Assembly: GCA_002731655.1 (NCBI GenBank)
Contig: PCCI01000033.1
Coordinates: forward strand, 1-41,590
Length of the DNA stretch: 41,590 nucleotides
From: Methanobacteriota archaeon
GTDB taxonomy: Archaea > Thermoplasmatota > Poseidoniia > MGIII > CG-Epi1
Direction: 5' to 3'
The stretch's first letter is position 1. Every line of letters starts with the position of its first letter. A program made the position numbers and the translations under genes. This document shows positions 1 to 41,590 of this stretch, piece after piece. The notes below the pieces were generated by a model. That model made no database searches and was not told where the DNA came from. It was given only the letters and a program-made list of their open reading frames with translations.

Positions 1-68
1 AGGCCTCTTCTCAGGATAAAGCCTGCGCGCTGGTGGGAGCGCTGGGATTTGAACCCAGATCGGCGGGT

Positions 69-148
69 CTCACCTATGGTGGCGTGCAGGTCAGCGCTCC
101 AGTCATTCATCACTGTTCAGCAGACCTATTGCCATCATTCCTGCATAA
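69..148 (-). other. tRNA-Trp intron with bulge-helix-bulge splice sites
   Basis: The intron runs from 148 to 69. A bulge-helix-bulge fold can be drawn. The outer helix is the anticodon stem. The four-base core pairs CTCC (154-151) with GGTG (74-71), with one U-U mismatch. The three-base bulges are AG^T at the 5' site and AG^A at the 3' site. The inner helix is TAT/ATA (147-145 with 77-75). Both predicted cuts fall between bulge bases 2 and 3, as expected for the archaeal tRNA endonuclease. A candidate endonuclease gene lies at 25844-26500. Confidence 0.88.
86..144 (-). ncRNA. Box C/D guide RNA embedded in the tRNA-Trp intron
   Basis: Inside the intron, stem GCAGG (144-140) pairs with CCTGC (90-86) and encloses box C ATGATGG (138-132), box D' CTGA (120-117), box C' GTGATGA (113-107) and box D CTGA (94-91). 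The guides are 11 bases (131-121) and 12 bases (106-95). Applying the rule that the fifth base before box D/D' marks the target, the D guide selects C34 through 11 contiguous pairs (one G-U) across the exon 1-intron junction. The D' guide selects C39 with 5-6 pairs. The same arrangement is established for haloarchaeal pre-tRNA-Trp, where the intron guides 2'-O-methylation of positions 34 and 39. Box C deviates from RTGATGA at its last base. No expression data are available. Confidence 0.87.
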
Positions 149-244
149 CTGGAGCCCGCAATGCTGCCGAGTTACACCACACTCCCGTTACGCGCAGGCG
201 AGGGCGCATTGTGCACCGCTCTTAAAGTTCACGGCCACGGAGCG

Positions 245-252
245 TTTATTTA
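245..252 (+). promoter_or_regulatory. TATA box for the 274 gene
   Basis: TTTATTTA is centred about 25 bases before the GTG at 274. That is the archaeal TATA spacing expected for a leaderless transcript and supports the GTG start. Confidence 0.55.
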
Positions 253-273
253 CGGGCAGCCGTCGCGGGCCGC

Positions 274-813
274 GTGGCGAGCGCTAAACCGAAGCCTGCT
301 GCCAACCCCGATGAGCGGGAGCAGGTTCCCGCCGTGCCCGAAGCGGTGCCCGATGCACCGGCCGACGACGACGCAGAGGGGGCGGCCGAGGCGGTGGAGG
401 GCGAGGAAGAGGAGCGGCCGGAACACGAGCCGTGCCATCCGCTCGACAAGATCTGGCTGCCGACCTACACTGACGAGAACACGCAGGACGCGAAGCACGA
501 CTGGTGCCTGAAAACCGGCATCATCCGCAACCAAAGTGGCGAGGAGGCGAGGCCACGCGGGTTCTGGGTGGCGGTGCTGCACAAGCTCCAGCGGAGGCTG
601 GCGAAGGAATCCGACAAGACGCGCATGACGGGGCAGCTGACCGATGCGCAGAAGCGCATCATCCTCCACGAACTCGACGCGCTCGAGGGATTCTACGACC
701 GCTGGTGGCGCACCGAGTCGTCGCAGGTCCACAAGTTTGTGCAGGTGGTCAAGAAGTGGCGGCCTGACGTTTCGGAGCGCGTCATCGTTGATACCATAAC
801 CCGGATGTGGTAG
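274..813 (+). CDS. Conserved-looking hypothetical protein, 179 aa
   Basis: I do not recognise this family. The first 50 or so residues are Ala/Pro/Glu/Asp-rich and probably disordered. The remainder looks like a compact, mostly helical domain rich in Trp, His and basic residues, with one Cys near residue 53 (CHPLDKIW), another in DWCLKTGIIR, and a charged helix around LTDAQKRIILHELDALEGF. No signal peptide or membrane segment is visible. The start is a GTG with a TATA box about 25 bases upstream. The stop lies one base before the GTG of ribulose-phosphate epimerase, so the two are almost certainly co-transcribed. The pairing gives no clear function. Confidence 0.75.
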   Translation: MASAKPKPAANPDEREQVPAVPEAVPDAPADDDAEGAAEAVEGEEEERPEHEPCHPLDKIWLPTYTDENTQDAKHDWCLKTGIIRNQSGEEARPRGFWVAVLHKLQRRLAKESDKTRMTGQLTDAQKRIILHELDALEGFYDRWWRTESSQVHKFVQVVKKWRPDVSERVIVDTITRMW

Positions 814-814
814 C

Positions 815-1441
815 GTGGCGGTTGTCGCCCCCTCGATGCTGGGCGCGGACTTCGGCCGTCTGCGCGAGCTGGCAGAGCTGGTCGCGCCGCACAGTGGCTA
901 CCTGCACATGGACGTCATGGACGGCCATTTCGTCCCGAACCTGACTATGGGCCCCGACACCATCGCCGCGCTACGAGGCATCGCTCCTCTGGACGTACAC
1001 CTGATGGTCACTGACCCACTCAACTTCATCGAGTCGTTTGCTGACGCGGGAGCTGATATCATCACTGTCCACGCCGAGGCGAATGATACAGCGGCGTCAA
1101 TCGACGCCATCCATGCGCGAGGGCTGAAGGCGGGAGTCGCAATCCGCCCCTCAACCCCACTCAGCGCGCTCGACCCATGGCTCGACGCGGCAGAGCTGCT
1201 GCTGCCAATGTCTGTTGAGCCCGGCTTCTGCGGGCAGGAATTCGACGAAGGAACTTACGACCGCATCCGTTCCCTGCGAGAGGCACGGCCGGACACGCTC
1301 ATCGAGGTTGACGGCGGTGTCACCTGTGAGAATGCCGCAGCACTGCGCGAGGCGGGTGCGGATATTCTAGTTTCGGGCAGCGCCATCTTCGGGACCGAAG
1401 ACCCAGTCGCCTCCGCACGCATGATTGCGGGTCTCGAATAA
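815..1441 (+). CDS. rpe: Ribulose-phosphate 3-epimerase
   Basis: Interconverts ribulose 5-phosphate and xylulose 5-phosphate in the cytoplasmic pentose phosphate network. The 208-residue TIM barrel shows the family signatures in order: APSMLGADF at the N-terminus, HMDVMDGHFVPN with the metal-binding His and catalytic Asp, DVHLMV, the phosphate-loop region MSVEPGFCGQEF, and VDGGV followed by GADILVSGSAIF. Length is slightly below the usual 220-230. The start is GTG, one base after the previous stop, with no separate promoter seen, so it is read as the second gene of a two-gene operon. Identification is secure from motifs. Confidence 0.95.
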   Translation: MAVVAPSMLGADFGRLRELAELVAPHSGYLHMDVMDGHFVPNLTMGPDTIAALRGIAPLDVHLMVTDPLNFIESFADAGADIITVHAEANDTAASIDAIHARGLKAGVAIRPSTPLSALDPWLDAAELLLPMSVEPGFCGQEFDEGTYDRIRSLREARPDTLIEVDGGVTCENAAALREAGADILVSGSAIFGTEDPVASARMIAGLE

Positions 1442-1451
1442 CTTTTCAGAG

Positions 1452-1697
1452 TTACCGCTTCGCTCCTATTCCATACAGCACAAACACCAGACCCATTAAC
1501 ATTAGAGCATTACCTTCAAACAGATTGGGATTCAATTCTCCGAACCAGTTCCTAGTCACAGCGAAAGTCCACACCAACCCAGCGATTGCCAGTAGGAACC
1601 CAAATTCGTTGGCGCTGAATGGATTTGCTAGTCCCAACTCTGGGTTGCCGAACACGGCTTCGGTTGGGGTAGGCTTATCGGAAGGCTCATCGGTCAT
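1452..1697 (-). CDS. Small two-helix membrane protein, 81 aa
   Basis: Not recognised. After a hydrophilic, Pro/Glu-rich start (MTDEPSDKPTPTEAV) there are two hydrophobic segments, around FGFLLAIAGLVWTFAV and ALMLMGLVFVLYGIGA, with a short loop containing FGELNPNLFEGN between them. This predicts a small integral membrane protein with two spans. I chose the ATG at 1697 rather than an upstream in-frame start at 1718, because the TATA run at 1721-1730 sits about 28 bases before it and overlaps the longer version. It converges on rpe with 10 bases between the stops and diverges from the secreted protein at 1796. Confidence 0.75.
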   Translation of the reverse strand: MTDEPSDKPTPTEAVFGNPELGLANPFSANEFGFLLAIAGLVWTFAVTRNWFGELNPNLFEGNALMLMGLVFVLYGIGAKR

Positions 1698-1720
1698 ATA
1701 CCAGGTAGTTGCTCTCACCT

Positions 1721-1730
1721 ATATATATAA
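1721..1730 (-). promoter_or_regulatory. TATA box for the small membrane protein
   Basis: TTATATATAT on the minus strand is centred about 28 bases upstream of the ATG at 1697, fitting leaderless initiation. Confidence 0.65.
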
Positions 1731-1765
1731 GAATAAGACCCTGAGAACGGTAAGTTCAAGTATAC

Positions 1766-1775
1766 TTTTATATGG
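1766..1775 (+). promoter_or_regulatory. TATA box for the secreted thioredoxin/Ig protein
   Basis: TTTTATATGG is centred 26 bases before the ATG at 1796. It covers an alternative ATG at 1772, which argues against that earlier start. Confidence 0.6.
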
Positions 1776-1795
1776 TTCACGGTACCAGAGTCAGC

Positions 1796-4078
1796 ATGCG
1801 CGCTGCCTTCCTCGCCTGCCTGCTCGCCTGTTTGACGATACTGCTGCTGCCGGGAAGCGCGGCGGAACGGCCGGTGGAAGACTTTACCCACGCCGTCATC
1901 GGCGAGGAGTTCACCACCACCTGGTGCGGCTATTGCCCAAGCGCGGCAGAGAACCTGAACAAGGTCTGGCAACCCAAGTCAGAATACCCGGACGACCCTT
2001 ACTACCATGACCAGTTCTTTTTCGTAGCATTGATCACAGATGTGAACGACAAGGCTGGCGACCGCGCTGGTGACTACCCTGACTTCGTCGGCTACCCCAC
2101 AGTCTACTTTGACGGCGGAGACGAGAAGGTCGAAGGCGGCCAGTCTGATACTTCCAATTACGAACAGGCCATCGACAGCAGTGGTGGCCGCAGTGACACC
2201 GACATCTCGCTGCGCATCGCAATGCAGCACCTTGGTGATGACCGGATAGCTGTCCAGGTATACATTACCTGGAACGAGGATGGAGGGTTCGGTAATCCTG
2301 ACTTCAGCGGCTACATCAGGGCGTACATTGTCGAGCCAGTCTCGCGCTACGACAACAACGACGGCAACCCGTACCACTTCGGCTTCCTCGACTACGCCTT
2401 CGACCAGCAGGTGGTGCTGGACCCTCACGAGGAAGTTGTACTCGAGACTGTCTGGATTGGAGGTGAGCATAGTGGAGATGCAGATGATGATGGTGATTGT
2501 GGAGATGAAACTAATTGTGAGAATTTCTCTGATATCAGTTACGATAACCTGAACATCTTTGTTTCCTTCTTCAATGATGAGGCAGCCTCTGCTGATGACT
2601 ATGCGTTGCAGAGCGCTTTCGCCATCCCGCCACAAACCAGCTTCGAGTTCCCGACAGGAAACCTGAGCGACACCGTCAGTCTGCCAGGCAGCGCCAGCCA
2701 GCTCCGAAGCGCAATTGCCGCGGTAGAGTACAGTGTCGATGACGGCGAGTGGCAGCTCGCCGACGGCACGGACGAATTCAACCTGATACTTGATACGACC
2801 GCTTACGGTAACGGACAGCACGAGCTGATGCTGCGCATCACAGACACAGCCGGTACCACGCTCGAGCTGGCGGGAAATCTTGAAATCCTGAACGACAGCG
2901 AGCCCCCGATCGTGACGTGGCTGGAACCAGCTGCGGACAGCGAGGTCATGGGACTTGTGGCCCTTGCCGCCAGCGCATCGGACAATAGTGCGATCGCAAA
3001 AGTCGAGTACCGCGTTGGAGAAGGCACCTGGCGCCAGATGACTTATGCTGGAGAGGACCGCTGGGAAGTGGAGTGGAACACCGAGGAGACTGGGGGCAGC
3101 AATGGCCTCCAAACACTGGAGGTACGGGCCCTTGACGACTACGGCAATGAAGCTACGGACAGCCTTGAGCTGGACGTCCAGAACGAGGGCGACATCACCT
3201 ACCCGGCGCTGGAAGTTAACGGCGTGTCCGGGGCGCTCTTCGCGGGGCTGCTCGACGTTACGATAACTGCCTCCGACCCGGACGGGATTGCCAGTGTTGA
3301 ATACCAGATTGATGCCGGCGCGTGGCACAGCGTGGACGAAAACAGTTTCCGGATCATAACCGCAGCCCTGCCCGACGGGGTGCACAGCCTGCTGGTGCGT
3401 GCTGTTGACGGGCTGGACTATGCTACCGAAGTTTTCACGCAGTTCGAGTGCGACAACAACGCTCCCGTCATCCTGCTTGATACGTTCCCCGACCCCGTCA
3501 CGGCGGAAGTAACTCTCACCTTCGCGACCAGTGATTACGCCGGGATTGAATCGTTGCAATACCGGGTTGGCGGCAGCGACTGGACCAGCCTGCCGGCCGG
3601 CACGACCGAATTCACTTGGGATTCGACCCTCGCCAGCGACGGGGGCTGGCTGCTTGAAATCGAAGCTAGCGACATGCTCGGCAACCGTGATACTACTTAC
3701 CGCACCCTGAACGTCGAGAACGCCGGACGCATCGCGCTCCTGCCGGTGGCGGACGCGCAGGCGGGCAGCCCGCTCGAGATTCGCGCCTTCATCGATTACC
3801 CCGACCCGCTCGCGGTCTACCTGCTGGTCGCTGGCCAGCAGCTCCCGATGCAGGCAGGCCCTGCCGGCTGGAGCGCCGAAGTGACGCTGGCTGAAGCTGG
3901 GAGCTATGGCTACCGCGTCGAAGTCGATACCGGCCACGGCAGCTTCCAAGGCAACGAGCAGATGCTCAACATCGGCGAAGCAGCGGCGCTCCCCGACGAA
4001 GAGGACGCGTTGCCGGCGCCCTCGCTGCTGGTTGCTGCAGGCTTACTTAGCAGCATCGCGCTGCGCCGGCGCCGTTAG
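1796..4078 (+). CDS. Secreted thioredoxin-fold protein with Ig-like repeats
   Basis: A 760-residue exported protein. It has an N-terminal signal peptide (hydrophobic residues 4-19, cleavage likely after GSAA). A thioredoxin/Omp28-like domain follows, with CxxC motif WCGYC (C44, C47) and cis-proline region YPTVYFDGG near residue 101. A beta-rich region contains a DxDxDG loop (228-233), and then come about four Ig-like repeats sharing a pattern such as VEYRVGEGTW. The C-terminus is PAPSLL, a hydrophobic stretch and RRRR, resembling a sorting or anchoring signal. Likely a cell-surface disulfide-active or substrate-binding protein, but the substrate is unknown. The ATG at 1796 is preferred to 1772 because of the TATA position. 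The last 4 bases overlap the convergent gene's stop. Confidence 0.85.
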   Translation: MRAAFLACLLACLTILLLPGSAAERPVEDFTHAVIGEEFTTTWCGYCPSAAENLNKVWQPKSEYPDDPYYHDQFFFVALITDVNDKAGDRAGDYPDFVGYPTVYFDGGDEKVEGGQSDTSNYEQAIDSSGGRSDTDISLRIAMQHLGDDRIAVQVYITWNEDGGFGNPDFSGYIRAYIVEPVSRYDNNDGNPYHFGFLDYAFDQQVVLDPHEEVVLETVWIGGEHSGDADDDGDCGDETNCENFSDISYDNLNIFVSFFNDEAASADDYALQSAFAIPPQTSFEFPTGNLSDTVSLPGSASQLRSAIAAVEYSVDDGEWQLADGTDEFNLILDTTAYGNGQHELMLRITDTAGTTLELAGNLEILNDSEPPIVTWLEPAADSEVMGLVALAASASDNSAIAKVEYRVGEGTWRQMTYAGEDRWEVEWNTEETGGSNGLQTLEVRALDDYGNEATDSLELDVQNEGDITYPALEVNGVSGALFAGLLDVTITASDPDGIASVEYQIDAGAWHSVDENSFRIITAALPDGVHSLLVRAVDGLDYATEVFTQFECDNNAPVILLDTFPDPVTAEVTLTFATSDYAGIESLQYRVGGSDWTSLPAGTTEFTWDSTLASDGGWLLEIEASDMLGNRDTTYRTLNVENAGRIALLPVADAQAGSPLEIRAFIDYPDPLAVYLLVAGQQLPMQAGPAGWSAEVTLAEAGSYGYRVEVDTGHGSFQGNEQMLNIGEAAALPDEEDALPAPSLLVAAGLLSSIALRRRR

Positions 4079-5481
4079 CCGTCGCGCATCACCAGCGGCA
4101 CTTGCGCCGCCACTTCAGTCGCTAGGAATCCCGCGCCGTGCAATTCGGCGGCACGTTCGCCAGCGGTGCCAAGCAGCCACGCCGCGACGCGTGCAGCCTG
4201 AAACCCCGTAAGGCCACGCGCCAGTGCCGCGGCGCACATCCCCGCCAGTACGTCACCGGTGCCGCCGACCGCCAGACGCGGATGGCCGGTACGGTTGCGT
4301 CGAGTGCAAGAGCCGTCAGAGATTATGTCTTCCGGCCCTTTCGCGAGCACGGTAGCACCGTAAGCGCGCGCGACGGCCGTGACCGTAGCTTCGCGCCCGC
4401 CAGCGTCGATGCCAGCTGCCTTCGCGAGTCGAGCCAGTTCTCCCGCATGCGGCGTCAGCAGTGCATCTGCATCCTGCGCTGCTGCCGGCTGTAGGCCGAA
4501 GAGCGCATCAGCGTCAATCACACGTGGTTTGCACCACTCGCGAAGCAGCGCATTGACTGCCGCGACCGTTTCAGAGTCGCGGCCCAGTCCGGGGCCGACT
4601 AGCAGCACGTCGGCTTTCGCCTCCACGTCAAGCACAGTTGCGATATGCTCCGGCGCGAAGTGGGCGCCCGGGAGAGGATGGACTATCAGTTCGGGGGCGT
4701 GCTTCGCGACGATACTCGCAGCGCTCTCCGGAACGAACATCGGCACTAGGTCGGCGCCCATGCGGTAGGCCCCGATGGCTGCCAGCGACGGCGCGCCGGT
4801 GTAGGGGCCGCCACCGACAAAGGCAACGACGCCGTTCTGCCCCTTGCGCGCGCTGGCATCAGCGGGCGGTAGCAGCTGTAGCTCACCCAGCCCCGTGTAG
4901 CGCTCCACCTCTGGGGGAATTCCAATATCGGTGACGATTATTTCGCCGCAGCTGGCCTCAGTCATGCCCTCCTTCAGTGCGTGAAAAGTCACGGTCAGCT
5001 GTGGTTGCACCGCGCCCGGCAGCCCGAGCCCTGAGGGTACATCCGTTGCCACCACTGGCGGGCCGTTGTTGAGCGCAGCGACCATGTCGCCATACGGCTT
5101 GCGCAGTTCGCCGTGCAGCCCCGACCCGAGCAGCGCGTCGACCGCCACGTCCGCGTCGGCGAGCAGTTCTATGAGCGCCGACGGCGGATGCACTTCACCT
5201 TCCCAGCGGTCGCGTGCCCGCTGCGAAATAGCGGAGCGCGGCTCGCCCGCCAGCACCACCGCGACGTCGAGCCCCACTTCCGCCAGCAGCCGCGCCACGA
5301 CGAAGCCGTCGCCGCCGTTGTTACCGCTGCCGCACGCCACGATAATGCGTTGCGCGTGCGGGAACCGCTCGTGCAGTGCATCGGCGACTGCCTTTCCGGC
5401 AGTTTCCATCAGCTCACCCAGGTCGATGCCGAGCGCAACGGCGTTATGGTCCAGCACGCGAAACTCGGTCAGCGGGAGCAT
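4075..5481 (-). CDS. nnr: Bifunctional NAD(P)HX epimerase/dehydratase
   Basis: Repairs damaged NAD(P)H hydrates. The N-terminal YjeF domain epimerises NAD(P)HX, and the C-terminal ribokinase-like domain performs nucleotide-dependent dehydration. The N-terminal half contains GSGNNGGDGFVVAR, the epimerase nucleotide loop. The C-terminal half has GQNGVVAFVGGG, LLTPHAGEL, VLAKGPEDII and the anion-hole motif GGTGDVLAG. At 468 aa it matches the fused bacterial/archaeal enzyme. The reading frame stays open upstream to 5865, but that stretch lies over the exchanger gene. The ATG at 5481 begins MLPLTEFRVLD, a typical family start, with a TATA-like CTCTTTAGC about 24 bases upstream. It probably has its own promoter despite lying 35 bases after the exchanger. 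Confidence 0.94.
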   Translation of the reverse strand: MLPLTEFRVLDHNAVALGIDLGELMETAGKAVADALHERFPHAQRIIVACGSGNNGGDGFVVARLLAEVGLDVAVVLAGEPRSAISQRARDRWEGEVHPPSALIELLADADVAVDALLGSGLHGELRKPYGDMVAALNNGPPVVATDVPSGLGLPGAVQPQLTVTFHALKEGMTEASCGEIIVTDIGIPPEVERYTGLGELQLLPPADASARKGQNGVVAFVGGGPYTGAPSLAAIGAYRMGADLVPMFVPESAASIVAKHAPELIVHPLPGAHFAPEHIATVLDVEAKADVLLVGPGLGRDSETVAAVNALLREWCKPRVIDADALFGLQPAAAQDADALLTPHAGELARLAKAAGIDAGGREATVTAVARAYGATVLAKGPEDIISDGSCTRRNRTGHPRLAVGGTGDVLAGMCAAALARGLTGFQAARVAAWLLGTAGERAAELHGAGFLATEVAAQVPLVMRDG

Positions 5482-5516
5482 GGCTCGGCAGGCTCGCCCG
5501 GCTAAAGAGCCTCTGT

Positions 5517-6437
5517 CTACAGCGTCGCCAGCAGCTCGAACAGGAACAGCAGGAAGAATCCAGCCAGGATTAATCCGGCGCCGCGCCCCATCGGCAGCCG
5601 CGCCAGCCCCATCGCGGCGAGCGTCGCGAGCAGCAGCAACGGCAGCGTGAGCGAGATGACAAAACTGCCGACCGGGACCGGCGCCACTAGCGCCAGCAGC
5701 CCCAGCACCAGCCCGATATTGGCGATATTGGAGCCAATCACGTTGGCGACAGCGATATCGTGAAATCCCTTGCGCGCCGCGGTCAGCGAGCCGGCCAGCT
5801 CCGGCAGCGAAGTTCCAATCGCGACCACCGTCAGACCAATTACAAGTTCGGAAATGCCAATCCACTCGGCAATCGCGACCGCGCCTTCGATGGTCAGGTG
5901 CGCCCCGAGCAGCAATCCCGCAACGCTGAACGCCAGCTTCGGCAGGCTCCCGTCGTCCTTCGGGCCGGCATCGCCGGGTGCGGGGCGGCGGAGCAGCCAG
6001 CCCACGTAGGTTAGGTAGAGCAGCAGCAGGAACGCGCCCTCGATGCGTGAGACGCTGCCGTCAAGCGCAACGCCGTAGAGCAGGAATGCGAACGCCAGCA
6101 TCACCTGCCCATCGGTGACCACACCGGCTGCCGGTAGGATGCGCTGGCCGTAACGATACCAACAGAGCAGGCAGGCACAGGCGAGCACCAGCCCCAAGTT
6201 GGACATATTCGAGCCGATGATGTTGCCAAGCGCCAGCGCATCGTGCCCGCGCGTCCCGGCCAGCAGCGAAACCAGCACTTCCGGCAGGCTGGTGGCGAAG
6301 GCGACCAGCGACACGCCGATGACATGCGTCGAGACTCCCCGCTCGCGCGCCAGCCCGATCGCGTTGTCGATGAATACGTCAGCACCACGTATCAGCAGCA
6401 ACAGCCCCACCGCCAGGAACGCCAGCGCTTCGAGCAT
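5517..6437 (-). CDS. Na+/Ca2+ exchanger family protein (CaCA, YrbG-like)
   Basis: Integral membrane cation antiporter of 306 aa. The two inverted alpha-repeats that define the family are both present: SLVAFATSLPEV followed by GNIIGSNMSN, and VVAIGTSLPELAGS followed by ANVIGSNIANIG. These carry the conserved acidic and Ser/Asn residues of the ion-binding site. About ten hydrophobic helices are visible, with a hydrophilic loop (RRPAPGDAGPKDDG) between the halves. Known family members exchange Ca2+ for Na+ or H+, but specificity cannot be fixed here. I chose ATG 6437, whose A is shared with the purD stop (TGATG), over a TTG one codon earlier. It is the third gene of pyrE-purD-exchanger. Confidence 0.92.
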   Translation of the reverse strand: MLEALAFLAVGLLLLIRGADVFIDNAIGLARERGVSTHVIGVSLVAFATSLPEVLVSLLAGTRGHDALALGNIIGSNMSNLGLVLACACLLCWYRYGQRILPAAGVVTDGQVMLAFAFLLYGVALDGSVSRIEGAFLLLLYLTYVGWLLRRPAPGDAGPKDDGSLPKLAFSVAGLLLGAHLTIEGAVAIAEWIGISELVIGLTVVAIGTSLPELAGSLTAARKGFHDIAVANVIGSNIANIGLVLGLLALVAPVPVGSFVISLTLPLLLLATLAAMGLARLPMGRGAGLILAGFFLLFLFELLATL

Positions 6438-7786
6438 CAAGCCCCTACCGTGGGCGCCACATGGCTACCGCGCAACTGGCGCATGTGCACAACCCTCTGC
6501 GCAAGCAGCGGCGGCGTAGCGATGTCGTGCCGCACGTGCAGCCCGCGGCCGCTCACCCCCGTAAGGCCAGCCTCGCACTGCGCTTCCGCGGCGGCGAGCG
6601 TCGCGCCGCTACCGACGACCGCGACTGCGCGCGAGCTCGTCGTCTCGAGCGCGCCGCCGGGCAGCTGGTTAACAGCCGCATAGAATAGCGAAGCCCCGCT
6701 GGCGGCGAGCCGCTCCTCGTCGATGACGAGCGTGCAGTCACGCCGCGGCTGCACGCCGTAACCTTCGGGGACTACATACTTGCAGACCGTCGCCTCGGGG
6801 CGGAAAGCGACTTCGTAATCGCCAAGCGTGCCGGTCGCCATACCTTCGCAGATTGGCAGGAAATCGCTTTGCAGGATTTCCAGCACGTTGAGCGCCTCGG
6901 GGTCGCCCAGCCGGGCGTTGTATTCGATAAGCTTGGGACCGTCAGAGGTGGCGATGAATCCGCCATACAGGAAACCGCGATAAGGCGCTCCACATTCCGC
7001 GTGCAGCGCGGCGGCGGTGGCCTCGTTGATGGCGTGTGCAGCGCTTATATCCTCGTCGTCAAGAAACATCAGGCTATGCGAAGTGTCGCTGTAGGAGCCC
7101 ATCCCTCCAGTATTGGGGCCGCGGTCTCCTTCCAAGGCGCGCTTGTGGTCCTGCACCGCCGGCATGTGGTGCAGCGTCTCACCGTCGCAGAAGCTCATCA
7201 GCGAAAATTCTTCGCCGATGAGTTTTTCCTCAACCACGAAACGACCGCCGCTAGCAGCCAGTTCGCGGCAATAATCCAGAGCTTCGGCGTGCGAGTGGAG
7301 ATGGTCGCCAGCTACCTTTACGCCCTTGCCGCCGGCAAGGCCGTCATACTTGACGACGTAACCATCGCCCAGCTCCGCCAGCCAGTCGGCTACTTCCTCC
7401 AGCGTATCAAAGGTGCGGTAGCGCGGACAGCCGGGAATCCCGTGCCGCACCAGCAAGTCACGCGCGAATGCCTTGGATGTCTCGATTCGCGCCAGTTCAC
7501 GGCTGGGGCCGACGGTCGCGATGTCGGCGGCTCGTAGCGCATCGGCGACTCCCGCGGCGAGCGGCGCTTCGGGGCCAATGACTGCCAGCTCCGCCCGGTG
7601 TCGGGTAGCGAAATCGACTACCGCCTGCGGTGCATCCAACTCGCCCAGTTTGAATCCCGCGGCGAGCGCCATGATGCCGGGGTTCAGGTTCGATGCAAAG
7701 CAGCTGACGCTTGCCCCGGAGTGGCAAAGTGCGCGGGCAATCGCGTGCTCGCGCGCGCCGGAGCCTACCAGGATAACGCGAGTCAT
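6437..7786 (-). CDS. purD: Phosphoribosylamine-glycine ligase (GAR synthetase)
   Basis: Catalyses ATP-dependent joining of glycine to phosphoribosylamine, the second step of de novo purine synthesis. The 449-aa protein has an N-terminal ILVGSGAREHAIA-type nucleotide-like loop, the ATP-grasp part with YVVKYDGLAGGKGVKV, the substrate segment GDRGPNTGGMGSYS, and FIATSDGPKLIEYNARLGDPE, the metal/ATP-binding signature of GAR synthetase. Its ATG overlaps the pyrE stop by one base and its stop overlaps the exchanger ATG by one base, so translation is probably coupled. Other purine genes, purB and guaB, lie further right. Confidence 0.97.
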   Translation of the reverse strand: MTRVILVGSGAREHAIARALCHSGASVSCFASNLNPGIMALAAGFKLGELDAPQAVVDFATRHRAELAVIGPEAPLAAGVADALRAADIATVGPSRELARIETSKAFARDLLVRHGIPGCPRYRTFDTLEEVADWLAELGDGYVVKYDGLAGGKGVKVAGDHLHSHAEALDYCRELAASGGRFVVEEKLIGEEFSLMSFCDGETLHHMPAVQDHKRALEGDRGPNTGGMGSYSDTSHSLMFLDDEDISAAHAINEATAAALHAECGAPYRGFLYGGFIATSDGPKLIEYNARLGDPEALNVLEILQSDFLPICEGMATGTLGDYEVAFRPEATVCKYVVPEGYGVQPRRDCTLVIDEERLAASGASLFYAAVNQLPGGALETTSSRAVAVVGSGATLAAAEAQCEAGLTGVSGRGLHVRHDIATPPLLAQRVVHMRQLRGSHVAPTVGA

Positions 7787-8298
7787 CAGTCGTCCTGTAG
7801 CAGGCTTCCGATGCGGACCAGCGGCAGCAGCTCGATATCGACCGCGCGCAGCGCCTCGTCGGCACCTTCCTCGCGGTCGACCACAACGATAGCGCGCTCG
7901 ACGGTGCCGCCTGCGCGGCGAATCACCTCGGCCGCGTCAACCAACGAACCGCCGCTGGTGGCAACGTCCTCGACCACGATGACATTCCCGAGCAATTCGC
8001 CCTCGATGCGGCTACCGGTGCCGTGGACTCGCTCGCCTTTACGAATCATAACGTAGGGCAGCCCCGTCTTCAGCGAAAGCGCGACCGCCAGCGGCACAGC
8101 ACCCAGCTCCATCCCGGCGATGACTTCCGCCTTGTCGGGGAGCAGCTGCGCCATCTCGCTCGCGATGCGCTCGAGTATCTGCGGCCGGGTTGCAGCCAGC
8201 TTCAAGTTGACATAGAATTTCGAGCGACGGCCCGATGTGAGCCGAAAGTCGCCAAACTGCACCGCGCCGCACTCCTGCAGCAACTCTGCTAGGTCCAT
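7786..8298 (-). CDS. pyrE: Orotate phosphoribosyltransferase
   Basis: Transfers the phosphoribosyl group of PRPP to orotate, the fifth step of UMP synthesis. The 170-aa protein has the N-terminal LTSGRRSKFYVNLK substrate segment, GMELGAVPLAVALS, the flexible-loop basic stretch YVMIRKGERVHGTG, and the type I PRPP-binding loop VIVVEDVATSGGSL. The length suits the short archaeal form. It is the first gene of the pyrE-purD-exchanger operon. A TATA element at 8322-8328, about 27 bases before the ATG, appears to be shared with the divergent gene starting at 8352. Confidence 0.96.
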   Translation of the reverse strand: MDLAELLQECGAVQFGDFRLTSGRRSKFYVNLKLAATRPQILERIASEMAQLLPDKAEVIAGMELGAVPLAVALSLKTGLPYVMIRKGERVHGTGSRIEGELLGNVIVVEDVATSGGSLVDAAEVIRRAGGTVERAIVVVDREEGADEALRAVDIELLPLVRIGSLLQDD

Positions 8299-8321
8299 CC
8301 GCGGCCACTACAGAAGCAGAC

Positions 8322-8328
8322 AAATATG
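8322..8328. promoter_or_regulatory. Shared TATA box for divergent pyrE and DUF309 genes
   Basis: The seven bases AAATATG read CATATTT on the other strand. The centre is about 27 bases from the pyrE ATG (8298) and about 27 from the ATG at 8352, so one symmetric element could drive leaderless transcripts in both directions. Confidence 0.5.
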
Positions 8329-8351
8329 CCTACCCCTGCCCCCGCATGCGT

Positions 8352-8897
8352 ATGGCGCGGGACGAGCCGGAGCTGGAGCGGGACGCACAGCGCTACTCGA
8401 CGCAGACGCTGCCGCCCTACCGCTACTTGCCGGGGCTTCACCCGCACCCCCAAGCAAACCCGCACGGCCACAGCTACGGCGCCGAAGACGAGCCACACCC
8501 GCCGTGGCTGCCGGAGAAGTGGCGCACGCTTGACGGTTGGTGCCACGGCGTTGACTTGTGCAACGCCCACTTTTACTGGGAATCGCACAAAGCGTGGGAA
8601 GCACTCTGGCACGCGGTGCCGCGCCGCAGCGCGCCGCACCGCTTCCTGCAAGGACTCATCAAAGTCTCGGCAGCGCTGCTGAAGGTGCGGCTGGCGATGC
8701 TTACCGGGAAGGACATCGCCGGCGCGCAGTTGCTCGCGCCGGCCGGGCTGGAGCTGCTCGCGTCAATCGACCGCGAGCGCTACATGGGGCTCGCGCTCAG
8801 CGAGCACATCGCGGCGCTGCACGCATACTTCGCACCGCTCGAGCGTGACCAACTGCCCGACATCTGCGCCAGCCCGTTAATCCTGCTCGACGACTAA
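8352..8897 (+). CDS. DUF309-family protein
   Basis: 181-aa soluble protein whose central part carries the DUF309 hallmark: an acidic/aromatic helix reading HFYWESHKAWEALWHAVPR, then a basic helix FLQGLIKVSAALLKVR. Members are small helical proteins of unknown biochemical role found in bacteria and archaea. The N-terminal 50 residues are Pro/His-rich and probably flexible (YLPGLHPHPQANPHGHSYG). I chose ATG 8352 over 8346 because the TATA box sits 27 bases before it. The last 21 bases overlap the convergent lipid-kinase gene. Function remains unassigned. Confidence 0.85.
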   Translation: MARDEPELERDAQRYSTQTLPPYRYLPGLHPHPQANPHGHSYGAEDEPHPPWLPEKWRTLDGWCHGVDLCNAHFYWESHKAWEALWHAVPRRSAPHRFLQGLIKVSAALLKVRLAMLTGKDIAGAQLLAPAGLELLASIDRERYMGLALSEHIAALHAYFAPLERDQLPDICASPLILLDD

Positions 8898-9785
8898 TTC
8901 TAGCGCTCCCGGTACCACCTGCACGTCGAGCCGCCGCACCCCGTCGCCGGGGAGACAATAGAACTCGCCATCAGCCTGGACGCAGAGGTCGCTCTCGGAC
9001 GCCAGCGCTAGCCTTGTGGTCGAGACGAGCCGCACCGCCGGGTTGCCGAGATGGGTGCCGGTGAGCACCTGCGGTAGCAGCCCCAGCATCTGCAACCGGT
9101 CGACCTGACCAGCAATCAGGAAATCGAGGATACCATCATCCATCTGCGAGTCGGGCGTCGTCAGGAAGCCGCCCCCCTCGCGCGGGCCGTTGCCGACTAC
9201 CAGCATCATCACGCGGTAAACCGCACGGCCACCTTTCCAGCGCAGCACCATGCGGGGTGCCGCGAAGTAGTAGATAATCGTCCACAACGTCGCGATGAGG
9301 TATTTCGGGAAGTCGCGCAGCATCACGTAGCGGCTCTGCATATTGACGGTCGCGTCGAAGCCGATTCCGGCCGTATTGCAGATATACTCGTCGAGTCCCG
9401 CCCCGCGCAGGTGCGCCAAGTCGAACCGCTTGCGAGCACCATTGCGCAGCAGCGCCGCCAGCGCGCGTTCGGCGCTCGGGGGGGCGCGCGAGCCGAAAAC
9501 AAAATCGTTGCCGGTGCCGCTCGGGATGACCGCCAGCGCCGGCCGCTCGGCAGCGGAATGCTGCATCAAGCCATTGACGATTTCGTGCACCGTGCCGTCG
9601 CCGCCGACCGCCACCACGATTTCGCAGCCGGTGGCGGCGGCCGCCAGTTCAGTCGCATGGCCGGGACGTTCGGTAATGAGCCATTCGCCATCGAGGCCGG
9701 CCGCCTGCCGCCGCAGTTCTTCCAGATAGTGGCCGGTGCGTCCCATGCCGGAAGCGGGATTAACTATGAAGCAAATCGCAGCCAT
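8877..9785 (-). CDS. Diacylglycerol/lipid kinase family protein (DAGKc domain)
   Basis: 302-aa ATP-dependent lipid kinase-like protein. The DAGK catalytic domain is intact at the N-terminus: FIVNPASGMGRTG, the glycine-rich nucleotide motif VAVGGDGTVHEIVNGLM and VIPSGTGNDFVFG. The C-terminal beta-rich domain includes GNGPREGGGFLTTPDSQMDDG, typical of the YegS/BmrU group. Relatives phosphorylate diacylglycerol, sphingoid bases or, in archaea, possibly isoprenoid-type lipids, but the substrate cannot be read from sequence. The ATG has a TTTATAA element about 26 bases upstream. The gene ends inside the convergent DUF309 gene. Confidence 0.92.
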   Translation of the reverse strand: MAAICFIVNPASGMGRTGHYLEELRRQAAGLDGEWLITERPGHATELAAAATGCEIVVAVGGDGTVHEIVNGLMQHSAAERPALAVIPSGTGNDFVFGSRAPPSAERALAALLRNGARKRFDLAHLRGAGLDEYICNTAGIGFDATVNMQSRYVMLRDFPKYLIATLWTIIYYFAAPRMVLRWKGGRAVYRVMMLVVGNGPREGGGFLTTPDSQMDDGILDFLIAGQVDRLQMLGLLPQVLTGTHLGNPAVRLVSTTRLALASESDLCVQADGEFYCLPGDGVRRLDVQVVPGALELVVEQD

Positions 9786-9806
9786 CGAACGGGCACCAGC
9801 CTGAAG

Positions 9807-9815
9807 CTTTATAAT
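9807..9815. promoter_or_regulatory. TATA box between the lipid kinase and eL15 genes
   Basis: The TTTATAA-type element lies about 26 bases before the lipid-kinase ATG (9785). In the plus direction it would start a transcript near 9837, leaving roughly 44 bases of leader before eL15. No better eL15 promoter is visible, so bidirectional use is inferred. Confidence 0.4.
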
Positions 9816-9868
9816 CAGGGGGCGGTCGGCGCGACACGGGAATGTGGCTCCGGCTGAACCCGTGAAGC

Positions 9869-9874
9869 GAGGAT
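9869..9874 (+). promoter_or_regulatory. Shine-Dalgarno site of eL15
   Basis: GAGGAT lies 6-8 bases before the ATG at 9881. Most neighbours look leaderless, so a clear ribosome binding site here points to a leadered ribosomal-protein mRNA. Confidence 0.55.
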
Positions 9875-9880
9875 ATCGCG

Positions 9881-10501
9881 ATGTCGAAATCAGTATACTC
9901 CTACATTGGGGACGCGTGGAACCGCCCGGGGGATTCCATCAAGGCCATGCAGCGCGAGCGGCTGCTCACGTTCCGCCGCGAGCGAGCTGTCGAACGTATC
10001 GAGCGACCGACGCGGCTCGACCGGGCACGCAAGTTGGGCTTCCGCGCCAAACAGGGCTTCGTGATGGCGCGTACGCGCATCCGCCGCGGGAGCATGCGCA
10101 AGCACGCCATCAAGGGCGGGCGCCGTGCCAAGCGCACCGGTATCGCCAAGATTACCGTTTCCAAGTCACTGCAGTCGATTGCCGAGGAGCGGACTGCGCG
10201 CAAGTTCCCCAATCTCGAAGTGCTCAATTCCTACTGGGTGGTCGAGGACGGACGCTACAAGTGGTTCGAGATTATTATGGTCGACCCACACCATCCGGTT
10301 ATCATGGCCGACCCCAAGATTAACTGGATTTGCGGCCGCGCGCACAAGGGCCGCGTCCACCGCAGCCTGACATCCGCTGGCAAGAAGAGCCGCGGGCTGC
10401 GTCGCAAGGGCAAGGGCGCCGAGAAGGTGCGCCCCAGTCGCAAGAAGGCACACGCCCGCCGCAAGGCGAGCAGCACGCCGCACCCGCCACGCAAGAGCTG
10501 A
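9881..10501 (+). CDS. rpl15e: Large ribosomal subunit protein eL15
   Basis: Archaeal/eukaryotic ribosomal protein L15e of the 50S subunit, absent from bacteria. The highly basic 206-aa sequence shows family landmarks: [50 protein letters not shown]-like basic text, [30 protein letters not shown] and [21 protein letters not shown]. It ends in a long Lys/Arg-rich tail. Length is slightly above the usual 190-195 because of that tail. Two bases separate its stop from the downstream reductase ATG, so the two genes are probably transcribed together. Confidence 0.97.
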
Positions 10502-10503
10502 AG

Positions 10504-11640
10504 ATGGAATACGGCCGCAAGAATCCGTTCCCCGCGAGCATCAAGGAAGCTTACAGTCTGGCCCGCGACAACATCAAAGAAACCATCCACTACGTCGTCG
10601 ATATTACGGGGAGCGGGCTCGAATACAAGGCGGGCGACTCGCTCGGACTCTTCCCGCGCAACGACCCCGCACTTGTCGACGCGCTGCTCGTAAAGCTGGG
10701 CGCCAGCGGCGACGAAGTGGTCGAGCTGAAGCGCAAGGGCGAAATGAGCTTCCACGAAGCCCTGGAAAGCCACCTGACCATCCACCGCGCCAACCGCAAG
10801 TTCCTGAAGCCGCTGATGGCGAAACTCCCATCAGACGACCAGCAGGGGCTCGAACAGCTGCTGGCGGACCGTACGGCGCTGGACCAGTACCTGAACGTCC
10901 GAGACTACATCGATATCCTGAACGAATATCCTGATGTAAGCTTCAGCGCGCAGGAATTCGCCCAATCTGTGGGTGGCATTACGCCCCGACTCTACTCCAT
11001 CGCTTCCGCTCCCGGCGCTCACCCGGGCGAGGTGCACCTGACCATCGCAGTCGTGCGCTACCACAACTTCGAGCGCGACCGTGCCGGGCTTGCGACCGGC
11101 TTCATCGCCGACCGTGTCAGCGTAGGCGAAACCGAAGTGCCGGTCTTCATCCAGCCGACGCGCGAGTTTGTCATCCCCGAGGACGGCAGCCGCGATGTCA
11201 TCATGGTCGGCCCCGGCACCGGCATCGCGCCCTTCCGCGCCTTTCTGGAGCAGCGCGAACTCGACGGCGCGACCGGCCGCAACTGGCTCATATTCGGCGA
11301 ATGGTTCGAGAAGACGACCTTTTTCTACGAAGAGGAATTCGCTGCTTGGCAGGAATCGGGCCTGTTGGCGCGACTTGACACCGCATTCTCACGCGACCAG
11401 TCCGAGAAGATCTATGTCCAGCACCGCCTCCAGCAGGCAAGCGCTGAAATCTGGGAATGGCTCGAGGGCGGAGCGTACTTCTACGTCTGCGGCGACAAGG
11501 ATTACATGGCTAAGGACGTTCATCAGACGCTCATCGATATCGCACAGGAACATGGTGACCTCTCCGAAGAAGAGGCGGAGCACTACGTCAACCGCACGCT
11601 GATGAAGGAAGAGAAGCGCTATCTGCGCGACGTTTACTAA
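10504..11640 (+). CDS. CysJ-type FAD/NADPH reductase lacking the flavodoxin domain
   Basis: 378-aa diflavin-reductase-like protein that holds only the FAD-binding and NAD(P)H-binding parts of sulfite reductase alpha subunit. Visible motifs are NPFPA near the start, YKAGDSLGLFPRND, the FAD motif RLYSIASAP, the flavin/diphosphate region GLATGFIAD, the nucleotide motif VGPGTGIAPFRAFLEQR and a CysJ-like ending YVCGDKDYMAKDVH to YLRDVY. The roughly 200-residue FMN/flavodoxin domain of CysJ or cytochrome P450 reductase is missing, so a separate electron carrier or acceptor must be used. The reading frame stays open upstream through eL15, but the ATG at 10504 is two bases after the eL15 stop. The end overlaps the convergent gene by four bases. 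Confidence 0.88.
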   Translation: MEYGRKNPFPASIKEAYSLARDNIKETIHYVVDITGSGLEYKAGDSLGLFPRNDPALVDALLVKLGASGDEVVELKRKGEMSFHEALESHLTIHRANRKFLKPLMAKLPSDDQQGLEQLLADRTALDQYLNVRDYIDILNEYPDVSFSAQEFAQSVGGITPRLYSIASAPGAHPGEVHLTIAVVRYHNFERDRAGLATGFIADRVSVGETEVPVFIQPTREFVIPEDGSRDVIMVGPGTGIAPFRAFLEQRELDGATGRNWLIFGEWFEKTTFFYEEEFAAWQESGLLARLDTAFSRDQSEKIYVQHRLQQASAEIWEWLEGGAYFYVCGDKDYMAKDVHQTLIDIAQEHGDLSEEEAEHYVNRTLMKEEKRYLRDVY

Positions 11641-14141
11641 TCCTTCTTTTTCTCGCCAATAACTTCGCCAGTATCGGCGTCGTAGGTTATGCCCGACTCA
11701 GCGTCATAGCGGAAGGTGGCCGAACCAGACGCCTGTCCCGGCGCGCTGCCCCCGGACTGGCGCCCGCGGGTGCCGGGGAGGAAGTCATCATCACCGCGCA
11801 AGCGGTAGTATGCGAACATGCCGGCACCGATAATCGCCAGCGTCGCCAGCGGCACCCAGACGATGGGCTGCGTGATGAATGAATCGTCACTTACCACAGG
11901 CGGGGTGACTGGCGTGAATTCCTCGTTGGTGACATTCACGACACCTGTCGCGAAATTGTCGTCCTCGTTAGGTTCATCATGGATGTTATCAGGGTCAATC
12001 CGCGCCTCGATAACGTAGGGGCCGGTGCCGTTAGGAGTGCAGAAGAACTCGAGGGTATCCTCACCAGTGGCGCGTTCCAGTTCGCGCGTGCGCTGGAGGC
12101 CCGGCTCGCACTGCGTGCCGCTGCCGGTTACCACCACTTCAGCCCCCTCGGAGAGGATTTCAGGGCCGAAATTGAAGGCGTTGACGATGACGCGGACGGT
12201 CTCGTTCAGCTTGATTTTTTCGGGTAGCGGCTCTATCTCGAGCGAAAGCTGGTAGAAGATCTGCTTGAGGTAGAAACTGGTCGAGTTGCGGTTGTCACTC
12301 AGGTTCAGATCGGGGTAGGTGTGGTCCACAACCTCGACCTCGACGGACAGGTTGTGCCAGCCGAAACCGACGGTACTGTACCACCAAATTGAGACGACAC
12401 GCGATTCATTGTAGGCCAGATTAAATCCTTCGACGTAATAGAGTTTCTGCACCTGATTCGGGTCCTGGTATTCGGGTGCGGTGGCATTGTCGACAAAGAG
12501 CGAAAGGCGATAGTGCGGCACTTCCCCCAGCAGATTCTGTAGCTCAACCGTCAGCTCGACCCACTGTCCTTCGAAAGCTTCGCCAGAGTGGCTGATTGCA
12601 CCCACTTGCACGTCATGCTGCGGGGCGGCAATCTCGACCCAGATGGAGTGGAAGTTGTTCGACTCATCAAGTTCCTCAACGACTTTCTCTGGGTCGGCGT
12701 AGCCCATCACGGTTGGGTTGTGTTCGGACCATATGTAATCGTACTCCAAATCTCGCAATTCCCCCTCCGTCAAAGTAATGTTCCAGCCGTTGACCCGCTC
12801 CCCGTCAACGCGCAATTCCACATAGGCACCGGAGACTGTCTCCGCCCCTAAGTTGATAACAGAAACAGTGATTATTGAGGGAATCCCGCGCACAGGCTCA
12901 CCGGCGACCGCGACCGCCGTGACCTCTAGGTCGGGCTGTGACTCATGAACACTCACGTTGAAGAAGCGGCGATTGTCATCCTCATTCCATTCCCCGATGG
13001 CGTTCAGCGGGTCAACCTCAACGATAATGGTGTGGTTGCCCAAGATTGAAGTGCCGCTGTCAAGGTCCCAGGTAATCCACGCCAGTGCCTCACCAGGGAT
13101 GTAGACGACACCGTGCCTAGAGCCATTCTCGAGATCCCCGATTATGAAATCAGCAATTTCGCTGGCACTGCCGCCCTCGGGTTGATCCCAGAAACGGACC
13201 CTTACGTCCGAGGCGGGCTCGACATTGTCATTGTTGTAGACCAGAACCGAGAGATTAATCGCGTGGTTCTGGAACGGCAGCTCCAGCCATTCATCCAGTG
13301 GGTCGGCTACCAGTCCCCGGTTGACGCTGACCGTAAGCTCGGGTGTATGGGGATGAACAAAAATAAATTCGTCAAAGACGTTGTTATCCTCGTTGGTCTC
13401 CTCAATATCATCATCTGAATCCAGAGTAATGCGAAGTGTGTGATCGCCCTCTACACCGGGTTGCCAAGTAATATTGACCTGCGCCGCACTACCATCCCGA
13501 ACATTGCGTACTTCCAGTGTTTCGATTTCGGTTATATTACCATCAAGAATATCTTGGAAGAGGACATAGAACAAAGGTGCTGAAGCACGCCCTGAATTCT
13601 GGAACAGGACGACCACATCGGCAATGTCTCCAACGGCAGGATCCGGAGGTGAAAGAATTACGGTTGTACCCTCAATAAATTCCAAATCCGCTGTAGGCTC
13701 ACCAAATACATGGAACTCGTAGTAAAGCACGTTGTTATTCTCGTCAGTCTCATCAATATCATCCATGTAGTCAATAAGCACAGAGAAAATCCGGTCCCCC
13801 TCAGCGTGGTCTGTCCAATCAAATTCAATCAACACGGCCTTGTCTGCACCAATTGCACCTATCGTCACATCGTGGACTACATCACACTGCATGTCACCCG
13901 GCGCACACTCGTCTGTATGATTCATTACTAGGACTGTGACATCGACAGCAGCTTCAAGGCCATTATTGCGCACCTCGAATGAACCCTGGAAGCCCTCATG
14001 CGCTACCGGGTCCTCGGGGTCGATGTTCATGTTGAGGGGCTCGACATCAACGTCGAGCGCCGTCACCGGCGACGCCAGCAGGAGCAGCGCCAGCGCCGAG
14101 AATAGCAATCCGGTCAAGACCGGGAGCAGGTTCAGCCGCAC
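11637..14141 (-). CDS. Exported membrane-anchored protein with about six CARDB-like repeats
   Basis: 834-aa surface protein. The N-terminal signal sequence (LLPVLTGLLFSALALLLLASPVTA) is followed by a chain of Ig-like beta domains. Repeat ends show the CARDB-type pattern at least five times (DIDETDENNN, DIEETNEDNN, AIGEWNEDDN, VVEELDESNN, IHDEPNEDDN), with a weaker sixth. Many NxT/NxS sequons suggest N-glycosylation. Near the C-terminus one transmembrane helix (VWVPLATLAIIGAGMFAYY) is followed by a hydrophilic cytoplasmic tail ending in EKKKD. The start is GTG 14141, chosen because CCTTTATTT lies about 27 bases upstream and the signal peptide begins there. The reading frame runs further upstream only over purB. 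Adhesion or extracellular-matrix binding is plausible but unproven. Confidence 0.85.
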   Translation of the reverse strand: MRLNLLPVLTGLLFSALALLLLASPVTALDVDVEPLNMNIDPEDPVAHEGFQGSFEVRNNGLEAAVDVTVLVMNHTDECAPGDMQCDVVHDVTIGAIGADKAVLIEFDWTDHAEGDRIFSVLIDYMDDIDETDENNNVLYYEFHVFGEPTADLEFIEGTTVILSPPDPAVGDIADVVVLFQNSGRASAPLFYVLFQDILDGNITEIETLEVRNVRDGSAAQVNITWQPGVEGDHTLRITLDSDDDIEETNEDNNVFDEFIFVHPHTPELTVSVNRGLVADPLDEWLELPFQNHAINLSVLVYNNDNVEPASDVRVRFWDQPEGGSASEIADFIIGDLENGSRHGVVYIPGEALAWITWDLDSGTSILGNHTIIVEVDPLNAIGEWNEDDNRRFFNVSVHESQPDLEVTAVAVAGEPVRGIPSIITVSVINLGAETVSGAYVELRVDGERVNGWNITLTEGELRDLEYDYIWSEHNPTVMGYADPEKVVEELDESNNFHSIWVEIAAPQHDVQVGAISHSGEAFEGQWVELTVELQNLLGEVPHYRLSLFVDNATAPEYQDPNQVQKLYYVEGFNLAYNESRVVSIWWYSTVGFGWHNLSVEVEVVDHTYPDLNLSDNRNSTSFYLKQIFYQLSLEIEPLPEKIKLNETVRVIVNAFNFGPEILSEGAEVVVTGSGTQCEPGLQRTRELERATGEDTLEFFCTPNGTGPYVIEARIDPDNIHDEPNEDDNFATGVVNVTNEEFTPVTPPVVSDDSFITQPIVWVPLATLAIIGAGMFAYYRLRGDDDFLPGTRGRQSGGSAPGQASGSATFRYDAESGITYDADTGEVIGEKKKD

Positions 14142-14163
14142 ACCCGCACTCTTTATGCCGGGG

Positions 14164-14172
14164 AAATAAAGG
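14164..14172 (-). promoter_or_regulatory. TATA box for the CARDB-repeat protein
   Basis: CCTTTATTT on the minus strand is centred about 27 bases before the GTG at 14141 and fixes that unusual start. Confidence 0.6.
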
Positions 14173-14189
14173 TTTCTGATGGAGGAGGG

Positions 14190-14196
14190 CTTAAAG
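14190..14196 (+). promoter_or_regulatory. TATA box for purB
   Basis: CTTAAAG is centred about 24 bases before the GTG at 14217, consistent with a leaderless purB transcript. Confidence 0.5.
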
Positions 14197-14216
14197 GAAG
14201 CGAGCGGTGCGCCCGC

Positions 14217-15551
14217 GTGGACCCCACCTGCGTGCTCGACTACCGCTACGGCCGCGACGAGATGCGCGCTATCTTCGGCGCCGAGGCCTACCTGCGAGCG
14301 TTGCTCGAGGTCGAGGCGACCCTCGCCAAGGAGCAGGAAGCGCTGGGACTGATTCCGAAAGGACACGGTACAGCAATCTGCAAGGCGATTCCCAAAGTCA
14401 GTCGCGACCGTGTCGAAGCTATTGAGGCGGAAATCAGGCACGACATCATGGCGGTCGCGAAAGCCCTCGCGGAGCAAGCGGGCGACGCAGGCAGGTCGGT
14501 GCACTTCGGCGCGACCAGCTACGACATCGTCGATACAGCCCGCGCGTTGCAGCATCGCGACGCACTGGCACTGGTCGCTGACGGAGTTGACGCGCTCATC
14601 GCCGCGCTGGCGGGACAGGCACGCGAGCACCGTGATCTGGTGATGCTGGGGCGCACCCACGGCCAGTGGGCGACGCCAGTCACCTTCGGGCTGAAGATGG
14701 CGGTCTTCGCCGCCGAGGCGGCCCGGCAGCGCGAGCGACTGACCGAACTGCGACCGCGACTCGAGACCGGAAAGCTGCTCGGCGCGACCGGCAGCGGCGC
14801 CGCACTGCACCCACACACACTCGAGTTGCAGGACCGAGTTATGGCGCGGCTCTCGCTCAACGCGCCGCTGGCGACAACGCAAATCCTGGGGCGCGACCGG
14901 CTGGCGGAGCTGGTGCAGTGGGGCGGTAACCTAGCGACCAGTATCGAGAAATTCACGCTTGAAATCCGGAACCTTCAGCGCAGCGACATTGGCGAAGCAG
15001 CCGAGGCGTTCGACGCGGCGAAGCAGGTTGGCTCGTCAACCATGGCGCAGAAGCAGAACCCGATTGCGTGCGAGAATCTGGGCGGCCTAGCGCGGATGGT
15101 GCGTTCATTTACGGCGCCAGCACTGGAGAACAACTTGCAGTGGCACGAGCGCGATCTGGCCAACTCGAGCAGCGAACGAATGCTGCTGCCCCATTTTTAT
15201 ATACTTATCGACGAGATGCTCTGCAAGGCTGTGGAGATCTTCCACAATGTCCAGCCAAATCAGGAGCGCATCGCCGCCAACCTTGGCACGGCTGGCGGGC
15301 TACCTATGGCCGAGGCAGTGCTTCTGGCACTGACCCGCGCCGGCATGGACCGGCAGGCAGCGCACGAACTGGTGCGGCAAGTTTCCATGCAGGCCGCGAC
15401 TGGCAAGGCCAGCTTCCGCGACCTGCTGCTGGCCGAAGGCAAAATCGCGAAGCTCATGACTGCTGCTGAAATCGACGAGGCGCTCGACCCCGCCAACTAC
15501 GTGGGCCACGCTGGCGAGATTGTTGACCGCGTGCTCGCTTCACTGGCGTGA
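14217..15551 (+). CDS. purB: Adenylosuccinate lyase
   Basis: Cleaves SAICAR and adenylosuccinate, releasing fumarate, in IMP and AMP synthesis. The 444-aa fumarase-superfamily protein has HFGATSYDIVDTA, the catalytic-His segment LGRTHGQWATPVTFG, and the flexible-loop signature GSSTMAQKQNPI holding the catalytic serine. The usual M-P-x-K-x-N-P is slightly modified (MAQKQNP). WHERDLANSS follows, as in the family. The start is a GTG with TATA-like CTTAAAG about 24 bases upstream. Its stop overlaps the next GTG in GTGA, making purB the head of a purB-ThiI-like-PanE-like cluster, with guaB just beyond. Confidence 0.95.
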   Translation: MDPTCVLDYRYGRDEMRAIFGAEAYLRALLEVEATLAKEQEALGLIPKGHGTAICKAIPKVSRDRVEAIEAEIRHDIMAVAKALAEQAGDAGRSVHFGATSYDIVDTARALQHRDALALVADGVDALIAALAGQAREHRDLVMLGRTHGQWATPVTFGLKMAVFAAEAARQRERLTELRPRLETGKLLGATGSGAALHPHTLELQDRVMARLSLNAPLATTQILGRDRLAELVQWGGNLATSIEKFTLEIRNLQRSDIGEAAEAFDAAKQVGSSTMAQKQNPIACENLGGLARMVRSFTAPALENNLQWHERDLANSSSERMLLPHFYILIDEMLCKAVEIFHNVQPNQERIAANLGTAGGLPMAEAVLLALTRAGMDRQAAHELVRQVSMQAATGKASFRDLLLAEGKIAKLMTAAEIDEALDPANYVGHAGEIVDRVLASLA

Positions 15552-16486
15552 GCCTGTTCCTGCTGCGCTACGGCGAGCTGGGGCTCAAGGCACCCGGGAC
15601 GCGGCGACGCTATGAGCAGAAGCTGGCTGACAACCTACTCCAGCGGCTGGCGCTGGCCGGCATCGAGGCGCGCATCGAGCGTATGCGCGGACGCTTTTTC
15701 GCGCACATCGCCGAGGGCGGCGCAGCGCCTGTTGGGGCCGCGACTGCGGCATCGCCTGACGGGGATTCTGTAGCCGGCGTGCTGGCACGCACCTTCGGGA
15801 TTGTCTCGCTCTCACCGGTGGAAGAGCTACCGGCCGAGCTGGAGCTGCTCGGGGAGGCGGCGGCCAAATGGGGCGCCGTGATACCGCAGGGCGCTAGCTT
15901 CGCGATTCGCCCGCGCCGCACCGGCTCACACTCGTTCACGTCGCAGCAGTTGGGCGCCGACCTTGGCGCGGCGGTGCTGGCAGTGCGGCCCGACCTGAAA
16001 GTCAATCTTTCCGCACCCGATCACGCGCTGTATGCCGAGGTGCGCGACAAACGCGCGTTCCTGTTTCGCGAGGTGCTGCCGGCGGTCGGAGGGCTGCCGC
16101 TGCACACGCAGGGCAAGGTACTGGTCCACGCAGAAAACTGGCGCGATCTGGTCGCGGGCTGGCTGCTCGCCAAACGCGGCTGTACGCTCGAGCTGGTCGA
16201 ACAGGGGCTACTCCCCGCTGCCGAACGAACGGCGCTTGAGCGCTGGCATCCGCGACTGCGCAGCCATCCCGCCACGCCGCTGGAGGAGCTGCCGCAGCTG
16301 GCGCTTCGTCGCAAGGCGCTCGGAGTGGTAGTCGGGTGGGACGCGCAGCGTATGGTCACGCCACCGGCCGGGATGACCTGGCACGCGCCGCTACTGGCGC
16401 TGCCGCCGGAACGCGTGGCGGTGCTGCGCGAAATACTCCTTGAGAAGCGCGACCCGGAAGGCCCATCAGGCAAGGCGCCAGCATGA
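15548..16486 (+). CDS. ThiI-like THUMP protein with degenerate PP-loop
   Basis: 312-aa relative of tRNA 4-thiouridine synthase ThiI. The N-terminal ferredoxin-like and THUMP domains are well preserved: FLLRYGELGLKAPGTRRRYEQ, RGRFFAHI, RTFGIVSLSPVEEL, FAIRPRRTGSHSFTSQQLGAD and VNLSAPDHALYAEVRDKRAF. After GGLPLHTQGKVLV, where ThiI has its ATP-binding SGGxDS loop, this protein reads HAENWRD, so the adenylation site is gone, though flanking WLLAKRGC text still aligns. The C-terminal rhodanese domain is absent and the protein ends early compared with 380-480 aa. It may bind tRNA without thiolating it. The start is GTG in the GTGA overlap with purB. Confidence 0.82.
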   Translation: MSLFLLRYGELGLKAPGTRRRYEQKLADNLLQRLALAGIEARIERMRGRFFAHIAEGGAAPVGAATAASPDGDSVAGVLARTFGIVSLSPVEELPAELELLGEAAAKWGAVIPQGASFAIRPRRTGSHSFTSQQLGADLGAAVLAVRPDLKVNLSAPDHALYAEVRDKRAFLFREVLPAVGGLPLHTQGKVLVHAENWRDLVAGWLLAKRGCTLELVEQGLLPAAERTALERWHPRLRSHPATPLEELPQLALRRKALGVVVGWDAQRMVTPPAGMTWHAPLLALPPERVAVLREILLEKRDPEGPSGKAPA

Positions 16487-17364
16487 CCATTGGATTGCTG
16501 GGCGCCGGCGCGCTCGGTTCGGTGCTCACGGCACGGCTGGTGCAGGGCGGTGCCGAGGTCGTGCTCATCGCTGATGGTGTGCGCGCCGAACGGCTGCACC
16601 GCGGCTTGCAGGTGGTGGGGCTGACACAATTCCGCGAGGCGCTGGCGGTACAGTCAACACCCGAAGGCTGCGACTGGCTGCTGCTCTGCACCAAGTCGTG
16701 GCAGCTGGAGCCGCTGCTGCCCCGGCTCGAGGCGTGGTGCGTGCCGGTGGTCGCGTGCCAGAACGGGCTGCTTGCCATCGATGCGCTGACCGATACTCTA
16801 GACGCCGGAAACGTAGCAGGGTTCGTGACCGGGCTCGGCGCTGCGCGGCGGCCCGACGGCAGCGTATTGCACGCCGGCGACGGTTACGCGGTGCTGGGTG
16901 CAGCGGTCGGCGCGCCGACCGCCGCGTTGCAACTGCTGCGCGACGCGTTCAGCGCGGGCGGAATCGAGGCGACCCTGACGAGCGATTTACCAGGAGAGCT
17001 GTGGCTCAAGGCTATCGCGAATAACGCAATCAACCCGGTCGCCGCGCTGGCGGGCGTCCCGAACGGCGCGCTCCGCGAAGGCGCGCTCCGCGAACGGGCA
17101 CGGGCGGCCTGCCGCGAAGGGGCAGCTGTCGCCGCAACACTCGAAATCACGTTGCCGGGCGACGCATGGGCACGCGCACTGGAAATCATGGAGCGCACCG
17201 CCGAAAACCGCTGTAGCATGCTGCAAGACCTGGAAGCGCGACGACCGACCGAAATCGACTCAATAACCGGTGCCATTGTGCGGCGCGGCCGCCGGACGGG
17301 TGTCGCGACGCCCGTCAGCGAAGCGTTGCTGCACGCCGTCCGCGAGCGCGAAGTGCACTTCTGA
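16483..17364 (+). CDS. Ketopantoate reductase-family protein (PanE/ApbA)
   Basis: 293-aa NAD(P)H-dependent reductase. The N-terminal Rossmann fold starts IGLLGAGALGSVL, with the family's GxGxxG-type motif. It continues through LLLCTKSWQLEP and VVACQNGL, and the C-terminal helical domain contains ELWLKAIANNAINPVAAL with the conserved Lys and Asn of the active site. The end, RRPTEIDSITGAIVRRGRR, is also typical (E-I-D-x-x-x-G). The expected reaction is ketopantoate to pantoate for coenzyme A, although family members vary in substrate. ATG overlaps the previous stop in ATGA. Placement behind purB and before guaB looks like co-transcription rather than a shared pathway. Confidence 0.9.
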   Translation: MTIGLLGAGALGSVLTARLVQGGAEVVLIADGVRAERLHRGLQVVGLTQFREALAVQSTPEGCDWLLLCTKSWQLEPLLPRLEAWCVPVVACQNGLLAIDALTDTLDAGNVAGFVTGLGAARRPDGSVLHAGDGYAVLGAAVGAPTAALQLLRDAFSAGGIEATLTSDLPGELWLKAIANNAINPVAALAGVPNGALREGALRERARAACREGAAVAATLEITLPGDAWARALEIMERTAENRCSMLQDLEARRPTEIDSITGAIVRRGRRTGVATPVSEALLHAVREREVHF

Positions 17365-17384
17365 AACGGGCGACCGAAAACTAC

Positions 17385-17392
17385 TTTTATGA
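17385..17392 (+). promoter_or_regulatory. TATA-like element before guaB
   Basis: TTTTATGA covers the ATG at 17389 and lies about 22 bases before the ATG at 17410. It suggests an internal promoter for guaB and favours the downstream start. Confidence 0.4.
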
Positions 17393-17409
17393 CTCACCCG
17401 AGCGGGGGC

Positions 17410-18846
17410 ATGGTCAAGCAGATAGTGCGCGAGCCAGGGCGCACCTTCAGCGAATTTTCACTACTGACCAGGCTGACGCCGGCTGACTGCACGCTGCCCA
17501 ATATCTCGCTGGCGACCGAACTGGCCGGGCTCAGGCTGCGGCTGCCGCTGCTCAGCGCGGCGATGACTTCCGTCACGAGCTACGAAATGGCGCTCGCGCT
17601 CGGCAAGGAGGGGGGGCTGGGGGTCCTGCCAGTGCGACTGCCCGTCGCCGAGCAAGCGGCCATCGTCGAACGCATCAAGGGCTACGAGATGGGGTTCGTC
17701 GAGGATTCGGTCTGTATCGAGCGCGAAACTACGATTGACGAGGCGGTGCGGCTGGTTGAGCGGCACGGCCACTCCAAGCTGCCGGTCACCGACCGCAACA
17801 ACGTCTTTCTCGGACTCTTCAGCTTCGACCGCTACCTAGAGCTGGACGCTCCGCCGGGCGACCTAGTCGGGAGCGTCATGCTCACACCCAAGGAAATGGA
17901 ATGCTGCCGAAACCCCGCATTGAGCGTCGAGCAGGCGAAACAGCTGCTGGGCGAAGGACGCTACCTGGTCGTGCTCGACGAGCTAGACCGACTGGTGAAG
18001 CTGGCGTTCCGCAAGGACGTCGAGAAAATCCCGGTCGCCGCCGCCATTTCGACCCATAAGGGATGGCAGGAGCGGGTCGAGGCCAACCTGGCAGCCGGCG
18101 TCGACATGATTGTCATCGATACATCGGACGCCCATAGCGAGTTCGTCGGCGAAGTGCTAGCTGCATATCGTGCGATGAAGACCGGCGTCCCGATTTGCGC
18201 CGGCAACATCATCACCGCCGACGGAGCACGATACCTAATGGAGCAGGGCGCCGACATCGTCAAAATCGGAATGTCATCCGGCTCAATCTGCACCACCCAG
18301 CGGCAGAAGGCAACTGGCCGCGCACCGCTGACGGCGCTCATCGCGGCTGACTGCGCCCGACAGGAGTTCCGCGAGGAGGGCGGTCGTTACGTGCCGCTCG
18401 TTGTCGACGGCGGCGTCGGGTCGGCAGGCGACATGATTATCGCACTGACGCTGGCGGACGCGGTGATGATGGGAGGCTACTTCAACCACTTTCTGGAGGC
18501 TGCTGGGGAGAAGTTCGATGAAAACCTGCGACTCACCATCCATGAGTCTGAGATGCGCTGGGTCGCCACCTGGGGCGAGGGGTCAGCCCGCGCGCGCAAT
18601 CTGGACCGCTACGGCCACGCCACGGCGAAGAGTTTCTTCACCGAAGGCGAGGAGGGCACGGTCGAATTCCACGGCCGGCTCAAGCCGCGGCTAAAGGAAG
18701 ATATGCGCAAGGTCAAGGCTGCGCTCGCTAATACCGGCTGCCGTACGCTGGCGGAGTTCCGCGAGCAGGCGATCATCGAACTGATGTCGCCCCGCACCCG
18801 CGACGTGGTTGGCGACACCCACTCCATCCGCGTCGGCGGCGGTTGA
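17410..18846 (+). CDS. guaB: IMP dehydrogenase
   Basis: Oxidises IMP to XMP with NAD+, the first committed step to GMP. The 478-aa barrel is interrupted by a CBS-like region (about residues 95-210; IDEAVRLVERHGHSKLPVTD). The catalytic loop reads KIGMSSGSICTTQRQK with Cys at residue 294 and the usual Thr two positions on. VDGGVGSAGDMIIAL and the mobile flap WGEGSARARNLDRYG, containing an Arg-Tyr pair, follow. The loop and flap resemble the Tritrichomonas-type enzyme more than the common bacterial GSICTTR-type. An ATG at 17389 is also possible, but a TATA-like stretch overlaps it, so 17410 (MVKQIVREPG) is preferred. Confidence 0.93.
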   Translation: MVKQIVREPGRTFSEFSLLTRLTPADCTLPNISLATELAGLRLRLPLLSAAMTSVTSYEMALALGKEGGLGVLPVRLPVAEQAAIVERIKGYEMGFVEDSVCIERETTIDEAVRLVERHGHSKLPVTDRNNVFLGLFSFDRYLELDAPPGDLVGSVMLTPKEMECCRNPALSVEQAKQLLGEGRYLVVLDELDRLVKLAFRKDVEKIPVAAAISTHKGWQERVEANLAAGVDMIVIDTSDAHSEFVGEVLAAYRAMKTGVPICAGNIITADGARYLMEQGADIVKIGMSSGSICTTQRQKATGRAPLTALIAADCARQEFREEGGRYVPLVVDGGVGSAGDMIIALTLADAVMMGGYFNHFLEAAGEKFDENLRLTIHESEMRWVATWGEGSARARNLDRYGHATAKSFFTEGEEGTVEFHGRLKPRLKEDMRKVKAALANTGCRTLAEFREQAIIELMSPRTRDVVGDTHSIRVGGG

Positions 18847-18856
18847 GGGCGCTCCG

Positions 18857-19351
18857 CTAGCTGGGCCGCAGCAGCTCGACGAAATGATCGTATTCGTCGC
18901 CGAGATGGACATAGCAGCGGCGCCACGGCTTCAGCTGCCCGTCGCGTGCCGGGACGAAGCGCCAAGCATGGCCGGCACCGACAAGGTCTTCGGCCAGCAG
19001 GATGTCTCCGGCGCCAATGGTGGCGCTGGTCGTCTCGTCAAAAGTTTCGACGTCGCAGCTGCGGAACTCGAGGCGGCCGCCCAACGTTAGCACCAGCTGC
19101 TTGCGCGGCGCAGTGTGCGCCAGCTGCGGCCCTTCACCCGCGCCGCCCTTTGGCAGCGGTGTGACGGCGAATTGCAGCCGCAAGTCGCCGGCGTTGTCAA
19201 GGATATTCTCGTTGACGAACAGCTCCGAAAAAAGGCCGAGCGACCCGAGGCCAGTCTTGCGCACCAGCGGCAGCACGGTCCACGCAAAGCGGGTCTTCCC
19301 GCCGGGGCCGGTATACATGCGCAGGATTGGCAGGCCCGTTGCGTCTGCCAT
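18857..19351 (-). CDS. Cupin-like protein, 164 aa
   Basis: Small soluble beta-rich protein. The pattern of short beta strands with QLAHTAPRKQLVLTLGGRLEF, then GAGDILLAEDLVGAGHAWRF, fits a cupin barrel: motif 1 residues are reduced, and a motif-2-like G-D-x6-G-x-G-H is present. Metal ligands are therefore uncertain and the substrate is unknown. The ATG at 19351 starts MADATGLPILRMYTG. Upstream in-frame sequence to 19423 belongs to the GAPDH gene. One base separates it from the GAPDH stop, so the two are probably co-transcribed. It converges on guaB with ten bases between stops. Confidence 0.7.
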   Translation of the reverse strand: MADATGLPILRMYTGPGGKTRFAWTVLPLVRKTGLGSLGLFSELFVNENILDNAGDLRLQFAVTPLPKGGAGEGPQLAHTAPRKQLVLTLGGRLEFRSCDVETFDETTSATIGAGDILLAEDLVGAGHAWRFVPARDGQLKPWRRCYVHLGDEYDHFVELLRPS

Positions 19352-19352
19352 A

Positions 19353-20393
19353 CTATGCACTGCCGTGCGCCACGGCGATGGCGGCGTCGGTCTGCGCGAC
19401 GCTCGCACGCCAGTCCGCTTCACTGCCGGTTAGCGCGCGGATGGCGTCGACGTTCTCCGGGACGACATCACTCTCCTGATGGATGGCCTGGAAGTAGTAG
19501 AGTGTGTCGCCGACCAGCTTAATTCCGTCTTCCCAGACGAAGATTTCGTGCAAATCACCCCAGTGCCGACCGATATCGCGCGCCATCTCCATCACTTCGG
19601 CCGTCGTCGTAATCCGGCTGTCGCCGCCGTGCATCACTATGACGCGCGGCTGCGCGCGGAATAGCTCGACGACCGCGTCGGTCGTCAGCCCATGGCCTGA
19701 CGGGAGCGTGGCAACGATGGCATGAACGTGCATTATGGTGGTGGGTACGGCGACAGCCAGAGAGTTAATGCTGATTTCAGGGCAGACAGTCATCAGGTCG
19801 GGGCCGTGATGGCTCGGCACTTTCAGGACGGGTTTGATAGCGTTTATTGGGCCTTTACCTGAATCGCCGGGGTCAGCCGCGCGGCGAATCATAGTGCACT
19901 CGACCGCGAGCGAGCCGCACGCTTCCCAGAGCGGCACCAACGTCCGCGAAAGCCCGGTGGTATTGCACGAGACCACGCGCGTCGCGTCGGCGCCCAGATT
20001 GGCGTCGTGATTGGCACTCGAACTGTAGGAAAGGCCGGTAAGCGCGTGCGGCTCGCCACCCTGTAAAACAGCCTTCACGCCCGCCTTACGGTATTTCGCG
20101 AGGTTCTCCGCAGCCATCTTGCCGGGCGAGCAGTCGACGACGACATCCACCGTCGCGAGCAGCTCCGACAGGCCACCAGCGCATTCGTAGCCGCCTTCGC
20201 TGAAGGCGGCTACGCGGTCGGCGTCGTCCGAAGTGCAGTAAAGTGGGAAGCCGCGGCGCACCGCCAACTCGCAGCCAAAGCTGGGGCCGGTCTTGGTGAC
20301 TCCCACAATTTCCATGTCAACTTGCGCTGCAACCGCGTCGGCGACGCGCTTGCCGATGGTACCGAAACCGTTGATGGCGACCCGTGTGGCCAT
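19353..20393 (-). CDS. gap: Archaeal glyceraldehyde-3-phosphate dehydrogenase (phosphorylating)
   Basis: Archaeal (class II) GAPDH of 346 aa, interconverting glyceraldehyde 3-phosphate and 1,3-bisphosphoglycerate, probably mainly in gluconeogenesis. The N-terminal Rossmann motif is VAINGFGTIGKRVADAV. The archaeal feature VVDCSPGKMAAEN precedes the catalytic segment VSCNTTGLSR, with the nucleophilic Cys at residue 143. PSHHGPD and GHWGDL-like segments of the catalytic domain also match archaeal forms rather than bacterial GapA. A TTTAAA-type element at 20411-20419 lies about 23 bases upstream, directly beside the stop of the McrC-like gene. The cupin-like gene follows one base later. Confidence 0.96.
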   Translation of the reverse strand: MATRVAINGFGTIGKRVADAVAAQVDMEIVGVTKTGPSFGCELAVRRGFPLYCTSDDADRVAAFSEGGYECAGGLSELLATVDVVVDCSPGKMAAENLAKYRKAGVKAVLQGGEPHALTGLSYSSSANHDANLGADATRVVSCNTTGLSRTLVPLWEACGSLAVECTMIRRAADPGDSGKGPINAIKPVLKVPSHHGPDLMTVCPEISINSLAVAVPTTIMHVHAIVATLPSGHGLTTDAVVELFRAQPRVIVMHGGDSRITTTAEVMEMARDIGRHWGDLHEIFVWEDGIKLVGDTLYYFQAIHQESDVVPENVDAIRALTGSEADWRASVAQTDAAIAVAHGSA

Positions 20394-20420
20394 GCGCGCC
20401 CATTCGGCCGGTTTTTAAAG

Positions 20421-22484
20421 TCAGTCGTCGGTTTCTTTCTGCTCGACAATTTTCTTCAGGTCCTGTATAGAAATCGTGCGTGATTTCGGTTTTGGGGAAG
20501 AGTCCTCGTCATCGGGAGCAGCGGATTCTGACTCCGCTTCCGGCTCGGGCTCCGCCTCTCCGGCTTTCGCGTCGACCTCCAAGTCGCCATCTCCGCGCGA
20601 GCCGACCGCGTAATCGCCCTCGCCTGCCGTGCCGGAAGCCACGCTCGCATCCCCAGCCAGCACGCCTTCGAGTTCCGCATGGCGTTCCTCCGCCTCCTCT
20701 CCGGCAGACTCCTCGATCTCTTCCTCGGGCGACAGATCCTCCGCTTCAGCATCCTGCTTTTCAGCAACCATCTCCGACGGAATAGCGGGCGGCTCAACGG
20801 GCTCGTCCGGCAGTGGCACCAGTGGTTCGGCCGGCTCGGGCGGAACAGCACCTGGCATCGCAATCGCCTCGTAATATTCCCACGCCTGCTTCTCAGCGCC
20901 CAGCGCGACCGCGGTGGCATCGCCGTCGTCAAGCGCCTGCCAGATGGCGGCGAGCCGGTCGACAATGAAAGCGAAATAGCGAGGCGCCGCGTCATACGCC
21001 TGCTCGGTCCAGGTGAATGGAATCCACGCCAGCACCTGCCGATTGCGGGGGTCGCAACTGAAGCGTAGTTGTGATCCGGGATAGATGATGCCGCCGCACG
21101 GGATACGGTAGTTGTTCATGAACGCCAGTACCTTGTAGATATCCTGCTGGCGCGGCTGCTGGTGCAGGCCATACTGGCACTCGAAATATATGTTGACGCC
21201 ACGGTAGTTCAGGAAAATCTCCGGCTGCCCGGAGCCGACCGCGGGCGCTGCTGGTTCGTCGCCCGGGAAGAGCATACCCATAATGGAATCGCCCCACCCC
21301 TCGCGCACCGCGCCGGGGGCGTCGTAGCGCAGGATACTCTCCTTGCGGGGCGAGCGGAACTCGCGCAAGCTCTTAGAGTGGGCGCGCAGGCTAAGGCCGC
21401 TGGCCATCTCGCACACAATCCAGAGCGCATATACGTCGGCCATACGCTGCGTCTCTACTAGCACTGTCTCTTCGTAGTAGGAGCGGTAGTCGCGCAGGAA
21501 TTCCTGCCAGAGCGGAGGCAAGTCACGGTAGGCGCGGTTCTTGAGGCGCCGGATTTCCTGCTCCGCTTCACGATTGATTTCGCGCGCCTCCTTGCGGATG
21601 TGCCGCGCCACGCCAAGCAATTCCTTGAGCTTACCGCCCAGCAGTATCTGCTTGTGGAGCAGGCAGACCGCATCCAGCTTCTCTAGCTGTTCCCGGACTT
21701 CGTCCGACGCCGCACCGGCTTCCTGACCGTAGATGGCAGCCCACGCCCTACGCTCGCGCTCACGCCGGTCCATCTCATCGCGGAAAAAGACTGCCTCAGT
21801 GAAGAGCTCGATGTGAAATTTTGCGAGCAGCAAGTTCGACGGCGTGTGCCATTTCCGCTTGCGGATGTCAGTGACGTGGACGGTGGCGTATTCGACCCCT
21901 TTCTGCGCACGCACCAGCGCGGTCTTCTCCCAGCGCACCGCGCCACGAATCGTCGATTTCATGTACTTGCGCTGCTTCTCGATAAGATAAGAGAAGGCGC
22001 CCTTCTGGACGCGTCTCGTCAGCTTCAGCAGCCGCTCCGAGAAATTGAGGAGCTGGGAGATATTGAGCAGGATTTTCTCCTCCGCGATAGAAGCGGTCGC
22101 GCCAGGGTAGGCGGCACCGCTCTGGTCATCGGCTCCCGCTGCCTGCACCAGAGCCGGAATGTGCTGCTCGCGCAACGCCTGGAAATGCTCATAGTCGAGC
22201 ATTTCAGGGGCAATCACTACTTCGAGCCGATTCGAGACGCAGCCGTCGGACTCGTGCAACTCAAGCCGATTGGCGCCAATGTAGTCAGGCACCCGGAACC
22301 GCAACGAATGGGTCTGGTTGCTCGCCAGCACCGGCAATTTCTCGAGCGTGATATTCCCCATCCGGAGGCTGGGCGCCTCGAGCGGCTTCAGCGCATGCAC
22401 CAGCAGCGTCAGCGTCTCGCCCTCGAGCAGGTGCTCGCGCCCTTTGGGCAGCTGCAGTTCGAGGGTCGCGCGCGGCATCGCCAT
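20421..22484 (-). CDS. McrC/DUF2357-like protein with variant nuclease motif
   Basis: 687-aa putative partner of the McrB-like motor encoded immediately upstream. Residues about 1-95 form a beta-rich domain (LELQLPKGREHLLEGETLTL). Residues 100-345 are helical and include TIRGAVRWEKTALVRAQ and KRKWHTPSNLLLAKF, matching the DUF2357/McrC pattern. A PD-(D/E)xK-like core follows: PEIFL (421-425), YFECQY (433-438) and DIYKVLAFM (448-456). The usual D-A-K is E-C-Q here, so the catalytic lysine is replaced. From about residue 520 a long acidic Glu/Pro/Ala tail is probably disordered, ending in a short helix. The ATG overlaps the upstream stop by one base (TAATG). The family call rests on pattern and neighbour; cleavage activity is uncertain. 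Confidence 0.7.
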   Translation of the reverse strand: MAMPRATLELQLPKGREHLLEGETLTLLVHALKPLEAPSLRMGNITLEKLPVLASNQTHSLRFRVPDYIGANRLELHESDGCVSNRLEVVIAPEMLDYEHFQALREQHIPALVQAAGADDQSGAAYPGATASIAEEKILLNISQLLNFSERLLKLTRRVQKGAFSYLIEKQRKYMKSTIRGAVRWEKTALVRAQKGVEYATVHVTDIRKRKWHTPSNLLLAKFHIELFTEAVFFRDEMDRRERERRAWAAIYGQEAGAASDEVREQLEKLDAVCLLHKQILLGGKLKELLGVARHIRKEAREINREAEQEIRRLKNRAYRDLPPLWQEFLRDYRSYYEETVLVETQRMADVYALWIVCEMASGLSLRAHSKSLREFRSPRKESILRYDAPGAVREGWGDSIMGMLFPGDEPAAPAVGSGQPEIFLNYRGVNIYFECQYGLHQQPRQQDIYKVLAFMNNYRIPCGGIIYPGSQLRFSCDPRNRQVLAWIPFTWTEQAYDAAPRYFAFIVDRLAAIWQALDDGDATAVALGAEKQAWEYYEAIAMPGAVPPEPAEPLVPLPDEPVEPPAIPSEMVAEKQDAEAEDLSPEEEIEESAGEEAEERHAELEGVLAGDASVASGTAGEGDYAVGSRGDGDLEVDAKAGEAEPEPEAESESAAPDDEDSSPKPKSRTISIQDLKKIVEQKETDD

Positions 22485-25111
22485 TAGCCGAAGATACTCA
22501 TGCCCGGTGAATCGACCATCTTCTCGAGCGTACGAGTGATTTCAGCTTCGGCGCCCAGCACCTGCTCTGACTTCAGCAGTAGGCAGCGCAGTTCGTTGCG
22601 CTCAAGTCCTTCGAGCGACGGCATGATGTTGGCGCGAATCACGTCCTGCAGCGCCTTTTCGAGGTCGTACTGTCCGCGTGAGTTGAAGAGCGTCAGCATC
22701 GAGTCAATCACCATCGCCGGCCCGATGCGACGGAAAGTGCGTACGCCGCGCGGCACCTCCTCGTCGCGCTGTTGCGGAGGCTCCTCTTCCTCGAGGAAAT
22801 CCATGAGCAGGTTATAGGCGCCGAACATCGAACCATCCTTGTCGTAGAAATCGAATTTCTCCGCCGCGAACCAGTCCTCTTCCTCATCCGGTCGGTCGGG
22901 GGCAATGCCAAGCTTCTCCAACTTGTTGAAGACGAATTCCGGCATGCGCCGGAATTCGTCTTCCTTCACCGGCAGCCCGATTTCGACGAACGCGAAACGG
23001 CGCATCAGCGCGTGACCGACATTGAAGAGCGTATTCTTGTCCTGCGTGTTCATGGTGCCAATGATGCGGAATTCGGGCGGCATCATGAACGGCGCTCCAC
23101 CAGTCTCCTTGGCAGTCAACAGCGGTTGCTTATCGCGGTACTCGAAGACGGTAAAGAGTTTGCCGAACGCTTCATCGATATTGGCGCGGTTGAACTCGTC
23201 AATCACGAGGTAGTGTGGCTTGCCAGTATCCTGTATCGACTTCTCACAGGCGCGTGCCGCTTCGGAGATGTAGCCGTCCTTGAAATAGTAACCACCCTTA
23301 TCGTCGGGCGAGATGCCGCCGATAACCTCGAAGTTGGACCACTCGGCGTTGGCGGTGACGATGGTGTAGTTGGGGTCGTCACCATCCACCCCGCAGAGCT
23401 GCATCAGCAGGAGGTTAGCCAGCGCGGTCTTGCCGGTCCCGGGTTCACCGTAAAGCATGATGTTGCGACCTGATTTCAGATGGGTGATGACTTGGTTGAC
23501 CGTCTCGGGCGTCGTCGAGTAAAAGCGTGAAAGTTCCTCAAAATCAACGTCGTAGGGAACCCTGCGGGCCTTGCGCACTTCCGCCTTGAGGTCGACGTCG
23601 TCAAGCATTTCTTCGACTTCGTCCCAGTCCATAATGAATCCGCCCGAGTCTTCAGCCGTCGGCTTGATGTCAATCGTCGCGTCGGGGAACTCCTGCAGCA
23701 GCCGGTCCATCGCGGCGTCGAGCGATATCTCAGTCTGTGTCGGGTCCTCCGGCGGCACGTAGGTAGAGTCGAATGGATCCTGCCGGGGGGCCTCGAGTGG
23801 AGCCAACTCAGCCATTCTGTCACGCAGTTTGTGTGCACCAAAGCGGATGCCATACCAGAGGCCGGTCACGGCCAGTAGCAGCGGAACCACCAGCAGCACC
23901 CATTCCGAAGTCGTGGTGGGAGCTGCAAAGTCCTTCTCCGAGAGCAGGACCGGGATGACGCTGAAGCCGAAGAGGGTTCCGACCCCGGCCACGAAAATAC
24001 CGAAGTAGGCGAGCTCCTCCATTGACTCCTCCAGCTTGCGCTTGCGATAGAAGAGCCAGACGCCGAGGAAGGTGATGAAGCCCGCCATCGCGGTCAGGAC
24101 TATGTCGACCTGCTCCATCTTGATATTGGACTGGTTGCGGAGCGCGTTGAAGAGCAGGACCAGGTATTGCAGCAGCAGCCCCGCCATAATCATTGCAAAA
24201 TACTTGGCCTCTTCAAGGTCCTTCAGCCTCACGCTGGTGACAATGAACGAACCAATGCCGATGAGTAGCGTCGCCAGACCAAGCAGTATTAGCACCATTT
24301 CGGGCGGCTGCAGGTCGATCAGGTACATCCGGACCGAACCGTCAGAGGCCACTGCAGCCCATGGCCCCCGCACGTAGTTGTAATGGACTGCACCGAGGAC
24401 GGCGGTGCCGGCGATGAGGAACATGTAGGTGCTGGTCGCGAGCCGTTCGCCAACATCATGGCCAGTCACAGCAAACAGGAAGAAGGAATAGGTGAGCACC
24501 ACCATCGCCAGCACCGCAACAAAGCCGGCGGTCGAAGAGACTGGCGAGAGATGCATCTCGTTGCGGCCCTGGATGAGGTAGATTGCGATAATTAGTACCA
24601 GGCAGAAATAGAATGGAGCCATCGCCGAGGGTGAAGCACTGCGCCACGAATGCACCAGCGTCATCAGCGCCAGCAGGAGCGTGAGCCCGAGGACAATCTG
24701 GTACTGGCTCCCATAAATCGATGCGTCGCCACCCGAGCTTAACCGGACCGGGCAGCCATCCAGGTTGCCGGGGTCTGACCAACCGGGCGGGCATTCGAGT
24801 GGCTCACTGATACCGGTGTAACCTTCGAGGTCGGGCGTATCTGGCGTAGGGATATTGCCGGTGGTCACGAACAGGATGTAGCCCAGCAGCGCCACCGCTA
24901 GCAGGAACTGGAACGCCGGCAGGTAGAAACTTGGCTGCCGCCCTCTGGACGATGTCGCGGGTGGGATATCAGTTGCCTCGGCCGCCTCCCGAGTTGTTTT
25001 CGTCGCCGGTGGCGGTTCCTCTTGTGACCGGGACTCGAAATTTGTCCCGCAAATTTTACAGTAGTCCTCAGTCTCGTCGGCGGGCGAAGAACAGACCGGG
25101 CACTTGAGCAT
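22484..25111 (-). CDS. Membrane-anchored McrB-like AAA+ NTPase with zinc ribbon
   Basis: 875-aa fusion. An N-terminal zinc ribbon (C4, C7, C18, C21) leads through a flexible linker to about ten hydrophobic helices (roughly 63-83, 137-154, 166-181, 195-216, 227-245, 270-294, 303-325, 335-355, 367-390, 403-422). The soluble C-terminal half is an AAA+ module: Walker A GEPGTGKT (555-562), Walker B VIDEFNRANI (from 636), McrB-type signature GTMNTQD (685-691) and arginines RR at 704-705. The NRAN-x4-FG segment and MNTxD place it with McrB GTPases rather than ordinary MoxR proteins. It likely works with the co-transcribed McrC-like protein at the membrane. The biological role is unknown; defence is an inference. 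Confidence 0.82.
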   Translation of the reverse strand: MLKCPVCSSPADETEDYCKICGTNFESRSQEEPPPATKTTREAAEATDIPPATSSRGRQPSFYLPAFQFLLAVALLGYILFVTTGNIPTPDTPDLEGYTGISEPLECPPGWSDPGNLDGCPVRLSSGGDASIYGSQYQIVLGLTLLLALMTLVHSWRSASPSAMAPFYFCLVLIIAIYLIQGRNEMHLSPVSSTAGFVAVLAMVVLTYSFFLFAVTGHDVGERLATSTYMFLIAGTAVLGAVHYNYVRGPWAAVASDGSVRMYLIDLQPPEMVLILLGLATLLIGIGSFIVTSVRLKDLEEAKYFAMIMAGLLLQYLVLLFNALRNQSNIKMEQVDIVLTAMAGFITFLGVWLFYRKRKLEESMEELAYFGIFVAGVGTLFGFSVIPVLLSEKDFAAPTTTSEWVLLVVPLLLAVTGLWYGIRFGAHKLRDRMAELAPLEAPRQDPFDSTYVPPEDPTQTEISLDAAMDRLLQEFPDATIDIKPTAEDSGGFIMDWDEVEEMLDDVDLKAEVRKARRVPYDVDFEELSRFYSTTPETVNQVITHLKSGRNIMLYGEPGTGKTALANLLLMQLCGVDGDDPNYTIVTANAEWSNFEVIGGISPDDKGGYYFKDGYISEAARACEKSIQDTGKPHYLVIDEFNRANIDEAFGKLFTVFEYRDKQPLLTAKETGGAPFMMPPEFRIIGTMNTQDKNTLFNVGHALMRRFAFVEIGLPVKEDEFRRMPEFVFNKLEKLGIAPDRPDEEEDWFAAEKFDFYDKDGSMFGAYNLLMDFLEEEEPPQQRDEEVPRGVRTFRRIGPAMVIDSMLTLFNSRGQYDLEKALQDVIRANIMPSLEGLERNELRCLLLKSEQVLGAEAEITRTLEKMVDSPGMSIFG

Positions 25112-25184
25112 GGTACTCCATTATAGGGCAGGTTAAACAATATTGCAGGGGAGTTTTTCTTTAGCCCCAGCAGTTACGCCTCCC

Positions 25185-25826
25185 ATGGATCCAGATGAAC
25201 TCACCCTGCGGGACCTCCGAGTACAGGTGCTGGCGGAACGCCGCGACGGGCGGCTGGTGAAGTTGCCAGCCCATTTTCACGAGCGGCTGGCGCGGCTCGA
25301 GCAGGGACTGGAGCAGGCGCGCGATGCGGCACGCGAGGACGAGCAGCGGTTCCAGCGCGCCAATAGCGATATCAGCAAACTTTCCGACCTAAAGCTGGAA
25401 CTGCACAAGCACCGCGAGCGCAAACTGACACTGCTGGCGCGCGAGAAGGTCAACGGCCAGCAGCCGTCGCTGGAAGCGGTCACCGAGCAGGAACGAGAGT
25501 TCCTTGAGAGCGTCGCTAGCGTCATTGGGCAGCACCGGCAGAAATTACTGGTGCGACGGGCGGCGCCCGTCGCGAAACCCGAGCCGAAGGCGAAGCCGGG
25601 ACCGAAATCCGCTGTGCCAGGGCCGGAACCAGACGCCACTGCTCCTGCCGATATCGACGACTCTGAATCGCTGCTGGTGCGCGTCCTCGAGGATTTACCG
25701 ACATTTACAGGACTTGACGCGCGCAACTACTCGCTCAAGGCCAACGACGTGGCGCACATTCCGCTCTACAACGCGCGCATGCTGCTCGAAGCGGGCAAGG
25801 TGGAACGGCTGGAGGAAGAAGCCTGA
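25185..25826 (+). CDS. Archaeal GINS-family replication protein (Gins51-like)
   Basis: 213-aa GINS subunit, part of the replicative CMG-type helicase with MCM and Cdc45/GAN. The N-terminal A domain is helical and charged (LTLRDLRVQVLAERRDGRLVK, then a long coiled region to residue 120). A Pro/Ala/Lys linker (about 128-160) leads to the small B domain, with VRVLEDLPTFTGLDARNYSL and DVAHIPLYNARMLLEAGKVERL, the characteristic archaeal C-terminal B domain. The A-then-B order indicates Gins51 rather than Gins23. I chose ATG 25185 over 25143. The upstream T-rich stretch near 25154-25162 could be a weak promoter. The tRNA endonuclease follows 18 bases later. Confidence 0.88.
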   Translation: MDPDELTLRDLRVQVLAERRDGRLVKLPAHFHERLARLEQGLEQARDAAREDEQRFQRANSDISKLSDLKLELHKHRERKLTLLAREKVNGQQPSLEAVTEQEREFLESVASVIGQHRQKLLVRRAAPVAKPEPKAKPGPKSAVPGPEPDATAPADIDDSESLLVRVLEDLPTFTGLDARNYSLKANDVAHIPLYNARMLLEAGKVERLEEEA

Positions 25827-25833
25827 AACTGCG

Positions 25834-25838
25834 GGAGG
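25834..25838 (+). promoter_or_regulatory. Shine-Dalgarno site deciding the endA GTG start
   Basis: GGAGG lies five bases before the GTG at 25844, matching the archaeal 16S tail. It supports this non-ATG start, for which no in-frame ATG is available nearby. Confidence 0.6.
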
Positions 25839-25843
25839 GCGAG

Positions 25844-26500
25844 GTGCTGCTGCCGGCCGGCAAACTCGCGACGGCGCTACGGGGGCGGCAGCGCGTTGGC
25901 CGCACTGCCACCGACGGCATTGCGCTGCATCCGGTCGAAGCGCTCTGGTGCCACGCCAGCGGGGCGCTCGAGCTCGACGCGAAACTACAGGTACAGCTGG
26001 CTGCGCTAGCGGGCGAACTGCTGCCGGTTGCCTACACCGACTTGCGGCAGCGCGGTATCGTGCCGACCGTCAAAGGCGCTGCGCTGTGCTTTCAGGCGCG
26101 CGACGGCGGCGCGGACGTGCGGCTGCATGTCGCCAGCAGCGACGCGTCAGCCAGTCTGGCGTTGCTGGCGCAGGGCGACTGGCTGGCGCTGGTCGATGAC
26201 GCGCTAGAAATAATCTACTACGCAGCCACGGCTCCCGGCTGGGGCGCGCTTCCGGCGGGTTCGCTGCCGGAAGTGCTGGCGGCGGCAGGGTTGCAGGTCG
26301 CTTCAGGAATGAAGTTCGGCACCCGCTACCGAGTCTACCGCGACGGCGAATCCCACGCAGCTTGGCTGCTGCACCTGCTGCGCAACGACGACAGTTGGCT
26401 CGACATCGTGCGTGCGGTGCGGGTAGCACACGGCGTCCGCAAGCAACTGGTCGCCAGTGACGGCGAACGGTGTCTGGCGCTGGAATGGGTGAAACCCTGA
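25844..26500 (+). CDS. endA: tRNA-splicing endonuclease
   Basis: 218-aa enzyme that cuts bulge-helix-bulge motifs in precursor tRNAs and rRNAs. The C-terminal catalytic domain is clear: GMKFGTRYRVYRDGESHAAW, with the likely catalytic Tyr165 and His171, and AVRVAHGVRKQLVAS, with Lys200. A second, weaker copy lies earlier (ALHPVEALWCHASGAL, then YTDLRQRGIVPTVKG) without the catalytic residues. It therefore looks like a shortened version of the fused pseudo-catalytic plus catalytic form. The start is GTG at 25844 with GGAGG five bases upstream. The next gene's ATG lies inside its end, a 16-base overlap. The tRNA-Trp intron at 69-148 is a natural substrate candidate. Confidence 0.87.
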   Translation: MLLPAGKLATALRGRQRVGRTATDGIALHPVEALWCHASGALELDAKLQVQLAALAGELLPVAYTDLRQRGIVPTVKGAALCFQARDGGADVRLHVASSDASASLALLAQGDWLALVDDALEIIYYAATAPGWGALPAGSLPEVLAAAGLQVASGMKFGTRYRVYRDGESHAAWLLHLLRNDDSWLDIVRAVRVAHGVRKQLVASDGERCLALEWVKP

Positions 26501-27183
26501 AAGTCGGCCTAGACCTGCACAACTTCGGGTTATTGCATCGCGTGGTCGCGGCACTGGAAAGCGACGAATTCAGGCTGCTGCCGCTAGACGCAGTTCCCGC
26601 CACATCGACCGAAGTCGAAGTTGTCGTCAGCGACGCCGCACAACTACCGGCAACCCGCTTGCCGATCATCGCGCTCGGCGACGTCGCGCTGTTGCCGTTG
26701 CAGCTGCGGCACGTCCGCGCCGGACGGCCGCCGCTGGTCATCGGCATTGACCCGGGCGGCACCACCGGCGTCGCGGTGCTGGCGCAGCGACGCCTGCTCC
26801 ACTGTGCCGAATGCGCTACGCCCGACGAAGCGGCGGAGCTAGTGCGCCGGGTGGCACGCTGCTCGCTCGACTGCACAGTGCGCATCGGCAGCGGCGCCCC
26901 CGAGGCAGGCGCGCGTATCGCTGCTGCGCTGCAGCACCTGCGGGTCGAGCTGGTCGACGAAACGCGCAGCGGCAGCGGCTCGCACACCGTTGCGGCGCGG
27001 GCTATCGCACTCAAGCGCGGTGAACGAGTGCGCGAGCTGGACTACCGCCCCACCACCGGTGAAGTGGCGCGGCTGCAGGCGGAGTCGCGGATTGCGTCGG
27101 GTAGCCGCCGCACCATCTCACGGCAGCAGGCTCGACGGGTGCTGCTAGCCGAACTGACGCTGGATGAAGCGCTGCGCGGCTAG
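26485..27183 (+). CDS. Predicted RNase H-fold (RuvC/YqgF-like) protein
   Basis: 232-aa protein of uncertain function. Residues 84-99 read LVIGIDPGGTTGVAVL, the first strand and Asp89 of a RuvC/YqgF-type RNase H fold. VELVDETRSGSGS (154-166) and HTVAARAIAL (167-176) resemble the later active-site strands, although the last acidic residue expected in a resolvase is not obvious. The first 80 residues are an unrecognised alpha/beta domain and the C-terminus is Arg-rich and basic, suggesting nucleic acid binding. ATG 26485 is preferred; a GTG at 26470 is possible. Co-transcription with GINS and EndA suggests an information-processing role. The stop overlaps the convergent ABC gene. Confidence 0.72.
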   Translation: MGETLKVGLDLHNFGLLHRVVAALESDEFRLLPLDAVPATSTEVEVVVSDAAQLPATRLPIIALGDVALLPLQLRHVRAGRPPLVIGIDPGGTTGVAVLAQRRLLHCAECATPDEAAELVRRVARCSLDCTVRIGSGAPEAGARIAAALQHLRVELVDETRSGSGSHTVAARAIALKRGERVRELDYRPTTGEVARLQAESRIASGSRRTISRQQARRVLLAELTLDEALRG

Positions 27184-28121
27184 CCGCGCAGCGCTCCGCA
27201 ATTGCCGCACTGCGTTTCGTCGCCCTCGAACGGGGTATTGCACGCCTCGCACACGTTACTGCGCTCATCCGCGACGCGCGACAGCGTCAACCGATGGCGG
27301 CGCAAGTCGCGCACTTCGTAGCGGCCCGGGCCGCCCAGTTCCTCCAGCAGGTCAGGCGTCAGCGCCAAGTTGCCACCCGCATCGAGCAGGAGTTCGCGCG
27401 TCAGCGCCAGATCCTCGAGCTCAACATCTTCGCCGTGCTGCGCGATGAAGCGGCCATCCTGCAGCTCGAGCGAACGGTCGGCAAAGTCGGCGACCATCTC
27501 GCTGTGCGTCACGACCAGAAACGCCACTTCCTGCTCCTTGTGCAAACGCGTGAAAAGCTCCATGATGCTGCGCGCGGTGACCGGGTCCACTGAGCCGGTG
27601 GGTTCGTCGGCCAGGATGAGCCGCGGGCGGGTGATGAGCGCGCGCGCAATCGCAGTGCGCTGCGCCTCACCACCTGAGAGCTGCTCGGGGAGCGCGTGCG
27701 CCCGCTCGGAGATGCCAAGGTAGTCCATCATCTCGGCGACACGAGCAGCCGCCTCGCGATGCGGAATCCCGGCGTGGCGCAGCGGCTGTAGCACGTTGTC
27801 GCGTGCCGACAGGTGCGGCAGCAGGTTGCCCTCCTGGAAGATGAACGAGACCGTCGCCCGCCGGTGCTGCACCAGCTGCTCGGGCGCCATGCGGGTAATG
27901 TCCTCGCCCGCCAGCTGCACCACGCCGGCGCTGGGCTTCAACAGCCCGCCCAGCGCTTTCAGGAGCGTAGACTTGCCGGCGCCCGAAGGGCCGACGACGG
28001 CGACCGCTTCGCCATCCCGCAAGGCAACGCTCAGCCCGCGCAGCGCGACAACGTTGCCTTCCTCCGCCTGCGATTCAAAGACGTGGTAAAGTCCGGTTGC
28101 CTTGAGTAATTCTTCTGCCAT
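27180..28121 (-). CDS. ABC transporter ATPase with C-terminal zinc ribbon
   Basis: 313-aa MacB/LolD-type ATPase. Walker A is GPSGAGKST (44-52), the Q-loop is FIFQEGNLLPHL, the signature is LSGGEAQR (148-155), Walker B is LILADEPTG (168-176), and the switch His lies in VVTHSEM. Unlike common MacB-type subunits of about 230 aa, it has an 80-residue extension ending in a four-cysteine zinc ribbon (C291, C294, C305, C308). The ATG follows the permease stop directly with no gap. With the ATPase at 31145 it forms a three-gene exporter, giving two non-identical ATPase subunits. The transported molecule is unknown; MacB/LolCDE relatives move lipoproteins, peptides or other envelope substrates. Confidence 0.92.
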   Translation of the reverse strand: MAEELLKATGLYHVFESQAEEGNVVALRGLSVALRDGEAVAVVGPSGAGKSTLLKALGGLLKPSAGVVQLAGEDITRMAPEQLVQHRRATVSFIFQEGNLLPHLSARDNVLQPLRHAGIPHREAAARVAEMMDYLGISERAHALPEQLSGGEAQRTAIARALITRPRLILADEPTGSVDPVTARSIMELFTRLHKEQEVAFLVVTHSEMVADFADRSLELQDGRFIAQHGEDVELEDLALTRELLLDAGGNLALTPDLLEELGGPGRYEVRDLRRHRLTLSRVADERSNVCEACNTPFEGDETQCGNCGALRG

Positions 28122-31100
28122 CTATTCCCCCTTCAGTATGCGCGCCAGGTCGGAGCGAGTCGCACGGGCTGTGGTCCAGACCAGCGCCAGCATTACGACC
28201 GCGAGCACCGCCAGGCCGATTACGAGCAGCTCGCCCCAAGGCCAGATCAGCGTGCGGTCAACCGTGGTTGAAGCGCCGCCGAATGACTGGAAAATCAGCC
28301 CGAACAGACTGAACATGCCATTAAACGCATACGAGATACCGACCCCCAGCAGCGTGCCGAGAAGCATGCTCACTACCGTTATCGACATGATTTCGAACAG
28401 CACCAACCGCCCCACCTGCCACTCGCTGGCGCCGATAGCCTGCAGGATGGCAAGCTCTCGCTTGCGCTGCGTCAGCACCAGCGACAGGAAGACGAAGCTG
28501 GAAGCGACCGCAGCAATCGTCGCGACCGCGAACTGGAGCGTTAGTAATCCCAGCGTCCCGAAGACCAGCCCGCCGTTGCGCTCGACTTCGCGATGCTCCT
28601 CATGCCAACTGGTGACCTTCGAGACCGACGAGTCAAAAGCCAGCGCGCGGGCCACCGCGCTCTGCGCTTCTGCATCGCCTTGCGGGCCGAGCTCGACGAA
28701 CCATGTCGTTTCGCGCCACGCGTCAACCGCCCCGTCGCCAACCAGCGTGCGGAAGCTCGTCTCGCCGATGAAGATGCCGCCTGTGGTAATGTCAGCGTCA
28801 AGTCCGGGATGCCAGGTGTGCTCACCGACGTTGCTGAGCGTCACCTGGCCGGGAGTGCCGCCGGTCAGGTTCAGCATCAGTTGCGGCTGTTTGCCGAGCG
28901 AGAATTCCAGCTGCTCGCCGTAGCTGAAGCCTCCGACGGCGAGCCGGTCAAGCGTTTTCCCAGGGTCGCCCCCGAAAGCCTGCCGGTCCCACCGCACGAC
29001 CTCCCGGCTTCCATCCAGCAGCACCCACGTCTGGTAAACCGAATATTCATCGCCGGCCGGATGCATGGCAATGAGCGGGACCGAAACCAGTTGGATATCA
29101 TCCGCTGCGATATCGGTCCCCTCCAGTGCGACGCTGACTGTCGCCAGCACCGTGGCGTGGTCAAGCGGTTGCTGGAACTCCACTTTCAGGTCACCACCAG
29201 CCGCGAGCGACGCGGTGCGTTCGTCGACCGCCATTCCCGTATAGCCTTGCACGGCAGCCATCGTGACGATGGAGAGCGTTAGCAACATAATCAGCGCCAG
29301 CTTCCCGACGCCCTCGGCCGAGCCGGAACCGCGCAGCCCGCGGCCAATGTCGCGCAGCGCGGCCGTCCTTCCGAGCAGCCGCTGCATCATCCCCGGTGCC
29401 ATTGCACCGAGCCGCGCCAGTACCAGCGCGCCGCCAATCCAGAGCAGGAAGGGCCCCAGCACCGCGAAAATACCGTTCAGCACCGGGTTGCTGATGATGC
29501 CTTTTTCCCAGTCATCTGCGAGCCGGCCGTCATTGACTAGGCTCTCGATGTATGAATCAGACAGCGCGATGAGTCCAACCCCGAACAGCAGCCAGTGGAG
29601 CCAGTAGCGCGGCTGCGGCTTGACGACGACGCGCTGGACGCCTTCGGAAATCTCCTGCTCCAGAAAGTCGCGCGTGCGGCTGCGTCCGAAGAGCAGCGCC
29701 AGACCTACGGTCACAACTAGCGTCGCCAGCGTCGCGAGCAATCCAAGCGACGGCGAAACATTGTATTCGCCGGGGCGGAACTGCATGAAGCCGACAGCAT
29801 TCAGGATTAACGGCACCGCCAGCAGTGCCAGCAGGTAGCCCGCCAGCCAGGCGCAGAATGCCACAATACCCAGCTCGCCCAGCACCATCCGCAGCAGCGC
29901 GTCGGGACCGCCGCCGATGACGCGGTGAATCGCGATTTCGCGTCGGCGCTGCTCGAGCGATAGCAGCAAACCGTAGAGCAGCACTGAAACCGAGAGCACG
30001 ATAATCGGAATCATAACGATATAGTTGAAAATCTGGATGAAATAATTCTGAATCCTGAGCCAGCTGAGCAGGTCCTTAATGACATGCGTGCCGTCCAGAT
30101 TAGTCTCGCCCTCCAGCGCGACTGAATCAAGGCTGCGCTGGATGCGGTCCAGTTCCTTCTCGGCACTGTCAGTCGACTCAGTCGGCAGCGCAGTGCGGTC
30201 AATCGTCAGCGCTAGGTAGGCGTGGTCACCTGCAATGATTGCCGAGCGGTTCTCGACTGGCACCAACTCCCAGGGGATAAAGACCGGCTGCTGCGAGGTA
30301 ATGGGCGAGGTCACGATGGTATCATCGAAGATGGAGCTGATGGTAAGGTTCTCGAGAGTGACGCTGACGCGGCAGTAGCTGAACTGTTGCCAGAATACTT
30401 CCTCACCCTGGCACCCCTTGCTGGCGTCGGTGTCGTAGGTAAAGGTTAGCGACGCCAACTGGTCTCCGACGGTTGCATCAGCCATCGAGGCCACTTGTGA
30501 GGGAAGCGAGACACTGCGCTGTTCGACAGCGGCTGCTCCCCCGTCTGGCCACTCACCACGCAGCAACCGCGATGCATGCCGCTCTGCCAGCTCGCCATCG
30601 TAGGCACTGGGCCCGAGCAACCGCAGCGGTCGATACCCCCTGGTTGGTGGGCCCTCTTCGTTTCCCTCAAACAAAAAAACTGAGACGTTGGACCAGTCTG
30701 AATCACGGCCCTCCCAAGCCTGCAACTCCAGAGGCTGCGGCTTCAGGTATGCTTCGGTGAACCAGCCTGCACCGTGGCCTCCCTGCCTGCCTGCCGCCAC
30801 TGCACAGTCAGTGATTTCCGGCAACGCCTCATATTCTGCGCAATAAGACTCCAAGAGCGCAACGTCAACAGTGCGCCCTTTCCCGCCGATATCGGTGTGG
30901 AAATCCATCCGGAAATCGTAGTATTCGTCGTCGAGATAATTCAGGAAGAAAATCTGCATCAACCCCGAGCCGTAGACCAGCACGGTCGTAATCACCAGGC
31001 TCGCAAGGAATACTCCCGCAAAGACCGCCAGCCCGCGCGAGCGGCCGCGCCATGCCGAGAGCAGCGCCAGTCGCGTGCGGTCCGGGAACTCTTGCGCGGC

Positions 31101-31148
31101 AGCCTGCATCCGCGATGGTGCTCGCGCCAGCTTCTCGCGCAGCTTCAC
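28122..31148 (-). CDS. Large ABC exporter permease with duplicated FtsX/MacB domains
   Basis: 1008-aa membrane protein. One N-terminal helix (GLAVFAGVFLASLVITTVLV) is followed by about 300 extracellular residues. The first FtsX-like helix set contains SLEQRRREIAIHRVIGGG, and more helices lie around residues 600-760. A second extracellular region precedes a second FtsX set with LTQRKRELAILQAIGAS, whose short coupling helix is the ATPase contact. The protein thus carries two halves of a MacB/LolCE-like transporter in one chain, needing no second permease. The start is GTG 31148, overlapping the upstream ATPase stop as GTGA. The reading frame further upstream lies over that ATPase. Extracellular domains are not recognisable. 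Confidence 0.88.
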   Translation of the reverse strand: MKLREKLARAPSRMQAAAQEFPDRTRLALLSAWRGRSRGLAVFAGVFLASLVITTVLVYGSGLMQIFFLNYLDDEYYDFRMDFHTDIGGKGRTVDVALLESYCAEYEALPEITDCAVAAGRQGGHGAGWFTEAYLKPQPLELQAWEGRDSDWSNVSVFLFEGNEEGPPTRGYRPLRLLGPSAYDGELAERHASRLLRGEWPDGGAAAVEQRSVSLPSQVASMADATVGDQLASLTFTYDTDASKGCQGEEVFWQQFSYCRVSVTLENLTISSIFDDTIVTSPITSQQPVFIPWELVPVENRSAIIAGDHAYLALTIDRTALPTESTDSAEKELDRIQRSLDSVALEGETNLDGTHVIKDLLSWLRIQNYFIQIFNYIVMIPIIVLSVSVLLYGLLLSLEQRRREIAIHRVIGGGPDALLRMVLGELGIVAFCAWLAGYLLALLAVPLILNAVGFMQFRPGEYNVSPSLGLLATLATLVVTVGLALLFGRSRTRDFLEQEISEGVQRVVVKPQPRYWLHWLLFGVGLIALSDSYIESLVNDGRLADDWEKGIISNPVLNGIFAVLGPFLLWIGGALVLARLGAMAPGMMQRLLGRTAALRDIGRGLRGSGSAEGVGKLALIMLLTLSIVTMAAVQGYTGMAVDERTASLAAGGDLKVEFQQPLDHATVLATVSVALEGTDIAADDIQLVSVPLIAMHPAGDEYSVYQTWVLLDGSREVVRWDRQAFGGDPGKTLDRLAVGGFSYGEQLEFSLGKQPQLMLNLTGGTPGQVTLSNVGEHTWHPGLDADITTGGIFIGETSFRTLVGDGAVDAWRETTWFVELGPQGDAEAQSAVARALAFDSSVSKVTSWHEEHREVERNGGLVFGTLGLLTLQFAVATIAAVASSFVFLSLVLTQRKRELAILQAIGASEWQVGRLVLFEIMSITVVSMLLGTLLGVGISYAFNGMFSLFGLIFQSFGGASTTVDRTLIWPWGELLVIGLAVLAVVMLALVWTTARATRSDLARILKGE

Positions 31149-31855
31149 ACTGCTTCCCCCCACGCGCTCTCGACGTCCGACGCTGCGACGCGGCCGTCGC
31201 GCAGCAGCAGCATGCGATCGGCGCGCGCCGCCAGCGCAGCATCGTGCGTTACCATCAGGATTGAGAGTTCGCTGTCGCCTGCGCATAATTCGTGGAACAG
31301 CTCCAATATTTCGCGCGACGTCGCGACGTCTAGGTTGCCGGTCGGCTCGTCGGCGAGCAGCAGCTTGCGGTCGCCGGCAATTGCGCGCGCAATCGCGACG
31401 CGCTGCGCCTGCCCCCCCGAAAGCTCGTCGGGACGATGTTGCGCCCGGTCGGCAAGGCCAACGCGCTCTAGCGCTGCCGCCGCATGCTGCTCCGCATCGG
31501 GCGGAGCAGCGCCCGCCAGCTCAAGTGCCAGCGTGACGTTGTCGAGCGCCGACAGGTGCGGTAGCAGGTGGAAATCCTGGAAAATCCAGCCGATGGTCGC
31601 TCGGCGCAGCTCGACCAGCGCATGCGGCGGCGGCTGGCCATAGGCGCAGCCATTAGCGTCGATGGTGCCGGAATCGGCCGCGAGCAGCCCGCCGATGATG
31701 TTGAGCAGCGTCGACTTCCCACACCCGGAAGGTCCCATCAGTGCGACCAGTTCGCCCGGTGCAACCTCGAAATCGACACCGGTCAGCACCTCGAGCCGCG
31801 TCCCGCCCGCGCCGAAGCCGTGGTGCAGGTCCTTCACCGAGAGCAGCGTCTCCAT
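31145..31855 (-). CDS. ABC transporter ATPase (MacB/LolD type)
   Basis: 236-aa ATPase of the same exporter. It has Walker A GPSGCGKST, Q-loop WIFQDFHLLPHL, signature LSGGQAQR, Walker B LLLADEPTG and switch MVTHDAAL, all intact. It lacks the zinc-ribbon extension of its partner ATPase. I chose ATG 31855 (METLLSVKDLHHGFG), with a TATA-like AGATATAGC at 31876-31884 about 25 bases upstream, instead of a GTG at 31873. It is the first gene of the operon, followed by the permease with a GTGA overlap. Confidence 0.94.
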   Translation of the reverse strand: METLLSVKDLHHGFGAGGTRLEVLTGVDFEVAPGELVALMGPSGCGKSTLLNIIGGLLAADSGTIDANGCAYGQPPPHALVELRRATIGWIFQDFHLLPHLSALDNVTLALELAGAAPPDAEQHAAAALERVGLADRAQHRPDELSGGQAQRVAIARAIAGDRKLLLADEPTGNLDVATSREILELFHELCAGDSELSILMVTHDAALAARADRMLLLRDGRVAASDVESAWGEAV

Positions 31856-31875
31856 TGCGGGCGATTCCTGCACGA

Positions 31876-31884
31876 GCTATATCT
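31876..31884 (-). promoter_or_regulatory. TATA box for the ABC exporter operon
   Basis: AGATATAGC on the minus strand, centred about 25 bases before ATG 31855, lies four bases past the cysteine desulfurase stop. Confidence 0.55.
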
Positions 31885-31887
31885 AGC

Positions 31888-33135
31888 TTAAGCAAAGCTC
31901 TGCTCGCCGCGACGCGAAGCTCCGGCAGAGCCGCCCAGCGTGCGCTGCGTCTCCTCGAGCGCGTCGACGAAAAGGTCGGCTTCCGCCGTGGTGTTATACA
32001 TGTAGAAGCTGGCGCGCGCCGAACCCTTGATTCCGCGCGAGTTGAACCAGGAATGGACGCAGTGCATCCCGCTGCGGATGGCGATATTGGCGTTCTCGTC
32101 AAGGTCCATCGCGATTTCGTGGCCGTCGAGTCCCGCCAAGTTGAACGAGAAGATGCCGCCGCGCCCCTCGGCTTCGGGCGGGCCAAGCAACGAAAGCCCC
32201 TCCATCCCCGCCAACTGCTTCGTCAGCCGCCTGTTCAGCGCGACCTCGTGTGCGTGGATTTCGTCGCGGCCGACTCCGGCGACGTAGTCGGCCGCAGCGC
32301 CAGCGCCAATCATCCCGCCGTAGTTCTGCAAACCCGCTTCGAAGCAGGATGGCGGCGGCAGGAATTCGCAGCCATCGTAGGTGGAGTTACGGACGGTCGA
32401 GCCGCCGGCGAAAGTCGGCTTCAGCGCCACCAGCGCGTCAGCCTTACCATAGAGCAGGCCGGTACCGCTGGGGCCACAAAACTTGTGCGCGCTGGCGGCC
32501 AGGAAATCGACGTCGAGCTTTTGCACGTCAACCTCGGCGTGCGGCGCTGACTGCGCCGCGTCGAGCAGCACCTGCGCACCGGCGTCGTGGCAGATTTCGG
32601 CGATTTCGCGCGCCGGGAGCGTGTAACCGTCAAGGTTGGAAGTGTGGACGAAGCTCGCCAGTTTGACGTCGGGCGTCAGCGCCTCCTTTAGCGCTTCCAA
32701 GTCGAAATAGACGTCATCGCGCGACGGGACGACTGCGTAGCGCACGCCGGTCCGCTCGCGGAGCACGTGCCACGGAATGACGTTGGAGTTGTGTTCGCGG
32801 TCGCTCGTCAGCACGGTGTCGCCGCGCTTCAGGTTCAGGCCCCAGGCGACGATGTTAATCGCTTCGGTCGTGTTGCGGGTGAATACTATTTCGCTCGCGT
32901 CAGCGGCACCGACGAACCGCTGCAGCTGCCCGCGCGCGGTCTCGTAGTGCTCGGTGACGTCGAAAGCCAGCTTGTGGAGCGAGCGGCCGCCGCAAGTCGG
33001 GAAGTTGCGGTAGTAGTTGTCCATCGCCCTAAGAACGGGCTCGGGCTTCATCGGCATGCAAGCGTTGTCGAGATAGACTGGAGGGTCGTCGCCCGCCAGC
33101 ACGGGGAAATCCTGCCGCAGCTTCAGCGGGTCCAC
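31888..33135 (-). CDS. SufS-like cysteine desulfurase
   Basis: PLP-dependent enzyme of 415 aa that removes sulfur from cysteine for Fe-S cluster or thio-modification pathways. Family features are VYLDNACMPMKP at the start, FTRNTTEAIN, SDREHNSNVIPW, LDAAQSAPHAEVDV (cofactor Asp/Gln/His region), the PLP-binding Lys218 in SAHKFCGPSG, and the catalytic Cys359 in IRSGMHCVHSW. This places it in class II (SufS/CsdA), with a short active-site loop. The start is GTG 33135, with CTCTTAACC about 24 bases upstream and overlapping the subtilase stop. No suf scaffold genes are adjacent. Confidence 0.93.
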   Translation of the reverse strand: MDPLKLRQDFPVLAGDDPPVYLDNACMPMKPEPVLRAMDNYYRNFPTCGGRSLHKLAFDVTEHYETARGQLQRFVGAADASEIVFTRNTTEAINIVAWGLNLKRGDTVLTSDREHNSNVIPWHVLRERTGVRYAVVPSRDDVYFDLEALKEALTPDVKLASFVHTSNLDGYTLPAREIAEICHDAGAQVLLDAAQSAPHAEVDVQKLDVDFLAASAHKFCGPSGTGLLYGKADALVALKPTFAGGSTVRNSTYDGCEFLPPPSCFEAGLQNYGGMIGAGAAADYVAGVGRDEIHAHEVALNRRLTKQLAGMEGLSLLGPPEAEGRGGIFSFNLAGLDGHEIAMDLDENANIAIRSGMHCVHSWFNSRGIKGSARASFYMYNTTAEADLFVDALEETQRTLGGSAGASRRGEQSFA

Positions 33136-33155
33136 GGTGTGCGAAGCTGCCCGCG

Positions 33156-33162
33156 GTTAAGA
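33156..33162 (-). promoter_or_regulatory. TATA-like element of the cysteine desulfurase gene
   Basis: TCTTAAC on the minus strand is centred about 24 bases before the GTG at 33135 and overlaps the subtilase stop codon (33157-33159). Confidence 0.45.
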
Positions 33163-35058
33163 GCTTGCGCTCCTGCGCCAGAAGAAAACGCTCGCTGCAC
33201 CGAGCAGTACCAGCAGGCCCGCCGCCAGCAACAGCAGCGGCAGCTCCGCTTCCGCGCCGGCATTCGGCAGCGGCTCGGCAAGGTGGATGGTAATGCCGAC
33301 CGGGGCGCTGACGCCTTCAGGGCCGGCCAGTCGCACCCAGAGCGTGTGGTTGCCCGGCTCGAGCCCGCTGTTATCGAGCGGGACGTAGAAATGGCCGTCG
33401 CGGGCGAGCAGTGTGTGCCAGCTATCGTAGAGCAGCACGTTGCGCCACTCGATGACGGTGGCGTTGCCGGGACCGCCTTTCAGGAAGTGGAGTTCGCCAT
33501 CCTGCCGCACGAACCAGCGCGTGATGTTGACCTCGCTGCTGGAGTTGCCGTCGTCGTAGGTCTCGCGGTGCGTCACCTGCGGGGTCTGCGGGTCGAGCGA
33601 GAGATTGATGGTTGGGTCAACCAGTTGTGCCTCAACCAGAGCCGCGTCGACCTCAGGGAAGCCCCAGCCATAGTCGTTGTTCGGTCTTACGGGATGCGAG
33701 AGCCAGCGGTATTCGGAAGTGGATTCCAGGATTGAGCGCACCATCAGCGGGCTCAGGTCGGGGTTGGCCTCGTTCAGCAGCGCGACCATGCCTGCCACCA
33801 GCGGCGTCGCCATGCTGGTGCCGGAGTAGGCGACATAGGTCGCCTCGCCAGATACGGCATCGTCATTCTGCACTGACCAGACCGAGGAGCCGATAGCGGC
33901 AATGTTGGGCTTGATGTAGCCTTCGTGCGTCGGTCCCTTGCTGGAGTAGATTGCCAACTCGCGGTCGTGCTCGGTCGCGCCGACCGTGATGACGTCGCGC
34001 GCTGCGCCCGGAGTGCCAATAGTGCCATAAGCAGCGGAATTGCCAGCGGCAATAGTTAACGCGATGCCCGCCGCCACCATCATGTTGGCAAGATATGTAA
34101 CTCTCTCTTCCTGCTCCTGAGTAAGCTCAACGACCCACACCCCGCCAAGCGACATTGAAGCGGCACGGATATTGTACTTCTCCTGGTTGTCAATGGTCCA
34201 CTGCATCCCGCGCATCACCTCTACGAAAGAGCCACTGCCACTGCCACTCAGCACCTTGACCCCTACCAGCTGCGCTCCCGGGGCAGCGCCGCGATAGAGT
34301 GCTCCGTAGGCTTCCTGCGAGCCTTCACCTGTGCCGGTCGAGATTCCAGCGCAATGTGAACCGTGGCCATGGTCATCATAGGGTGTCGCATTGCCAGAAG
34401 TATCATTTCCGTCGCGGGGTTCATCCAATGCATCATAAAAGGCAATGATTTTCTTCTGGCAGGGCGGATTCGGCACACCCTGGATAGTGGCGGCGGTGCA
34501 CTCCGCGTCGTCGTCCATATCGTTGATGCTCAAATGGTCGGGGTCAATGCCGGTATCGATAATCGCGACGGTGATGCCAGTGCCGTCGAATCCTAAATCC
34601 CAAACCGTATCTACATTGTGCTCCGGAATCGCGCCGTCGAGCAGCAGTTCGACGGGACTGTTGTGCGTCAGGAAGACGATGCCCGGCAACGCCAGCAACT
34701 CCGGCAATCGGTCAACCATGACAGAGCCAGCAATAATCGGTATGAGGTGGAAACGCCAGGTGGCTTCAAAACCGGCACCCTGCGCAAGCAGCTCTTCATC
34801 GGCGGCGGTCGGCATATGGTCAAAATCAACCAGTACCTCAATACGGCCGTTGATGACAAACTGCTCCTCGAGCAGCGCCAAGTCAAGCGCGTCGTGCATG
34901 CGGTTGCGGTCACGATCCATCGCAGTCCACTCCCACCAGCGCGTCTCGAGTGAGCCGGGCAATGCCTCGGCCGCCGCGACGGGCGCCACTTCCTCGGGAA
35001 GACCGAACGGCCCGACGCTGGAGAGCAACAGCAGTGCTGCCACAAGCAAGATACGCAT
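33157..35058 (-). CDS. Secreted subtilisin-like serine protease (S8), membrane-anchored
   Basis: 633-aa extracellular protease. A signal peptide (about residues 1-30) and an inhibitor-like propeptide (about 70-140; IEVLVDFDHMP) precede the S8 catalytic domain. The triad is Asp168 in IIDTGID, His232 in HGHGSHCAG and Ser414 in SGTSMATP, with the oxyanion-hole Asn339 in AAGNS. A C-terminal beta domain (VTHRETYDDGNSSSEVNITR onward) follows. A final hydrophobic helix (LPLLLLAAGLLVLLGAASVFFW) with RR looks like a membrane or sorting anchor. Acidic inserts near the active site (MDDDAEC) may bind calcium. It probably degrades protein outside the cell for nutrition. CTTAAG lies about 26 bases before the ATG. 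Confidence 0.94.
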   Translation of the reverse strand: MRILLVAALLLLSSVGPFGLPEEVAPVAAAEALPGSLETRWWEWTAMDRDRNRMHDALDLALLEEQFVINGRIEVLVDFDHMPTAADEELLAQGAGFEATWRFHLIPIIAGSVMVDRLPELLALPGIVFLTHNSPVELLLDGAIPEHNVDTVWDLGFDGTGITVAIIDTGIDPDHLSINDMDDDAECTAATIQGVPNPPCQKKIIAFYDALDEPRDGNDTSGNATPYDDHGHGSHCAGISTGTGEGSQEAYGALYRGAAPGAQLVGVKVLSGSGSGSFVEVMRGMQWTIDNQEKYNIRAASMSLGGVWVVELTQEQEERVTYLANMMVAAGIALTIAAGNSAAYGTIGTPGAARDVITVGATEHDRELAIYSSKGPTHEGYIKPNIAAIGSSVWSVQNDDAVSGEATYVAYSGTSMATPLVAGMVALLNEANPDLSPLMVRSILESTSEYRWLSHPVRPNNDYGWGFPEVDAALVEAQLVDPTINLSLDPQTPQVTHRETYDDGNSSSEVNITRWFVRQDGELHFLKGGPGNATVIEWRNVLLYDSWHTLLARDGHFYVPLDNSGLEPGNHTLWVRLAGPEGVSAPVGITIHLAEPLPNAGAEAELPLLLLAAGLLVLLGAASVFFWRRSASS

Positions 35059-35081
35059 ACCGCCCCTGCACTCGGGCGGGA

Positions 35082-35087
35082 CTTAAG
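35082..35087 (-). promoter_or_regulatory. TATA-like element of the subtilase gene
   Basis: CTTAAG is centred about 26 bases before the ATG at 35058 and overlaps the DUF255 gene's stop codon (35083-35085). Confidence 0.45.
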
Positions 35088-37125
35088 GATGCTGCGGTAG
35101 CGCAGCGCTAACCTGCTCTAGGTCCATTACGGGCTCCCGGCAGGCGAAGTCGCGGCAGATGTAGAGCGCCGGCCGGCCATCGACCAATGGCTTGCCGACC
35201 AGCGCCGGGAAAGGGGGCTGGTCGCCGACGGCGAAATCGTGGCGCGCCAGCATGCGACGCGGCAGGAAGTGCGCGGCCAGCGCCGCGTCGAACTCGGGCG
35301 TCGGGCCAGCACCGACCAGCACCAGCTCGACCGGGGGCTGCCGCAGCATCTGCACCGCCTCGAGCAGGCTGGTGCAACCCCACGGATGCACCCGCAGGTG
35401 GCTCGCCTCGGCTGCCATAATCGCCTCCGCCGCCTGCCGCAGGTCGTCGCGCGCGAAGTGCCATCCCAAGCGCACCAGCACTTGCGCCGCCACCCCGGTG
35501 GGCGACGGTGTTGCCCCGTCAAGAGGTTCGCGGTGGCGAAAGTAAAGCGATTCCTGGTCGCTACCGGCGGCCCACAAACTGCCATCATCGGCGCCGAAAA
35601 GCGCGAGCATTTCCTCGCCGAGCGCGAGCGCCCATTCCAGGTGCCACGGCGTGCCGCTCGCCTCATAGAGCGCCAGCATTCCCTCTGCCAGACAGGCGTA
35701 GTCGTCAAGGAACGCAGTCGGCCCCGCACGGCCATCACGCCACGACCGTAACAGCCGCCCCGCGGAGTCGACCAGGTTGTTCTGCAGAAAGGTCGCGGTC
35801 TTGCTGGCAGCTTTTAAATATCTATCATCCTGAAAAATATGGCAGGCTTCGGCCAGCGCAGATATGGCCAGGCCGTTCCACGCAGTTAGCACTTTATCGT
35901 CGCGTCCCGGCGGTTCGCGCTCCCGGCGGGCGGCGAGCAGTTTGTTGCGCGCCGCCGCGAGCAGCGCCTCGATTTTCACCCTTGTCTGCCCCAGCGTCTG
36001 CGCCACTTCCGGCAGCGGCAGCGGCGTGTGCAGCACGCTCTGCCCCTCCCAGTTACCTTGCGGGCTCACACCGTAAAATGCACAGAACGCCCGCGCCTCA
36101 TCGGGAGTGAGCAGTGCCCGGATTTCGGCGTCGCGCCAGACATAATACTTGCCCTCCACGCCCTCGGAATCAGCGTCCAGTGCCGACGCAAAACCGCCCT
36201 GCGGGAGCGCCATCCGCGCCAGTAGCCAGTCGAGCGTTTCGCGCGCCACGTCGCCGAAGACGGAATCGCCGGTAACCTGGAACGCCTCGATGTAGCAACG
36301 CGCCAGCTGCGCGTTGTCGTAGAGCATCTTCTCGAAGTGCGGCACCAGCCACTGCGTGTCGACCGAGTAACGCGCGAAGCCGCCCGCCAAGTGGTCGCGA
36401 ATGCCTCCCTGCGCCATCCCGCGCAATGTCGCCTGCCCCATTTCCAGAGCCCAGGCATCGCCGCTGTCGTGATGGTGGCGCAGCAGCGTGCGAAGCGTCC
36501 CGGGGCTGGGGAACTTGGGCGCGCCACCGAAACCGCCCCAGGCAGCATCGAAACTGGCGCGCCAGTGTGCTACGGCGGACGCGACCGCGTCGGCGGGCGC
36601 GTCCGCTTTTCCACCCTCGACGGCCTGCCCGCGCTGCAACGCCGCGGTCAGCGATTTGGCGCGCTGTAGCAGCTGCTCGCGGTCGCCCTCCCACGCCGTG
36701 GCGATGCGCCGTAGCAGCGTCGGGAAACCCTGCCTTCCATAGGCGTCGTGCGGCGGGAAGTAGGTACCGGCGAAGAACGGGCGCCCGTCAGGCGACAGGA
36801 AGACGGTCATCGGCCAGCCACCGCTGCCGCTCATCGCCTGTGTCGCGGCCATGTAGACTGCGTCGACGTCGGGCCGTTCCTCGCGGTCAACCTTGATGCA
36901 GACGAAATGCTCGTTCATTAACGCCGCGATCGCCTCATTCGCGAAGCTCTCGTGCTCCATCACGTGACACCAGTGGCAGGCCGAATAGCCAACCGAGAGC
37001 AGCAGCGGCTTCTCTTCGGCACGGGCGCGCGCGAACGCCTCATCGCCCCAGGGATACCAGTCGACTGGATTCTGCGCGTGCTGCAGCAGGTAGGGGCTAC
37101 TCTCCTGCGCCAGCCGGTTCGCCAT
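35083..37125 (-). CDS. DUF255 thioredoxin-like/six-hairpin glycosidase-like protein (YyaL family)
   Basis: 680-aa cytoplasmic protein of the YyaL/SPATA20 family. The N-terminal DUF255 thioredoxin-like domain begins [21 protein letters not shown]. It continues with the CxxC motif SACHWCHVM, then [11 protein letters not shown] and [16 protein letters not shown]. The rest is an alpha-helical toroid like that of N-acylglucosamine epimerases/six-hairpin enzymes ([49 protein letters not shown]). Length fits the family. The biochemical activity is not established. A palindromic TATATA at 37148-37156 serves it at about 26 bases and apparently also the divergent MscS gene. Confidence 0.93.
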
Positions 37126-37147
37126 CGGGGGCGAAAACTGCAGTCAT

Positions 37148-37156
37148 TATATACCG
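37148..37156. promoter_or_regulatory. Shared TATA box for DUF255 and MscS genes
   Basis: TTATATACC contains a symmetric TATATA. Its centre is about 26 bases from the ATG at 37125 (minus) and about 24 from the ATG at 37175 (plus), so both leaderless transcripts could use it. Confidence 0.6.
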
Positions 37157-37174
37157 CCATGGCAACCCCGCACC

Positions 37175-38068
37175 ATGTCTAGCTGCCTCGACAGCCTACC
37201 CAATAGCCTCGAACCAACTTACGGCTGCGCCACGGAAATCGTGTCGACCGGGCCGATTGCGGCGCTGCTGATTCTCGTCATCGGGATTCCACTCATCAAG
37301 ATTGCCAAGAAATACCTCCAGCGGCTGTTCGACCGGACTGAAACCCTTGACGAGAGCATCGAGAACTTCATCTTCCGCATTGCGGGCGTGGCGATGTGGG
37401 CTATCCTGCTGCTGACCGCCGCTAGCGAGCTGGGAATCAATGTAACAGGAATCGTCGCGGCGCTCGGTATTGTCGGACTGGCGGTCGCCTTCGCGTCGCA
37501 GGACACGATGGAGAACATCATCGCCGGTATTTTCATCATCGTCGACCGACCGTTCCGCGAAGGGGAGCGTATCCTGCTGCCCAAGAAAATCGGCGGCCTC
37601 TACAGCAGCTGGGGCGATGTGCAGGAAATCGGCCTGCGCACCACCACCGTCCGCTCGACCGACGGGGTTATGCTCACCATCCCAAACAAGCTGCTGACCA
37701 AGGATGCGGTCGCCAACTTCAGCCACCGCCGCGACATGCAGCTGCGTGTGCGCATCCGACTCGGCCTCACACCAACGTGGAGCAACGTTACGAAGGCCGA
37801 AGCAATCGTCAAGGATATCGCGAAGAACCATCCCGACATCTGCCAGGAAAAACCGAAGCCGCCGGAAGCGGTCCTGCGCGATTTCGGCGACCAGGACGTA
37901 GTCATGGAAATCCGCTACTACGTCGAGAACGCCAAGCGGATGCGCCCTTCGAAATCGTTCTTCGTCACCGAAATTCTGCGTCGCTTCGAAGAAGAGAAGG
38001 TCACGCTGGCGTTCCCAGTGCGCATTAACATGAATAGCGACGTGGAACTAAGCGACCTCGGGTTCTAA
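37175..38068 (+). CDS. mscS: Small-conductance mechanosensitive channel (MscS family)
   Basis: 297-aa channel opened by membrane tension to release solutes during osmotic downshock. Three membrane helices are visible: TM1 around PIAALLILVIGIPLI, TM2 around VAMWAILLLTAASELGI, and the pore-lining TM3 region GIVAALGIVGLAVAFASQDTM, leading into NIIAGIFIIVDRPFREGE. The beta domain that follows holds the family signature DVQEIGLRTTTVRSTDG and IPNKLL, and the C-terminal alpha/beta domain ends near 38068. A perfect 9-bp inverted repeat follows the stop at once. The start ATG is about 24 bases from the shared TATA box. Confidence 0.94.
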   Translation: MSSCLDSLPNSLEPTYGCATEIVSTGPIAALLILVIGIPLIKIAKKYLQRLFDRTETLDESIENFIFRIAGVAMWAILLLTAASELGINVTGIVAALGIVGLAVAFASQDTMENIIAGIFIIVDRPFREGERILLPKKIGGLYSSWGDVQEIGLRTTTVRSTDGVMLTIPNKLLTKDAVANFSHRRDMQLRVRIRLGLTPTWSNVTKAEAIVKDIAKNHPDICQEKPKPPEAVLRDFGDQDVVMEIRYYVENAKRMRPSKSFFVTEILRRFEEEKVTLAFPVRINMNSDVELSDLGF

Positions 38069-38094
38069 CTGCACAGCTAATGATTGCTGTGCAG
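38069..38094. repeat. Perfect 9-bp inverted repeat after mscS
   Basis: CTGCACAGC (38069-38077) is followed by eight loop bases and its exact complement GCTGTGCAG (38086-38094), starting on the base after the mscS stop. No T-run follows, so a bacterial-style terminator is unlikely. It may be an RNA 3' hairpin or an operator upstream of the SOD gene. Confidence 0.7.
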
Positions 38095-38205
38095 AGCGCA
38101 ACCTATCTGGCTTCGCCCTGCTCGGTCAGCGGTTGCTGAAGACGGTCCTGACTCACCCTGAAGACAGCCTTAAATCGCACTACAGGCTCGCCCGCCGGAG
38201 ATAGA
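38095..38205 (+). promoter_or_regulatory. SOD upstream region with TATA and Shine-Dalgarno elements
   Basis: CTTAAAT at 38169-38175 is a TATA candidate about 34 bases before the ATG at 38206. GGAG at 38197-38200 lies five bases from the ATG and matches a ribosome binding site, implying a short leader. Nothing else is seen in this stretch. Confidence 0.5.
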
Positions 38206-38835
38206 ATGAGCTTCACAGTCCCCGACCTGCCGTACGCTTTCGACGCACTCGAACCCCACATCGACGCGCGCACGATGGAAATCCACCACGACAAGCACCA
38301 CGCCGCCTATGTTAACATGCTTAACGCCGCGGTCGAAGCCGCCGGCGACGCCTGCGCCGGCAAGTCAGTCGAAGAACTGATTTGCAACCTTGACGCGGTG
38401 CCGGAAGCGCAGCGCGGCGCGGTGCGCAACCATGGCGGTGGCCACTTCAACCACTCACTTTTCTGGAGCGTCATGGCCGCCGACGGCGGGTCGCCTGGCG
38501 GGGAACTGGCTGCGGCCATCGACGCAGCCTTCGAGTCGCTGGACGGCCTCAAGGAAGCACTGCACAAGGCGGGCATGACCCGCTTCGGCTCCGGCTGGGC
38601 ATGGCTCTGCTCCGACGGGGGCAAGCTCAGTACCTGCTCGACCGCCAACCAGGACAACCCGCTGATGGGGCCGGCGCACGGTGGGCACGACTGTGGCACC
38701 CCCATCCTGGGGGTGGACGTCTGGGAGCACGCCTACTACCTGCGCTACCAGAACCTGCGCGGCGACTACCTCAATGCCTGTTGTAAAGTCCTAAACTGGG
38801 CTGAAGTCAACCGGCGCTACGCCGAAACGCTCTGA
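38206..38835 (+). CDS. sod: Superoxide dismutase, Fe/Mn family (Mn-type residues)
   Basis: 209-aa cytoplasmic superoxide dismutase. Predicted metal ligands are His27 (MEIHHDKHH), His83 (HFNHSLFW), Asp171 and His175 ([11 protein letters not shown]). A Gly-rich NHGGGH segment combined with Gln149 in [10 protein letters not shown] is the pattern of the manganese form rather than iron SOD, though cambialistic use is possible. Seven cysteines are present, including a CC pair near the C-terminus, which is more than usual for the family. It removes superoxide, which points to aerobic life. It follows mscS but has its own promoter-like element and SD site. Confidence 0.96.
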
Positions 38836-38841
38836 AACGGG

Positions 38842-41087
<2,246 letters not shown>

Positions 41088-41092
41088 TCACC
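41088..41092 (-). promoter_or_regulatory. Shine-Dalgarno site of gdhA
   Basis: GGTGA lies six bases before the gdhA ATG. A TATA candidate TATTAT lies at 41108-41114, leaving room for a short leader. Confidence 0.5.
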
Positions 41093-41165
41093 CGGTTAAG
41101 TGCCCGGATAATAGGCGACCCGAATGCTCGTTAAAACACTATTCTTTCTTACTTCGAGTAAGCAG

Positions 41166-41173
41166 TTATATAG
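41166..41173 (+). promoter_or_regulatory. TATA box of the terminal gene
   Basis: TTATATAG is centred about 26 bases before the ATG at 41195, as expected for a leaderless transcript. Confidence 0.6.
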
Positions 41174-41194
41174 ACTAATAACAAATTGGTGGCT

Positions 41195-41590
41195 ATGGAC
41201 AAAAGAGCGATAGCAGTCATGGTTGTTGGCGTCCTGCTCGTTATCGGTGGTGTAGCTATATGGCTTAAATCTGGAGATACAGTGGAAGAACTTGGTGAGG
41301 ACTATCTCCTGTATAAGGGTGCTGATTCCGAGATGGAGCTCGAAGGTTGGAACAAAGATGACAATTACCTAGTCGTTGTTATGGAAGGTGAATATGCGGA
41401 TGGAAAATCTGCAATTGCCGAAGGCCGTAGTGCAAACCTCACGACTGCGGATTGTGAACTGGTGCGTAATTTTACTTTGGAGAACACCAATGGGACAAAT
41501 TTTTTCGGCACTGAATGTGTGTTCGACGATGACACCGAGGAAGATGGATTGATACATGTAGGATACATCTGCAAGGAAGGTTGTCCGGAC
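41195..41590 (+). CDS. Membrane-anchored or exported protein, 3' end outside the window
   Basis: The open frame from ATG 41195 runs 132 codons to the window edge without a stop, so the protein is partial. It begins MDKRAIAVMVVGVLLVIGG, a single uncleaved-looking membrane anchor at residues 6-23. An acidic extracellular part with several NxT sequons (NLT, NFT, NGT) and at least four cysteines follows, consistent with a small secreted or surface domain. I do not recognise the domain. Its base composition is visibly more AT-rich than its neighbours. The TATA box spacing makes the start credible. Confidence 0.75.
   Translation, partial: MDKRAIAVMVVGVLLVIGGVAIWLKSGDTVEELGEDYLLYKGADSEMELEGWNKDDNYLVVVMEGEYADGKSAIAEGRSANLTTADCELVRNFTLENTNGTNFFGTECVFDDDTEEDGLIHVGYICKEGCPD

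Follow-up and report, generated by a model that had tools for sequence, protein, structure and literature searches.

A membrane-fused McrBC relative at a fixed locus of MGIII archaea suggests a defence engine turned into cellular machinery

McrBC, which restricts DNA in bacteria, is familiar as a mobile system. The stretch of DNA analyzed here (the window; 41,590 nucleotides) is contig C34 of an 81% complete genome of 1.0 Mb from Marine Group III (MGIII), an uncultured lineage of marine archaea, and it carries a pair of genes in which the motor of such a system is fused to a membrane domain and accompanied by its partner. Does this pair serve defence, as a first-pass annotation of the sequence proposed when it suggested a membrane-anchored, McrBC-like motor acting, for example, on incoming DNA, on the envelope or as an abortive-infection sensor, or does it do a job of the cell's own?

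The two-gene operon that was claimed at 20421–25111 is present as described: the upstream gene (A) and the downstream gene (B) meet at ...ggcTAATGgcg, where the stop of A and the start of B overlap by one base. The frames, their synteny and their motifs are found again in independent genomes and are thus not a product of chance; conservation in 18 genomes rules out both chance open reading frames and an assembly artefact. Our search of open-licence papers found none on the A/B pair in MGIII. Elsewhere in the window, positions 89–142 (minus strand) hold a C/D-box RNA that matches Rfam sR3 (E 9e-8).

The membrane domain and motor of gene A

Gene A and its parts, with the evidence for each, are as follows:

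22484..25111, minus strand: gene A, zinc ribbon, ten transmembrane helices and McrB-type AAA+ module, 875 aa (open reading frame)
25049..25102, minus strand: N-terminal zinc ribbon, C4-C7-C18-C21, cytoplasmic by inferred topology (cysteine conservation, weak Pfam)
23804..24925, minus strand: ten-helix membrane domain, residues 63–436, predicted N-in/C-in (hydropathy, AlphaFold2 helices, loop charge)
24707..24856, minus strand: acidic outside loop, residues 86–135, with invariant C107 and C120 (loop charge, alignment)
22892..23554, minus strand: McrB-type AAA+ module, residues 520–740 (tree, fold match to McrB 6hz4)
23426..23449, minus strand: Walker A, GEPGTGKT (alignment)
23186..23203, minus strand: Walker B and McrB-specific IDEFNR, equivalent to D279, E280, N282 and R283 of E. 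coli McrB (EcMcrB) (invariant)
23036..23053, minus strand: McrB consensus loop MNTQDK, of the NxxD type (invariant)

The CPVC...CxxC zinc ribbon occupies residues 4–21, and all four of its cysteines are invariant across 23 homologues; the Zn_ribbon Pfam matches, seen in A orthologues, are weak. Hydropathy gives ten membrane segments, and the AlphaFold2 model, which is of moderate quality (mean pLDDT 59.5), places ten matching helices between residues 63 and 436. The even number of helices and the charges of the loops suggest that both ends of the domain lie in the cytoplasm, and C107 and C120 could possibly form a disulfide in the first outside loop. Between the two genera the domain is 40–44% identical. 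Pfam returned no match to it in the window protein and weak, scattered matches in the orthologues, and across 380 genomes of the phylum we found no homologue outside MGIII, apart from short segments that are mostly zinc ribbon.

The first-pass annotation had described a zinc ribbon, about ten helices and McrB features in A, and had proposed that the ribbon and helices stand in the place of the DNA reader. The cysteine alignment, hydropathy, model and motifs bear out the description, and the arrangement is absent from the 29 other McrB-type proteins that we examined, none of which has more than one hydrophobic segment or this membrane domain.

The motifs GEPGTGKT, IDEFNRANI, GTMNTQD and MRRF are all present in A, with their key residues invariant across the 23 homologues; in the other MGIII genus, Walker A reads GDPGTGKT. 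By alignment, A keeps the residues that correspond to D279, E280, N282, R283, N333 and D336, which are catalytic in EcMcrB. The roles of the EcMcrB Walker B, asparagine and arginine residues have been reported, as has its reading of guanine via main-chain contacts (PMC6624300), and the function of the consensus loop is likewise described (PMC7680126). The MNTQDK loop of A carries a lysine where arginine is usual, a feature shared by several close relatives.

Family models and structures agree on where the module belongs. Pfam assigns AAA_5 (1e-20), and the best NCBIfam match is the McrB equivalog (5e-18) at 65 bits, so far under the curated cut-off of 637 that A is to be called a homologue, not an orthologue, of EcMcrB. 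The best PDB sequence matches are to E. coli McrB (7e-19). Foldseek, run on the model, ranks McrB 6hz4 first at an E value of 6e-3; because its E values for A exceed 0.001 and the model is moderate, we count this match as support only. In a maximum-likelihood tree of AAA modules (253 columns), the MGIII modules are sister to a Haloarcula plasmid McrB-like protein (UFB 100) and group with two Deinococcus proteins (78), and the McrB radiation excludes both E. coli RavA and the MoxR encoded in the window's genome. YehL, a long-branched MoxR, is misplaced in this tree with low support, so its deep nodes are not to be over-read. The sequence comparisons support the annotation's view that the module is McrB-type, lying inside the McrB radiation; a MoxR/RavA identity is ruled out by the tree and the motifs.

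A motor fused to a membrane domain, with NorQ among the fold matches that follow McrB, would also suit a membrane-protein activase of the NorQ/CbbQ/MoxR kind, in which A and B together remodel a membrane protein or load its cofactor and the nuclease fold of McrC serves as an inactive scaffold. We consider this unlikely, given that the module is McrB and not MoxR, that the genome has a MoxR of its own, and that neither a VWA-type partner nor a membrane-enzyme operon adjoins the pair.

The partner protein B and its nuclease site

Gene B lies directly downstream of A, and the pair is maintained in MGIII A1 loci. Its parts are:

20421..22484, minus strand: gene B, remote McrC homologue, 687 aa, TAATG-coupled to A (open reading frame, junction, hhalign)
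22200..22484, minus strand: N-terminal beta-sandwich, residues 1–95 (AlphaFold2 strands, pLDDT about 75–86)
21270..22097, minus strand: DUF2357/McrC-like helical core, residues 130–405 (hhalign to McrC-like plasmid partners)
20940..21242, minus strand: PD-(D/E)xK-fold nuclease-like domain, residues 415–515 (hhalign to DUF2357 and McrC profiles)
21174..21221, minus strand: altered catalytic site, E422 ... E435-x-Q437 (alignment)
20424..20852, minus strand: acidic C-terminal tail, residues 545–687, poorly conserved (alignment)

B goes unnamed by the models of Pfam, NCBIfam and PADLOC, a PDB profile search with B gave no match, and neither direct BLASTP against the Haloarcula partner nor hhalign against single sequences was significant; the homology is detectable only with multi-sequence profiles. 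With hhalign, the B profile matches the unannotated partners of plasmid McrBs at 97.2% (E 3.2e-11, 273 columns), and a second McrC-like partner profile matches B at 95.7% (E 8.9e-9, 294 columns). Family profiles are matched as well, DUF2357 at 2e-4 over the nuclease motif and its flanking helices and McrC at 9e-4 over the nuclease motif. The hhalign scores of B are 93 and 74; column shuffles (60 each) never exceeded 28 and reversed profiles gave 14–15. Since these controls score far lower, we conclude that B is a remote McrC, and the profile comparisons confirm it, at the level of homology, as the McrC-type partner of A.

The McrC/DUF2357 relationship that had been suggested for the partner is therefore seen by profile–profile comparison where Pfam, NCBIfam and PADLOC are silent, with three corrections: the first nuclease acid is a glutamate, the lysine is a glutamine in the window protein, and a beta-sandwich lies N-terminal to the McrC core. 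The AlphaFold2 model of B as a whole is poor (pLDDT 47, from a shallow alignment), and the C-terminal tail is about 50% identical within a genus. A McrC-like class missed by current family libraries means that surveys of McrBC may undercount this branch.

The nuclease site departs from that of the relatives at its first position, which is PE in all 15 MGIII sequences versus P/TD in 23 of 23 relatives. The triad as a whole is E-E-K in most MGIII and E-E-Q in the window clade, whereas the relatives have P/TD ... D/E-x-K; B thus lacks the catalytic PD-(D/E)xK triad of the McrC family. The lysine-to-glutamine change at 437 occurs in three genomes of one clade (the window genome and two close relatives), a recurrence that rules out a sequencing error. 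PE and E-x-Q are not proof of inactivity: BglII works with E-x-Q, and TnsA with glutamate. From the alignment, loss of nuclease activity in B is plausible, and the invariant E422, E435, D448 and Y450 around the site suggest that it still does something. An altered nuclease motif would also agree with the activase proposed above.

A pair fixed in the MGIII lineage

The neighbours of the pair are housekeeping genes:

19353..20393, minus strand: GAPDH, immediately downstream in most of the MGIII loci that reach far enough (context)
25143..27183, plus strand: GINS51, tRNA-splicing endonuclease and DUF460-like genes, divergent, conserved neighbours (context)

Nearly all loci that are long enough place the pair between these two groups. 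Also conserved near it, at 27180–31873 of the window, is an FtsX-type permease of 1054 aa with ABC ATPase genes on either side. The MGIII loci that we examined have neither a modification partner nor defence genes next to the pair, and of nine nearby proteins run through PADLOC the one with any defence match is a subtilase some 8 kb away, which hits protease models. Two IMG/VR scans contained no viral copy or relative of A or B, and a viral origin was rejected.

The A family is present in 20 of the 21 family genomes and B in 18, and both figures include all three genomes that are at least 90% complete; the third genus is represented by a sole genome (G007, 79% complete), which is without both. 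In a phylum sample of 390 genomes, B is confined to the MGIII family. Canonical McrC is patchy in the phylum sample (8/243), and G037, from another family of the same class, carries an ordinary soluble McrBC pair (L020:805-3387 and L085:1126-2544).

Between the two genera, identity is 82–84% for the AAA module, 66–67% for the B core and 65–72% for the B nuclease domain, and lower for the neighbours: 47–49% for GAPDH, 45–46% for GINS51 and 26–28% for the tRNA endonuclease EndA. Within-genus dN/dS is 0.07–0.14 for A, 0.06–0.12 for B and 0.07–0.12 for GAPDH, values to be read with synonymous sites near saturation in two of the three comparisons. The pair is fixed in the MGIII lineage under housekeeping-level constraint. 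One genome, G002, also holds a short, broken B-like piece with a stop (L078:1504-1632; G002:C5:51241-51387), which is 82% identical to the other genus versus 61% to its own and is possibly a remnant of between-genus exchange.

These observations bear on the reading of the pair as defence. The first-pass annotation had itself named universal vertical inheritance in the lineage as a ground against its proposal, and this is largely what we find, with B present in 18 of the 21 family genomes and in no other of the 390; a survey of the neighbourhood, which it had suggested as a way to tell a defence island from a housekeeping site, returns GINS51, the tRNA-splicing endonuclease and GAPDH beside the pair at almost every MGIII locus. 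The patchy, mobile distribution and defence neighbourhood expected of a type IV restriction system are both missing. A fixed locus, lineage-wide presence, constraint and the lack of an adjoining PADLOC system make defence less likely, so that of the "membrane-anchored McrBC" the anatomy stands and the defensive role is unproven and now disfavored.

The nearest soluble AAA relatives, from a sample of plasmid sequences outside the phylum, lie on plasmids of Haloarcula, Deinococcus, Priestia, Natrialbaceae and others at 33–45% identity, and many adjoin methyltransferases, restriction endonucleases or recombinases. This setting suggests that the MGIII pair descended from a mobile restriction system. 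It also lends weight to the main rival reading, a constitutive, membrane-sited type IV restriction system whose ring, placed at the point of DNA entry, would cut or block viral or plasmid DNA and whose fixation would reflect constant virus pressure. A membrane site suits DNA entry, B still has the fold of a nuclease with most of the invariant residues, and the close plasmid relatives keep company with other defence-type genes as well. We nevertheless find this reading doubtful, because the single fixed locus lacks a modification partner and adjoining defence genes, the constraint resembles that of housekeeping genes and not the turnover usual for restriction genes, and PD has become PE throughout MGIII, with the further change of lysine to glutamine in the window clade.

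A second membrane McrB-like gene, A2, has the architecture of A and no adjoining B (L058:7293-10358, L063:7305-10778, L103:4413-6194 and others). It sits in a conserved housekeeping neighbourhood of its own (Elp3, M24 peptidase and M3 peptidase), and one genome of the window's genus has it too, again with Elp3 and M24 neighbours; since it is shared across genera with matching neighbours, the duplication probably predates them. G002, which is 97% complete and whose B has the lysine-to-glutamine change, yielded no A2. A separate gene of 789 aa (L061:4816-7185), divergent from A2, encodes a hydrophobic N-terminus and a match to a GreA/GreB C-terminal domain.

A motor that occurs in a housekeeping neighbourhood without its own B is a further point for an activase. 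The retention of this paralogue in a small genome, like the fixation of the core gene, tells against an abortive-infection or envelope-damage sensor, in which the membrane domain would sense infection and B would kill or arrest the cell. The outside loop with its two invariant cysteines and the zinc ribbon could sense, and membrane-linked defence has general precedent; B has no killing domain besides the altered nuclease, and we judge such a sensor very improbable.

The reading that we prefer, to which we give a probability of about one half, is that the pair descends from McrBC, has been domesticated and tethered to the membrane, and plays a core cellular role on nucleic acid or nucleoprotein. 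A McrBC system would have been captured by an MGIII ancestor and become a core machine tethered to the membrane. By analogy with McrBC structures, A would form a hexamer on the cytoplasmic face, each subunit held in the membrane at its N-terminus, and the McrC core or finger of B would insert into the pore of the ring and trigger hydrolysis through the MNxxD loop, as McrC proteins stimulate McrB with an inserted arginine or lysine. The beta-sandwich and PD-(D/E)xK-fold domain of B would then be presented to the substrate, and with a membrane domain in place of the DNA reader, the membrane may be where engagement is decided. The AAA module and nuclease fold are kept and the PD aspartate is lost, so the selected job is most likely to bind or remodel nucleic acid or nucleoprotein at the membrane with the energy of NTP, with the nuclease weakened or changed; an NTP-driven activity at the membrane, and not restriction, is most likely the selected product.

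We put forward more tentatively the fuller claim that this is an obligate, non-defensive MGIII machine and the first McrBC-type motor to be embedded in the membrane through ten helices, its nuclease given over to binding or altered catalysis and A2 duplicated before the two main genera split. Against a core role stand the plasmid location of most soluble relatives, many of them defence-like, which makes defence the ancestral guess; the fact that a defence system, too, can be fixed and slow-evolving; and the sole genome of the third genus, which has neither gene.

In MGIII, then, a McrBC relative is a core gene pair whose sensor has been swapped for a polytopic membrane domain and whose motor is constrained like central metabolism. 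Its near-universal, fixed locus suggests that a defence engine has been taken into the machinery of the cell itself. If confirmed, the pair would clearly exemplify the recruitment of a restriction motor to cell biology, and the action of a McrBC-type motor at the membrane would become testable.

Comparison with known systems

With MoxR, RavA and NorQ the pair shares an AAA_5-type module and, in the case of NorQ, a coupling to membrane proteins. It differs from them in the placement of A within McrB by the tree, in its IDEFNRA and MNxxD motifs, and in having a McrC partner and no VWA partner.

The annotation's statement that no system of this exact layout is known needs one qualification, the CoCoPALM fusion of a membrane helix to McrB (PMC11090510). 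CoCoPALM, described in that one paper, is the sole reported McrB with a membrane segment that we found, in which an FtsB-like membrane/coiled-coil helix is fused to an NxD-type McrB (PMC11090510). By its description it differs from A in its FtsB-like helix and coiled coils, its NxD clade and its linkage to signal-peptidase-like genes, and it is without a ten-helix domain or zinc ribbon. The DUF2357 (PF09823) McrC-type proteins that accompany NxD GTPases (PMC11090510) share with B the pattern GYR ... YEYW ... PD..AKY ... D-Y-K-M ... YPG, and some CoCoNuT McrCs have an N-terminal beta-sandwich like that of B (PMC11090510). In contrast to the CoCoNuTs, which are nearly absent in archaea (PMC11090510), A is of the NxxD type (MNTQD), not NxD, and carries membrane helices instead of a coiled coil before its AAA module; the pair is also without the HEPN, coiled-coil McrB and RNA-binding domains of CoCoNuT-related systems.

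The plasmid McrB-like/McrC-like pairs (L112–L119, L127) include the nearest AAA relatives found, and their partners are homologous to B. They differ in being soluble, in having another N-terminal domain or none, and in their intact PD motif. McrC-like proteins encoded beside McrB-like genes on plasmids form a family annotated as hypothetical (L112:3245-4834, L113:7149-8522, L116:5953-7299, L117:5964-7229, L118:5954-7348, L119:5567-6883, L123:5421-6686, L127:5453-6820); the five that were run against Pfam gave no match.

EcoKMcrBC and the McrBC of Thermococcus gammatolerans share with the MGIII pair a two-gene operon with overlapping genes, a AAA+ module with Walker B, asparagine, arginine and MNxxD elements, and a McrC with a PD-(D/E)xK-fold domain. 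The MGIII pair differs from both in having a zinc ribbon and ten transmembrane helices and no N-terminal DNA-reading domain, in reading MNxxDK rather than MNxxDR and PE..ExK/Q rather than PD..DxK, and in being a fixed core locus, not a mobile defence gene. The pair has no DNA-reading domain, no catalytic triad and no mobile distribution, and for these reasons we do not file it as a type IV restriction system. It would work most like McrBC, and by homology its proteins belong to the McrB and McrC superfamilies.
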